A DNA stretch of 53,530 bases from Anaeromusa acidaminophila DSM 3853 (GTDB lineage Bacteria; Bacillota; Negativicutes; Anaeromusales; Anaeromusaceae), in assembly GCF_000374545.1 (NCBI RefSeq), contig NZ_KB894604.1:1-53530 (forward strand), written 5' to 3'. The notes below the pieces were generated by a model. The model saw only the letters and a program-made list of their open reading frames with translations. It searched no databases and was not told where the DNA came from. Made by a program: the position numbers and the translations under genes. Positions 1 to 53,530 of this stretch are shown here, piece after piece; the stretch's first letter is position 1, and the number at the start of each line of letters is the position of its first letter.

Positions 1-167
1 GGGGAATACTGAAGCGCGAGATGTACTATGGCCGGAAATTTACCAGTAGAATGGAATTGATACATGCAATCCGCAGCTATATCCACTACTACAACTTTGA
101 CCGATTACAACGAAAGCTGGGCGTTATGACACCTTATGAATACCACGAACACTACAGCGCTGCATAA
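1..167 (+). CDS. IS3-family transposase OrfB, C-terminal fragment
   Basis: An open frame (first complete codon at base 3) runs into the window from the left and stops at TAA 165-167. The residues include YGRKF, then HAIRSYIHYYN, RLQRKLG and MTPYEY. This is the standard end of the DDE integrase core of IS3/IS150 OrfB proteins, where the YI.YYN..R.. pattern follows the catalytic glutamate. The glutamate and the other catalytic acids would lie outside the window. The gene may be complete in the genome and simply cut by the window edge. Confidence 0.85.
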   Translation, partial: GILKREMYYGRKFTSRMELIHAIRSYIHYYNFDRLQRKLGVMTPYEYHEHYSAA

Positions 168-172
168 GAAAA

Positions 173-198
173 ACAGCTCATCCAAACGGATGAGCTGT
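173..198 (-). terminator. Intrinsic terminator inside the IS, reading on the minus strand
   Basis: Bases 173-183 and 188-198 form a perfect 11-bp stem with a 4-base loop (AAAC). On the minus strand the stem is followed by five T (plus-strand AAAAA at 169-173). On the plus strand there is no T-run after it. It would therefore stop transcripts coming from the minus-strand nicotinate phosphoribosyltransferase gene before they run antisense into the transposase. Confidence 0.65.
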
Positions 199-263
199 AA
201 AGGAACTCTTTATATTGTTTGATTGTCCTATTGACGGGGAGCACACCATTTGCGGGTCCTTTT

Positions 264-1319
264 TTATTTTATAAGCTCTAATTTTGGATTTGGCCGTAAT
301 TGGCGGCCAAATTTGGCGCATTCTTCATTGTTGACCATGACAATATCGGCAGTGAAATTAATATTTTCCTTTTCAAAAAGGCTGCTGCCCACAGCATACA
401 CATCGACAGGAGTCTTTTCGCGTTCGAATTGTTGGATTCGTTCAGAATTGAAACCGCCTGAAACGACTATCTTTACATGGGAGAATCCTTCGTCATCTAA
501 GGCGCGGCGCACATTACGAACCAATTGCGGACAAACGCCGGTGGGTTTAAAGGTGCTCATATAAGGAATTACAGAAGCATCCACAAGGGCGTCTGACGTA
601 TCCAAGCGTACGCCCCATAAGGAGTCGCCCAAGGCACGGGCTATGGTTAGACTTGTTTCTACGCAATTGTTGTCAAAATCAACTAGGGCTACGCGGTTGA
701 CTTGAGGATCAATATGTTTGTGGAAAGCGTTTGTTGCGCGCAAGGTATCGCCACCGTATGTGGCGATTAAGGCATGAGGAATGGTGCCAATGGCGTCGTC
801 ATAACCATATTGTGCGTTAGCAATGGTGGAGACGCCTTGAGCGCCGCCGATATAAGCGGCATACCCGTCTACTTCTTGTACGCTGTAGTGATCGAAACGA
901 GAGGGGAAGAAGAGTACGGGTTTATTGTTGGCGACTCGGACTACTTCGCGAACATGCGTGGCAATTTTACTTTGGCGGGCCAACACTCCAAGGTAAACAG
1001 TTTCGAGATGTGAAAAATCGGCTAGGTCGCCTTCAATTGTCAATACGGTTTCCCAAGGGGACAACTCGTCGCCGTCATGTAGCGCATGTAAAACTAATGA
1101 TTCAGGATGGTAAGCACAGCGCTGTATGATGGCTAATGCTTCGTCAATACCGCATAAAATTGCATTTTTGCGTTGGAAAATTTGCATCATAACGCGGGGG
1201 TGATATCCGTCTTTTCGCAGAATATCACTAGTTTTAATGAAATATGTATCACTAAAGTACCCGTTGCGGATCTTTTCTACCGGAATGTCAAAGCATTCGG
1301 GAGATCGGCGTTGTGTCAT
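264..1319 (-). CDS. pncB: Nicotinate phosphoribosyltransferase
   Basis: Joins nicotinate to PRPP to give nicotinate mononucleotide, the first step of the Preiss-Handler NAD salvage route; cytosolic. The 351-residue protein has the short COG1488-type layout. It shows a GGDTLRATNAFH segment, ALVDFDNN, GVRLDTSD and a late SGGFNSERI loop, the pattern of the type II phosphoribosyltransferase barrel with its phosphate-binding glycine turn. The ATG at 1319 is preceded on the minus strand by AGGAGG (about 1328-1333), which fixes the start. It is a single gene divergent from the folate operon. Its stop lies only about 18 bases from the IS end, so its own terminator may have been displaced, and the IS hairpin at 173-198 could replace it. 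The length and normal-looking end suggest the protein is intact. Confidence 0.88.
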   Translation of the reverse strand: MTQRRSPECFDIPVEKIRNGYFSDTYFIKTSDILRKDGYHPRVMMQIFQRKNAILCGIDEALAIIQRCAYHPESLVLHALHDGDELSPWETVLTIEGDLADFSHLETVYLGVLARQSKIATHVREVVRVANNKPVLFFPSRFDHYSVQEVDGYAAYIGGAQGVSTIANAQYGYDDAIGTIPHALIATYGGDTLRATNAFHKHIDPQVNRVALVDFDNNCVETSLTIARALGDSLWGVRLDTSDALVDASVIPYMSTFKPTGVCPQLVRNVRRALDDEGFSHVKIVVSGGFNSERIQQFEREKTPVDVYAVGSSLFEKENINFTADIVMVNNEECAKFGRQLRPNPKLELIK

Positions 1320-1414
1320 TCCTAAGCCTCCTAGCCTACCCTTTACAAATTTTACAGGGGAACATCGGCCGCGATTGCGTTTACCAGAATCAATCTGACT
1401 GCCTGCTCCTTAAC

Positions 1415-1438
1415 ATACAATAAATATGATACAATAAA
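1415..1438. repeat. Direct repeat ATACAATAAA x2 between pncB and folP
   Basis: The ten-base word ATACAATAAA occurs at 1415-1424 and again at 1429-1438, 14 bases start to start. It lies in the divergent region where promoter elements for the minus-strand pncB gene are expected. It could be an operator for a niacin-responsive repressor or simply A/T-rich promoter sequence; no known operator is recognised. Confidence 0.35.
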
Positions 1439-1456
1439 CATAAATGTTTTGGCAAT

Positions 1457-1492
1457 CCTCTATTCATAGAGGAAACTGCTACAATCTATGAT
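1457..1492 (+). promoter_or_regulatory. Weak candidate promoter and small hairpin upstream of folP
   Basis: CCTCTA 1457-1462 and TAGAGG 1467-1472 form a 6-bp hairpin. TTCATA at 1463-1468 and TATGAT at 1487-1492, 18 bases apart, could be -35 and -10 boxes for folP, whose ATG is about 50 bases downstream. The -35 is a poor match and it overlaps the hairpin, so the assignment is tentative. Confidence 0.3.
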
Positions 1493-1543
1493 TTAGTTGC
1501 ATAGGTGATAACACAAGTTCTTTAAAGGAGGAACTATTCGCAT

Positions 1544-2752
1544 ATGGCATATAATCTGCGATCCTTATCTGTAGTGTCATTGGCAGAAGCCAAGCGTCAA
1601 TTAGAGCAGATCGGCTGTGATCCGGTTGGCGTTGCTTTGATGACGGAAAAAATGCTTTTGCCGGTATTGAAACTAGAAGGCTTATCAACAAAAGCGGCTA
1701 ATTTGCTCAAACAGACCTTTTTGGCTAAAGGCGGTGATGTGGCGGTTTCCAGAGGTACTGCTGACTTATCGGAGGAGTGCACTGATGTCTTGGTGTTTGC
1801 TACGGTTAAGCAGTACCGTATGGCTTTGGCGCAGCTAAAACAACAGCCGTGGGGTTTGCCTCGTGTGGCGGTGGCCATGGAACAGGCGTTGAAGGCGTAT
1901 TTGCAGCCAAGCTATCAGCGGGACTATGCGTGGCAAGACGGGAAACGCTTAGTCTTAAAAGAAAACAAAACTCTTGTGATGGGGATTTTGAATGTAACGC
2001 CAGATTCTTTTTCCGATGGAGGGAGATATTTTTCAGCGGAAGCGGCAATAGAGCAGGCGCAACGGTTAGTGGAAGAGGGCGCTGATATTATTGACCTGGG
2101 TGCGGAATCAACAAGGCCTTATGGAGGAAATCAGGAGATATCCGCCGAAATAGAGCTAAGTCGCATGTTGCCGGTACTAGAACCTTTGGTTAAGCAAATT
2201 TCTGTGCCGATATCTATTGATACGTATAAAGCGGAGGTGGCGGAAGCGGCGTTGCAAGCGGGAGCGCATATTATTAATGACGTGTGGGGCCTGCAAAGAG
2301 ATGCTGCCATGGCCGCCGTCGCAGCTCGCTATGATGTTCCTGTGGTCGTTATGCATAATCAAAAAGAAGCAGCCTATGCCGGAGATATAATGGGCGGCAT
2401 TTGCGATTTTTTACGGCGTAGCTTGGAACTTGCGGCAGCAGCCGGTGTTAGAGAAGAAAATGTCTGGATTGATCCGGGGATTGGCTTTGCTAAGAATTGC
2501 GAGCAAAATTTGGAGGTGATGTCTCGGCTAGGCGAATTGAAAGCACTGGGGTGCCCGATTCTCCTGGGTACATCGCGCAAGCGTTTTATCGGCGAGGTGC
2601 TGGGGGGGCTGGCAGTGGATGACCGGGTTGAAGGGACGGCTGCCACAGTGGCTTGGGGCATTGCGCAAGGCGTTCAAATCGTTCGCGTTCATGACGTGAA
2701 GGCTATGGCGAGAATAACCAAAATGATCAATGCTATGCAGAAGAGAGGATGA
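1544..2752 (+). CDS. folP: Dihydropteroate synthase with N-terminal extension
   Basis: Condenses 6-hydroxymethyl-7,8-dihydropterin pyrophosphate with p-aminobenzoate to form 7,8-dihydropteroate. This is the sulfonamide target of folate synthesis. The C-terminal TIM barrel begins near residue 145 and carries ILNVTPDSFSDGG, DLGAESTRP, SIDTYK, NDVWG, VVMHN, DPGIGFAK, GTSRKRFIG and RVHDV, which together are diagnostic. The protein has 402 residues, whereas ordinary bacterial enzymes have about 270-290. The first 135 or so residues form an extra domain whose role I do not recognise. AAAGGAGG about ten bases before the ATG supports the start. Its stop overlaps the first possible ATG of folB, so the folate genes are one operon. 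Confidence 0.93.
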   Translation: MAYNLRSLSVVSLAEAKRQLEQIGCDPVGVALMTEKMLLPVLKLEGLSTKAANLLKQTFLAKGGDVAVSRGTADLSEECTDVLVFATVKQYRMALAQLKQQPWGLPRVAVAMEQALKAYLQPSYQRDYAWQDGKRLVLKENKTLVMGILNVTPDSFSDGGRYFSAEAAIEQAQRLVEEGADIIDLGAESTRPYGGNQEISAEIELSRMLPVLEPLVKQISVPISIDTYKAEVAEAALQAGAHIINDVWGLQRDAAMAAVAARYDVPVVVMHNQKEAAYAGDIMGGICDFLRRSLELAAAAGVREENVWIDPGIGFAKNCEQNLEVMSRLGELKALGCPILLGTSRKRFIGEVLGGLAVDDRVEGTAATVAWGIAQGVQIVRVHDVKAMARITKMINAMQKRG

Positions 2753-2757
2753 AGGTT

Positions 2758-3117
2758 ATGACAAAAATTACGTTGAAAAACATGATGGTGTATGGATTCC
2801 ATGGAGTATTTGAATATGAAAGAGAACAAGGGCAACGTTTTTATCTGGATGTTATTATGAATGTGGATCCTTCGGCGGCGGAAAAATCTGATGAAGTGGG
2901 AGCAGCAGTAGATTATACCTCGGTATATGCATTGGTGCGACGTGAAGTGGAACAGAAACGCTTTTTGTTGCTAGAGGCGTTGGGAACACATCTTGCAGAA
3001 TTGCTATTGAACGAGTGGATTACTATTAATGAAGTAACTGTGGCAATTCGTAAGCCTGCTGTACCGTTGCCAGGGCAAATTGATTATGTAGAAGTAGAAG
3101 TATCAAGAAGGCGGTGA
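2758..3117 (+). CDS. folB: Dihydroneopterin aldolase
   Basis: Cleaves 7,8-dihydroneopterin to 6-hydroxymethyl-7,8-dihydropterin and glycolaldehyde, and often also epimerises it. The protein is about 119 residues, normal for FolB. It shows YGFHGVFEYEREQGQ near the N-terminus and IRKPAVPLPG near the end, both typical. An earlier in-frame ATG at 2749 overlaps the folP stop, but it lies directly against GAGAGG. The ATG at 2758 has correct spacing and gives the usual MTKITLKNM start, so I prefer it. It lies between folP and folK in a compact folate operon. Confidence 0.9.
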   Translation: MTKITLKNMMVYGFHGVFEYEREQGQRFYLDVIMNVDPSAAEKSDEVGAAVDYTSVYALVRREVEQKRFLLLEALGTHLAELLLNEWITINEVTVAIRKPAVPLPGQIDYVEVEVSRRR

Positions 3118-3121
3118 GTTT

Positions 3122-3628
3122 TTGATACTATTGTCCATCGGTTCCAATCAGGGGGACCGGTTGGCGTTGTTTGCGCAGGCAGCGGCGCTTCTAGCCGAAA
3201 AAGGAGTAAAAATTATTGAAGCGTCCTCGGTATATGAAACAGATCCCTTTGGGTTTCTTGAGCAGCCTCCGTTTTTAAATGCCGTGTTAGAGGTGGAAAC
3301 AACAGCCGTTCCAGAACAACTGTTGGCTATTTGTTTGGCGGTGGAAACGGCTCTTGGCCGTAAGCGGGCGGTACGGTGGGGGCCGCGAACGTTAGATCTG
3401 GATATTTTGTATATTTCTAACGTGTATTGTACGGACGAACATTTGACCTTGCCTCACCCGGGGCTGTTTCAACGGGCGTTTGTGCTTGTGCCGCTATGGG
3501 AACTTTTAAAAGAACGCCTGCCGGAAGATCTTGTGACGGTGCCGAAACGCTTGGCAGAATTACAGGCGGATATACAAGGCGTGCGATGGTATGCGCCGTT
3601 TCCATTGCCTCAGAAAAGAACAGAATAA
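3122..3628 (+). CDS. folK: HPPK, 2-amino-4-hydroxy-6-hydroxymethyldihydropteridine diphosphokinase
   Basis: Transfers pyrophosphate from ATP to 6-hydroxymethyl-7,8-dihydropterin, making the substrate of FolP. The 168-residue product contains LSIGSNQGDR, SSVYETDPFG, FLNAVLEVET and the ATP/Mg site RWGPRTLDLDILY, followed by LPHPGLFQRAFVLVPL. All are signature HPPK segments. The start is TTG at 3122, four bases after the folB stop; no ATG or GTG gives a full N-terminal beta strand. It is the last gene of the folP-folB-folK operon and is followed by a terminator. Confidence 0.92.
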   Translation: MILLSIGSNQGDRLALFAQAAALLAEKGVKIIEASSVYETDPFGFLEQPPFLNAVLEVETTAVPEQLLAICLAVETALGRKRAVRWGPRTLDLDILYISNVYCTDEHLTLPHPGLFQRAFVLVPLWELLKERLPEDLVTVPKRLAELQADIQGVRWYAPFPLPQKRTE

Positions 3629-3678
3629 ACGCGGTCGCCATGCAAGATTTGAATGGAATTTGCTAGGTTATCGCAGTG

Positions 3679-3710
3679 AGAAACCATTTCTTTTGAGTGG
3701 TTTCTTTTTT
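3679..3710 (+). terminator. Intrinsic terminator after folK
   Basis: AGAAACCA 3679-3686 pairs with TGGTTTCT 3698-3705 (8 bp, 11-base loop) and is followed by a run of T to 3710. It closes the folate operon just before the dprA promoter. Confidence 0.8.
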
Positions 3711-3717
3711 CATTCCC

Positions 3718-3747
3718 TTGACCGTGCGGGGAAATGCGGCTTATAAT
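3718..3747 (+). promoter_or_regulatory. Housekeeping promoter for dprA-topA-trmFO
   Basis: TTGACC at 3718-3723 and TATAAT at 3742-3747 are separated by 18 bases, a near-consensus SigA promoter. It lies between the folK terminator and the dprA start at 3794. Confidence 0.8.
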
Positions 3748-3793
3748 AAAGGTCAATTGAGCGACCCCTTTGGCCGCGAAGGAAGGGATTTAG

Positions 3794-4897
3794 GTGGAAG
3801 ATGCTTGGTATCTCGCTCTTTTGCAAACTGCTCCGGCATGGCGGGATCGTGTAGTCGTTAAATTGATGGCCCAGAAAGGTCGCGCTCGGCAAGCCTGGAA
3901 AGCAAGCAAGCGCGATTTGCTTTTGTCCGGCTTCTTTGCGGCGGAAGAGGCGGCAGCGTTTTTGCGTTTTCGAGAGAAAATAGATGTGGAAGCCGTTTTT
4001 CAGGCATGGAAACAGCAGGGAATTTCCTGCTTATCCTTGTCTTCGCCAGAGTATCCGACCTTATTACAGCAAATTCACCATCCGCCCCGGATCCTTTTTA
4101 TAAAAGGAAGCCTAACGCATTTGCCGAAACGCATTGTAGCGATTGTTGGAAGTCGTAAGGCATCGCCTTATGGAAAAAATGTGGCGGAAAGGCTGGGCGA
4201 GGACTTAGCGTTGTCAGGTATTGCGGTTGTCAGCGGTGCAGCGCGGGGCATTGACTCGGCAGCGCATCGCGGCTGTTTGCAACAAAATGGCGTAACAATT
4301 GCAGTTTTGGGCTGCGGCATTGATGTAGTATATCCCCCTGAGAATAGAGGCCTTTTAGAAGAAATTGTCGCGACCGGCGGTTGTGTAATGAGCGAATACG
4401 CTCCCGGGACGCAGCCTAGACCGAAGTTTTTCCCGGCGCGTAACCGCATTATTGCCGGCTTGGCGCAAGCGACTATTGTCGTGGAAGCCCATGAAAAGAG
4501 CGGAGCTTTAATTACTGCTGATATGGCATTGGAAGAGGGGCGAGAGGTTCTCGCTGTGCCGGGGAGTATTTTTTCACCCGGAAGCAAAGGACCGCATCAT
4601 TTGTTGAGACAGGGTGCTGCCTTAGTAGAAAATGGAGTCGATGTATTGCAGGCTTGCGGTTGGGACGACGCAGGCGCTAAGAACGTTATGCAGGGAACTC
4701 TTTTAGATAGTGAAGACGAAAAAAAGGTTTGGAATTTGCTTTCTACCGGCAATCTGCGGCATATTGATGAATTAGCCGCCATAGGAGAGCTAGAGTGGAC
4801 GCAGTTGCAATATACATTGCTTTGTCTGGAATTAAAAGGACTGGTTCGTAAAGAAGGCCATCGATATGGCCGAACTGCCAAGGAGGTAATTTGGTGA
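3794..4897 (+). CDS. dprA: DNA-processing protein DprA (Smf)
   Basis: Binds incoming single-stranded DNA during natural transformation and loads RecA; it is also widely conserved outside competent species. The 367 residues show an N-terminal helical region and then the Rossmann-like core starting at GSRKASPYG (about residue 118). Next come SGAARGIDSAAHRG, LGCGIDVVYP, FPARNRIIAGL, EKSGALITADMA and PGSIFSPGSKGPHHLL, and a C-terminal winged-helix segment. The start is GTG 3794 with AAGGAAGGG upstream. Its TGA overlaps the GTG start of topA, the usual dprA-topA coupling. Confidence 0.94.
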   Translation: MEDAWYLALLQTAPAWRDRVVVKLMAQKGRARQAWKASKRDLLLSGFFAAEEAAAFLRFREKIDVEAVFQAWKQQGISCLSLSSPEYPTLLQQIHHPPRILFIKGSLTHLPKRIVAIVGSRKASPYGKNVAERLGEDLALSGIAVVSGAARGIDSAAHRGCLQQNGVTIAVLGCGIDVVYPPENRGLLEEIVATGGCVMSEYAPGTQPRPKFFPARNRIIAGLAQATIVVEAHEKSGALITADMALEEGREVLAVPGSIFSPGSKGPHHLLRQGAALVENGVDVLQACGWDDAGAKNVMQGTLLDSEDEKKVWNLLSTGNLRHIDELAAIGELEWTQLQYTLLCLELKGLVRKEGHRYGRTAKEVIW

Positions 4898-7017
4898 AAA
4901 AAACGTTGGTGGTAGTGGAATCGCCAGCCAAAGCGAAAACAATTGAAAAGTTTTTGGGGAAAAAATATACAGTGAAAGCCTCTATGGGGCATTTGCGGGA
5001 TTTGCCCAAAAGCCAATTTGGCATTGACGTGGAACAAGATTTTGAACCAAGATATATTAATATACGCGGCAAGGGCGATATTATCAAAGAATTGAAAAAT
5101 GCCGCCAAGCAAGCGGACGCTATTTATCTTGCATCTGATATGGATCGGGAAGGGGAAGCTATTGCCTGGCATCTGGCGCAGTTGCTAAAGGTGCCTGTAG
5201 ATTCTTCTTGCCGGATTGAATTTAATGAAATTACGAAACCTGCGATTCAACAGGCGTTAAAGCATCCGCGTTCTATCTTTTTGCCGCGGGTGGATGCGCA
5301 GCAAACCAGACGGCTTTTGGACCGCATGGTGGGATATAAATTGAGCCCCTTGCTTTGGCGCAAAGTTCGCAAAGGTTTGAGCGCCGGCCGAGTTCAGTCT
5401 GTGGCGGTAAACTTGATTTGCGAAAGGGAACGGGAGATAGAACAGTTTGTTTCGGAAGAGTACTGGACTCTGGCGGCCAAACTTCGTGACAAACCCAGGG
5501 GAGCCTTGTTTGAGGCGCAGGTAATATCCAAAGAAGGAAAAAAACTGGCGCTTACAAATGAAGCGGAGACTATGGCGGCGACCAAAGAACTAGAAGCAGC
5601 AGCCTTTATGGTGTCTTCCAAAAAAGAAAAGGAACGTCGGCGCAATCCGGCAGCTCCCTTTACTACGAGCAGCTTGCAACAGGAAGCTGCCCGCAAGTTG
5701 GGTTTTACGACTCGTAAAACCATGTCAGTGGCTCAGCAGTTGTATGAAGGATTGCCTGTGGGAGGAAAAGGGCCTGTGGGTCTGATTACGTATATGCGTA
5801 CGGATTCGACGCGTATTGCAGAATCTGCCCAGGAAGAGGCTAGGACAGTAATTTCCTCTCGTTATGGCGAGGCGTACTTGCCGCCTAAAGCTCCTGTGTA
5901 CAGTACGAAAAAAATGGCGCAAGATGCACATGAAGCGATTCGCCCTACTCATGTAGAGTTGACTCCTTTAGAAGTGGAATCGTATCTTAGCAAGGAACAA
6001 TGGCGCTTGTACAAGTTGATTTGGGAGCGCTTTGTCGCTAGCCAGATGAACGCCGCTCTTTATGAAACGGTTAGTGTGGAGTTGACGGCCGGGGCATATC
6101 TTTTGCGTGCTAACGGCTCCATTTTGAAGTTTGCCGGCTTTATGATTCTCTATACAGAGGGGATGGACGAGGGCAAAGAAGAAAAAGATGTGCGTCTTCC
6201 TGACTTGGAGCCAGGACAAGAAGTGAAGCTTCATAAAATGCAGCCTAAACAGCATTTTACAGAACCGCCGCCAAGGTATACGGAAGCTACGTTGGTTAAA
6301 ACATTGGAAGAAAAAGGAATTGGACGACCGAGTACGTATGCGCCGATTATTGACACGATTTTGCAGCGGGGCTATGTGGCTAAAGCGGAAAAGAAGTTTT
6401 ATCCTACGGAACTGGGCAATTTAGTGTTGGATTTACTAAAAGAATACTTTAAAGACATTGTTGACGTAAAATTTACGGCATCCCTTGAAGGGCAGTTAGA
6501 CGCTATTGCCGAGGGGCGGGAAACGCGCTTGGCGGTACTGCGTGATTTCTACGATACTTTTTCGGTTCACTTGGCGAAGGCGGAAGAAGAAATTGGTCAA
6601 GTAGAATTGCCTGTAGAGGTTTCAGACGAAATTTGCGAGCGTTGCGGTCGCAACATGGTAGTGAAGCAGGGGCGTTATGGAAAATTTCTTGCTTGTCCCG
6701 GCTTTCCAGAGTGTCGCAACGCTAAACCAATCATTAAAGATACGGGAATTCCTTGCCCTAAGTGTCAAGCGAAAATTATTGAGCGTCGCACAAAACGGGG
6801 AAAAGTATTTTACGGCTGTCAACGCTATCCAGAGTGCGACTTTGTTAGTTGGGACGCTCCTTTAGCGGAGACTTGTCAGGTTTGCGGTCATTTTATGGTG
6901 CGGCATGCTTTCCGTAACGGGCGGAGCAATGTTCGCTGTGGTGACGAAAATTGCAGCAGCCGCGCAGCGGAGAAAGCTGAGGGAAAAGAGAAGGCCTCGA
7001 AGGAGAAGCAGGAATGA
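4894..7017 (+). CDS. topA: DNA topoisomerase I (type IA)
   Basis: Relaxes negative supercoils by single-strand passage. An N-terminal TOPRIM domain starts with [12 protein letters not shown] and carries the acidic [13 protein letters not shown] motif. The catalytic tyrosine is in [10 protein letters not shown] at about residue 300. The C-terminal tail carries three tetra-cysteine zinc ribbons (CERCG..CPGFPEC, CPKCQ..CQRYPEC, CQVCG..CGDENC). The full length is about 707 residues. GTG 4894, seven bases after AGGAGG, is preferred over TTG 4891; it overlaps the dprA stop as GTGA. The tail after the last ribbon is Lys/Glu-rich. The gene overlaps trmFO by ATGA. Confidence 0.96.
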
Positions 7018-8336
7018 AAGAAGTTGTAGTAATTGGCGCTGGCCTAGCTGGAAGCGAGGCCGCTTGGCAAATTGCACAGGCAGGCGTTCGGGTGCGGTTG
7101 TATGAAATGAGACCGTCTGTGCCCAGCCCGGCTCACAGCACGCCTTGGTTTGCGGAACTTGTTTGCAGCAATTCTTTGCGTGCGGCAGCTGTGGAAAATG
7201 CAGTGGGACTGCTAAAGGAGGAAATGCGTCAACTGAATTCTTTGATTTTGCAGCAAGCTGATGCTTGGCGCCTGCCTGCTGGCGGAGCGCTGGCTGTAGA
7301 CCGAGAGGGATTCAGCCGCAGCATTACCGAAGCGATTCGACAGCATCCTTTAATTACAGTGGTTGAAGAGGAAGTCAAGACGTTACCTGTACAGGCGGAG
7401 GTGGCGGTAATAGCTTCAGGGCCGTTGACGGCTCCGGCTTTGTCCGAAGAAATCCAGCGGTTTGCTGGCGCGGAGTCATTATATTTTTATGATGCGGCAG
7501 CGCCGATTGTGCAGGCGGATTCTTTGAATATGGAAAAAATTTACCGGGCATCTCGCTATGATAAGGGAGATGCGGATTATCTGAATTGCCCTATGGAAAA
7601 AGAGGAGTACGAGGCGTTTTGGCAGGCCCTGACCCAGGCGGAAACAGCTCCTGTGCGCGAGTTTGAGAAAACAATCTTTTTTGAAGGTTGTATGCCTGTA
7701 GAGGCTATGGCGGCTAGAGGCATAGATACGTTGCGTTTTGGACCACTCAAGCCGGTTGGACTGCCGCGGCCTGACACGGGGCGCATTCCATATGCGGTAG
7801 TGCAGCTGCGTCAGGACAATATTGCAGGCACTCTATACAATCTGGTGGGTTTTCAAACACATTTGCGTTGGCCGGAGCAAGAACGGGTCTTTCGAATGAT
7901 TCCCGGTCTGGAGCAGGCCCAGTTTGTGCGCTTTGGCGTCATGCATCGCAATACTTTTATTAATTCGCCTAAAGTTCTTTTGCCAACAATGCAGGCTAAA
8001 GAACGTCCCAATTGGTTATTTGCCGGTCAGTTGACTGGCGTTGAAGGCTATGTAGAATCAGCGGCGGCCGGACTTGTGGCAGGAATTAATGCAGCCCGAT
8101 TGGTTAAAGGGAAGGAGCCGCTGCAATTTCCGAGGGAGTCAGCACATGGCGCCTTGTGCCATTATATTACTCACGCGGAAAGCAAGCATTTCCAACCGAT
8201 GAATATTAATTTTGGTTTATTGCCTCCGTTAGAAGAAAGAATTCGGGATAAAAAAATCAAAAACCAGCAAATTGCACAACGTGCTTTAATTTGCATTAAA
8301 AAATTAAAAGAAAAATATGACAATATTCTTGCGTGA
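7014..8336 (+). CDS. trmFO: Methylenetetrahydrofolate--tRNA-(uracil-5-)-methyltransferase TrmFO
   Basis: Makes m5U54 (ribothymidine) in the T-loop of tRNA using methylene-THF and FADH2. The 440 residues begin with the FAD-binding [17 protein letters not shown] fold. Family-typical blocks follow: [59 protein letters not shown], and [19 protein letters not shown] near the end. The ATG overlaps the topA stop and is preceded by AAGGAG. The topA-trmFO pairing is widespread in Bacillota. In Bacillus the next genes are xerC and hslVU before codY; here codY follows directly. Confidence 0.96.
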
Positions 8337-8395
8337 AACGCTTAGCTGTGCTACTATGAATTAACGTTAGATATCTGTAACATAGACCGTATGGG

Positions 8396-8427
8396 CAGGT
8401 TGCTGCAAAGAACAGTTTGCTGCAAGG
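8396..8427 (+). repeat. Imperfect direct repeat in the codY upstream region
   Basis: CAGGTTGCTGCAAAG (8396-8410) is repeated as CAGTTTGCTGCAAGG (8413-8427), 13 of 15 bases identical. The copies lie just upstream of the candidate codY promoter. Their function is unknown; they could bind a regulator. Confidence 0.35.
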
Positions 8428-8431
8428 TAAG

Positions 8432-8470
8432 TTGTGTTGCGATAGCGCTTTCGTAAATTTACTGAATTTT
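8432..8470 (+). promoter_or_regulatory. Candidate codY promoter with a CodY-box-like operator (8456-8470)
   Basis: Bases 8456-8470 read AATTTACTGAATTTT and match the published CodY box AATTTTCWGAAAATT at 12 of 15 positions. Weak promoter elements overlap it: TTGTGT 8432-8437 with TAAATT 8454-8459 (16 bases apart), or TTGCGA 8437-8442 with TACTGA 8460-8465 (17 bases apart). A repressor bound here would cover the -10, consistent with codY autoregulation. The rest of 8337-8591 shows nothing else clear. Confidence 0.45.
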
Positions 8471-8591
8471 TCCTGGAGGTCTTTTAGGCGAAGGAAAGAA
8501 GCATCTCCATGTAGAATGAAAGTAAATGTAAAACCGAAAAGCGAAACGGTAAATATGTATTATGTATAAATGGAAGGGAAGGGATTGACTC

Positions 8592-9368
8592 ATGGGATCC
8601 TTGTTAGAACGGACTCGTAAAATCAACAAACTACTGCAAAAGTCGGAAAAAGTGGATTACTTTGATATGTCTCAGGTTTTAAGCTCGGTTTTAAAAGCCA
8701 ATGTGTATATTGTCAGCCGTGAAGGCGGCGTGCTCGGGTATGCACTGATGGACGATTTTGAATGTGAAGTAATGCGAGATAAAGTTCTTTCACAACGACA
8801 GTTCCCGGAAACATATGTGGAATGGTTGCTGCGGGTGAATGAAACTTCACCGAATTTGAGTCTGGAAAAAGGCTTGTGCTCTTTTAATCAAGCAACAGAA
8901 TGTATGTTTTCTGGAAAATATACCACGGTTATTCCTATTTATGGCGTTGGCGAGCGGATTGGCACCTTGATTGTCGCTAAGTTTGAAGTGACTTTTGAAG
9001 ATGACGACTTGGTGCTTGGCGAATATGGCTCAACAGTTGTCGGGATGGAAATGCTGCGTGACCGTAGCGAAAAAATTGAAGATGAGGCAAGAAAAAAAGC
9101 AACCGTACAGGTCGCGTTGGGAACTCTTTCTTATTCGGAATTGGAAGCGGTTATGCATATTCTTAACGAGCTTGAAGGAAATGAAGGCTTATTAGTTGCC
9201 AGCAAGATAGCTGATCGCGTTGGTATCACCCGCTCGGTTATTGTCAATGCTTTACGGAAATTCGAAAGTGCTGGCGTTATTGAATCTAAGTCGCTGGGTA
9301 TGAAGGGGACTTATATCAAAGTGTTGAATGATCTTTTGATCGACGAATTGAAAAAACTGAAAAAATAA
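8592..9368 (+). CDS. codY: GTP- and branched-chain-amino-acid-sensing global regulator CodY
   Basis: CodY represses or activates nutrient-limitation genes when bound to Ile/Leu/Val and GTP. The 258 residues match the family length. An N-terminal GAF domain starts with LLERTRKINKLLQ. A linker helix follows, then the highly conserved C-terminal winged helix with ASKIADRVGITRSVIVNALR (about residues 203-222) and ESAGVIESKSLGMKGTYIK. AAGGGAAGGG precedes the ATG. A strong terminator follows, so codY is separate from the flagellar operon although adjacent to it, as in Bacillus, where codY also precedes flgB and CodY represses fla/che. Confidence 0.96.
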   Translation: MGSLLERTRKINKLLQKSEKVDYFDMSQVLSSVLKANVYIVSREGGVLGYALMDDFECEVMRDKVLSQRQFPETYVEWLLRVNETSPNLSLEKGLCSFNQATECMFSGKYTTVIPIYGVGERIGTLIVAKFEVTFEDDDLVLGEYGSTVVGMEMLRDRSEKIEDEARKKATVQVALGTLSYSELEAVMHILNELEGNEGLLVASKIADRVGITRSVIVNALRKFESAGVIESKSLGMKGTYIKVLNDLLIDELKKLKK

Positions 9369-9406
9369 TGTGACTTGCAGTGACGCAGGGAGAACTTGTT
9401 GTCGCT

Positions 9407-9440
9407 AAAGCCTCCCTCTTCTGTGAGGGAGGCTTTTATT
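9407..9440 (+). terminator. Strong intrinsic terminator after codY
   Basis: AAAGCCTCCCTC 9407-9418 pairs perfectly with GAGGGAGGCTTT 9425-9436 (12 bp, loop TTCTGT) and is followed by TTTTATT. The A-run before the stem makes it potentially bidirectional. It separates codY from the flagellar operon. Confidence 0.85.
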
Positions 9441-9542
9441 GTGAAATCAATACATGTGGCCTGGTTTCTCCAAGATAAGGATAGGACTTATGGTGCAAAA
9501 AAGGAAAAATTTGTCCAGATTTGCAGTAATAGCAAGGGTTTT

Positions 9543-9571
9543 TTGAAATTATGTCGAACTGGAAATAAGTA
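9543..9571 (+). promoter_or_regulatory. Tentative promoter of the flagellar operon
   Basis: In the 210 bases between the codY terminator and flgB, TTGAAA 9543-9548 and TAAGTA 9566-9571 are 17 bases apart, a weak SigA match. I see no SigD-type (TAAA-N15-GCCGATAT) or sigma-54 promoter here. A strong ribosome site, AAGGAGG, lies at 9636-9642 before flgB. The position makes a promoter likely; the exact boxes are uncertain. Confidence 0.3.
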
Positions 9572-9651
9572 TTGTTTTGCGATTGATCAAGTAGTCACAA
9601 GTGGAAATTTGAAAACCGCAGAGCGGCGGTTCGGCAAGGAGGAACTTCTAC

Positions 9652-10065
9652 GTGTTGGAGGCTATTATTTCGCCCCGACGGGTGGCGATTATGGAAGGGG
9701 CTTTACAAGCGGCCAGCACGCGGCAACGCGTGATCAGCAACAATGTGGCCAATGTAAATACGCCCGGGTTTAAAAAAAGCGATGTAGTGTTTGAGTCCTT
9801 GTTACGAGATCAGCTTGGAGATGGTAAACGGTTGCAAATGTCGCGTACCAACGAAAAGCATTATCCTCAGGCGACCGGTGCCGTTCCGAAAGCCCAAGTG
9901 CAAGTTCAAAAGGATACGTCCATTCGCATTGATGGGAATAACGTAGATATTGATGCGGAAATGGCCGGTATGGCAAAAAACAGTATTTACTATCAAGCGG
10001 TAGCCCTGGATATCGGACGCTATTTTACTTCACTTAAAAGTGTGATTAAGGGAGGAGCAAGCTAA
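9652..10065 (+). CDS. flgB: Flagellar proximal rod protein FlgB
   Basis: FlgB polymerises with FlgC, FlgF and FlgG to form the rod driving the filament through the envelope; it is exported by the flagellar type III system. The 137 residues begin with a coiled-coil segment ending in the rod/hook signature VISNNVANVNTPGFKKSDV. The C-terminus ends in helices (MAKNSIYYQAVALDIGRYF) typical of FlgB. The start is GTG 9652, nine bases after AAGGAGG. It is the first gene of the operon; flgC begins three bases downstream of its stop. Confidence 0.93.
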   Translation: MLEAIISPRRVAIMEGALQAASTRQRVISNNVANVNTPGFKKSDVVFESLLRDQLGDGKRLQMSRTNEKHYPQATGAVPKAQVQVQKDTSIRIDGNNVDIDAEMAGMAKNSIYYQAVALDIGRYFTSLKSVIKGGAS

Positions 10066-10068
10066 GTT

Positions 10069-10506
10069 ATGAGTTTGTTTTCGGCAATTGATGCGGCGGG
10101 ATCAGGCTTGACGGCAGAACGGCTGCGGATGGATGTGATTTCCAATAACTTGGCTAATGTCAATTCCACCCGTACAGTTGCAGGCGGTCCTTATCGTCGG
10201 CAAGTGGTTGTTTTTGCGCCAAGAGAAGGAGAACAGTCCTTTGGCAGGGTGTTGCAAAAAGAAATGGGAAGCAATACGGAAGGTGTGCGTGCTGTTGGAA
10301 TTACAGAAGACGCTAGTCCTTTTCGAACCGTTTATGAACCGCAACATCCGGATGCAGATGCAAATGGCTATGTCCGAATGCCTAACGTGAATGTTGTTGC
10401 GGAAATGGTGGATATGATTACAGCCACCAGGGCATACGAAGCAAATGCAACTTCGATTAATACTGCAAAAACTATGATGACCAAGGCTTTGGAAATCGGT
10501 AAATAA
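10069..10506 (+). CDS. flgC: Flagellar proximal rod protein FlgC
   Basis: Second proximal rod subunit, partner of FlgB and FliE. The 145-residue protein has the N-terminal rod motif LRMDVISNNLANVNSTRT. The C-terminal half reads PFRTVYEPQHPDAD, GYVRMPNVNVVAEMVDMI and then TRAYEANATSINTAKTMM, as in nearly all FlgC proteins. It starts four bases after flgB. It is translated with flgB and followed by fliE about 75 bases later. Confidence 0.95.
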   Translation: MSLFSAIDAAGSGLTAERLRMDVISNNLANVNSTRTVAGGPYRRQVVVFAPREGEQSFGRVLQKEMGSNTEGVRAVGITEDASPFRTVYEPQHPDADANGYVRMPNVNVVAEMVDMITATRAYEANATSINTAKTMMTKALEIGK

Positions 10507-10582
10507 GTGTTTTGAATACATAGAAACTCGAGCGTGGCAAAGTGCTGCAGTGAATTTTTTTATTGGGAAAAGAGGTGTGAAG

Positions 10583-10885
10583 ATGCGAATTGAACCCATA
10601 TCGCTGGTAAAAGCTCCACTGGCTTTAACGGAAGCGGCAAAGCCGCAGGCGGCTGCTATTGACGGAGAGTCCTTTCAACAGTTTTTTACTAATGCGCTAG
10701 GAGAAGTAAATAAATTACAGCTTAATTCACAAAGTCTGTCGGTAAAAATGGCTGCCGGAGAGATTCAGGATCTTTCTGAAGTCACAGTTGCCGCTGAAAA
10801 AGCCAATGTAGCCTTGCAACTGACTATGCAAATTCGGAACAAGGCTCTTGACGCGTATCAAGAAGTCATGCGCATGACGGTATAA
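10583..10885 (+). CDS. fliE: Flagellar hook-basal body complex protein FliE
   Basis: FliE joins the MS ring (FliF) to the rod and is among the first proteins exported. The product is 100 residues, the usual size. It has a FQQFFTNALGEVNKLQ helix, SLSVKMAAGEIQDLSEVTVAAEKA, and the closing LQLTMQIRNKALDAYQEVMRM, all characteristic. An upstream in-frame GTG at 10550 would add 11 residues. ATG 10583 has the ribosome site AAGAGGTGTG in the right place, so I use it. flgB-flgC-fliE-fliF is the conserved basal-body block. Confidence 0.93.
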   Translation: MRIEPISLVKAPLALTEAAKPQAAAIDGESFQQFFTNALGEVNKLQLNSQSLSVKMAAGEIQDLSEVTVAAEKANVALQLTMQIRNKALDAYQEVMRMTV

Positions 10886-10941
10886 TAGTCGCAGCAGCAT
10901 GAAAAACATTCCAACGTGGAGATTATGAGAGGATGGAATTC

Positions 10942-12486
10942 ATGGCAGACTGGAAGGAACAGGTGCTGCGGTTTTGGCGAAACATGGAACGGAGACAACG
11001 GCTAATCCTTATAGGCGTGGGCGTATTGACGCTTGTTGCCGTACTTGGAGTTAGCTATTGGGTGGGAAGCCGCCCAGACTTAGTGCCTCTTTATACTGGC
11101 TTAGAAGCTAAAGATGCAGGCGCTATTCGGGAAAAATTAAAAGAATTGAAAATTCCTCACGAAGTAGGCGGCGACGGTACTGTTATTTTGGTTTCTTCCA
11201 AAGACGTATACCGAGTCCGCTTGGATTTGGCGAGCCAAGGGTTGCCAAGAGGGAACAAGGGCTTTGAAATTTTTGACCAAAGTAAATTTGGCACTACAGA
11301 ATTTCAAAACAAAGTAAATTTATTACAGGCATTACAAGGAGAGTTGACGCGGACCATTGAACAATTGGCAGAAGTAGAAAAGGCTCGAGTTCATATTGTA
11401 ATGCCTGAAGACAGCTTGTATAAGAAGAATGAAAAGCCGGCGACTGCCTCTATTATGTTGAAACTCAAGCCCCAAACTGAATTATCAAAAGAGCAAATTA
11501 AAGGGATTGTCAATTTGGTGGCGCACAGCATTCAAGGTTTAAAACCGGAGAATGTTACTGTTGTGGATTCTATGGCTCGAGTACTGAATGAACCGCCGGA
11601 GCAACCCGGAGGTATTGGCTCAGGCTCTCTAACGCAGGTGGAACTGACTAAGAAAATGCAGGAAGAAATGCAAAAGAACCTGCAGAGTCTGTTGGATCAA
11701 GTTCTTGGACCAGGCAAGGCGGCTGCGCGTGTAAATCTGGAATTGACATTTGATCAGAGAACTGTGGATAAGCAGACCTTTGAGCCTGTCGTAGACGACA
11801 AAGGAATTGTGCGAAGCTCTCAAGATGTAAGCGAGAACTACAAAGGTACGTCTACAACGCCCGGCGGTCCGGCTGGAACTCCTAGCAATATACCGGGGTA
11901 TGTAACAACAAATCCTAATTCACAGTCTAACTATGAAAAGAAAGAGGCTGTGAGAAATTATGAGATCAATGAAACTAAGGAAAAAGTAGTAGCGGCTCCG
12001 GGATCAATCCGACGTTTGGCAGTAGCGGTCCTTGTAGACGATTCGGTTACGCCGCTACAGCAAGACAGCCTGTCGAGAACTGTTTCTTCTGCAGTGGGAA
12101 TTAACCCGACCCGAGGAGATGTTTTGTCAGTAGAACGTCTGCCCTTCAGTACGGAGCTGGCGGACAAGCAAAGACAGGAAGAAGAAGATTTCAAACGCCA
12201 ACAGGCGCAGGCCATGTGGATGAAAATTGCCTTGGTGCTGCTGTTGGCAGGAACATTGTTTGCAATTATTCGTTTATACTTGAAACGGAAACAGCGTGAA
12301 CGTGAAATGGAAGAAATGCAACAGATGCTGGCAATGGATGAAGTTGCTGATCTGGCAGGCGCCGAGGCGGAATTATCGCCAGAAGAACGGCGACGCCAAG
12401 AACAGCGTCAGGCGATCGAACAGATGGCGAAATCGCGCCCGGAAGATATCGCACAAATGCTCAAAGCGTGGTTGACAGACGAGTAA
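10942..12486 (+). CDS. fliF: Flagellar MS-ring protein FliF
   Basis: FliF forms the inner-membrane MS ring on which rod, switch and export gate assemble. About 514 residues: a membrane segment near residues 25-45 (LILIGVGVLTLVAVLGVSYWV); the ring-building domain with GLEAKDAGAIREKL and GNKGFEIFD; RVHIVMPEDSLY; a variable Gly/Pro/Ser-rich loop; a second membrane segment (IALVLLLAGTLFAIIRLYL); and a C-terminal cytoplasmic tail that binds FliG (RPEDIAQMLKAWL). ATG 10933 is also in frame, but GAGAGG sits directly against it; ATG 10942 has better spacing. Confidence 0.95.
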   Translation: MADWKEQVLRFWRNMERRQRLILIGVGVLTLVAVLGVSYWVGSRPDLVPLYTGLEAKDAGAIREKLKELKIPHEVGGDGTVILVSSKDVYRVRLDLASQGLPRGNKGFEIFDQSKFGTTEFQNKVNLLQALQGELTRTIEQLAEVEKARVHIVMPEDSLYKKNEKPATASIMLKLKPQTELSKEQIKGIVNLVAHSIQGLKPENVTVVDSMARVLNEPPEQPGGIGSGSLTQVELTKKMQEEMQKNLQSLLDQVLGPGKAAARVNLELTFDQRTVDKQTFEPVVDDKGIVRSSQDVSENYKGTSTTPGGPAGTPSNIPGYVTTNPNSQSNYEKKEAVRNYEINETKEKVVAAPGSIRRLAVAVLVDDSVTPLQQDSLSRTVSSAVGINPTRGDVLSVERLPFSTELADKQRQEEEDFKRQQAQAMWMKIALVLLLAGTLFAIIRLYLKRKQREREMEEMQQMLAMDEVADLAGAEAELSPEERRRQEQRQAIEQMAKSRPEDIAQMLKAWLTDE

Positions 12487-12510
12487 AAGGTCGCCGGGAG
12501 GGAATAATGT

Positions 12511-13521
12511 ATGTATGGTCAAAATGAGTTAACGCCGAAACAAAAAGCGGCCATTCTGTTGATTTCGTTGGGTCCTGAAGTATCTTCCCAGGTTTTTCGT
12601 CATTTGCGGGAAGAAGAAATTGAAAAACTAACGCTGGAAATTGCTAGCCAGCGCAAAGTTACGCAGGAACAAAAAGAAAAAGTGTTAGATGAATTTCATG
12701 CACTGCTAGTGGCAAAGGAATATATTTCCGCCGGAGGTCTTGAGTATGCAAGAGAAGTGCTGGAAAAGGCATTAGGTTCGGAAAAAGCCGTTTCGATTAT
12801 CAACCGGCTGACGTCGAGTCTGCAAATTCGTCCGTTTGACTTTGCGCGAAAGACGGATCCATCACAGCTTTTAAACTTTATTCAAAATGAGCATCCCCAA
12901 ACGATTGCCCTGGTGATGGCTTATTTGACGCCGGAGCAATCTGCTGCGATTATTTCTAATTTGCCAGCGGATCGGCAAGTGGAAGTTTCTAAAAGAATTG
13001 CATTGATGGACCGGACGTCGCCGGATGTGTTGAAGGATGTCGAACGGGTTTTAGAACGGAAGCTATCTTCATTGGCTACCCAGGACTTTACTACTGCCGG
13101 CGGCGTTGATACGATTGTGGAAATGCTGAACCGTGTAGACCGTACGACTGAACGCACAATCATTGAAAATCTGGAAGTGCAAAATCCGGAACTGGCAGAA
13201 GAAATTAAACGTAAAATGTTTGTCTTTGAAGATATTGTTATGCTGGATGATCGGTCGCTGCAAATGGTCTTGCGTGAAATCGATCAGAAGGATTTGGCCT
13301 TGGCGCTTAAGGCTTCGTCAGGCGAAGTGGGTGAAAAAATCTACAAGAACATGTCGAAAAGGGCTTCTGAAATGTTGCGCGAAGAAATTGAGTATATGGG
13401 ACCGGTACGTATTCGCGATGTAGAAGAATCACAGCAAAAAATTGTAAATGTCATCCGACGCTTAGAAGAGTCGGGAGAAATCATAGTATCTCGCGGCAAA
13501 GGAGACGAGGTCATTGCATAG
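12511..13521 (+). CDS. fliG: Flagellar motor switch protein FliG
   Basis: FliG is the rotor subunit that touches the MotA stator and converts ion flow into torque. The 336 residues include LTPKQKAAILLISLGPE at the N-terminal FliF-binding domain and the middle-domain NEHPQTIALVMAYL. The C-terminal torque domain follows, with FVFEDIVMLDDRSLQMVLREID and KNMSKRASEMLREEIEYMGPVR. The charged residues used in torque generation appear conserved. AGGGAGG precedes the ATG. Its last codons overlap the TTG start of fliH. Confidence 0.96.
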   Translation: MYGQNELTPKQKAAILLISLGPEVSSQVFRHLREEEIEKLTLEIASQRKVTQEQKEKVLDEFHALLVAKEYISAGGLEYAREVLEKALGSEKAVSIINRLTSSLQIRPFDFARKTDPSQLLNFIQNEHPQTIALVMAYLTPEQSAAIISNLPADRQVEVSKRIALMDRTSPDVLKDVERVLERKLSSLATQDFTTAGGVDTIVEMLNRVDRTTERTIIENLEVQNPELAEEIKRKMFVFEDIVMLDDRSLQMVLREIDQKDLALALKASSGEVGEKIYKNMSKRASEMLREEIEYMGPVRIRDVEESQQKIVNVIRRLEESGEIIVSRGKGDEVIA

Positions 13522-14272
13522 AATCATCAAATCGCCGCCCTTGCAAGGGGAGCTGGTAGTGATTCAGAACAAGCCTCCGGCAGTCCTTCAGCATGAAGAT
13601 AAAAATGAGGAAAAATTTGACACTCGAAGTGTAGATGAAATTGCTCAAGAGAGAGCGAATGTAATTTTAACGGAAGCGCAGCGTCAGGCTGAAGCTCTCG
13701 TGAGAACGGCTCAATTAGATGCTGCCCGCATTAAAGGCGAGGCGGAATCGTTATATGGACAGGCTAAAGAGCAGGGACATCGTGAAGGTTTTGAAGAAGG
13801 ATTAGCTCAGGGACGACAGGCTGCGGAAAAAGAAATGAAGCTGGCTGTGGAACAGGCGGTGCAAAATGCCAATCGCTTAATTCGTGCAGCAGAGCAACAG
13901 CAGGTAGAGTTTCTTGTAGATGCAGAACGTCAAGTGGTGGATTTGGTATTGGATTGTGTACGTAAAGTCTTGGCGCGAGAGGTAGCGGAAAATCCACTGG
14001 TTGTGTTGCCCATTGTAACTGCTGCGATTAGTAAAGTGAAAGATCAGGATGCCATTCAAATTCGGGTGCATCCTGATGATTATGAAACCGTTTTGATGGC
14101 GCGGCGTGATTTGCAACTCTTGATTGGTCGAGAGGAAGGCTTGCGTATTAGTGCGGATCATACAGTGTCTCCAGGCGGTTGTATTGTAGAGACGACGGCT
14201 GGAACGGTGGATGCAAGAATGGAAACTCAAATGGAAATGCTGCAACAGGCGTTGAAAGAAGTGATGCCATGA
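13514..14272 (+). CDS. fliH: Flagellar export ATPase regulator FliH
   Basis: FliH is the stalk-like negative regulator of the ATPase FliI and docks it at the export gate. The 252-residue product has a charged N-terminus and a long coiled coil with Ala/Glu/Gln repeats (about residues 40-125). These include GQAKEQGHREGFEEGLAQG, the GxxxG-type repeat typical of FliH. The C-terminal domain ends SPGGCIVETTAGTVDARMETQM, shared with V/F-ATPase E subunits. The start is TTG 13514, with AAAGGAG upstream, overlapping the fliG stop. The stop overlaps fliI. Confidence 0.9.
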   Translation: MHRIIKSPPLQGELVVIQNKPPAVLQHEDKNEEKFDTRSVDEIAQERANVILTEAQRQAEALVRTAQLDAARIKGEAESLYGQAKEQGHREGFEEGLAQGRQAAEKEMKLAVEQAVQNANRLIRAAEQQQVEFLVDAERQVVDLVLDCVRKVLAREVAENPLVVLPIVTAAISKVKDQDAIQIRVHPDDYETVLMARRDLQLLIGREEGLRISADHTVSPGGCIVETTAGTVDARMETQMEMLQQALKEVMP

Positions 14273-15594
14273 TGAAGGACGCATTTTCAGGCGATGTTTA
14301 TTTTCAGGCTATCAGGCAGTGCGAAAGCATGCGGCGAAGTGGGCGAGTCACTCAGATTGTGGGGTTGGTCATTGAATCGCAAGGGCCTAATGTCAATTTG
14401 GGCGATTTGTGTTATGTAAGTAGTCGTGGAGGCGCTCAAGCGATTCCAGCGGAGGTAGTCGGATTTCGCCAAAATCGAGTGCTGTTAATGCCGATTGCAG
14501 AGATGGAAGGAATTGGACCTGGATGCGAGGTGATTTCCGCTCAAGGGACCTTGAAAGTGACAGTAGGTCAAGGTTTATTGGGACGCATTCTTGATGGAAT
14601 GGGGCGTCCTATGGATGGCAAAGGCCCCCTTGTTTCCAGTCGTGAATATCCGTTAAATGCATTACCTCCGCCGCCGCTTACAAGAAGGCGGATTGAAGAA
14701 CCTCTTTCCGTAGGCGTTCGAGCAATTGATGCGCTGCTTACTTTAGGCAAGGGACAGCGTGTGGGAATCATGGCGGGTAGTGGCGTTGGAAAAAGTACGC
14801 TCTTAGGTATGATGGCTAGAAATACCGAGGCAGATATCAGTGTCATTGCCTTAATCGGCGAACGTGGCCGTGAGGTGCGTGAATTTATTGAACGCGATTT
14901 AGGGGAAGAAGGCTTGAAACGATCGGTAGTGGTAGTAGCTACTTCGGATCAGCCCGCATTGGTGCGAATTAAAGGAGCTTTGACAGCGACGGCTATTGCG
15001 GAATATTTCCGAGACCAAGGGCGCGATGTGATGTTCATGATGGATTCAGTAACGCGTTTTGCTATGGCGCAGCGTGAAGTAGGTCTTACTGTTGGAGAAC
15101 CGCCAGCGACCAGAGGCTATACTCCCTCTGTTTTTGCGATGCTTCCGAAACTGTTGGAACGTTCTGGAACAGGGGCTAATGGTTCCATTACCGGAATCTA
15201 TACGGTTTTAGTTGACGGCGATGATATGAATGAACCCATCGCCGACGCTGTACGCAGCATTCTTGACGGACATATCGTGCTTTCACGCAGTATTGCAGCG
15301 CAAAATCACTATCCGGCCATTGATATTCTAAATAGCGTAAGCCGGGTTATGACCGAAGTTGTAACCAAAGAGCAGCGTATGGCCGCTCAGTGCCTTCGCT
15401 CGTTGATGGCAACCCATCGCGATGCAGCGGATCTGATTAATATTGGCGCGTATGTTCAAGGAAGCAACCCGGAGATTGATCAAGCAATTGAACGCATAGG
15501 CGCTATTCGAAAGTTTCTGCAGCAGGATGTATATGAACAAACTACTTTATCTGATGCGGTAATGCAATTGATGCAGCTTGTAGAAGGGTGTTGA
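14269..15594 (+). CDS. fliI: Flagellum-specific ATPase FliI
   Basis: FliI is the hexameric ATPase, related to F1-beta, that helps feed rod, hook and filament proteins into the export gate. The Walker A motif GSGVGKST lies at about residues 170-177, and the Walker B region is VMFMMDSVTRFAMAQREVGL. GEPPATRGYTPSVFAMLPKLLERSG and LVDGDDMNEPIADAVRSILDGH are the FliI/InvC signature. The frame is open further upstream, but the first 30 codons would be fliH sequence out of frame. ATG 14269 (or 14272) at the fliH stop is the natural start, giving about 442 residues. Confidence 0.95.
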   Translation: MMKDAFSGDVYFQAIRQCESMRRSGRVTQIVGLVIESQGPNVNLGDLCYVSSRGGAQAIPAEVVGFRQNRVLLMPIAEMEGIGPGCEVISAQGTLKVTVGQGLLGRILDGMGRPMDGKGPLVSSREYPLNALPPPPLTRRRIEEPLSVGVRAIDALLTLGKGQRVGIMAGSGVGKSTLLGMMARNTEADISVIALIGERGREVREFIERDLGEEGLKRSVVVVATSDQPALVRIKGALTATAIAEYFRDQGRDVMFMMDSVTRFAMAQREVGLTVGEPPATRGYTPSVFAMLPKLLERSGTGANGSITGIYTVLVDGDDMNEPIADAVRSILDGHIVLSRSIAAQNHYPAIDILNSVSRVMTEVVTKEQRMAAQCLRSLMATHRDAADLINIGAYVQGSNPEIDQAIERIGAIRKFLQQDVYEQTTLSDAVMQLMQLVEGC

Positions 15595-15615
15595 GATTAA
15601 GAAGGAGCCTGGACT

Positions 15616-16068
15616 ATGAAACGCTTTCATTTCCGTCTTGAAGTGCTGTTAGGAGTGCGCCGCCGGAAATGTGATGAAGTTAAACTAGAATTAGCGGAAG
15701 CCACACGTAGGGTGCAAGAGACGGTAGATGCCCTCCAAAAGCTTTGGAAAGAGCGAAGTGAAGCGAGAACGTGGTTTGCGGCTCAGCAAAGCAAAGGACT
15801 GTTGAATGCAGCTATACTGCCTTTATACGATGCGTGCCAAATACGATCCTACAACCGTGAAAAAGAGCTTATTGCCGAAAAGGAAGCGAGGGAACTAGCG
15901 CGCCAAAACTGTCTGCTGAAACTGGAAGAAGCGGTTAAACATTTGAAAGCGGTAGAATCGCTGAAGGAAACGCAGTATCAACAATATTTGCATGAGTCGT
16001 TGATGGAAGAACAAAAGGTTTTAGATGAAATTGGTATGCAGTTATATTTGCGGGAAGAAGGAGAGTGA
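15616..16068 (+). CDS. fliJ: Flagellar export chaperone FliJ
   Basis: FliJ is the small coiled-coil stalk linking FliI to FlhA and an escort for substrate chaperones. The 150 residues begin KRFHFRLEVLLGVRRRKCDE, the usual FliJ opening, and are almost entirely alpha-helical with heptad-like Leu/Ala spacing and many Lys/Glu/Gln. The sequence is poorly conserved in the family, so position directly after fliI adds much of the weight. GAAGGAGCC precedes the ATG. Confidence 0.88.
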   Translation: MKRFHFRLEVLLGVRRRKCDEVKLELAEATRRVQETVDALQKLWKERSEARTWFAAQQSKGLLNAAILPLYDACQIRSYNREKELIAEKEARELARQNCLLKLEEAVKHLKAVESLKETQYQQYLHESLMEEQKVLDEIGMQLYLREEGE

Positions 16069-16074
16069 TAGGGA

Positions 16075-16665
16075 ATGGTGATTCAAAGCATTCAAGAAAT
16101 TACAGGGCGGATCGCTGCCATTGAAGCCAAATTCGGCCGTATGGGAAACATGCTTACTGCCAAAAATGCTTCTTTGTCAGGGCAACCTGCTTCTTTTACG
16201 GATGAATTGCAGCAGCAAGTCCGAGGCAAGTCTTCTTCTACGCTTGCAAGTACAACAGGAACTGCTCTCTCTCAGCAGGGAGATTCCATACGGCAAATGG
16301 TTAGCTCCAGTGCAAAAAGGCAAGGTGTAGATCCGAGGCTTGCTATGGCCGTGGCTAAGGCGGAATCTAATTTTGACTCCCAAGCGGTTTCAGACGTTGG
16401 CGCACAAGGCATCATGCAGCTGATGCCGGACACAGCGAGGGCGTTAGGCGTTAACCCGCAAGATACCAGAGAGAATATTGAAGGCGGCGTGACGTATTTG
16501 CGGCAAATGCTGCAGCATTTTCAAGGCGACCCTGCCAAAGCGGTTGCGGCATATAATGCAGGTCCTGGAGCGGTGGAAGCATACGGAGGCGTTCCTCCTT
16601 ATGGCGAAACACAGGAATATGTGAAAAGAGTATTAAAGTTCATGGAAAATGAGAACGAAATATAA
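16075..16665 (+). CDS. Lytic transglycosylase (SLT domain) of the flagellar operon
   Basis: It probably cuts peptidoglycan to let the rod through the wall, a job done by the C-terminal domain of FlgJ in proteobacteria. The 196 residues have a Ser/Thr/Gln-rich N-terminal half without a clear signal peptide. An SLT domain follows from about residue 75: DPRLAMAVAKAESNFD with catalytic Glu97, then GAQGIMQLMPDTARALG, and AVAAYNAGPGAVEAYGGVPPYGETQEYVKRV. The lack of a signal peptide suggests export by the flagellar machine itself, which is inference. It sits between fliJ and the ylxF/motE-like gene. Confidence 0.88.
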   Translation: MVIQSIQEITGRIAAIEAKFGRMGNMLTAKNASLSGQPASFTDELQQQVRGKSSSTLASTTGTALSQQGDSIRQMVSSSAKRQGVDPRLAMAVAKAESNFDSQAVSDVGAQGIMQLMPDTARALGVNPQDTRENIEGGVTYLRQMLQHFQGDPAKAVAAYNAGPGAVEAYGGVPPYGETQEYVKRVLKFMENENEI

Positions 16666-16692
16666 TTAGGTGGATAAGGATGGTTTCGCAGT

Positions 16693-17328
16693 ATGGCAGC
16701 AGGTAAAACAGATGTAAGACAAAATAAGAATAAATCCCAGGATGCAAAGAACGCAACTGTGGAAGCACCAGTAGAGAAAAAGTCGCGCATCATTTTCCTG
16801 CTGAAGCTTGGGGTCGCGCTGCTTTTGGTCGTTTTGCTTGTTCTTTTAGGCTTTGGAGTAGGAGTATATTTCAAGCTAATCGACTTGGAAGATCTGGGAA
16901 AACAATACGGTTTGGCCAATGTACCGGGCATCGGACGGTATTTTGAACAGCCGGCAACCAACTTTGAACCGGTGGAATTGCCTGAAAGTGTAACCGCGCC
17001 TGCGCTGCCTGTTGTGCAACCGCCTGCGGATCCTGCCTTAGTGCCGCCTCAACCCAAGACGGTGCCGTTGACAGAAGCGGAAAAGGAAAAAATGCTTAAA
17101 AAGCAGCAGCAAGAGGAGAGCAAACGTATTGGTCGTTTGGCTCGCTTGTATGGCGGCATGAAGCCGGATGAAGCTGTAGGCATTTTGAACCGTCTGGATG
17201 ATACGGAAGTTTTGGCGATTATGGGCAAAATGGAAGAAGAACAAGTATCTAAAATTTTACCTCTCTTTGATTCCAGCCGTGCCGCACGATTGACGCAAAG
17301 TATGATGCGGCCTGCAAAACTGGAATAG
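16693..17328 (+). CDS. MotE/YlxF-like membrane protein of the flagellar operon
   Basis: In the family (B. subtilis YlxF, rhizobial MotE) these proteins lie in flagellar operons; MotE helps the stator protein MotC. The 211 residues have a basic N-terminal tail and one membrane segment (about residues 33-57, FLLKLGVALLLVVLLVLLGF). A Pro/Ala/Val-rich linker leads to a C-terminal MgtE-N-like helical domain with ARLYGGMKPDEAVGILNRLD and MGKMEEEQVSKILPLFD. The domain order and location between fliJ and fliK support the call; the biochemical role here is not known. Confidence 0.8.
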   Translation: MAAGKTDVRQNKNKSQDAKNATVEAPVEKKSRIIFLLKLGVALLLVVLLVLLGFGVGVYFKLIDLEDLGKQYGLANVPGIGRYFEQPATNFEPVELPESVTAPALPVVQPPADPALVPPQPKTVPLTEAEKEKMLKKQQQEESKRIGRLARLYGGMKPDEAVGILNRLDDTEVLAIMGKMEEEQVSKILPLFDSSRAARLTQSMMRPAKLE

Positions 17329-17406
17329 TTGCAGCAAGGGGTGCCAACAGCATGAAGAAACAAAAAATGTATTTAATGAGTATATTGTAGAAAGGAGGTG
17401 AAAGAG

Positions 17407-18993
17407 ATGGGAATAAATACGCTTATCAATTCCTTGCCGGGAGGCGCTTCGAATGCGAATGCGGTTACTGCGACGCAGGGGCAAGTAAATCCTAATGCCG
17501 CTATCAAAGGATTATCAAAGACTAATCGTACTGATAAAACAGGTGCGGCAACGGGAACTGATTCATTTTCTACTTGCTTGGGAAGCTCTTTAGCGGTAGA
17601 AAAGGGACAACAAGCAGGAATTGAAACGGTTGCCACGGAAGCCAAAGATTTGGATGCGGCAGAAGCCGCTTTATTGGCATCGCTGGTACCAGGAACCGTG
17701 TCAACAATGCAAACTATCAATGAAGACCTGGCTGCCCTGCCAAGTAGCGTGGATGTTGGAACTCAGAAAGCTTGGCTGAATGAAATTTTTTCGGCGGTGA
17801 AGGAGCAAAAGCAAACGTCGGAATTGACTGGCTGGCTTCAACAGTGGGTAGGCGATGATGCGAGCAAACAAAATTTCCTACAGCAATTGCAGGGGATGCT
17901 GCAGAAAACGGCTGTTGTGGAAACACCTCCGTTGCATTTGAGAGAAGCGTTAGCTGAAGTTATGCAAAACAGTATTGGAAATGCGACAGAAGCGGTAGAA
18001 CAGAAAGTGCAAGCGCCAACAGTGGCCGCTCCAGTACAAACGGCTGCTTTGCAGTCACAAACGGAAATGTCGGAGGCTCCAGTAACTGCTTCGACGGAGC
18101 AAACATTGGAAAATAAGGCAACAAAACCAGAAACCCAGCCCGACGCTTTACAAGTAAGACAAAAGGTAAGCGAGGCGGCAGAACCGCAAAAAATGGCACA
18201 GTCGCAGGCCGATCCGGTGGTAAGCCTTTCGGAGGCGCCTACCTTGTATCAACCGCAAGGACGTATTATTAGTAATGAATCTCAAGCGGTAAAGGGGCAA
18301 ACTAGCGACGAGCAAGGTCCTCAAGAACAAAAGATGGATTCTGCAGCAGCAACTAACTATGGCGTCCGTCGTGCAGCCTCAGGGAATACCGATTCGGCGG
18401 CTGCATTTGCCGGACAAGCTTTTAGTGAAGGGGCATCACAAAAAACAGTGCCAGTAAAGGTTGATTCTCAAGCGGAAACGGATTTTCAACCGATACAGGC
18501 GGCGCTTTTACAGAACACTGCGTCGAAACCGCAAACAGAAGCAACTGCTGCAACCAGCGCAGCGTCAACAGCGGTAGCTGATCCTCATGGAGTTTTCGAT
18601 CAAATGGTAGCCCAAGCACGTATGATTCGACTGCCTGATAGTACAGAGATGGTGATTCGCTTGAGGCCGGAACATTTGGGAGACTTGGTTCTAAAGGTGG
18701 CCGTAGATGCAGCTGGGACTGTAAACGCTACGTTCCACAGCTCGAACGCAGAGGTGAGAGCCGTATTGGAAGCTAACTTGCAGCAATTCCGGCAGGAAAT
18801 GCAACAGCAGGGAGTTCGGGTGCAAGGAGCCGCCGTATATGCCGGATTGGGAGACGCGTTGCCGCAACAGCAGCAAGGCCAACAAGGAAAGTCGCCGCAG
18901 GGGAAAAATAACGCTATAACAGCGGAAGAAAAGCTAGAGCCAGTGGAATTGTCACTGGACACAGGTGATGCAGCGGTTGATTACCGGATTTAA
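17407..18993 (+). CDS. fliK: Flagellar hook-length control protein FliK
   Basis: FliK measures hook length and switches the export gate (FlhB) from hook to filament substrates. The 528 residues contain a long low-complexity N-terminal part rich in Ala, Gln, Glu, Thr and Ser. The conserved C-terminal domain begins near residue 400: MIRLPDSTEMVIRLRPEHLG, then DLVLKVAV, FHSSNAEVRAVLEANLQQFR, and QQGVRVQGAAVYAG. A GTG at 17398 is part of the ribosome site AAAGGAGGTG (17391-17400), so ATG 17407 is the real start. In relatives flgD and flgE follow nearby; here they do not. Confidence 0.88.
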   Translation: MGINTLINSLPGGASNANAVTATQGQVNPNAAIKGLSKTNRTDKTGAATGTDSFSTCLGSSLAVEKGQQAGIETVATEAKDLDAAEAALLASLVPGTVSTMQTINEDLAALPSSVDVGTQKAWLNEIFSAVKEQKQTSELTGWLQQWVGDDASKQNFLQQLQGMLQKTAVVETPPLHLREALAEVMQNSIGNATEAVEQKVQAPTVAAPVQTAALQSQTEMSEAPVTASTEQTLENKATKPETQPDALQVRQKVSEAAEPQKMAQSQADPVVSLSEAPTLYQPQGRIISNESQAVKGQTSDEQGPQEQKMDSAAATNYGVRRAASGNTDSAAAFAGQAFSEGASQKTVPVKVDSQAETDFQPIQAALLQNTASKPQTEATAATSAASTAVADPHGVFDQMVAQARMIRLPDSTEMVIRLRPEHLGDLVLKVAVDAAGTVNATFHSSNAEVRAVLEANLQQFRQEMQQQGVRVQGAAVYAGLGDALPQQQQGQQGKSPQGKNNAITAEEKLEPVELSLDTGDAAVDYRI

Positions 18994-19030
18994 AAAGTAA
19001 AAGCGTTTGGCGTGAAGGAGGACGGTTTGC

Positions 19031-19426
19031 ATGCAGTCACCTAAAGTTGTTTTTTCAAAGCAACTTGTCACGCCGTCACCTCTTAGATCTTTTAATGAAT
19101 CTGCAGGAATGGCAACAAAGAAGGCGACCGGAGCCGCCGATTCCTTTGAAACAGTACTGCAGGGGCAAATGCAGGAATTGCATTTTTCACAGCATGCGCA
19201 ACAACGCTTGGCGCAACGGGGCATTGAATTAAGTTCTACGCAAACGCAGCGTCTGCAAAGTGCCGTACAGGATGCGGCGCAAAAAGGCGGACGAGAAGCA
19301 TTGGTGCTTGTGGACTCGCTTGCCTTTGTCGTCAGCGTGCGTAATAAAACTGTGATCACTGCCATGGAAGGCGACGGTGTTAAAAGTCATGTTTTTACCA
19401 ATATTGACAGTGCCGTAATTGCTTGA
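19031..19426 (+). CDS. Flagellar operon protein (TIGR02530-like)
   Basis: This is a conserved but poorly understood protein of Bacillota flagellar operons, normally found between flgD and flgE. The 131 residues have a variable N-terminus, then FSQHAQQRLAQRGIELS (an HAxxRxxxRG motif), a helical stretch, and a strand-rich end ALVLVDSLAFVVSVRNKTVI that is typical of the family. AAGGAGG precedes the ATG. The expected neighbours flgD (before) and flgE (after) are absent. The molecular role is not established. Confidence 0.78.
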   Translation: MQSPKVVFSKQLVTPSPLRSFNESAGMATKKATGAADSFETVLQGQMQELHFSQHAQQRLAQRGIELSSTQTQRLQSAVQDAAQKGGREALVLVDSLAFVVSVRNKTVITAMEGDGVKSHVFTNIDSAVIA

Positions 19427-19547
19427 AACTGCCTAGGAGCTGGACCGAATTGGAAGCTCTTGAACCGCGGAATGATGGAAGCGGTTGTATAAAATTCGGA
19501 TGTCTTTTGTAAAAACTGGCTAATTTGGAACGGTGATGGTAAAATTA

Positions 19548-19575
19548 GCTGCAGGGAGGAACTCCTCCCTGCAGC
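19548..19575 (+). repeat. Perfect 12-bp inverted repeat upstream of flbD
   Basis: GCTGCAGGGAGG 19548-19559 and CCTCCCTGCAGC 19564-19575 form a perfect GC-rich stem with tetraloop AACT. It ends 22 bases before the flbD ATG. There is no T-run after it, so it is not a standard terminator; it could be an RNA processing or stability element. It lies in the 171-base gap where flgE would be expected. TTGTAT and TGTAAA 17 bases apart (about 19485-19513) are only a weak promoter match. Confidence 0.7.
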
Positions 19576-19597
19576 CCAATGTAAGGGGAGAAATGCA

Positions 19598-19792
19598 ATG
19601 ATCAAGGTGACTCGTTTGAAAGCAAAAGATGAATTTGTTTTAAATGCCGAACTGATTGAAATGATTGAAGAAACCCCAGATACGGTGGTAACTCTGACGA
19701 ACGGAAAAAAATTGCTTGTGGAAGAATCTATGGAAGAATTGGTACGTAAAGTAATGCAATATCGTCGGGCCATATTCAATAATTTTCGTTAA
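19598..19792 (+). CDS. flbD: FlbD/SwrD-family flagellar protein
   Basis: This is a small cytoplasmic protein conserved in Gram-positive flagellar operons. In B. subtilis the homologue SwrD raises motor power for swarming. The 64 residues MIKVTRLKAKD, FVLNAELIEMIEETPDTVVT, NGKKLLVEES and VRKVMQYRR follow the family pattern closely. AAGGGGAG precedes the ATG. The proteobacterial transcription factor also named FlbD is unrelated. It sits between the TIGR02530-like gene and fliL, preceded by the 12-bp hairpin. Confidence 0.9.
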   Translation: MIKVTRLKAKDEFVLNAELIEMIEETPDTVVTLTNGKKLLVEESMEELVRKVMQYRRAIFNNFR

Positions 19793-19883
19793 CGATTGAA
19801 AACAAGCGGGCTTAACCGCTGTACATATGTAAATGAAATTAAATATTTTATAAGATATGCCAAAATTTGAAGGAGGTGTAGCA

Positions 19884-20357
19884 ATGGCTGATGGAGAAAA
19901 GAAGAAGATGCCGCTAATGCTGATTGTAGTCATGATCGTGGTGGGGTTGGCATTAGCCGGAGGAATTTCATACTTTATTGCCTCTAAAATTGTTGCTGAT
20001 AAGTCTGGCACTAAATTGGAGCAACGCGAACCAGGAACTTTTGTGAAGTTAGGCGACCCTAAAGACGGCCAATTGGTTGTTAACATAGGCGGACCTAGCA
20101 GCGGACGTTATTTGAAAATAGGCCTTGTTTTGGAAATGAAACCCTTAAAGGAAGAGAAAAAGGATAAAAACGCTTTATCTCCTCAAGAGGTGAAGATACA
20201 AGACACGGTATTGTATGTGCTGCGGTCGCAAAAAGTAGAAGACTTTGATCCCTCAAAACAAGAAAACCTCAAAGAGCTTATTAAACGTGAAGTGAATAAG
20301 TCGTTGGGAGAAGAGCGGGTTTATGAAGTATATATCACAAACTTTATTTTGCAATAA
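19884..20357 (+). CDS. fliL: Flagellar basal body-associated protein FliL
   Basis: FliL is an inner-membrane protein that surrounds the stator and supports torque. The 157 residues have a short Lys-rich cytoplasmic start and one membrane helix (about residues 9-30, MLIVVMIVVGLALAGGISYF). The periplasmic/extracellular domain has FVNIGG-like strands, YLKIGLVLEMK and SLGEERVYEVYITNFILQ at the end, typical of FliL. An upstream ATG at 19857 is in frame, but AAGGAGGTG sits before ATG 19884, so that start is used. Confidence 0.9.
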   Translation: MADGEKKKMPLMLIVVMIVVGLALAGGISYFIASKIVADKSGTKLEQREPGTFVKLGDPKDGQLVVNIGGPSSGRYLKIGLVLEMKPLKEEKKDKNALSPQEVKIQDTVLYVLRSQKVEDFDPSKQENLKELIKREVNKSLGEERVYEVYITNFILQ

Positions 20358-20392
20358 TAACGTGGTAAGATGCAACCAAGGGAGGGAGCGCG

Positions 20393-21397
20393 TTGGCCGG
20401 GCCTGATGTATTATCCCAGTCCGAAATTGATGAGTTGCTAAATGCGCTTTCGGCAGGAGAAGTATCTGCGGAAGACATAAAAGGCGAACAGGAACAACGC
20501 AAAATCAAGGTCTATGATTTTAAGCGGCCGGATAAGTTTTCGAAGGATCAGATTCGTACGCTGTATATGCTACATGAGAACTTCGCTAGGTTTTTCAACA
20601 CCTACTTATCGGCTAACTTGAGAGCACTGGTGCATATTAACGTAGCCTCAGTGGACCAAATGACCTATGAAGAATTTGTTCGTTCTTTGCCTAATCCCAG
20701 CGTTATCGGTATTTTCCAAATGCGTCCTTTAAAAGGGAATGTTATTTTGGAAATGAATCCCAATATAGTGTTTGCCGTAATTGACCGGTTGTTCGGCGGT
20801 ATAGGTTTGCCTTTGTCCAAACCGCGTGCATTGACAGACATTGAAGAGTCGATTGTTCGCCGGGTTATGAGTAAAGCGCTTGATTCTCTGCAAGATGCTT
20901 GGAAACAGGTGCTGGTTGTGGATCCTAAATTGGAGATGATTGAAACCAATCCCCAGTTTACCCAAATTGTGCCGCCGAATGATATGGTAGTGCTTATTAC
21001 GTTGCAATGTAAAATCGGACAGGCCGAAGGATTAGTCAATATCTGTATTCCTTATTTAGTACTGGAACCTATTATGTCGAAGCTAACCACTACTTTTTGG
21101 GTAGCTTCATCCATGAGCAAGCAGTCGTTGCCAGAGCATGTGAGCGCTATACAGCAAAAGTTGGAAAAGGCGCGTATACCTCTTGTTGTCGAAATGGGGC
21201 GTACGCAGATTAATGTATATGATCTGCTTGGTTTGTCTCAAGGAGATGTGTTGCGGCTGGATAGCCAGGTTGAGCATGAGTTGAAAATTACAGTTGGCCA
21301 CCGGGAGAAATTTTTATGCAAACCAGGTTTAGTTAACCGGAAGATGGCCGTACAGATTACGAAAATACTAAATGAAGGAGATACGGAAAATGAGTGA
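20393..21397 (+). CDS. fliM: Flagellar motor switch protein FliM
   Basis: FliM is the middle part of the C-ring and binds phosphorylated CheY to reverse the motor. The N-terminal CheY-binding peptide VLSQSEIDELLNAL is present. It is followed by YDFKRPDKFSKDQIRTL and the CheC-like middle domain with VDQMTYEEFVRSLPNPS and FAVIDRLFGG. A C-terminal SpoA domain reads VEMGRTQINVYDLLGLSQGDVL. The 334 residues match the family. The start is TTG 20393 after AAGGGAGGGAG. The stop overlaps the fliY start. Confidence 0.96.
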   Translation: MAGPDVLSQSEIDELLNALSAGEVSAEDIKGEQEQRKIKVYDFKRPDKFSKDQIRTLYMLHENFARFFNTYLSANLRALVHINVASVDQMTYEEFVRSLPNPSVIGIFQMRPLKGNVILEMNPNIVFAVIDRLFGGIGLPLSKPRALTDIEESIVRRVMSKALDSLQDAWKQVLVVDPKLEMIETNPQFTQIVPPNDMVVLITLQCKIGQAEGLVNICIPYLVLEPIMSKLTTTFWVASSMSKQSLPEHVSAIQQKLEKARIPLVVEMGRTQINVYDLLGLSQGDVLRLDSQVEHELKITVGHREKFLCKPGLVNRKMAVQITKILNEGDTENE

Positions 21398-22541
21398 GAG
21401 CTTTCTCAGTCAAGAGGAGCTTGACGCCTTGCTAAAAGGTGAAGCAGCGCCGGCAGCAGCAAGCGGCGAGGTTCTTTCTGATGTAGAGCATGATGCTCTA
21501 GGCGAGATTGGCAATATTTCTATGGGCAGCGCAGCAACAACATTGTCGATTTTATTAGGTAAGCGCGTGTCCATTACGACTCCTAAAGTAGGGGTTTCTT
21601 CTCTGATGGAAATCCAGAATGCTTGCCCGTTGCCTTTTCTTGTCGTAGAGGTAGGCTATACCCATGGCGTTCATGGGACTAATTTGTTAGCGATTAAAGA
21701 ATCGGATGCGTTAATTATTGCGGATCTGATGATGGGGAATGATGGCACTAATCCTCCTACGGAATTAAATGAGTTGTATATGAGCGCGGTAGGGGAAGCT
21801 ATGAACCAAATGATGGGCTCAGTGGCTACTTCGATGTCAACTATGTTTAAACAAAAAGTCGATATTTCACCGCCGAAAGCAAATTTGATCCATTTTGCTA
21901 CCCATGAGCCGTTGACGTCAGCGCTTACTGCTACAGAAAATGTGGTGAGGGTAGCTTTCCGTATGGAAGTGGAAGATTTAATTGACAGTGAAATTATGCA
22001 GATTTTACCGGTAGAGGTGGCTAAGACGCTGGTTAAAAATCTCATGGGAGATATTGCTAGCCAACAGACTGCAGCGCCTGCTACACCGGCTCAACCAGCC
22101 GCAGCAGCGCCCGCAGCTGCGCAGTCGGCTCCTCCGATTGCCGCTGCACCAGCACCCGCGGCGGCAATGCCTCCGCAACAGGGCTATTATGCGCCGCCGC
22201 AGCCTAGCTATCAACAGCCTCAAGTTCCAGTGCAGGCAGTACAATTTTCACCGCTCGTACCAGGGCAGATGGCAGCTGTTGACGGAAATATTGGTTTGAT
22301 TTTGGATGTACCGTTGCAGGTGACGGTGGAATTAGGACGAACCAAAAAATTGATTCGCGAAATCTTGGAATTAAGCCCCGGTTCGGTTTTGGAGCTGGAT
22401 AAGCTAGCTGGTGAACCGGTGGATGTTTTAGTAAACGGCAAATTGCTAGCCAAAGGAGAAGTCGTGGTTATCGACGAAAACTTTGGAGTTCGCATAACCG
22501 ATATTGTAAGCCCGATAGAACGGGCCAGTAGCTTGCAATAA
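21390..22541 (+). CDS. fliY: Flagellar motor switch phosphatase FliY
   Basis: FliY replaces FliN in many Bacillota: it forms the C-ring base and dephosphorylates CheY-P. The 383 residues have an N-terminal peptide FLSQEELDALLKG like that of FliM. The two CheC-type phosphatase helices are LGEIGNISMGSAATTLS and SAVGEAMNQMMGSVATSM. A long Ala/Pro/Gln linker (about residues 220-280) joins them to a FliN-like SpoA domain (VPLQVTVELGRTKKLIREIL, ELDKLAGEPVDVLVNGKLLA). The upstream frame is open, but ATG 21390 follows AAGGAG and overlaps fliM. Confidence 0.94.
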   Translation: MSESFLSQEELDALLKGEAAPAAASGEVLSDVEHDALGEIGNISMGSAATTLSILLGKRVSITTPKVGVSSLMEIQNACPLPFLVVEVGYTHGVHGTNLLAIKESDALIIADLMMGNDGTNPPTELNELYMSAVGEAMNQMMGSVATSMSTMFKQKVDISPPKANLIHFATHEPLTSALTATENVVRVAFRMEVEDLIDSEIMQILPVEVAKTLVKNLMGDIASQQTAAPATPAQPAAAAPAAAQSAPPIAAAPAPAAAMPPQQGYYAPPQPSYQQPQVPVQAVQFSPLVPGQMAAVDGNIGLILDVPLQVTVELGRTKKLIREILELSPGSVLELDKLAGEPVDVLVNGKLLAKGEVVVIDENFGVRITDIVSPIERASSLQ

Positions 22542-22573
22542 TAAAATCAAGAATGATATAAGGAGAGATGGCA

Positions 22574-22936
22574 ATGGCAATACGAGTTTTGATTGTGGAT
22601 GACGCTGCGTTCATGCGGATGATGATCAAGGATATTCTTTCTAAAAATGGTTATGAGGTAGTCGGCGAAGCGGAAAACGGACAGAAAGCAGTAGAGAAAT
22701 TTCAGGAATTGAAACCCGACTTGACTACGATGGATATTACGATGCCGGAAATGGATGGGATTACTGCGGTAAAAGAAATTAAAAAAATTGACGCCAATGC
22801 TAAGGTAATCATGTGTAGCGCCATGGGGCAGCAGGCTATGGTTATTGAAGCCATCCAATGCGGCGCACGGGACTTCATTGTTAAGCCGTTCCAGCCGGAT
22901 CGTGTATTGGAAGCGGTCCGTAAAGTCATTGGATAA
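22574..22936 (+). CDS. cheY: Chemotaxis response regulator CheY
   Basis: Single receiver domain: phosphorylated by CheA, it binds FliM to change the motor's rotation. From ATG 22574 the product is 120 residues with the acidic pair D9-D10, phospho-acceptor Asp54 (TTMDITMPEMDG), S82 and K104. ATG 22568 is also in frame but lies against AGGAGAG; 22574 has better spacing. It lies between fliY and fliO, as in B. subtilis. Confidence 0.95.
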   Translation: MAIRVLIVDDAAFMRMMIKDILSKNGYEVVGEAENGQKAVEKFQELKPDLTTMDITMPEMDGITAVKEIKKIDANAKVIMCSAMGQQAMVIEAIQCGARDFIVKPFQPDRVLEAVRKVIG

Positions 22937-22940
22937 GACT

Positions 22941-23486
22941 ATGGGACGGTTTCTGACGGCATTAACAGTAGGAGTGGCGGCGGCTGTCTGGCAGACGGCC
23001 GCTTTAGCTGTAGAATCAGGAAATGAGTACTTAAAGTATCAAGAGCCAGTTTCTAACAGCGGCGGCCTTTCTTGGCTTTCTTCTTTCGCATATGTGTTTT
23101 CCTTACTGTTCACCTTTGCGGTAGTGCTCTTCTTGGCTTATGTGGCATCTCGCTTTTTAGGACGACGCTTAGGCCATTTAGGAGTGCAAGGAAGTCGCAA
23201 GCAACAAATATTGCAAGTAATTCCTTTGGGGCAACAAGGCGCTATTCAGGTAGTGGAAGTAGGCGGGCGTATTCTGGTTTTGGGGATTACGTCCCAACAA
23301 ATCCAATTATTATTGGAGATTACGGATCCCCAAGAAATAGACCGTATTCGTTCTCAACAGGACGCGTTGTTGCAAGATGAATTATTTAGTGAGATTCCTT
23401 TAAACAACATGCTGACGAATTCGTTGCAGCGTTTAGATGCATTGAAAAACAAATTCCCGCGTGTGTTTGATCAATCCCGAAAATAA
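22941..23486 (+). CDS. fliO: Flagellar biosynthesis protein FliO (FliZ-type)
   Basis: FliO is a membrane protein that helps assemble or stabilise the FliP/Q/R export gate. The 181 residues begin with a signal-like hydrophobic stretch (LTALTVGVAAAVWQTAALA) and then a membrane helix (FAYVFSLLFTFAVVLFLAYV). A cytoplasmic domain follows with GSRKQQILQVIPLGQQGAIQ, VEVGGRILVLGITSQQIQLL. The upstream frame is open into cheY, but ATG 22941, five bases after the cheY stop, gives the signal peptide. The ribosome site is weak, suggesting coupling to cheY. Confidence 0.85.
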   Translation: MGRFLTALTVGVAAAVWQTAALAVESGNEYLKYQEPVSNSGGLSWLSSFAYVFSLLFTFAVVLFLAYVASRFLGRRLGHLGVQGSRKQQILQVIPLGQQGAIQVVEVGGRILVLGITSQQIQLLLEITDPQEIDRIRSQQDALLQDELFSEIPLNNMLTNSLQRLDALKNKFPRVFDQSRK

Positions 23487-23505
23487 GTAAGAAAGAGGTA
23501 GCGGA

Positions 23506-24276
23506 GTGGATTATAAAAAACAAGGCTTGCTGCTTTTCGGGATGGTTCTATTTTGCATAATAGGATTTATTTGTGCCAATGTGGAAGCGGCGCCCTTAGT
23601 ACCGGCGCCGAATGTTTCGATAGGCGTTAATGAAGCGAACAATCCTCAAGAAGTGGCTCTAAGCCTACAAATTTTATTGACGTTGACCGTGTTATCATTA
23701 GCTCCGTCTATTTTGATTATGATGACATCTTTTACACGGATCATCGTCGTACTTTCTTTTTTGCGCAGCGCTCTAGCGACTCAACAAATGCCTCCCAATC
23801 AGGTGCTTGTCGCATTGGCGCTGTTTCTTACGTTTTTCACAATGTCGCCCTATTTGGATGCTGTAAATCAGAATGCGTTACAGCCTTTTTTGGCAGGAGG
23901 GATGGGGCAAGAAGATGCGGTCAAAGCAGCCATGGAGCCTATGCGGGAATTTATGTTTAAGCAAACTCGTGAAAACGACTTAGCTTTATTTGTAAATCTC
24001 TCGGAGGCGCCGCGGCCTAATGGACCGGAAGATGTGTCTACATCGGTTTTGATTCCTGCGTTCATGATTAGTGAATTAAAAACTGCTTTTCAAATCGGCT
24101 TTCTTTTATACATTCCATTCATCGTTATTGATATGGTAGTAGCAAGCACCTTGATGTCGATGGGGATGATGATGGTGCCGCCAGTCATGATTTCACTGCC
24201 TTTTAAGATTCTTTTATTTGTCTTGGTCGATGGCTGGCATTTGGTAGTCCGATCGTTAATTATGAGTTTTAATTGA
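23506..24276 (+). CDS. fliP: Flagellar export gate protein FliP
   Basis: FliP forms, with FliQ and FliR, the export channel inside the MS ring. The 256 residues start with a cleavable signal peptide (to about residue 28). The core shows PSILIMMTSFTRIIVVLSFL, RSALATQQMPPNQVLVALAL, FLTFFTMSP, IPAFMISELKTAFQIGF and MMMVPPVMISLPFKILLFVL, the FliP signatures. The start is GTG 23506 with AAGAGGTAG upstream. Four membrane helices can be seen. Confidence 0.96.
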   Translation: MDYKKQGLLLFGMVLFCIIGFICANVEAAPLVPAPNVSIGVNEANNPQEVALSLQILLTLTVLSLAPSILIMMTSFTRIIVVLSFLRSALATQQMPPNQVLVALALFLTFFTMSPYLDAVNQNALQPFLAGGMGQEDAVKAAMEPMREFMFKQTRENDLALFVNLSEAPRPNGPEDVSTSVLIPAFMISELKTAFQIGFLLYIPFIVIDMVVASTLMSMGMMMVPPVMISLPFKILLFVLVDGWHLVVRSLIMSFN

Positions 24277-24292
24277 AACGGGGCGATGAGTT

Positions 24293-24562
24293 ATGTCGGC
24301 AGATTATGCTGTCGAATTGGGCCGGGACGCCCTGCTAATGGTGATGTTGGTTTCTGCTCCCATGCTGGGATTAGGGCTGTTGGTGGGGCTGCTGGTTAGC
24401 GTGTTTCAGGCTACTACGCAAATTCAGGAACAGACATTGGCGTTTATCCCTAAAATTATTGCTGTGTTTGTGGCAATTTTGATCTTTGGGCCGTGGATGC
24501 TGCGTCTATTAATGGATTTTACGCAGCAACTGCTCTTGATACTGCCAAAACTGTCGCATTGA
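24293..24562 (+). CDS. fliQ: Flagellar export gate protein FliQ
   Basis: Small two-helix subunit of the FliP/Q/R export channel. The 89 residues have the expected pattern: GRDALLMVMLVSAPMLGLGL, LLVGLLVSVFQATTQIQEQT, LAFIPKIIAVFVAILIFGPW and then a short amphipathic end. VFQATTQIQEQTL is nearly invariant in the family. It lies between fliP and fliR with short gaps. Confidence 0.95.
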   Translation: MSADYAVELGRDALLMVMLVSAPMLGLGLLVGLLVSVFQATTQIQEQTLAFIPKIIAVFVAILIFGPWMLRLLMDFTQQLLLILPKLSH

Positions 24563-24572
24563 GGACGGTTTT

Positions 24573-25355
24573 ATGAATGAACTTTTTGCGGTTTTTCAAG
24601 GACATATTGGATTTTTTTTATTGATGTTGGTACGTATGTCAGGAGTTTTTATTACAGCTCCTTTTTTTGGCAGTCGTAATGTTTCAGGACGTATTCGCAT
24701 GTCACTGGCTTTTATGTGCGCTTTACTGCTTTTTCCTATGATCTTTCGGCCTGAATTGGCAATTCCGGATACGTTATTTCCTTTTGCTTTTATGGTAATT
24801 AAGGAACTGCTTGTAGGGTTAGTCATGGGATTTACGGCGTATTTGTTTTTTACTGCCGTGCAAATGGCGGGACAATTGTTGGATATGCAAATCGGCTTTG
24901 GCATTGTTAGCGTCTTTGATCCGCAATCAGGGCAACAAGTGCCGCTTTTAGGAAATTTTAAATACATACTGGCCATGCTGGTATTTTTGACGACCAACAG
25001 TCATCATTTTTTATTTTCTGGTTTAGTTAACAGCTATCAACTGATACCGGTTGGTGAAGTTGATTTTTCTCCGCAAAGTGCAGAAGTATTTGTCGATATG
25101 GTGGGCGGTATATTTGTAATTGCGATGAAAATCTCTATTCCTGTGCTGAGTGCATTGCTGCTTTCCGATATTGCTCTGGGCATTTTGGCGCGGACCATGC
25201 CGCAAATGAATATTTTCGTGGTGGGTATTCCCGTGAAAATTTTTGTAGGCTTGTTTGTTCTAACTCTTGTAATTCCTTTTTATATTTTGTTTTTGGAAGT
25301 GGCGTTTAATGGAATGTATCAGGAAATGTACAGAATGCTGCTCATGTTGCGCTGA
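24573..25355 (+). CDS. fliR: Flagellar export gate protein FliR
   Basis: Third subunit of the export channel, one copy per gate. The 260 residues form about six membrane helices. They include MLVRMSGVFITAPFFGSRNV, VRMSLAFM-like residues, KELLVGLVMGFTAYLFFTAV and DMQIGFGIVSVFDPQSGQQV. The end reads PQMNIFVVGIPVKIFVGLFV, where family members are strongly conserved. The last 47 bases also carry the apparent start of flhB in another frame, an unusually long overlap for this operon. Confidence 0.95.
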   Translation: MNELFAVFQGHIGFFLLMLVRMSGVFITAPFFGSRNVSGRIRMSLAFMCALLLFPMIFRPELAIPDTLFPFAFMVIKELLVGLVMGFTAYLFFTAVQMAGQLLDMQIGFGIVSVFDPQSGQQVPLLGNFKYILAMLVFLTTNSHHFLFSGLVNSYQLIPVGEVDFSPQSAEVFVDMVGGIFVIAMKISIPVLSALLLSDIALGILARTMPQMNIFVVGIPVKIFVGLFVLTLVIPFYILFLEVAFNGMYQEMYRMLLMLR

Positions 25356-26457
25356 ATTTGAGCAGAGAGAGCAAGCCTCTTGGGTATTTGACCTCCAACG
25401 ATTTAATGAGGAAAAAACAGAGGACGCTACCCCTAAACGGCTGCAGGAAGCGCGTGAAAAAGGTCAAGTTGCCAAAAGCATGGAAATTAATGCAACCGTC
25501 AGTATAATTTTGGCTTTTTTTGTGCTGCAAGTGTTAGGCAGTTTTATTTTTGAAGAATTAGGACTGTTTATGCGTCATGTTTATAGCAGCTTTTCTACGA
25601 ATGATTTGACGTTTGTTGACTTGCAGCTTTTATTTGTAGAAGCAATTGTTGTCATGTTGAAAACAGCTTTTCCGATTATGGCGACGTTGGCTTTTTCAGC
25701 GGTGATTATGAATTTATTACAAGTCGGTTTTATTTTTAGTATGGAGCCCTTAATGCCCAGCTTAGAAAAACTAGATCCTATTGCAGGGGCTGGAAGGTTG
25801 ATTTCTAAGCGTTCACTGGTAGAATTAGCGAAGTCCTTATTTAAGGTATGTGTAGTAGGCTTTTTTATCTATCGAGTTATTAAACAAAATCTTCTGAATA
25901 ATGCTATGCTGATTAATGCGGAGTTATGGGCGTCTTTAAAAGCTACTTCTTCAATGATTTTAGGTATGGTTTTTGAAATTTGCGCCGTTATGTTGATTTT
26001 AGCAGCATTAGATTTTTTGTATCAAAACTGGGAATATCGTCAGAATTTAAAAATGAGTAAACATGACGTGAAACAAGAATTTAAGCAAAGTGAGGGTGAT
26101 CCTTTAATCAAAGGAAAGATTAAAGAACGGCAGCGCGCTATGGCAATGCAGCGGATGATGCAGGAAGTGCCAAAAGCTGATGTTGTTATAACCAATCCTA
26201 CTCATTTTGCAGTGGCTTTAAAATATGATAATAAGGTGATGGCGGCGCCGCAAATTGTGGCTAAAGGTCAGGATTTTGTAGCCTTGCGCATCAAAGACAT
26301 TGCGAAAGAACATAAAGTAGTTATAGTAGAAAACAAACCGCTGGCAAGAGCGTTGTACTCTTCTACCGAAGTGGGGGACACAGTGCCTGCGGAATTATAT
26401 AAATCAGTAGCTGAAGTTTTGGCGTATGTATACCGTCTGAAACGGCGTTTGTCGTAA
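25309..26457 (+). CDS. flhB: Flagellar export protein FlhB, unusual start inside fliR
   Basis: FlhB is the export-gate switch; self-cleavage at NPTH changes substrate class from hook to filament. LQRFNEEKTEDATPKRLQEA opens the conserved part. Four membrane helices follow, then a cytoplasmic domain with the cleavage site NPTH at about residues 296-299 and a normal end. Between the fliR stop and the conserved part there is no ATG, GTG or TTG in frame. The only canonical start is ATG 25309, inside fliR, with a partial ribosome site GGAAGTGG at 25295-25302. That start adds about 15 residues with six cysteines (3, 7, 10, 11, 13, 14). A non-canonical start, ribosomal frameshift from fliR, or a sequencing error are alternatives. 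Confidence 0.9.
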   Translation: MECIRKCTECCSCCAEFEQREQASWVFDLQRFNEEKTEDATPKRLQEAREKGQVAKSMEINATVSIILAFFVLQVLGSFIFEELGLFMRHVYSSFSTNDLTFVDLQLLFVEAIVVMLKTAFPIMATLAFSAVIMNLLQVGFIFSMEPLMPSLEKLDPIAGAGRLISKRSLVELAKSLFKVCVVGFFIYRVIKQNLLNNAMLINAELWASLKATSSMILGMVFEICAVMLILAALDFLYQNWEYRQNLKMSKHDVKQEFKQSEGDPLIKGKIKERQRAMAMQRMMQEVPKADVVITNPTHFAVALKYDNKVMAAPQIVAKGQDFVALRIKDIAKEHKVVIVENKPLARALYSSTEVGDTVPAELYKSVAEVLAYVYRLKRRLS

Positions 26458-26498
26458 AGAACGCTTCCGTATTTTAATAGATAAGAAGAGGGGATATT

Positions 26499-28562
26499 GT
26501 GCCGAATCAAGGAACTATTTTACATCGAATTTTACGATATAGTGATATAATCATAGCCGTTGCAGTTGTGACGATTGTTGTCATGATGATTATACCGCTG
26601 CCTACTTTTTTGCTGGACATGCTCTTGGCTTTGAATATTTCATTGGCGCTGACGATTGTCATGGTGGCCATTTATAATGAAGAACCATTGGATTTTTCTG
26701 TGTTTCCTTCGTTATTGCTTTTGGCTACTTTGTTTCGTCTGGCGTTAAATGTATCGGCAACAAGATTGATTTTATTGGAAGGCTATGCTGGAGAAGTAAT
26801 CATGGCTTTCGGGAACTTTGTTGTTGGCGGTAATGCCGTTGTTGGCTTTATTGTGTTTGTTATCTTGATCATCATTCAGTTTATCGTTATTACTAAAGGC
26901 GCTGAACGTGTAGCGGAAGTAGCGGCGCGGTTTACCTTGGATGCGATGCCTGGTAAGCAAATGAGCATTGATGCTGATTTAAATTCAGGGACTATCAACG
27001 AACAAGAAGCAAGGGATCGTCGTAAGAAAATACAGCGAGAAGCTGATTTTTACGGCGCTATGGACGGCGCTAGTAAGTTTGTAAAAGGCGATGCAATTGC
27101 AGCTATTGTTATCATTATCATTAATATTGTTGGTGGTTTTATCATAGGCATGGTGCAGCGTAATTTGGAAATTACGCAGGCATTGCAGCAGTACACCTTA
27201 TTAACGGTGGGTGAAGGTCTTGTAAACCAGATTCCTGCCTTGTTAATTTCTACAGCTACCGGTATTGTGGTAACTAGAGCGGCGTCTGACTCTAACTTGG
27301 GTCAAGATTTTGTCAGCCAATTATTCACCAACCAGCGGGTGTTTTTCCTTGTATCTGGAGTTTTGTTGTTGCTTGCTTTAGTGCCAGGCTTACCGACATT
27401 GCCATTTATTTGTTTGTCTTTAGCTACGTTTGGCGTAGGTTTCATTTTGCGGAAGACCAGCCAATCGGCTGCGGTATCAGAAATTAGCCAGCAAGAGGAA
27501 CAAGAGAAAGAAGAAGTCAAAAAACCGGAAAATATTGTCGCTCTTTTGCAGGTGGATCCGATGGAGTTGGAAATTGGATATAGCCTGATTCCTATGGTCG
27601 ACGCTAGCCAAGGCGGTGATTTATTAGACCGGATCGTCATGATTCGCCGTCAATGCGCTTTGGAAATGGGCTTGATTGTGCCAACCATACGAATTCGTGA
27701 TAATATTCAGCTAAAACCTAATATCTATGTGATTAAGCTGAAAGGAATTGAAGTGGCTCGAGGAGAATTATTACTTGACCAGTTTTTGGCTATGAATTCC
27801 GGCACGGCGATGGAAACCATTCCAGGCATGGAAACAGTAGAGCCGGCTTTTGGGTTGCCTGCGCTTTGGATTCAGGAAGGGAACCGGGAGCAAGCGGAAT
27901 TAGCGGGCTATACGGTGGTGGATCCTATTTCCGTTTTGACAACGCACTTGACGGAAGTGATTAAAAGCCATGCTTCGGAAATTCTCGGACGCCAGGAGAC
28001 GCAGACGCTGGTAGATGCGGTGAAACAAAGTCATGCTGCTGTAGTGGAAGACTTGGTTCCCGCCATGCTCTCTGTGGGTGAATTGCAAAAGGTCTTATGT
28101 AATCTTTTGCGAGAGCGTATTTCCATACGAGATTTGGTTACTATTTTAGAAACATTAGGCGACTATGTTGCGATGACGAAGGACACGGAAATTCTTACTG
28201 AGTATGTTCGACAAGCTCTTTCTAGGCAAATTTCCAGGCAATATGCCTCTAATGGGACCTTGGTTTGCTTGGCAGTGGACCAGGAACTGGAGCAACTAAT
28301 TCTTGCAGGAGTGCAGCGAAGCGAGCAGGGAAGTTTTGTGGCGCTGGAACCGCAAACCCTTCAAGCTCTTGTTAATTGCTTGGGTAAAGAGTTGCCTAAA
28401 TTGACGGAAATCGGTTATCAACCCATTGTGTTAGTCAGCCCCGGCTGCCGATTATATTTCCGTAAATTAACGGAACGGGTAGCTGAAAATCTTATAATTT
28501 TGTCTTATGCAGAGTTAGAACCCAACGTGCAAATTCAAACACTTGGGATGGTGAAGGTGTAA
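26499..28562 (+). CDS. flhA: Flagellar export protein FlhA
   Basis: FlhA is the nonameric export-gate platform; its cytoplasmic ring receives substrate-chaperone complexes. The 687 residues have about eight N-terminal membrane helices. The nearly invariant FHIPEP-region residues include LDFSVFPSLLLLATLFRLAL, NVSATRLIL, FVVGGNAVVGFIVFVILIII and FTLDAMPGKQMSIDADLNSG. A soluble C-terminal domain ends ILSYAELEPNVQIQTLGMV. The start is GTG 26499 after AAGAGGGG. Confidence 0.96.
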   Translation: MPNQGTILHRILRYSDIIIAVAVVTIVVMMIIPLPTFLLDMLLALNISLALTIVMVAIYNEEPLDFSVFPSLLLLATLFRLALNVSATRLILLEGYAGEVIMAFGNFVVGGNAVVGFIVFVILIIIQFIVITKGAERVAEVAARFTLDAMPGKQMSIDADLNSGTINEQEARDRRKKIQREADFYGAMDGASKFVKGDAIAAIVIIIINIVGGFIIGMVQRNLEITQALQQYTLLTVGEGLVNQIPALLISTATGIVVTRAASDSNLGQDFVSQLFTNQRVFFLVSGVLLLLALVPGLPTLPFICLSLATFGVGFILRKTSQSAAVSEISQQEEQEKEEVKKPENIVALLQVDPMELEIGYSLIPMVDASQGGDLLDRIVMIRRQCALEMGLIVPTIRIRDNIQLKPNIYVIKLKGIEVARGELLLDQFLAMNSGTAMETIPGMETVEPAFGLPALWIQEGNREQAELAGYTVVDPISVLTTHLTEVIKSHASEILGRQETQTLVDAVKQSHAAVVEDLVPAMLSVGELQKVLCNLLRERISIRDLVTILETLGDYVAMTKDTEILTEYVRQALSRQISRQYASNGTLVCLAVDQELEQLILAGVQRSEQGSFVALEPQTLQALVNCLGKELPKLTEIGYQPIVLVSPGCRLYFRKLTERVAENLIILSYAELEPNVQIQTLGMVKV

Positions 28563-28563
28563 A

Positions 28564-29766
28564 TTGAGAGTACGAATTTTTACCGGTCAATCGGTACAAG
28601 AAGCAATGAATAAGGTGAAATTGGAATTGGGCAGGGAAGCTGTGATTCTGCATACCCGTCGGTTCAAGACCGGAGGCATGTTGGGACTTTTCGGTAATGA
28701 ACGGGTAGAAGTCATGGCTGCCGTGGATGATGCTCTTTTAGAAACGCCGGCTGTCAAAACAGCTGTTGCTCCAGCACTGCCGCCTGTTGCTGCTCCAGTG
28801 CCTGTTGCAGCAGCGGCTATGCCTTCTCTGCAAGAGCCTCAAGAGACCATTGCGTCATTGAGCATGCCCATGACACCTGTAAAAGCGGCAGAGCCGGAAT
28901 GGAAGCAAGAGCTGGCAGAGATGCGTTCCTTGCTGGAACGCGCTTTGCATGAATCGAAACAAGAGGTAGATGCCGTTGCTTCAGCGGCAGTAGAGAAGTT
29001 ATTAGAAGCGGATGTCTTGAAACCGGTAGCGGAAAGCTTGGTTCGGCAAGATCCCATTTTATATCAATGGAAAGGGACTCTTACAGAGCCAGCCTTTACA
29101 GAGCGACTGGAACGGTTGGTTGAGCAAGGCTTGGGAAAGGTATCGGGAGTTGCTCTAAACGGCAGCGCTCCTCATGTTGTAGCGTTGCTGGGCCCGACCG
29201 GTGTTGGTAAAACAACGACAATTGCAAAGCTGGCGGCTTATTTTTCATTGCAAAAGGGGATGCGTGTTTCTCTGATTACTGCGGATACGTATCGTATTTC
29301 TGCAGTAGAGCAGTTGAAGACATATGCAGAAATAATGGGTTTGCAATTAGAAATTGTTTATGCGCCGCAGGAGCTTGCAAAAGCTTTGGCGAAATGTAAG
29401 GGAAGTCAATTAGTATTGCTGGATACGGCAGGACGCAGTCCCAAGAATCAAGAGCAGTTGGAGGAATTACAATTACTTTTGAGCCAGGTACCGCAGGCGG
29501 AAAAGCATTTGGTGCTGAGTCTGACTACTTGTAATCGAGATGCGCTGGAAATTGCTAAGCGTTTTTCAGTTTGCGCACCGGATAAAGTGTTGTTTACTAA
29601 ATTAGATGAAGCAAGTCGGTGCGGTGTCATTTTAAATGTATTGCAGCAATTTCCTATGAAATTATCCTATGTAACCAATGGACAGAATGTTCCGGATGAT
29701 TTGCAAATTGTATCGCCTGCTTGGCTGGCGAAAGAGTTGCTTAGGGGCGATGACGAGCATGTATGA
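28564..29766 (+). CDS. flhF: Flagellar placement GTPase FlhF
   Basis: FlhF is an SRP-type GTPase that sets where flagella are built. The 400 residues start MRVRIFTGQSVQEAMNKVKL, with a variable Ala/Pro-rich linker. The NG domain has the P-loop GPTGVGKTT at about 210-218, DTYRISAVEQLKTYAEIM, LLDTAGRSPKN and FTKLDEASRCG. The start is TTG 28564, two bases after the flhA stop. FlhG (next gene) is its ATPase-activating partner. The end overlaps flhG. Confidence 0.95.
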   Translation: MRVRIFTGQSVQEAMNKVKLELGREAVILHTRRFKTGGMLGLFGNERVEVMAAVDDALLETPAVKTAVAPALPPVAAPVPVAAAAMPSLQEPQETIASLSMPMTPVKAAEPEWKQELAEMRSLLERALHESKQEVDAVASAAVEKLLEADVLKPVAESLVRQDPILYQWKGTLTEPAFTERLERLVEQGLGKVSGVALNGSAPHVVALLGPTGVGKTTTIAKLAAYFSLQKGMRVSLITADTYRISAVEQLKTYAEIMGLQLEIVYAPQELAKALAKCKGSQLVLLDTAGRSPKNQEQLEELQLLLSQVPQAEKHLVLSLTTCNRDALEIAKRFSVCAPDKVLFTKLDEASRCGVILNVLQQFPMKLSYVTNGQNVPDDLQIVSPAWLAKELLRGDDEHV

Positions 29767-30646
29767 TCAAGCAGCCAATTTACGGCGTATCGTGCAGCAA
29801 ACGCAGCCGACGGCTGCTTCCGGGAAACGTGAAACTAGACAAGCGCGTGTCATTGCCGTTACCAGTGGTAAGGGCGGCGTAGGAAAAACTAATTTAACAG
29901 TCAATTTAGCGTTAGCCTTAAGTGAACTGGGGCAAAAAGTGGTTGTCATAGATGCAGACCTAGGGATGGCTAATGTAGATGTTTTATTGGGAACTACTCC
30001 AAAGCACACCTTGGTTCAATTGTTAGATGCAGATGTGCCGATTCAAGAAATTTTGTTGGAAGGGCCAGGGGGCATTCGCTTTTTACCTGGCGCTTCTGGG
30101 TTATATCGGCTTGCTAACTTGGAGGCGGGGCGTTGCCAATATTTATTGGAACAAGTTGCTCTTTTAGATGAATGGGCTGATTACATTCTGCTAGATACAG
30201 GCGCAGGAATTGGGCAGACGGTGTTGCAATTTGTCTTAGCGGCGGATGAAATTGTCTTAGTAACTACACCGGAACCCACAGCGCTTACTGATGCTTATGG
30301 AATGCTAAAAACCTATTTGGCGCATCAAGGCAGCGCTCGTATTCATGTTATTATCAACCGGGCTCTTGACGAAGCCGAAGGCTTTTCGGTCTTGCGCAAA
30401 TTCTCCTTAGCCTGTGATCGTTTTTTGACGGTTCGTTTGGAGCATTTGGGGATTGTCTGTGATGATCGCCAAGTTCTGCAGGCTGTGCGTCAGCAAGTTC
30501 CGTTTTTTCTTGCGTACCCCAATGGAGTGGCTACGCAGAATCTACGAAGTATTGCCGCCCAATTACAGCAGGAAAAAGTTATGGTTTCCCAGAAAGGAGC
30601 GAGAGGATTCTTTCGCAAGTTTTTAGATATGATGATGTGGAGATAG
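29750..30646 (+). CDS. flhG: Flagellar number regulator FlhG (MinD-like ATPase)
   Basis: FlhG is a MinD/ParA-type ATPase that stimulates FlhF and limits the number of flagella. About 298 residues begin with the FlhF-activating helix MYDQAANLRRIVQQ. The deviant Walker A motif SGKGGVGKT is at about 39-47, then VVVIDADLGMANVDVLLG, ILLDTGAGIG and TTPEPTALTDAYGM. The frame is open further upstream inside flhF. ATG 29750 follows AGGGG; 29759 is a second possible start. Either way it overlaps the flhF end. Confidence 0.93.
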   Translation: MTSMYDQAANLRRIVQQTQPTAASGKRETRQARVIAVTSGKGGVGKTNLTVNLALALSELGQKVVVIDADLGMANVDVLLGTTPKHTLVQLLDADVPIQEILLEGPGGIRFLPGASGLYRLANLEAGRCQYLLEQVALLDEWADYILLDTGAGIGQTVLQFVLAADEIVLVTTPEPTALTDAYGMLKTYLAHQGSARIHVIINRALDEAEGFSVLRKFSLACDRFLTVRLEHLGIVCDDRQVLQAVRQQVPFFLAYPNGVATQNLRSIAAQLQQEKVMVSQKGARGFFRKFLDMMMWR

Positions 30647-30650
30647 TTAT

Positions 30651-31346
30651 ATGAGTGGAAACGAGCAGGAACAGATACCGGAAAAACTGTTGCAGCCCAA
30701 TCAACGTCTGGAAATTATGCTGATGGACGGCTCAACGGAAGTGTATCAAAGCAGAATTGAAGAGGTTCATAAAACAGAGCTGATTGTAGCTATGCCCATG
30801 AGCAAAGGGTATCCTGTTTTGCTGTATGAAGGCAGTAAATTTATTGGAAATTTGCTGTTTCCAGGCGGAAAGTACGTATTTACCAGCTTTTTTTTAGGAA
30901 AAGCGCTGGATCCGCTGCCTGTATGGAAAATATCGTTGCCGCAGAATATACATAAAGTGCAGCAGCGTTCTTTTGTCAGAGTGGCGGCACGAATTTCTGT
31001 ACGTCTTACTTACACTGAAAAAAAAGGTGAACCTCCTCGGGATGAACTTATCGACCATAGCTTGATTTTGGACTCGAAAGATATTAGCGGCGGCGTGAGT
31101 TTAATTGCTAAACACGCTTTAAAATACGGTCAAATCGTGCAATTGAGTATGCAGGTTCCAGGTGATGAAGGGGACGAACTAATAGAAACGCTGGGAACGG
31201 TTGTACGTTGCGAAAAACCAGCTGATGATTCGCCTTTTTTCTGGATCGGCGTTCGTTTTGAATCGATTCAAGAGAGAGACAGGCAAAAAGTAGTCCGTTT
31301 TGTTTTTAAAAAGCAATTGGAACATCGGCAAAAAGGACTCCGATGA
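30651..31346 (+). CDS. PilZ-domain flagellar brake protein (YcgR/DgrA-like)
   Basis: It is expected to bind c-di-GMP and slow the motor. The 231 residues have an N-terminal YcgR-type domain (RLEIMLMDGSTEVYQSRIEE) and a PilZ domain. The latter has R106-SFV-R110 and the second site DISGGVS at D144. The canonical second motif is [D/N]xSxxG, and the last glycine is Val149 here, so ligand binding is less certain. It begins four bases after the flhG stop and precedes cheB. Confidence 0.85.
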   Translation: MSGNEQEQIPEKLLQPNQRLEIMLMDGSTEVYQSRIEEVHKTELIVAMPMSKGYPVLLYEGSKFIGNLLFPGGKYVFTSFFLGKALDPLPVWKISLPQNIHKVQQRSFVRVAARISVRLTYTEKKGEPPRDELIDHSLILDSKDISGGVSLIAKHALKYGQIVQLSMQVPGDEGDELIETLGTVVRCEKPADDSPFFWIGVRFESIQERDRQKVVRFVFKKQLEHRQKGLR

Positions 31347-31363
31347 AAGGTGGTGAATAATGA

Positions 31364-32419
31364 ATGATTCGAATATTGATTGTTGATGATTCTGCATTTA
31401 TGCGCAAGTTGTTAAGCGACTTATTTGCTGGAGAAAAGGATTTTGTTGTAGTGGACACGGCCCGAAATGGTAAAGAAGCAGTAGAAAAAACAAAACTGTT
31501 GCAGCCGGATTTGGTGACTTTGGATGTGGAAATGCCGATTATGGACGGCTTGGAAGCCTTACGGCTAATTATGCAAGAAACGCCGACTCCGGTAATGATG
31601 GTGAGTAGCTTGACCAAAGCCGGTGCGGATGCGACTATGCGAGCACTGGATTTGGGCGCGGTTGACTTTATTGCAAAAACAAATGGTCCTATTTCGAGCA
31701 TTCAAGATATTCGCCAGGAAATTTTGGCTAAGGCTAGAGAGGCTGTACTTGTGAATGTACGGCGATTAGCTCGGCCGCAAACAACTCCGATTACGCCGCG
31801 AAGCGTGCTTCCCTTTGGAGGCGGAGGCGGAGGCGGTGCGCAAGGAACCGATAAGATTGTTGCAATCGGAACTTCGACAGGCGGTCCTAGGGCTCTGCAG
31901 GAAATCATTACTCGGCTGCCCAAAAATCTTCCCTGTGGAGTGCTTATTGTACAACATATGCCTCCAGGTTTTACTCGTTCATTGGCGGAGCGTTTGAATT
32001 CGCTGTCCGATGTACAAGTAAAGGAGGCGGAACCGAACGAACCCATTCGCCCAGGGTGGGTGTATATTGCTCCTGGCGATCATCATATGAGGGTGGAACG
32101 ATCTGGAGGACAAAAGATTTTACGTCTAAGTCAAGATCCGCTGGTTGGCGGACATCGTCCGGCGGTGGATCCGATGTTTGATTCTGTGGCGCAATCATAT
32201 GGAAAGCAGACGGTAGCTGTTTTGCTAACTGGTATGGGCCATGATGGGGCGCAGGGAATGAAAAAAATCAAAGAACACCAAGGGTTTACAATCGCAGAAG
32301 ACCAATCGACATCGGTAGTATTTGGTATGCCGAAATCGGCGATTGAGCTTGGCGTTGTAGATCGGGTGGTGCCATTGCAAGCGGTTGCTGCTGAAATTAT
32401 AAAAGCGGTTAGTTTATAA
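31364..32419 (+). CDS. cheB: Chemotaxis protein-glutamate methylesterase CheB
   Basis: Removes methyl groups from, and deamidates, chemoreceptors when phosphorylated by CheA. The 351 residues hold an N-terminal receiver domain (D8-D9, phospho-acceptor Asp54 in TLDVEMPIMDG) and an eight-glycine linker. The methylesterase domain shows GTSTGGPRAL (catalytic Ser), VQHMPPGFTRSLAERL and LTGMGHDGAQGM. The glycines come from a GGAGGC tandem repeat. AAAGGTGG precedes ATG 31364. No cheR partner is in the window. Confidence 0.95.
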   Translation: MIRILIVDDSAFMRKLLSDLFAGEKDFVVVDTARNGKEAVEKTKLLQPDLVTLDVEMPIMDGLEALRLIMQETPTPVMMVSSLTKAGADATMRALDLGAVDFIAKTNGPISSIQDIRQEILAKAREAVLVNVRRLARPQTTPITPRSVLPFGGGGGGGAQGTDKIVAIGTSTGGPRALQEIITRLPKNLPCGVLIVQHMPPGFTRSLAERLNSLSDVQVKEAEPNEPIRPGWVYIAPGDHHMRVERSGGQKILRLSQDPLVGGHRPAVDPMFDSVAQSYGKQTVAVLLTGMGHDGAQGMKKIKEHQGFTIAEDQSTSVVFGMPKSAIELGVVDRVVPLQAVAAEIIKAVSL

Positions 32420-32439
32420 CAGTGGAGGTGCAGGGGAAG

Positions 32440-34542
32440 ATGGATATTAATCAGTATATGGGAATGTTCCTGGAAGAATCACGCGAGCACCTGCAAGCAC
32501 TCAATCAATGCCTGCTGGACTTGGAAAACGATCCGTCGAATTTGTCTGTTTTAGATGAGATTTTTCGCAGTGCTCATACGCTAAAGGGTATGTCGGCTAC
32601 CATGGGGTTTACGACCATTGCTGAATTAACTCATGAAATGGAAAATGTGCTGGATTTAATGCGGAAGGAGCAGTTGGCGGCTTCGCACGAATTGATCGAC
32701 ACGATCTTTCGTTGCGTAGATACGTTGGAGCAGCTTGTTGAGAACGTAGCTGCCGGAAGTAACGAAACCATTGATATTCAGCCTTTGTTACAGATGCTGT
32801 CTTCTATTGCTAAAGGAGAAGCGCCTGCTGCCGCCCCCAAAGAAACAGCGAAAGCGCCAGCGCCAGCTCAAAAAGCTGCTGTACAGGAAGCAGCGCCGGA
32901 AAATGAACAGGAACAGTATTTGTTTCCGTTGAATGAAGCTGAAGAAAATGTCATTATTGAAGCCCGTACACAAGGGGTACAGGCATATCAAATAGAAGTT
33001 CAGCTTAGCGAAACATGTCTTTTGAAGTCAGCACGAGCGTACATGTCTATGAGCGCTCTTGATGAACTAGGTGATGTTTTACGTAGTATTCCTACAGTAG
33101 ATGAATTGGAAAAAGAAAATTTTGAACGCTCATTTCAGGTTTTATTGCTTAGCGATGTAGAAGCAATTAAAGTGGAACAAGCGTTATTAAGCATTTCCGA
33201 AGTGGAAAAGGTAATTGTCCTGCCAATTGACTTGCTGGAAAAGGCGCCTAAAGCAGCTGAAGCTGAAACAACAGCAGTAACGGCTGCAACCGATGTTACT
33301 ACGGATGTAGCTCCAACTGCGGCTGTGAAAAAAGCGGCAGAACCAGTTAAAGCGGCAGCGGCGCAGGGGGAAAAGAAAAACAATAGGGGCAGCCAGTCCG
33401 TACGCGTGGATATTGATAAGTTAGATTCTTTGCTGAACTTGGTGGGCGAATTGGTTATCAATAAAACCAGGTTGGAGCAGATCGGCATTACGCATCGCTT
33501 GACGGATTTGGTGGAAACCATTGAACAAATGGACCGGGTTACAACGGATTTGCAAAACGTTGTAATGAAAGTTCGGATGGTTCCAGTAGGCCAAGTATTT
33601 AATCGTTTCCCTCGTATGGTTCGTGATTTATCGAGGGAACTTAACAAGGAAATTAACTTAATCATTCAAGGGGAAGAGACCGAACTGGACCGCACCGTTA
33701 TCGATGAAATCGGCGATCCGTTGGTCCATTTGCTGCGCAATTCTATTGACCATGGGATTGAGCATCCGGATGAGCGTGTGGCCAAAGGTAAGAATCCAGT
33801 AGGGGAAGTTCGTCTCATTGCCAGTCATGAAGGCAACAATGTGGTGATTTTGGTAGAAGATGACGGCAAAGGAATTAACGCCGAAGTTATCAAGCAAAAG
33901 GCTCTGGAAAAAGGATTAATCACGCAGGCGGAAGCGGACAAGATGGATGCGAATGAAGCAGTGCGTCTCGTCTTTTTGCCTGGCTTTTCCACGGCTGAAG
34001 TGGTTACCGATGTTTCTGGTCGCGGCGTAGGTATGGATGCCGTTAAAAACAAAATCGAGTCTCTCGGCGGCATGGTAGACGTGGAGACAAAAATCAACGA
34101 GGGAAGCAAATTCAAAATTCGTTTGCCGTTGACGTTGGCGATTATTCAAGCCTTGCTTGTAGAGGTGGCAAAGGAAATTTATGCGATTCCCTTGGGCTCT
34201 ATTGATAGTACCATCAATCTGGAGCCAAGTGATATTAAGACCATTCAAAATCGCGAAGTTATTTTGTTGCGAGGCCAAATCATTCCGATTATCCGCTTAG
34301 GAGATGTTTTGCAGATTCCCCGGACCACGAGCGAGGATTCCGGTGAGTTGTTTGTGGTTATTGTGCATATGGGAGAATTCCGGGCAGGGATCATTGTTGA
34401 CAATCTGATAGGGCAGCAAGAAATCGTAATTAAGTCCCTAGGTAAGTTGTTGGCCGGAATTAAAGTGATTGCTGGTGCGACGATTCTGGGCAATGGGCAA
34501 GTTGCTTTGATTTTGGACATTGGGTCCTTATTGCAGTCTTGA
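32440..34542 (+). CDS. cheA: Chemotaxis histidine kinase CheA
   Basis: Autophosphorylates in response to receptors and passes phosphate to CheY and CheB. The 700 residues have the domains P1 (His46 in RSAHTLKGMSATMGF), P2 (about 170-290, the CheY/CheB docking region), and Ala/Glu/Lys-rich linkers. P3 dimerisation follows (VDIDKLDSLLNLVGELVINK), then the P4 ATPase (HLLRNSIDHGIE, DDGKGI, GRGVGMDAV) and P5 (CheW-like). The frame opens at GTG 32422, but ATG 32440 after GAGGTG/GGGGA is preferred. Confidence 0.96.
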   Translation: MDINQYMGMFLEESREHLQALNQCLLDLENDPSNLSVLDEIFRSAHTLKGMSATMGFTTIAELTHEMENVLDLMRKEQLAASHELIDTIFRCVDTLEQLVENVAAGSNETIDIQPLLQMLSSIAKGEAPAAAPKETAKAPAPAQKAAVQEAAPENEQEQYLFPLNEAEENVIIEARTQGVQAYQIEVQLSETCLLKSARAYMSMSALDELGDVLRSIPTVDELEKENFERSFQVLLLSDVEAIKVEQALLSISEVEKVIVLPIDLLEKAPKAAEAETTAVTAATDVTTDVAPTAAVKKAAEPVKAAAAQGEKKNNRGSQSVRVDIDKLDSLLNLVGELVINKTRLEQIGITHRLTDLVETIEQMDRVTTDLQNVVMKVRMVPVGQVFNRFPRMVRDLSRELNKEINLIIQGEETELDRTVIDEIGDPLVHLLRNSIDHGIEHPDERVAKGKNPVGEVRLIASHEGNNVVILVEDDGKGINAEVIKQKALEKGLITQAEADKMDANEAVRLVFLPGFSTAEVVTDVSGRGVGMDAVKNKIESLGGMVDVETKINEGSKFKIRLPLTLAIIQALLVEVAKEIYAIPLGSIDSTINLEPSDIKTIQNREVILLRGQIIPIIRLGDVLQIPRTTSEDSGELFVVIVHMGEFRAGIIVDNLIGQQEIVIKSLGKLLAGIKVIAGATILGNGQVALILDIGSLLQS

Positions 34543-34555
34543 GGAGGCGAAGGCC

Positions 34556-35020
34556 ATGAATGAAGCATTATTTTCTGGTGAAGAAATGCAATTAGTTGTT
34601 TTTAAGCTAGGGGCCGAAAACTATGCCGTTAGCATACTGCAGGTACAGGAAATCAAGCGTATTACCGATATTACTCGTGTACCGCAAACTCCGGACTATA
34701 TCAAAGGGGTTATGAATTTGCGGGGCAGTGTGATGCCTGTGGTCGATCTCACAAAACGTCTAAGCTTGCCCAAACAGGAATATACGGATGATACGCGCAT
34801 TATTATTGTTAAGCTGGATGATATCGTAGTGGGTATGATTGTGGATGCCGTTTTGGAAGTAACCGCGTTGGTGAAGGAACAGATTGAGCGGCCGGATGGT
34901 ATGATGGGCGGCGTAGATGCGCAATTCCTGGATGGCGTTGGTAAAGAAGAGGACCGATTGTTGATTTTATTAAATCTGGAAAATACTTTGGGTTTGAATA
35001 CGGAAATGAAAGTCGGCTAA
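34556..35020 (+). CDS. cheW: Chemotaxis coupling protein CheW
   Basis: Links receptors to CheA in signalling arrays. The 154 residues show MQLVVFKLGAENYAVSILQV, the receptor-contact RVPQTPDYIKGVMNLRGSVM, PVVDLTKRL and DGVGKEEDRLLILLNLE. GGAGGCGAAGG precedes ATG 34556; an upstream open frame reads cheA sequence. It lies directly between cheA and cheC. Confidence 0.95.
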   Translation: MNEALFSGEEMQLVVFKLGAENYAVSILQVQEIKRITDITRVPQTPDYIKGVMNLRGSVMPVVDLTKRLSLPKQEYTDDTRIIIVKLDDIVVGMIVDAVLEVTALVKEQIERPDGMMGGVDAQFLDGVGKEEDRLLILLNLENTLGLNTEMKVG

Positions 35021-35055
35021 GAAAGTTGTAAAGTCTAAACGATGAGGTGAATGTC

Positions 35056-35676
35056 TTGACAGATGATATCTTAAACCTATCGGGCATGCAATTGGATGCT
35101 TTGCGTGAAATTGGCAATGTTGGTGCAGGCAATTCTGCGACTGCATTATCACAGATTATTCAACGCAAAATTGATATGTCTGTACCTCAGGTTTCAATTT
35201 TGCCCTTGGCGGACGTGCCGGATGTAGTTGGCGGACCGGATGTCATGGTGGCAGGGGTTTACCTTCGCGTTTTTGGTCCAGCGCCTGGGAGTATTTTGTT
35301 TTTATTGCCAAGGGAAAGCGCATTTGCCTTGGTAGATATGCTGATGGGACGGGAGTACGGGCATACGGAAACCTTGTCGGCTATGGATGAGTCCGCCTTG
35401 ATGGAAATTGGCAATATTTTGGCGGGAGCATACTTGAATGCGCTGTCTTTCTTTACCAATTTGACGCTGCTTCCTTCCATTCCGGCTTTAGCTATGGATA
35501 TGGCAGGAGCGATCTTAAGTGTAATTTTAATTCAGTTAGGACAAATGGGCGATCATGCTCTTGTAATCGAAACTGAATTCAGCAGCGAAGTAGAAGGTGT
35601 AAAAGGGCACTTTTTCCTGATTCCCGACCCGGGCTCTCTTAGCATCATTCTTTCAGCGATAGGGGTGAAAGAATAA
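35056..35676 (+). CDS. cheC: CheY-P phosphatase CheC
   Basis: Dephosphorylates CheY-P and, with CheD, feeds back on receptor activity in the Bacillus-type adaptation system. The 206 residues contain both phosphatase helices, LREIGNVGAGNSATALSQ and SALMEIGNILAGAYLNALS, each with the E-x2-N pair. TTG 35056 follows GAGGTGA at correct spacing; GTG 35047 is the alternative. The TAA overlaps the cheD ATG. Confidence 0.94.
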   Translation: MTDDILNLSGMQLDALREIGNVGAGNSATALSQIIQRKIDMSVPQVSILPLADVPDVVGGPDVMVAGVYLRVFGPAPGSILFLLPRESAFALVDMLMGREYGHTETLSAMDESALMEIGNILAGAYLNALSFFTNLTLLPSIPALAMDMAGAILSVILIQLGQMGDHALVIETEFSSEVEGVKGHFFLIPDPGSLSIILSAIGVKE

Positions 35677-36161
35677 TGGGAGAGCTGATAAAAGTAGGTA
35701 TGGCGGATTACAAAGTCGGTAAGGTTCCGGCAAGTTTGGTGACCTACGGTTTGGGCTCCTGCATTGGTATTGCTTTTTTTGATGCGGCTACGAAAATTGG
35801 CGGTTTGGCTCATATCATGCTTCCCGATAGTAAGCAGGCAAGAGCTTCGGACAACCCGGCGAAATTTGCTGATACTGCGTTACCCTTAATGTTAGATGAC
35901 ATGTTGAAACTGGGTGCTCAGAAAGGACGCATTACGGCAAAAATTGCTGGCGGAGCCCAAATGTTTGCATTTGCTAATGCTACGGATATTATGCGGGTAG
36001 GTGAACGAAATGCCGATGCCGTCAAAGCTAAATTAAAGGAAATGGATGTCCGACTAGTCGCAGAAGATACGGGCGGCAATTATGGTCGGACCGTTGAACT
36101 GAATTTGGAAAATGGTATTTATTACATTAAGACCATTGATAAAGGGCAAAAGGAATTGTAG
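35676..36161 (+). CDS. cheD: Chemoreceptor glutamine deamidase CheD
   Basis: Deamidates receptor glutamines and binds CheC, increasing its CheY-P phosphatase activity. The 161 residues have the catalytic cysteine C29 in GLGSCIGI, H46 in LAHIMLP and T23, plus AKIAGGAQMF and GGNYGRTVELN. All family key residues are present. It overlaps cheC by one base, so the pair is probably made in balanced amounts. Confidence 0.95.
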   Translation: MGELIKVGMADYKVGKVPASLVTYGLGSCIGIAFFDAATKIGGLAHIMLPDSKQARASDNPAKFADTALPLMLDDMLKLGAQKGRITAKIAGGAQMFAFANATDIMRVGERNADAVKAKLKEMDVRLVAEDTGGNYGRTVELNLENGIYYIKTIDKGQKEL

Positions 36162-36178
36162 CCAGGAGGCCGGAGAAA

Positions 36179-36496
36179 ATGCCAAAAATCTGGATTGTTT
36201 GTATGTTATCTGTGCTGGGGGCGTTTGTATCCGGTTTTAGCAGCTTATGGCAGCAGGTCCGCCTGGAAGCGCTTGTGTCTCGTTCGATTATAGGGGCCGT
36301 AGTTGGCGCGGCGGTGGCGGTTGTGTATTGTATGCTTGTAAAGCGCTGGTTTTTATTTCAAGAAGAAAAAATGAAAACCGAGCTGCCAACCATGAAGCAA
36401 CCATTGTCAGAAGAGTCTCAAGAAGCGTTGGAACAAGAAGCGCAGGAAAATTTTCAACCTCTCGGAGTGGAAGAGTGGCAGAAATTGCCGAAATGA
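36179..36496 (+). CDS. Small membrane protein of unknown function, between cheD and fliA
   Basis: I do not recognise this 105-residue protein. It has two hydrophobic segments (about residues 4-22 and 36-54; IIGAVVGAAVAVVYCMLV in the second). An acidic, Glu/Gln-rich cytoplasmic-looking tail follows. AGGAGG lies just before the ATG, and the gene is packed in the operon, so it is very likely translated. The location suggests a link to motility or chemotaxis, which is inference only. Confidence 0.72.
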   Translation: MPKIWIVCMLSVLGAFVSGFSSLWQQVRLEALVSRSIIGAVVGAAVAVVYCMLVKRWFLFQEEKMKTELPTMKQPLSEESQEALEQEAQENFQPLGVEEWQKLPK

Positions 36497-36565
36497 CAAT
36501 AGGGCCAGTAAGTAGTCAACAAAGGGCCGATGTAAGGGAATGAGGCAAGGGAGGAGGCCTGCGAA

Positions 36566-37318
36566 ATGCCGGCAGAGCAAAAGAGTCAGGAGCAATGGGA
36601 TTCTTTATGGGAGCAATATAAAGAAAGCGGACACGCGGTATTGCGAGACCAACTCATTGAACATTACCTGCCTCTGGTGCGTTTGGTTGCGGGGCGCTTG
36701 GCTATTAGCCTTCCTACGTACGTAGATAGAGATGATTTGATTAGCAATGGATTTTTTGGCTTACTGGATGCGATCGAACGTTTTGATTTGCATAGGGGCA
36801 TTAAATTTGAGACTTATGCTTCATTGCGGATTCGCGGAGCTATACTCGACGCCTTGCGGGCGCAGGATTGGGCTCCCGCGACATTGCGGCACAAAGCGAG
36901 ACAATATGAGCTTGCAGTGCAGCAAGTGGAGCATCGTTTGGGGCGGAATGCCAGCGAAGAAGAAGTGGCGCAGGAACTTGGCATTTCAGCTACGCAATTG
37001 CAGAATTTGTTGCAACAGTTGAGTGTCAGTACGTTGTTGCCTCTTGAAGAAGCGCTACAGCAGGAAAAGCAAGGTAAAGAAACCAATTTATCCGCGCGGA
37101 TTGAAGTTGAAGAAGTACAGCAAACGCTGGCTGAAGCGATTGAGAAGCTGCCGGAAAAAGAAAAAATCGTTGTTAGTCTATATTATTATGATCGTTTAAC
37201 GCTGAAGGAAATTAGTTTAATCTTAAAACTTTCTGAAGCGCGTATTTCACAAATTCACACGAAAGCAATTTTTCGCTTGCGAGGGGCATTGCAGACATTA
37301 AGGGAAAGCTTGCTCTAA
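36566..37318 (+). CDS. fliA: RNA polymerase sigma factor for flagellar genes (sigma-28, FliA/SigD)
   Basis: Directs transcription of late flagellar and chemotaxis genes once the hook is complete. The 250 residues have LIEHYLPLVRLVAGRL, the region 2 core DRDDLISNGFFGLLDAIERF and FETYASLRIRGAILDALR. Region 3 is recognisable by LGRNASEEEVAQELGIS, and region 4 by EKLPEKEKIVVSLYYYDRLT, LKEISLILKLSEARISQIHT. GGAGGAGG precedes ATG 36566. Its anti-sigma factor flgM is not in the window. Confidence 0.96.
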   Translation: MPAEQKSQEQWDSLWEQYKESGHAVLRDQLIEHYLPLVRLVAGRLAISLPTYVDRDDLISNGFFGLLDAIERFDLHRGIKFETYASLRIRGAILDALRAQDWAPATLRHKARQYELAVQQVEHRLGRNASEEEVAQELGISATQLQNLLQQLSVSTLLPLEEALQQEKQGKETNLSARIEVEEVQQTLAEAIEKLPEKEKIVVSLYYYDRLTLKEISLILKLSEARISQIHTKAIFRLRGALQTLRESLL

Positions 37319-37339
37319 GGGTGGAACGGAGGGGCGGAC

Positions 37340-38914
37340 ATGGAAGATTCGACAACAAAACCGCAGGAAGTGGGTTTCCGTTTGGAACATCACCCGGATG
37401 GGGCTTATTTGACAGTGGATGCAGCTTGCCAGGCGGAATTGCAAAGCGTGCTGCAGAAGGTTACCAGCGAGACGAGTGAATTCGATCCAGAGGAAATCGA
37501 AAAATGTCTGGCGGAAAAAACAGGAAAGGCTGTGCGTGTTGGCCTGTCACTGCCTTTGCCGGAAATAAAATGGATGGTCTCTAAAGACCGCATGGAAGTT
37601 GTGCTGGAAATTGAGTCCGGTGAAAAATGTCGTAAAGCAAACCCGCAAGAGGTAATTGCAAAGCTGAATGCAGCGGGTATTGTCAGCGGTATTGATGAAG
37701 CCGCTGTTACCAAGGTATGCAAGCATCCTGGAGCATCGGTTGTTTGCGCTACAGGTAGAAAAGCGGTGGATGGGAAGAATGCAGTAATTAATATCCTGGT
37801 TAATACCGAGGCTTCAGGACGGCCTGCGGAATTAGAGGATGGCCGAGTCGACTTTAAAAATTTGAATTTGTTTACTGTGGTGGAAAGTGGACAAGTTTTG
37901 GCTGAAAAAGTACCTGCCACGCCTGGAGAAGAAGGGGAAGATGTATTAGGAAACCCTGTATTTCCTAGGCCTGGAAAGGATATTCCTTTGCCGATAGGCA
38001 AGAATGTTGAAATTCGAGATGAACTGACCGTTGTTGCATCTGTTTCCGGTCAATTTAATTACTCCAATCGAAAGATTAGCGTTCTACCCATAATTGAAAT
38101 CAAAGGCGATGTGGATTTATCGACAGGTAATGTTAATTTTGTTGGCGGCGTGATTGTGCGAGGTTCTGTCGCCGAAGGCTTTAGCGTCAAGGCGGGGGAA
38201 AATGTCGAAGTGCATGGTTCTGTATGCGGCGGTGTTGTGGAAGGTCAGAACGTATTTATAAAAATGGGCGTACAAGGTATGCACAAAGGACGGATTTTAG
38301 CAGAAAAGAATGTAGTAGCTAAATTTATAGAAAATGCTCAGGTTATAGCTGGCGAGGAAGTTATTGTTAGTGAAGCTATTTTGCATTCTAAGGTTAGCGC
38401 AGGCAGACGCATTATTGTTGACGGTAAACGCGGCATGGTCATTGGCGGGACGATTACGGCAGGCGAGGAAATCCGTTCTAAAAGCTTGGGAACGCATATG
38501 TCAACCAATACAGAGGTAGAAGTAGGCGTAAATCCGATGCTGAGGGAAGAGCATCAAGCGTTAAAACGAGATTTGCGCAAACAAGAATTGAGCTTGGATC
38601 AGACGCAAAAGGCGTTGGCGTTGCTTCGATCGAGAGACTTAAATTCATTGCCGCCGGAAAAACGCGATATTATGCTGAAGATGACGAAGGCCCAGTTTCA
38701 ATTGGCCGGGCAAGTGGAAAGCATGCGAACCCGTATGGCTGAAATTGAACTTTCATTGGAAGAAATGCGCAATGGACGGGTGCGGGTTATGGACACGGTT
38801 TACCCCGGGGTGAAAATTGTCTTAGGTAATTTGGTTAAATTTATTCGTGAACCGGAAAAATTTGTTTCGTATTATGCGGAAGACGGCGATATTCATAAAG
38901 GCTCGTACAAGTAA
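37340..38914 (+). CDS. FapA/DUF342-family polymer-like protein
   Basis: A 524-residue protein with the DUF342 (FapA) layout: an N-terminal alpha/beta domain, a long region of right-handed beta-helix-like strands (for example VDLSTGNVNFVGGVIVRGSV and HGSVCGGVVEGQNVFI), and a C-terminal coiled coil (LKRDLRKQELSLDQTQKALA) with a short closing domain. The family is common next to fliA in Clostridia and Negativicutes; its biochemical role is poorly known. GGAGGGG precedes the ATG. Confidence 0.85.
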   Translation: MEDSTTKPQEVGFRLEHHPDGAYLTVDAACQAELQSVLQKVTSETSEFDPEEIEKCLAEKTGKAVRVGLSLPLPEIKWMVSKDRMEVVLEIESGEKCRKANPQEVIAKLNAAGIVSGIDEAAVTKVCKHPGASVVCATGRKAVDGKNAVINILVNTEASGRPAELEDGRVDFKNLNLFTVVESGQVLAEKVPATPGEEGEDVLGNPVFPRPGKDIPLPIGKNVEIRDELTVVASVSGQFNYSNRKISVLPIIEIKGDVDLSTGNVNFVGGVIVRGSVAEGFSVKAGENVEVHGSVCGGVVEGQNVFIKMGVQGMHKGRILAEKNVVAKFIENAQVIAGEEVIVSEAILHSKVSAGRRIIVDGKRGMVIGGTITAGEEIRSKSLGTHMSTNTEVEVGVNPMLREEHQALKRDLRKQELSLDQTQKALALLRSRDLNSLPPEKRDIMLKMTKAQFQLAGQVESMRTRMAEIELSLEEMRNGRVRVMDTVYPGVKIVLGNLVKFIREPEKFVSYYAEDGDIHKGSYK

Positions 38915-38929
38915 AGGAAGGGAAGAAAA

Positions 38930-39247
38930 ATGCTGATAAGACCGATGGATTTGCAGGTGATGTTGCCTCGGGCCGGCGAAGCGGGAAAAATGCAGCAGGC
39001 TCAGGAACAACAAAACCTGCAGCAACCGCAACTCGCTGGTCAAGAGTGGAAAGAGCTGACTAAAATCCGCCAAGGCCAAGTGCAGCATAGTGAAGAAACC
39101 GAGCACTCACGCATTAAAGACGAACAACGTGAACGTTCTGGACAGCATAAAGAAAAAGACGAGAAGAAGACCAAGGACAAGAAGGATGCAGCGGAAGAAA
39201 CTCCGCCGGATCCGGTGAGAGGGCATAAGATTGATATTCGAACATGA
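38930..39247 (+). CDS. Hypothetical charged protein of the flagellar operon
   Basis: This is a 105-residue protein I do not recognise. It starts MLIRPMDLQVMLPRAGEAGK and then becomes very rich in Gln, Lys, Glu and Asp. A run of alternating acidic and basic residues covers about positions 60-92, probably disordered or coiled coil. AAGGAAGGG before the ATG and tight packing between the DUF342 and SwrB-like genes support translation. No membrane segment is seen. Confidence 0.65.
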   Translation: MLIRPMDLQVMLPRAGEAGKMQQAQEQQNLQQPQLAGQEWKELTKIRQGQVQHSEETEHSRIKDEQRERSGQHKEKDEKKTKDKKDAAEETPPDPVRGHKIDIRT

Positions 39248-39259
39248 GGATGTAGTGTG

Positions 39260-39817
39260 ATGACAAACTGGCCTTGGATCGCGTTGACTCTTGCTTGCGT
39301 CATCGGGATCCTTTTTTATATTCGCAAGGACCATTTACGCAAAGTGCAGGATATGCAATTGCAGCAGCAAGGGCAAGAACTGGAGATGCGCTTGCAGGAA
39401 ACAGCGGAGCATATTTTGCTGCGCATGGAGCAGGAAGCGATTCGCTTGGAAGCCTTGTTGGCGCGGTGCGAAGAGCAAACTAAACGTATGGAGCCGTCGA
39501 GGCAAGAAGAGCCTGTGCAAAAGTCCGACTTGCCGATAATAAAACCAAGTAAAACAGCAAAGCAGGAAGAGCCTGCTGCAGGAGAACCTCTTAATTTTGC
39601 AATGGCCTTGCTGCAAGAAGAATTGAATCTTCAAACACCCTCAGAGACGCCAGAAGATAGGAATCCACAAAACGCACGCGCAAAAACGGCGCAGGGAAGA
39701 GAACGCTATGAGAAAGTTTATGAACTGGTTGCCGCTGGTTTAACCATGGGAGAAATCGCGCAACAGACCGGACTTGGCGTAGCAGAAGTGAACTTGCTTT
39801 TAAGCTTGCGAAAATAG
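39260..39817 (+). CDS. SwrB/YlxL-like membrane protein with C-terminal helix-turn-helix
   Basis: Same architecture and position as B. subtilis SwrB (YlxL), which promotes assembly of the flagellar export gate. About 185 residues: one N-terminal membrane helix (PWIALTLACVIGILFYI), a long Gln/Glu/Leu coiled coil, a Lys/Pro/Glu-rich linker, and a C-terminal helix-turn-helix-like segment (YELVAAGLTMGEIAQQTGLG, then VAEVNLLLSL). It is the last gene before the rpsB promoter, as in Bacillus. ATG 39260 overlaps a GTG at 39257. Confidence 0.75.
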   Translation: MTNWPWIALTLACVIGILFYIRKDHLRKVQDMQLQQQGQELEMRLQETAEHILLRMEQEAIRLEALLARCEEQTKRMEPSRQEEPVQKSDLPIIKPSKTAKQEEPAAGEPLNFAMALLQEELNLQTPSETPEDRNPQNARAKTAQGRERYEKVYELVAAGLTMGEIAQQTGLGVAEVNLLLSLRK

Positions 39818-39827
39818 CTGAAAAAGC

Positions 39828-39856
39828 TTGTTTGTCGGATGGATTCATGGTATAAT
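39828..39856 (+). promoter_or_regulatory. rpsB promoter, extended -10
   Basis: TTGTTT 39828-39833 and TATAAT 39851-39856 are separated by 17 bases; TGG just before TATAAT gives an extended -10. It starts a leader of about 110 bases before rpsB. Confidence 0.8.
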
Positions 39857-39862
39857 TTCTCG

Positions 39863-39972
39863 TGTTGTATAAAAAACCACACACCTCCAATTTCGTGGCT
39901 GTGCCGAGCTGAAAAGGTCGGTGAAAACGAAAGATGCGGAGAGTGGAGGAAATTAACAGGAGGTAATTTATT
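39863..39972 (+). promoter_or_regulatory. Structured rpsB leader, candidate S2 autoregulatory RNA
   Basis: CCTCCA 39884-39889 pairs with TGGAGG 39944-39949. TTTCGT 39891-39896 pairs with ACGAAA 39927-39932, and CCGA 39904-39907 with TCGG 39918-39921. These nested stems form one long irregular hairpin ahead of the ribosome site AGGAGGT (39958-39964). Ribosomal-protein leaders often bind their product; S2 binding here is inference. Confidence 0.6.
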
Positions 39973-40707
39973 ATGGCAGTAATTTCAATGAAACAGCTTC
40001 TCGAAGCAGGGGTGCACTTTGGTCATCAGACTCGGAGATGGAACCCCAAAATGGCTCCTTATATTTTTACGGAGCGTAATGGTATCTATATTATCGACTT
40101 GCAGAAAACCGTTAAAAAAGTAGACGAGGCGTACAACTTTGTACGTGATTTGGCTGCTGACGGCGGCACCTTGCTGTTTGTTGGTACGAAAAAACAGGCT
40201 CAAGACGCTGTGCGTGAAGAAGCGGCTCGTTGCAACATGTTCTATGTTAACGAACGCTGGTTGGGCGGCATGATGACCAACTTCAAAACCATCCAAGCTC
40301 GGATTAACCGTCTGCGTAAGCTGGAAGAAATGGAAACAAATGGCGTATTTGAAGTGTTGCCGAAGAAAGAAGTTCTGCAGTTGCGTCACGAAATGGATCG
40401 CTTGCAGAAATTCCTGGGCGGCATTAAGAACATGCGCAAACTTCCGTCGGCCTTGTTTATCATTGACCCTCGCAAAGAGCGTATCGCAGTAGCAGAAGCT
40501 CGCAACCTCGGGATTCCGATCGTGGGGATTGTTGATACGAACTGCGATCCTGATGAAATTGATCATGTAATTCCTGCTAACGATGACGCGATTCGTGCGG
40601 TTAAACTGCTGACGTCTAAGATGGCGGATGCCATTTTGGAAGGCCGTCAAGGTGAGCAGCATGATGAAGAAAATGTGGAAGTTGCTGTAGACGAAGCCGC
40701 TGAATAA
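39973..40707 (+). CDS. rpsB: 30S ribosomal protein S2
   Basis: Small-subunit ribosomal protein needed for S1/mRNA platform assembly. The 244 residues have the invariant blocks [64 protein letters not shown] and [23 protein letters not shown] a short acidic tail. It is followed by a 12-bp hairpin and then tsf, the universal rpsB-tsf pairing. Confidence 0.98.
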
Positions 40708-40715
40708 TGACCAGT

Positions 40716-40742
40716 AAAGGTAAGGGGCTGCCCCTTACCTTT
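40716..40742 (+). terminator. Hairpin between rpsB and tsf, partial terminator or processing site
   Basis: AAAGGTAAGGGG 40716-40727 pairs perfectly with CCCCTTACCTTT 40731-40742 (12 bp, 3-base loop CTG). Only TTTCTC follows, so termination would be weak. It may lower tsf relative to rpsB or mark an RNA-processing point. Confidence 0.55.
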
Positions 40743-40782
40743 CTCAATAAAAGATGCGAATTATTGACAGGAGGATGTTCTG

Positions 40783-41430
40783 ATGATAACTGCTGCAATG
40801 GTAAAAGAGCTTCGGGAACGTACCGGAGCGGGTATGATGGATTGTAAAAAAGCTCTTGGTGAAGTTAATGGTGATATGGATAAAGCCGTTGACTTTTTGC
40901 GCGAAAAAGGATTGGCAGCGGCTGCGAAAAAAGCGGGTCGCGTAGCGGCGGAAGGTTTAGTTGAAGCTTATATTCACGGCGCCGGACGTATTGGCGTTAT
41001 GGTAGAAGTAAACTGTGAAACCGACTTCGTAGCTAAAACCGATGACTTCCATGGCTTAGCCAAGGATATTGCAATGCAAATTGCTGCTGCGAATCCGATG
41101 TATGTTCGTCGTGAAGAGGTGCCGGAAGAAATCTTGGAGCATGAAAGAGAAATTCTTCGTGCACAGGCGTTGAACGAAGGCAAGCCGGCAGCGATTGTTG
41201 AAAAAATGATTACGGGTCGTATTGAAAAATACTATAAAGAAGTTTGCTTAATGGAGCAGGTCTTTATTAAAAACCCAGACGTAACCATTACGCAACTGAT
41301 CAATGAAAAAATTGCCAAAATTGGCGAGAATATCAGCATTCGTCGCTTCGCTCGTTATCAATTGGGCGAAGGTATTGAGAAAAAGGAAAACGATTTTGCG
41401 GCAGAAGTTATGGCTGCAGCACAAGGATAA
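40783..41430 (+). CDS. tsf: Elongation factor Ts (short form)
   Basis: Nucleotide-exchange factor for EF-Tu. The 215 residues have the N-terminal UBA-like region [20 protein letters not shown] and [14 protein letters not shown], and the EF-Tu contact core [16 protein letters not shown]. The length is about 70 residues shorter than E. coli EF-Ts. This matches the short family common in Bacillota, Thermus and plastids, and all the core is present. AGGAGG precedes ATG 40783. A long-stem terminator follows. Confidence 0.97.
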
Positions 41431-41450
41431 CATCCTCGGCTTAAAGGGGG

Positions 41451-41487
41451 AAAATAAGAGAACACTTTTTGGTGTTCTCTTATTTTT
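41451..41487 (+). terminator. Intrinsic terminator after tsf
   Basis: AATAAGAGAACAC 41453-41465 pairs perfectly with GTGTTCTCTTATT 41472-41484 (13 bp, extendable to 15 by flanking A:T), loop TTTTTG, followed by T to 41487. The A-run before it makes it probably bidirectional. No good promoter is visible between it and pyrH (TAGAAT at 41532-41537 has no clear -35). Confidence 0.85.
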
Positions 41488-41534
41488 CGCCTGTAAACAG
41501 AAAATAGGCGCAGGATTTTACTGGGGTCTTGTAG

Positions 41535-42855
<1,321 letters not shown>

Positions 42856-42936
42856 ATTGGCTGCTTGGAAAGTGACGCACATCCACAATGTTGTCGGGAA
42901 AGTGGTTTCCAGACTGTTATTGAAAAATTGACACAG

Positions 42937-42966
42937 GACCCCCTCTGTCTGAGGGGGTCTTCCTTT
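42937..42966 (+). terminator. Terminator-like hairpin between frr and uppS
   Basis: GACCCCCTC 42937-42945 pairs with GAGGGGGTC 42951-42959 (9 bp, loop TGTCT), followed by TTCCTTT. The U-tract is broken by CC, so some read-through into uppS is likely, and no obvious promoter follows it. Confidence 0.6.
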
Positions 42967-43001
42967 GAATTTTTGAATCCAGGCTGATGGAGGAGTTCCA
43001 T

Positions 43002-43763
43002 ATGTGGAAGAAATGGCTGACTGGCTCAGAAAAATCAAATACAGGCGTAGAGCATCCAGAGACAGTTCCTCGTCATGTGGCAATCATTATGGATGGCAAT
43101 GGACGTTGGGCTAAGGAACGGGGCTTATTGCGCACTTTTGGGCATCGAGCAGGCGCGGAAACGTTGCAAAAAATCATTCAAACCGCATCCGATATCGGCA
43201 TTGAAGTTCTCACCGTGTACGCTTTTTCGACGGAAAATTGGAAGCGACCTGAAGAAGAAGTAGGGTTGTTGATGCGTCTCATTGCCGAATACTTGGACAG
43301 CAAGCTAGCTGCTATGCATGCTAATCAAGTGCAGCTTCGCCATGTTGGTGATTTAGCAGGGTTGCCTCCGGCGCTGCAACTGAAGCTGACAAAAGCTATG
43401 GAACAAACTAAGAATAATACAGGCTTGGTTGTCAATTTGGCAATCAATTACGGAGGACGAGCCGAAATTCTAGAAGCGGTAAAGGCGTTAGCCCGAGCGG
43501 TAGAAAAAGGCGAAATATGCGCTGATGCAATTGATGAAGAAACCTTCGGGGCCGCTTTATATACGCAGGGGCTTCCAGATCCTGATCTTTTAATCCGTAC
43601 TAGTGGCGATGTTCGGTTAAGTAATTTCTTGCTTTGGCAAACTGCTTATACGGAATTGTATTTTTGTGATGTAAATTGGCCAGATTTTACGCCGAAGCAT
43701 TTAATGGAGGCTATTGCTTCTTTTCAACAGAGAGAGCGTCGTTTTGGAGGACTTAAGAAGTAA
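43002..43763 (+). CDS. uppS: Isoprenyl transferase (undecaprenyl diphosphate synthase)
   Basis: Extends farnesyl diphosphate by cis-addition to the C55 lipid carrier used for cell-wall synthesis. The 253 residues carry HVAIIMDGNGRWAKERG (catalytic Asp31), HRAGAETLQKIIQ, LTVYAFSTENWKRP, VNLAINYGGRAEI and PDPDLLIRTSGDVRLSNFLL, then YTELYFCDVNWPDF. ATG 43002 lies seven bases after ATGGAGGAG; the open frame upstream starts inside that ribosome site. Confidence 0.96.
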   Translation: MWKKWLTGSEKSNTGVEHPETVPRHVAIIMDGNGRWAKERGLLRTFGHRAGAETLQKIIQTASDIGIEVLTVYAFSTENWKRPEEEVGLLMRLIAEYLDSKLAAMHANQVQLRHVGDLAGLPPALQLKLTKAMEQTKNNTGLVVNLAINYGGRAEILEAVKALARAVEKGEICADAIDEETFGAALYTQGLPDPDLLIRTSGDVRLSNFLLWQTAYTELYFCDVNWPDFTPKHLMEAIASFQQRERRFGGLKK

Positions 43764-43777
43764 GAAATGGGTGGTCA

Positions 43778-44620
43778 ATGGTGTTAGGAAAACGGATACT
43801 GACGGCGGTCTGCGGGTTGCCGCTGGTACTTTGGCTTGTGTATGCGGGCGGCTGGTATTTTGGGTTAGCAATTTCCCTGGCGGCGCTGGTATCTTGGCTT
43901 GAGTATTGCCGTATGCTGCGACAGATTGAGTTGCATCCATGGCAAAGCTTAGGAATTTTATACAGCTTTCTGCTGCCTTTATGTATCTGGCTGGGGAACT
44001 CGCAGGAAATGATTTTCTTTTTGGTACTGTTATTCTTGCTAAACGGAGCGCGCTTGGTAGTGCAGGCGGCGCGCTTTTCGCCTGCAGACGCTTTTGCAAC
44101 GGTTTTCGGTGTAATGTATGTACCCTTGTTGCTTGCTTTTTTCGTAGCGTTGCGTATGTATTTGCCGGAGACTGCAGTGTTACCGGCTGCGCCTTTTCTT
44201 TCTCAAGGTGCAGGCTATGTTTACTTGGCCTTTATTGGCACTTGGGCTAGTGATACTTTTGCTTATTTTATTGGCTCCCGTTGGGGGCGGCGAAAACTGT
44301 GTCCCGAGATTAGCCCCGGGAAAACAGTGGAAGGAGCGCTAGGCGGTTTAGGGGGCACTTTGTTAGTTGTTGGTTGGTTAGGGAGTTCCTTTGCCGGCTT
44401 GCAATTAGAACAAGCGTTGTTATTAGGCGGCTTAATCGGCTTGGCGGCTCCTATTGGCGATTTAGTAGAGTCTCGGTTGAAACGCTATGCCGGCGTTAAG
44501 GACTCGGGGACGATCTTGCCGGGGCATGGCGGCATGCTGGATCGGATTGACAGTCTGCTCTTTGTATTGCCGGTCGTATATTTTTATATTGGCGCTCGCA
44601 GTTTGTTTTTTTTAGGATAG
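43778..44620 (+). CDS. cdsA: Phosphatidate cytidylyltransferase
   Basis: Makes CDP-diacylglycerol from phosphatidate and CTP, the branch point to all anionic phospholipids and phosphatidylethanolamine. The 280-residue protein has about seven membrane helices. Its C-terminal signature is SRLKRYAGVKDSGTILPGHG then GMLDRIDSLLFVLP. SRWGRRKLCPEISPGKTVEG is the other conserved loop. It follows uppS with a 14-base gap. Confidence 0.95.
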   Translation: MVLGKRILTAVCGLPLVLWLVYAGGWYFGLAISLAALVSWLEYCRMLRQIELHPWQSLGILYSFLLPLCIWLGNSQEMIFFLVLLFLLNGARLVVQAARFSPADAFATVFGVMYVPLLLAFFVALRMYLPETAVLPAAPFLSQGAGYVYLAFIGTWASDTFAYFIGSRWGRRKLCPEISPGKTVEGALGGLGGTLLVVGWLGSSFAGLQLEQALLLGGLIGLAAPIGDLVESRLKRYAGVKDSGTILPGHGGMLDRIDSLLFVLPVVYFYIGARSLFFLG

Positions 44621-44630
44621 GAGAATCTAC

Positions 44631-45788
44631 ATGCGACAACGGATTGCTTTACTGGGAAGTACCGGTTCAATTGGCTGCCAAACTTTAGATGTGGCAGCAG
44701 CGCATCCCGAAGAATGTGAAATCAGAGTATTGGTTGCTCACAGTAGTGATGAATTGCTAGAAGAACAGATTCGCAAGTTTCAGCCTGCTTACGCAGTACT
44801 AAGCGATGAAAGCGCTGCGTTGCGTTTAAAAGCCCGCTATGAAGGGCCCACGACCATCTTAAGCGGTGACAAAGCGATAGAAGAATTGGCAGCTTCAAGC
44901 GAAATTGATACGGTGGTAACGGCTCTTGTCGGTTTTGCAGGATTGAAGCCCACTTTGGCAGCGATTAAAGCGGGCAAAAAAATTGCTTTAGCCAATAAGG
45001 AAACACTGGTAGCAGCTGGAGAACTGGTTACGGCCGAAGCGAAAAAGTACGGCGTAGATATTCTGCCTGTCGATAGTGAGCACAGTGCATTGTTTCAATG
45101 TCTGCATGGCGAATCGCCTAAAGAGGTTCACAAGCTTCTCATTACGGCTTCAGGAGGTCCTTTCCGAGGACGGAGCCGGGATCAGTTGGCAAAAGTAACC
45201 TTACAAGAGTGCTTGCAACACCCGAATTGGTCAATGGGCCGTAAAATTACTGTAGATTCGGCGACTCTAGCTAATAAAGGCTTAGAAGTGATTGAAGCGC
45301 GTTGGCTTTTTGACGTGTCTTACGATCAGATTGAAGTAGTGGTTCACCCGCAGAGTATAGTGCATTCCATGGTAGAATTCAGTGATTCCTCGGTATTGGC
45401 TCAAATTGGCTATCCCGATATGCGCCTTCCAATACAATATGCTTTATTTTACCCACGACGCCTAGAGGCTTCGTGGCAGCGTTTAGATTGGAAGACTTCC
45501 CGTACCCTGACATTTGAACCGCCGGATGTACAGGCATTTCCGCTGCTTGAGACAGCATTTGCCGTTGGCAGAGCCGGAGAAACCTATCCTTGCGTATTTA
45601 ATGCCGCTAATGAAGTAGCGGTAGAGGCTTTTCTGCAGGGGCGAATTTCGTTTTTGCAGATTACGGAAGTTGTACAGAAAGTGCTGTCCCAATATAAGGG
45701 GGGGCCTGCGACGGAATTGGCAAGCATTTTAGCGGCAAACGATTGGGCTCGTCAGGCGGCTGCAGCTTACTGCCGCCAGGCGAATTAA
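44631..45788 (+). CDS. dxr: 1-deoxy-D-xylulose 5-phosphate reductoisomerase
   Basis: Second step of the MEP isoprenoid route, giving MEP from DXP with NADPH; the target of fosmidomycin. The 385 residues begin with the Rossmann motif ALLGSTGSIGCQTLDV. Then come ALANKETLVAAGELV, LPVDSEHSALFQCL, TASGGPFRG, HPNWSMGRKITVDSATLANK, GLEVIEARWLFDV and HPQSIVHSMVEFSDSS. All metal and substrate residues appear present. GGAG precedes the ATG. Confidence 0.97.
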   Translation: MRQRIALLGSTGSIGCQTLDVAAAHPEECEIRVLVAHSSDELLEEQIRKFQPAYAVLSDESAALRLKARYEGPTTILSGDKAIEELAASSEIDTVVTALVGFAGLKPTLAAIKAGKKIALANKETLVAAGELVTAEAKKYGVDILPVDSEHSALFQCLHGESPKEVHKLLITASGGPFRGRSRDQLAKVTLQECLQHPNWSMGRKITVDSATLANKGLEVIEARWLFDVSYDQIEVVVHPQSIVHSMVEFSDSSVLAQIGYPDMRLPIQYALFYPRRLEASWQRLDWKTSRTLTFEPPDVQAFPLLETAFAVGRAGETYPCVFNAANEVAVEAFLQGRISFLQITEVVQKVLSQYKGGPATELASILAANDWARQAAAAYCRQAN

Positions 45789-45801
45789 GGAGGGAAAAGG
45801 A

Positions 45802-46902
45802 TTGGGAGGACATGGGAGTTCGCTATTGGCAACTATTTTGCTGTTTGGCTTGTTGATTTTGGTTCATGAATGGGGACATTTTATTACAGCGAAATTAACC
45901 GGTATGTGGGTTAAAGAATTTGCTATTGGGTTTGGCCCTAAGCTGATTAGTTGGCGGATGGGAGAAACCCGCTATTCCTGGCGGATTATTCCATTAGGCG
46001 GTTTTAATAATATCGCCGGTATGCATCCAGACGAAGAAATTGACGAACTGGGCGATATGAGCGAAGAGGAGTACCGCAAGCGGGCTTTTTATGCTAAATC
46101 GGTTTGGGCGCGCATGCTGGTCATTGCAGCTGGTTCAGTTATGAATTTGCTGCTTCCAGTCATTTTGTTCACGTTGGTTTTTGTTTTTTCCGGTATTGAT
46201 CGCCCGGTGGAGGCCCCGATTGTCGGCCAAGCAATGGCGGGACATCCAGCTGCGCAGGCAGGCTTGGAAAAAGATGACCGTATTATTCGGATACAAGGTC
46301 AGGATATTACTTCCTGGAAACAGATGGTGGAGACGTTGCAGCAGGTAGGCCCCCTTACGGAGGGCAAGGGACTTGCCATTGAGTATGAGCGGACATTGCC
46401 TTCTGGGATGGTAGAACATCGAATTACACAAGTTTATCCGGAAAAGGATGGCGCCAATGGACGTGTACTTATTGGCGTGGCTGCTAAACTAGAAAACTAT
46501 CAACCAGGCTTTTTCGAGTCGTGCGGTTTGGCTGTGCAACAAACGGTAGCGGTTGCGGCGATGATGGTTAAAGGTTTGGCTAAAATGATTACGGGACAGG
46601 CTGCCGCCGATGTGGCGGGACCGATCGGCGTGGCGCAGATGGCTTGGGAAGTGGCTCAAAATGGCTTGATGAAGCTACTTGGGTTTGGAGCTTTGCTAAG
46701 TATCAATTTGGGGATTATTAATTTACTGCCTATTCCAGTATTGGATGGCGGTCATATTGTGGCATTGCTCATCGAAGCGGTCCGCGGGCGTCCGATCAGT
46801 AAAGACCGTTTGCAAATGGTACAGATGGCAGGATTGATATTGCTGTTGCTTATCATGGTGTTTGCAACCTTTAAGGATGTACTGAGGTTAAATTTATTCT
46901 AA
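45802..46902 (+). CDS. rseP: Membrane zinc metalloprotease RseP/RasP (site-2 protease)
   Basis: Cuts membrane-embedded anti-sigma factors and signal-peptide remnants. The 366 residues have the active site VHEWGHF (HExxH at 22-26) in the first membrane helix. A PDZ domain follows at about residues 130-200 (AAQAGLEKDDRIIRIQGQDI). The second metal motif is NLGIINLLPIPVLDGGHI, then final membrane helices. The start is TTG 45802 with AAGGAGGG upstream. It occupies the conserved dxr-rseP position. Confidence 0.95.
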   Translation: MGGHGSSLLATILLFGLLILVHEWGHFITAKLTGMWVKEFAIGFGPKLISWRMGETRYSWRIIPLGGFNNIAGMHPDEEIDELGDMSEEEYRKRAFYAKSVWARMLVIAAGSVMNLLLPVILFTLVFVFSGIDRPVEAPIVGQAMAGHPAAQAGLEKDDRIIRIQGQDITSWKQMVETLQQVGPLTEGKGLAIEYERTLPSGMVEHRITQVYPEKDGANGRVLIGVAAKLENYQPGFFESCGLAVQQTVAVAAMMVKGLAKMITGQAAADVAGPIGVAQMAWEVAQNGLMKLLGFGALLSINLGIINLLPIPVLDGGHIVALLIEAVRGRPISKDRLQMVQMAGLILLLLIMVFATFKDVLRLNLF

Positions 46903-46937
46903 AGACGTAACGGTAGAGCAAGGAGGCGAATAGGGAA

Positions 46938-48029
46938 ATGGCTGAAACACAGACGTTGACCTATGAACGGCGAAATACCCGGCGTTTAATGATTGGCTCG
47001 GTTCCGGTAGGCGCAGGAGCGCCAATCACGGTGCAGTCCATGACCAACACGAAAACACAGGCCGTGGCGGAGACCGTAGAGCAAATTGGTCGCTTGACGG
47101 CAGCCGGCTGCGATTTGGTACGATTGGCTGTGCCGGATATGGAGGCTGCTAAAGCCCTGGCGCAGATTAAACGCCAAGTGCAGGTTCCGCTGATTGCCGA
47201 TATTCACTTTGATTATCGCCTGGCGTTGGCGGCGCTGGAGAGCGGCGTAGATGCATTGCGGATCAATCCAGGCAACATTGGCGAAGCCAAGTATGTGCGC
47301 ATGGTAGTGGACGGCGCCAAGGAACGACAAGTGCCGATTCGCATCGGCGTGAATGCGGGATCTTTGGATAAGCGTATTTTGACTAAATTTGACGGCCAAG
47401 TTACCGCCGCCGGCATGGTGGAAAGTGCGTTGGAGCACATTCGTTTATTGGAAGAACTGGACTTTTACGATATAAAAATATCCTTAAAAGCCCACGATGT
47501 ACCGCTTACTTTAGCGGCTTACCGTTTAATGAGTCAGACCGTTAACTATCCATTGCATCTAGGGGTTACAGAAGCGGGAACCATCCGTTCTGGTGTCATT
47601 AAGTCGGCTGTGGGCATTGGCGCACTACTGGCAGAGGGCATTGGCGACACCTTCCGGATTTCCTTGACAGGCGACCCCGTGCGCGAAGTGGAAGTTGGCA
47701 ATGAGATTTTGAAATCCCTTGGCCTTAAGGAATATGGGCCTACGCTCATTTCATGCCCGACTTGCGGACGCTGTAATATCGACTTAGAACAATTGGCGCA
47801 AACCGTAGAAGAACATTTGAAGCAAATCAAACAGCCTCTAAAAGTAGCGGTTATGGGTTGCGCTGTCAATGGACCTGGTGAAGCCCGCGAAGCGGATATC
47901 GGTCTTGCCGGCGGCAAAGGGGAAGGCCTTATTTTCCGTAAAGGCGTGATTGTACGCAAGGTCGCGGAAGCGGAACTAATGAAAGCATTCTTGGAAGAAT
48001 TGGAACAATTGCTGAAGGAGGAACCCTAA
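46938..48029 (+). CDS. ispG: 4-hydroxy-3-methylbut-2-en-1-yl diphosphate synthase (IspG/GcpE)
   Basis: Penultimate MEP-pathway step, using a [4Fe-4S] cluster. The 363 residues start [20 protein letters not shown] and contain [45 protein letters not shown] and HLGVTEAGT. The cluster ligands appear as SCPTCGRC and later [17 protein letters not shown]. It is the two-domain bacterial form. AAGGAGG precedes the ATG. It sits with dxr in the same operon. Confidence 0.97.
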
Positions 48030-48031
48030 TT

Positions 48032-49741
48032 ATGCGTGCATCTAAATTATTTGCCCCGACGTTGCGAGAAGTTCCGGCGGAGGCTGAAGTTGTCAGCCAT
48101 CAGCTGATGCTGCGCGCCGGTATGCTGCGGAAAGCGGCTGGCGGTATTTATAACTATTTACCTCTTACCTGGCGGGTTTTAAAAAAGATTGAGGCCATTG
48201 TCCGAGAGGAAATGGATGAAGCTGGCGGCCAGGAACTGCTGATGCCAATCATTCAACCTGCGGAGTTGTGGCAGGAAACAGGCCGGTGGGATGTGTACGG
48301 CGATGAAATGTTTCGTCTCCATGACCGACATGGCCGTAATTTTTGCTTAGGTCCTACCCACGAAGAAATGATTACCACATTGGTTCGCTCCGAAGTTCGT
48401 TCTTATCGTCAGCTCCCGTTAATGCTTTATCAAATTCAAAACAAATATCGTGATGAAATTCGACCGCGTTTTGGCTTGATGCGAGGCCGCGAATTCATTA
48501 TGAAAGATTTGTACTCCTTTGACCGTGATGAAGCTGGATTGGAAGTTAGTTATCGCAAAATGTATGATGCGTATACGCGCATTTTTAACCGTTGCGGCTT
48601 GAAGTTCCGGGCGGTAGAAGCGGACGGCGGCGCTATTGGCGGTACTGGAACGCATGAATTCATGGTTATTGCCGAGTCCGGCGAAGCGGCGATTGTATTC
48701 TGCCCTGATTGCGAATATGCAGCCAATGTGGAAAAGGCGGAAGGTCAGATACTGCCTAGTAACGCGGAACCTTCTTCGCAAGATATGACTCCGGTGGCTA
48801 CGCCTGGCATGCGCTCTATTGAAGAAGTGACAGCCTTTTTGAAAGTCCCTGCAGAGCAGACCATCAAATCTATTGCCTTCCGCACGGAACATGGGTTGGT
48901 AGTTGCCTTGGCGCGTGGTGATCATGAAATTAACGACGTGAAGGTTCAAAACTTGGTGGGCGCCATTCAAATCGAATTGGCGGATGAAGCGGATATTCAG
49001 CGTGAACTGGGTAGTGTTGCTGGATTTTTAGGTCCTGTGGGACTGGCCGGAAAATGTACTATTGTTGCCGATAGCAGTGTGATGAATTTACATGATGCTG
49101 TATGCGGCGCTAATAAGCCTGATGAACATTTGCTCCATGTAGAGCCTTTGAGAGATTTTAAGCCGGACCAGATTGCGGATCTGCGCATGGTAAAAGCCGG
49201 TGAGCCTTGTCCGCATTGCGGCAGTGCATTGGCAACCGCCAGAGGCATTGAAGTGGGTCAGGTATTTAAATTGTTTACTAAATATAGCGAAGCGCTGAAG
49301 GCGACGTTCCTGGATGAAAACGGCAAGGAAAAACCCATGGTTATGGGATGTTATGGTATTGGCGTCAGTCGGACCATGGCGGCTGCTATTGAGCAGAATA
49401 ATGATGCTGACGGCATTATTTGGCCGGCGGCGATTGCACCGTTTCAAGTAGCGGTTGTGCCGATCAATACTAAAGACGAAGCGCAACTGCAGCTAGCGGA
49501 ACGCATTTACGGCGAGCTGAAAGCGGCTGGCATTGATGTGCTTCTTGATGATCGCAATGAGCGGCCGGGCGTTAAATTCAAAGATGCGGATCTGATTGGC
49601 TACCCGGTACGGATCGCGCTTGGCCCTAAGGCGCTAGCGGAAGGTATGGTAGAAATCAAATGTCGTCGTGACGGTCAGGTTTTATTAGTGCCGCAGACGG
49701 AATATTTACAAAAAGTGCAAGAATTGCTTGCTAGCCTGTAA
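48032..49741 (+). CDS. proS: Prolyl-tRNA synthetase (bacterial type)
   Basis: Charges tRNA-Pro. The 569 residues have class II motif 1 ([20 protein letters not shown]), motif 2 ([20 protein letters not shown]), and the editing insert at about residues 225-410 ([38 protein letters not shown]). Motif 3 is [18 protein letters not shown], and the C-terminal anticodon-binding domain has [20 protein letters not shown]. It starts two bases after ispG. A tRNA-Pro(GGG) gene lies 3 kb downstream. A strong terminator follows. Confidence 0.98.
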
Positions 49742-49759
49742 GGGACAGAAGGAGAGTAA

Positions 49760-49799
49760 CAACCGAGAACTGTTTTACTAACAGTTCTCGGTTGTTTTT
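49760..49799 (+). terminator. Strong intrinsic terminator after proS
   Basis: CAACCGAGAACTGTT 49760-49774 pairs perfectly with AACAGTTCTCGGTTG 49780-49794 (15 bp, loop TTACT), followed by TTTTT. It ends the rpsB-to-proS region. Confidence 0.9.
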
Positions 49800-49915
49800 G
49801 TTAAAAAGTAGAAAATGTATTTTCAGAATACTGCTTTGATTACACTGGATGTGGATGCTAATCGGAAAAAGTACGAATAAATATAGCAGATAAGACGTTA
49901 AATGACGAATTTTAC

Positions 49916-49954
49916 TTGTCTTTTTCGAGTTGGCAATGGTATAATGTCTACCAT
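49916..49954 (+). promoter_or_regulatory. Promoter of the ACT-protein/hom/thrB operon with overlapping palindrome
   Basis: TTGTCT 49916-49921 and TATAAT 49940-49945 are separated by 18 bases, with TGG before the -10 (extended). ATGGTA 49936-49941 and TACCAT 49949-49954 form a perfect inverted repeat with a 7-base centre covering the -10 and start point. This arrangement is typical of a repressor operator. There is no T-box signature in the leader. The regulator is not identified. Confidence 0.65.
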
Positions 49955-49997
49955 ATAAAGATATTTATATTTTAAAAATGATATGGAGGGGTTTGCT

Positions 49998-50444
49998 TTG
50001 GCAGAGCAAAAATCTGTTTTTTATTTGGTACGTGAAGAAATCTTACCCGAGGCAATTAAGAAAACCATTAAAGTGAAGGATATGCTGAAACGCGGCGAAG
50101 CGCGGACTATCAATGAAGCGGTGGAAAAAATGGAATTAAGCCGCAGCGCATATTACAAGTATAAAGATTATGTTTTTCCTTTTTATGAAGCCAGCCAAGA
50201 GAAAATCATTACCTTGTCGCTGCTGTTGGATCATAAATCAGGCGTTCTTTCTCGTGTGCTTAATACAATTGCAGGAGAGCGTGGCAGCGTATTGACGATC
50301 AATCAAGGTATCCCATTACAGGGAGTGGCTAATGCCAGCATTTCCATTGAAACGGCAGATCTGAAGATCGATCTGGAAGCGTTGATGGATAAATTACGCA
50401 TGGTAGACGGCGTAAAACGTATCGAAATTTTAGGTCAGGTTTGA
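49998..50444 (+). CDS. ACT domain-containing protein (PheB/UPF0735 family)
   Basis: Members are small proteins with an N-terminal helix-turn-helix-like segment and a C-terminal amino-acid-binding ACT domain, often next to aromatic or threonine pathway genes. The 148 residues read FYLVREEILPEAIKKTIKVK, then EAVEKMELSRSAYYKYKDYV. The ACT part is LSLLLDHKSGVLSRVLNTIA, GVANASISIE and ALMDKLRMVDGV. TTG 49998 follows GGAGGGG; ATG 49983 overlaps that site. Its place as first gene before hom and thrB suggests a role in threonine/methionine control, which is inference. Confidence 0.85.
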   Translation: MAEQKSVFYLVREEILPEAIKKTIKVKDMLKRGEARTINEAVEKMELSRSAYYKYKDYVFPFYEASQEKIITLSLLLDHKSGVLSRVLNTIAGERGSVLTINQGIPLQGVANASISIETADLKIDLEALMDKLRMVDGVKRIEILGQV

Positions 50445-50509
50445 GAAAGTAAGAGATAGAGACGCTAAGGGAAAATGCGGCCGAGCAGGACCGAGGGAGG
50501 AAACGTAAA

Positions 50510-51796
50510 ATGAAAGAATGTATTCAAGTCGGCATGCTTGGTCTGGGAACGGTTGGAACCGGCGTAGCCAAAGTACTTTGTCAAAATGGCGCTAGTATTG
50601 CGCATAAAGTGGGGAAACCCATTGTTTTGAAAACCGTGCTGGTGCGTGATGTGCATAAAGAACGTTCCTTGCCGCAGCCAGTTCAGGTCACAGATAAAGT
50701 AGAAGATATCTTAAACGATCCCGAAATTGATATTGTCATTGAAGTCATGGGCGGCGAAGAGCCTGCTAAAGATTATATGCTGCGGGCCATGCAGGCTGGC
50801 AAGCATGTGGTGACAGCTAATAAGGATGTAGTGGCTCAACATGGCAAAGAGCTTTTTGCCGCTGCCGAAGAGGCGCAGGTAGACTTTTTATTTGAAGCCA
50901 GCGTAGGCGGTGGTATTCCCATTATTCGGCCCTTGAAGCAATGCCTTGCAGGCAATCACATTTATGAAGTGATGGGTATTGTTAATGGGACAACCAACTA
51001 CATGCTGACCAAGATGACCCAAGAAGGGCTAGATTTCGCAGATGTGCTGGCTGAAGCGCAGGCAAAAGGGTATGCGGAAGCGGACCCGACGGCGGACGTA
51101 GGCGGCCTTGATGCGGCGCGTAAATTGGCGATTCTTGCTTCTATTGCCTTTAACGCCCGGGTTACCTTTGATGATGTCTATGTAGAAGGGATTACCAATA
51201 TCTCCAGTGAAGATATTGCCTATGCTTCGGAGCTGGGATATGTTATTAAACTGCTTGCCATTGCCCGTGAAGAAGAAGGGCGCATCAGCGTGCGTGTTCA
51301 TCCGACATTTTTGCCGAGCAGTCATCCTTTAGCGAATGTACATGATGTGTATAATGCGGTGTTTGTACGCGGAGATGCTGTTGGCGAAGCCATGTTCTAT
51401 GGCCGTGGCGCAGGTGAGATGCCTACAGCCAGCGCGGTAGTAGGCGATGTGATCGATGCAGCTCGAAACCTATATCGCGGGGCTTCGGGACGCATATTGT
51501 GCACTTGCTTTGAAGAGCGGCCCATCCAACCGATTAGCGAGACGAAGGCGCCTTATTTTATCCGCCTGCTGGTTCAGGATCAGCCAGGGGTATTGGCAGC
51601 CATTGCCGGCGCTTTTGGCGCCCAGCAGGTTAGCTTAAACTCGGTCATTCAGAAGCGGAAGATTAACGGCTGTGCAGAATTGGCGGTTATCACGTATGAA
51701 GTGGCCGATTCTTGTGTGCAACTGGCCCTTAGTACAATGCGCGGCATGTCGGTGGTAAGTGAAGTGCGCAGCGTAATTCGCGTGGCTATGGATTAA
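50510..51796 (+). CDS. hom: Homoserine dehydrogenase
   Basis: Reduces aspartate semialdehyde to homoserine, the branch point for threonine and methionine. The 428 residues have the NAD(P) fold VGMLGLGTVGTGVAKVL, ADNKDVV-type region (TANKDVVAQHG), FEASVGGGIPIIRPLK and GIVNGTTNYMLTKM. The catalytic region is EAQAKGYAEADPTADVGGLD, AARKLAILA. The C-terminal ACT domain is FIRLLVQDQPGVLAAIAGAF, which senses threonine in relatives. GGGAGGAAACG precedes the ATG. Confidence 0.97.
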   Translation: MKECIQVGMLGLGTVGTGVAKVLCQNGASIAHKVGKPIVLKTVLVRDVHKERSLPQPVQVTDKVEDILNDPEIDIVIEVMGGEEPAKDYMLRAMQAGKHVVTANKDVVAQHGKELFAAAEEAQVDFLFEASVGGGIPIIRPLKQCLAGNHIYEVMGIVNGTTNYMLTKMTQEGLDFADVLAEAQAKGYAEADPTADVGGLDAARKLAILASIAFNARVTFDDVYVEGITNISSEDIAYASELGYVIKLLAIAREEEGRISVRVHPTFLPSSHPLANVHDVYNAVFVRGDAVGEAMFYGRGAGEMPTASAVVGDVIDAARNLYRGASGRILCTCFEERPIQPISETKAPYFIRLLVQDQPGVLAAIAGAFGAQQVSLNSVIQKRKINGCAELAVITYEVADSCVQLALSTMRGMSVVSEVRSVIRVAMD

Positions 51797-51807
51797 ACAA
51801 TGTAAGG

Positions 51808-51834
51808 CGGGGCTGCCGAACTTAGGCAGCCCCG
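51808..51834 (+). terminator. Hairpin between hom and thrB
   Basis: CGGGGCTGCC 51808-51817 pairs perfectly with GGCAGCCCCG 51825-51834 (10 bp, loop GAACTTA). Only TTGGATTTT follows, so it is a weak terminator or a processing/stability hairpin that would reduce thrB relative to hom. Confidence 0.55.
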
Positions 51835-51869
51835 TTGGATTTTAACGGTGGGGCAAGGAGGCAGTATCC

Positions 51870-52793
51870 ATGCAAAAATACATACGCGTGTTGGTTCCGG
51901 CGACAACGGCCAACTGCGGACCTGGATTTGATTGTCTGGGTATGGCGTGTACTTTGTATAACGAGGTAACCGTGAAAGCGCACTACGGCCAAAGCGGCCT
52001 GGTTATGTGTGTGCAGGGCGAGGGAGAAGCTTTTATTTCCAAAGGTAAGGATAATTTGTTTTATAAAGCGCTGAAGCGCGTTTTTTCCATGGCAGGAGAA
52101 TCCATTCCCGCCCTGGAAATCGTGATGACAAACCGTATTCCTTTGTCTCGCGGCCTTGGCAGCAGCGCTGCTGCCATAGCTAGCGGCTTGGCGGCGGCGA
52201 ATGCTTTATTGCAGAATTCAGTGCTTAATGATCAACAATTGCTGGCCTTGGCTACGGAAATGGAAGGCCATCCTGACAATGTCGCTCCGGCCTTATTTGG
52301 CGGCGTTACCGTCAGCATCATGGACGGGCAAAATCCGTATACGCAGCAGTTGCCGATTGAAATTCCTCTGCGCATGGTGGTGGCTATTCCTGATTTTCAT
52401 TTGGCGACAAAAAAAGCAAGAGAAGTGCTTCCACAAACGGTTCCTTTGCAAGATGCCGTGTATAACGTTTCCCGTGCCGCCTGGCTGGTAGCAAAATTGG
52501 TAGCGGGCGATGCGGAATCATTAGGACTTGGCTTTGGCGATCGTTTGCATCAACCTTATCGCCAGCCTTTGATTCCCGGTATGGAAGGGGTACTGGCTGC
52601 TGCACGCCGTGAAGGGGCACTAGGGGCTGTTTTGAGCGGCGCTGGTCCTTGCTTAATGGCGTTTGCTACAGAGAAGGAAGAAGCTATCGGCGAAGCCATG
52701 GTAGAAGCCTTTGCCAAGGCTAATATTACCTCGCGCTATCTGATTTTGGATCTTGACCATCAGGGATGCCAGGTGGAAGAGCTGACGTTATAA
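51870..52793 (+). CDS. thrB: Homoserine kinase
   Basis: GHMP-family kinase making O-phosphohomoserine for threonine synthase. The 307 residues start VLVPATTANCGPGFDCLGMA, carry the ATP-binding loop PLSRGLGSSAAAIASGLAAA and GHPDNVAPALFGGVTV, and end with LGAVLSGAGPCLMAFA. AAGGAGG precedes the ATG. thrC, often between hom and thrB, is not here. No clear terminator follows before the tRNA promoter. Confidence 0.96.
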   Translation: MQKYIRVLVPATTANCGPGFDCLGMACTLYNEVTVKAHYGQSGLVMCVQGEGEAFISKGKDNLFYKALKRVFSMAGESIPALEIVMTNRIPLSRGLGSSAAAIASGLAAANALLQNSVLNDQQLLALATEMEGHPDNVAPALFGGVTVSIMDGQNPYTQQLPIEIPLRMVVAIPDFHLATKKAREVLPQTVPLQDAVYNVSRAAWLVAKLVAGDAESLGLGFGDRLHQPYRQPLIPGMEGVLAAARREGALGAVLSGAGPCLMAFATEKEEAIGEAMVEAFAKANITSRYLILDLDHQGCQVEELTL

Positions 52794-52831
52794 AAAACAG
52801 CAGGAAACTACTCAGAATCAAGAGATTGCTA

Positions 52832-52860
52832 TTGACTTTCTTAGCATAGAAAGGTACAAT
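52832..52860 (+). promoter_or_regulatory. Promoter of the tRNA-Pro gene
   Basis: TTGACT 52832-52837 and TACAAT 52855-52860 are 17 bases apart, a strong SigA match, ending 16 bases before the tRNA. Confidence 0.85.
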
Positions 52861-52876
52861 ATGTTTCGTGGAATCT

Positions 52877-52953
52877 CGGGGCGTAGCTCAGCTTGGTAGA
52901 GCGCTACCTTGGGGTGGTAGAGGTCGCACGTTCAAGTCGTGTCGCTCCGACCA
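52877..52953 (+). tRNA. tRNA-Pro(GGG)
   Basis: The 77-base cloverleaf has an acceptor stem CGGGGCG / CGCTCCG (one G-U pair), D-loop region TAGCTCAGCTTGGTAGAGC, and anticodon stem CTACC / GGTAG. The anticodon GGG is at 52911-52913, and the T-loop GTTCAAGTC follows. A discriminator A and an encoded CCA finish it at 52953. It reads CCC and CCU proline codons. It has its own promoter and terminator. Confidence 0.95.
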
Positions 52954-52972
52954 TTCTTACCCCAATAAAATC

Positions 52973-53004
52973 AAGGCTTACAGCGATGTAGGCCTTCTTT
53001 TTTT
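52973..53004 (+). terminator. Intrinsic terminator after tRNA-Pro
   Basis: AAGGCTTAC 52973-52981 pairs with GTAGGCCTT 52988-52996 (9 bp with one U-G pair, loop AGCGAT), followed by C and seven T. Confidence 0.75.
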
Positions 53005-53008
53005 GCCT

Positions 53009-53030
53009 TTTGGACACACTTTGGACACAC
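53009..53030 (+). repeat. Tandem TTTGGACACAC x2 downstream of tRNA-Pro
   Basis: The 11-base unit TTTGGACACAC occurs twice, exactly and without a gap, at 53009-53019 and 53020-53030. Repeats of this kind just after a tRNA are often parts of tyrosine-integrase attachment regions; no integrase motif (R..HxxR..Y) is seen nearby, so this may be a scar. Confidence 0.5.
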
Positions 53031-53097
53031 TTGCGATAAAAAGTGGTTGGTGCTTAAAATTAGCCACGGAGAACCGTATCACTGGTAACGGCGAAAA

Positions 53098-53145
53098 ATG
53101 GCTATAACCCTTGAAATTAGCAGGGGTTGTAGCCATCTTTTTGTT
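53098..53145. terminator. Bidirectional terminator between the tRNA region and the truncated minus-strand gene
   Basis: ATGGCTATAACCC 53098-53110 pairs with GGGTTGTAGCCAT 53124-53136 (13 bp, one U-G). T-runs follow on both strands: CTTTTTGTTT on the plus strand and TTTTCGC on the minus strand. It suits two convergent units. Bases 53031-53097 between it and the repeat show nothing I can assign. Confidence 0.7.
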
Positions 53146-53150
53146 TAAGA

Positions 53151-53240
53151 TTAGGTGCGGGGGTCGATGGGGATGAATACGTGGATAGTGGCGTAAATGG
53201 CAATGGGAAGGTAGATGGAGACAATTTGGCTAAGTGCCAG
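53151..53240 (-). pseudogene. 3' end of a membrane-protein gene cut by the IS insertion
   Basis: Reading the minus strand from the IS end at 53240, an open frame of 29 codons ends at TAA (53151-53153). It reads LALSQIVSIYLPIAIYATIH then VFIPIDPRT, which looks like the last membrane helix and short tail of an integral membrane protein. A terminator follows directly. The piece is too short to identify the family. The 5' part, if it survives, would lie beyond the IS. Confidence 0.45.
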
Positions 53241-53530
53241 TGCCCTGCCCCCGAAAACTAGTCCAAAAAACCAAGTTAGTTTAAGCAACGCACACTATGG
53301 TTTGAGGTGCTGGAGGCTTGTATCCAAGGGAACTATGTGGTCGTATCGTGTTATACTCCAAAACCCAACGTTTCGTTAATATATCTACTTCAACCATGGA
53401 ATCAAAAATTTCTCGGTTTAGAAACTCATCTCGCATTTTACTGTTAAAACTTTCGCAAAAGCCATTCTCCCATGGACTGCCTGGTTCAATGTAAGCAGTG
53501 GAAACTCCCAGGTTATGCAGCCACTTGCGT
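53241..53530 (-). mobile_element. End of an IS3-family element (IS407/IS2-like group), rest outside window
   Basis: The putative terminal sequence TGCCCTGCCCCCGAAAACT begins at 53241, in the TG...CA style of IS3 elements. It is followed on the minus strand by the C-terminal part of a transposase whose stop is 40 bases from the end. It differs in sequence from the element at the left end. The other end and target duplication are not visible. Confidence 0.7.
53281..53530 (-). CDS. IS3-family transposase OrfB, C-terminal part
   Basis: The minus-strand frame enters from the right edge and ends at TAA (53281-53283), giving 82 residues. STAYIEPGSPWENGFCESFN contains the catalytic glutamate (E of WENGFCESF) of the DDE integrase core. 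KMRDEFLNREIF and LEYNTIRPHSSLGYKPPAP are typical of IS407/IS2-like OrfB ends. The first two catalytic acids would be outside the window. Confidence 0.88.
   Translation of the reverse strand, partial: RKWLHNLGVSTAYIEPGSPWENGFCESFNSKMRDEFLNREIFDSMVEVDILTKRWVLEYNTIRPHSSLGYKPPAPQTIVCVA

Follow-up and report, generated by a model that had tools for sequence, protein, structure and literature searches.

Where does translation of flhB begin when no ordinary start codon follows its upstream neighbor fliR? The two genes belong to a flagellar operon with the order fliP, fliQ, fliR, flhB, flhA, flhF, flhG in the window (the whole 53,530-nucleotide stretch of DNA analysed here), in which fliR and flhB were identified by family-model scans and the other genes were named from their translations. 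The flhB frame is +1 relative to fliR and open from upstream, with its open reading frame (ORF) listed as 25309-26457. The product scores above the cut-offs of both TIGR00328 (413.5 bits; cut-off, 349.25) and PF01312 (433.2 bits; cut-off, 24.4) and carries the NPTH autocleavage motif at ORF residues 296-299, which is invariant in the flhB alignment; it is the single full-length flhB in the genome. The locus comprises the following features:

24573..25355, + strand: fliR, FliR export-gate protein, 260 aa (Pfam PF01311, E 4.2e-73; TIGR01400, above cut-off), ending in the stop codon TGA at 25353-25355
25295..25299, + strand: GGAAG, Shine-Dalgarno (SD)-like element of flhB, spelled by the FliR Leu-Glu-Val codons
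25309..25311, + strand: ATG, predicted start of flhB, made from the FliR Asn codon AAT plus G (AAT GGA)
25309..25355, + strand: fliR/flhB overlap, 47 nt, +1 phase, encoding FliR ...NGMYQEMYRMLLMLR and FlhB MECIRKCTECCSCCAE
25309..26457, + strand: flhB, 382 aa, export-gate/substrate-switch protein (PF01312, E 8.9e-130, from residue 34)
25354..25386, + strand: in-frame FlhB linker between the overlap and the FDLQRF motif, fast evolving in the comparison with congeners

The flhB start codon in this genome

The first-pass annotation had claimed that the flhB frame lacks ATG, GTG and TTG after the fliR stop, and both the sequence and the list of ORFs confirm this. Between the stop and the conserved part of FlhB (FDLQRFNEEKTE, FDLQRFNEEKTEDATPKR), the frame holds none of these codons and no CTG, ATT, ATC or ATA either; the codons from 25354 to the FDLQRF motif read GAA TTT GAG CAG AGA GAG CAA GCC TCT TGG GTA TTT GAC. 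As was also claimed, the ATG at 25309, inside fliR, is the sole canonical start ahead of the conserved part, giving a product that begins MECIRKCTECCSCCA (MECIRKCTECCSCCAEFEQREQASWVFDLQRF), and the only other near-start in the flhB frame, ATC 25318, likewise lies within fliR. The ribosome site, described earlier as partial, is of moderate strength: GGAAG with a spacer of 9 nt pairs with the anti-SD at -4.0 kcal/mol, compared with -5.0 kcal/mol for fliQ and -8.4 kcal/mol for fliR in the same operon.

The flhB N termini of close relatives, whose alignment the first-pass annotation had proposed, agree with this assignment. In three other species of the genus, the match extends over FlhB residues 1-382, overlap included, at 92-94% identity, with frame relation and ATG unchanged and no ordinary start (ATG, GTG or TTG) after fliR. 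Among these congeners, the seven fliR codons just before and into the start show no nonsynonymous and three synonymous differences in 42 codon comparisons; fliR farther upstream shows 163 synonymous differences per 600. Just past the fliR stop, 26 of the 48 codon comparisons in the linker are nonsynonymous, and the corresponding figure for the next FlhB stretch is 41 of 600. The overlap peptide and the linker evolve fast.

Conservation and displacement of the start across the class

The wider sample comprised 88 nonredundant loci of one class, 87 of which entered the statistics on start codon, SD and openness; the class is apparently Negativicutes, judging by the nearest named relatives (Selenomonas, Anaerovibrio and other Selenomonadaceae). 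All 88 loci have flhB in the fliR +1 frame. In 70 loci of other groups, flhB is split 21/24/25 among the three frames relative to fliR, and in 20 further genomes of the same phylum an flhB start at or after the fliR stop is the rule. The overlap in the class measures 44-59 nt (47 nt in 51 of 87 loci), and in 77 of 87 the stretch from the fliR stop to the FDLQ motif contains no ATG, GTG or TTG. At the overlap, the FliR consensus reads ...L(E/D)V-x-F-(N/S)-(G/E)-M-Y..., and the flhB start consists of the last two bases of a FliR Asn, Ser, Asp, His or Gly codon and the next G, so that a T is needed at a wobble position where FliR does not require it.

Against a synonymous null built from the codon usage of each genome's own fliR and flhB, ATG or GTG at the homologous position is found in 86 of 87 loci, with 55.5 expected (log10 P -18.9; this and the other P values are nominal, as the sequences are related). 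The FliR Asn codon is AAT in 65 of 65 cases (45 expected) and the Ser codon AGT in 10 of 10 (2.5 expected). The flhB SD inside fliR averages -6.66 kcal/mol, compared with -3.67 kcal/mol in synonymous recodings (z -12.4; 87 loci), while the +1 frame is stop-free through the overlap in 86 of 87 loci (49.3 expected). Clustering at 80% identity gives agreeing results, with ATG or GTG in 65 of 66 loci (42.8 expected) and a z of -12.0 for SD strength. Start, SD and openness all exceed their synonymous nulls; by this measure, both frames are under initiation or coding constraint inside the overlap. These patterns point to clear selection on the flhB start inside fliR and to a real, class-wide same-strand overlap of 44-59 nt that serves to start FlhB. 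The sole class locus without a start codon at the conserved column is L156 (genome G024), which has GAA GGA there; it keeps a strong SD (GGAGGTCGG) with only TTG codons farther on, and its flhB must use a start other than the conserved column.

Lineages with a displaced start serve as natural experiments. In three loci (L179, L199 and L204) of genus g65, which belongs to a Selenomonadaceae-like family (f11), the fliR tail with its SD and ATG is repeated past the fliR stop (TTGGACGTGATGTTTAATGAAATGTACGG in L179), and the duplicated block provides the SD and ATG of flhB outside fliR. The alignment scores of these copies are 43, 36.5 and 45.5, respectively, with shuffle maxima of 15.5 or less. 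Five more genomes of g65 also start flhB after fliR; in L192 and L197, the fliR stop is followed by a fliR-tail-like block (GGAGGTGGTGCTTAGTGGAGTATGA), which gives no significant alignment to their own fliR tails. Relative to fliR, flhB in the eight displaced-start loci of g65 occupies any of frames 0, 1 and 2, and the fliR +1 frame of most displaced-start loci is interrupted by a stop or no longer holds the start (AAC, AGC). Where the start has moved elsewhere, neither the frame lock nor the constraint on the fliR wobble position persists, which is what a functional start inside fliR would predict. These lineages, along with the class-wide frame, start codon, SD and openness, strongly support the earlier suggestion that flhB starts at ATG 25309 and that the end of fliR encodes two proteins.

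Alternative explanations and the cysteine-rich extension

The invariable +1 frame of flhB and the openness of the overlap would also fit a programmed +1 frameshift near the end of fliR that yields a FliR-FlhB fusion, an alternative put forward in the first-pass annotation. It would be the counterpart of the natural in-frame fusions of some clostridia, and fused FliR/FlhB proteins do exist (NCBIfam NF009411; PMC7064499). However, a frameshift would need neither a start codon nor an SD, yet both are under selection. A conserved slippery site or stop context was looked for and not found, the 87 loci having 72 different last-codon/stop contexts with all three stop codons, and the displaced-start genomes have lost the frame relation and carry a copied SD-and-start block ahead of flhB. 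An in-frame fusion occurs in none of the 88 class loci, and instead of a single polypeptide reaching the NF009411 cut-off of 739, the locus gives separate hits in two frames, at 384.5 and 160.1 bits. We consider such a frameshift highly improbable.

The other alternative raised there, translation of FlhB from a non-canonical codon such as ATC 25318 or one past the fliR stop, deserves equally little credence: ATC 25318 does lie in the flhB frame, but it is not conserved class-wide, whereas ATG or GTG at the 25309 position is, and no ATH or CTG is available past the stop. A base-call error had been named as the outcome that would overturn the internal start, and the genome is indeed a draft of 61 contigs, in which a sequencing or assembly error near 25309-25360 might have removed an ordinary start after fliR. 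We found no evidence supporting such an error; the arrangement is the same in the three congeneric genomes, which likewise have no downstream starts, and the frame relation is that of the whole class, making this explanation extremely improbable.

Starting at ATG 25309, the N-terminal extension of FlhB has Cys at positions 3, 7, 10, 11, 13 and 14. The first-pass annotation had listed these positions correctly, but its suggestion that the cluster is noteworthy is not borne out, the Cys content not being above chance. The end of FliR is Met-rich, and an ATG followed by T or C becomes TGT or TGC, that is, Cys, when read one base on; the cluster arises because FliR Met codons are read in the +1 frame (ATG Y to TGY). 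This genome has 6 Cys, with 4.9 expected from synonymous recoding, and the three congeners have 4-5. Six Cys among the first 14 residues, and 4-6 across the four congeners, might be taken for a functional metal- or redox-binding motif. Against this, the Cys positions are out-of-frame FliR Met codons, genomes outside the genus mostly have 0-2 Cys, and the total over 87 loci is 128, below the 152 expected from synonymous FliR recoding. No sign of a metal site emerged from the Cys counts across the class or the evolution of the overlap peptide, and we regard a functional motif as very unlikely; the cluster is a tolerated by-product of the fliR sequence.

Proposed initiation inside fliR and comparison with known overlaps

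Taken as a whole, the explanation that we consider very likely is that FlhB synthesis begins at ATG 25309 in the fliR +1 frame, guided by an SD in the Leu-Glu-Val codons, so that the last 47 nt of fliR would code for the ends of two proteins and the overlap peptide would be a by-product. The arrangement would have been fixed before the class diversified, and it may have been retained because relocating the start out of fliR demands an entire new initiation site.

Published termination-reinitiation coupling is optimal at -4 to +3 nt, and a systematic E. coli study detected none at -25 nt (PMC12548453). As the flhB start lies 44 nt before the fliR stop, de novo initiation of ribosomes at the internal SD, either independently or helped by unfolding during fliR translation, is more likely than re-initiation following that stop, and a backward-scanning mechanism seems unlikely. 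Passing fliR ribosomes may help or limit flhB initiation. The resulting FlhB yield would be low and linked to fliR, which would suit an export gate with a single copy each of FliR and FlhB. The two proteins sit together in the gate (PMC7064499), and a fixed FliR:FlhB ratio could plausibly explain the overlap. It is tempting to speculate further that the overlap is a dosage device in which fliR ribosomes clear the flhB start and keep FlhB rare and proportional to FliR, 1:1 as in the fused clostridial genes, a reading that we regard as doubtful. A hairpin hiding the flhB start was also considered and rejected: none is evident over the start (fold z 0.52), and the 60 nt around it are no more structured than synonymous recodings (33/66).

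In a survey of 338 genomes, no same-strand overlap reaching 60 bp proved real, and the longest that its authors could identify as real was holD-rimI of Enterobacteria, at up to 56 bp (Palleja et al. 2008; PMC2478687). Like the fliR-flhB overlap of 44-59 nt, holD-rimI is of similar size and retained among related species; it involves other genes, whereas fliR-flhB is, in the loci sampled here, conserved throughout a class, and selection on its start and SD was measured. The clostridial FliR-FlhB fusion (NF009411; PMC7064499) ties together the same two neighboring genes, but here they encode two separate proteins in overlapping frames. Short coupled overlaps of -4/-1 nt (PMC12548453, PMC10666635) similarly join same-strand genes for partners of one complex, but the flhB start lies 44 nt before the fliR stop. 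The fliR-flhB overlap is ordinary in kind; what is unusual is its length and how deeply it is conserved. We found no earlier description of it in the open-access literature, subscription papers being outside the scope of our search. The case adds a well-supported long same-strand bacterial overlap, near the upper limit that surveys accept as real, which a class conserves and for which lineages with relaxed constraint act as natural controls. It also fixes the FlhB start for the annotation of genomes of the class and offers a clean test case for how a start site within a translated gene may govern the proportion of two export-gate subunits; the view of how the flagellum works is unchanged.

Three further observations concern neighboring or related genes. 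A second, short FlhB-like gene (G000:C5:90758-91003; L002) matches FlhB in its C-terminal cytoplasmic part alone, at 44% identity, and a similar short gene is present in most of the flhB-bearing class genomes searched. Within the window, the flhG ORF as listed shares 89 nt (29678-29766) with flhF, and no SD precedes its first ATG; the true flhG start is probably a later ATG, at about 29750. Likewise, the first ATG of a fliY-like ORF, at 21372, lacks an SD (0.1 kcal/mol) and overlaps a fliM-like gene, and this ORF probably starts at a later ATG.
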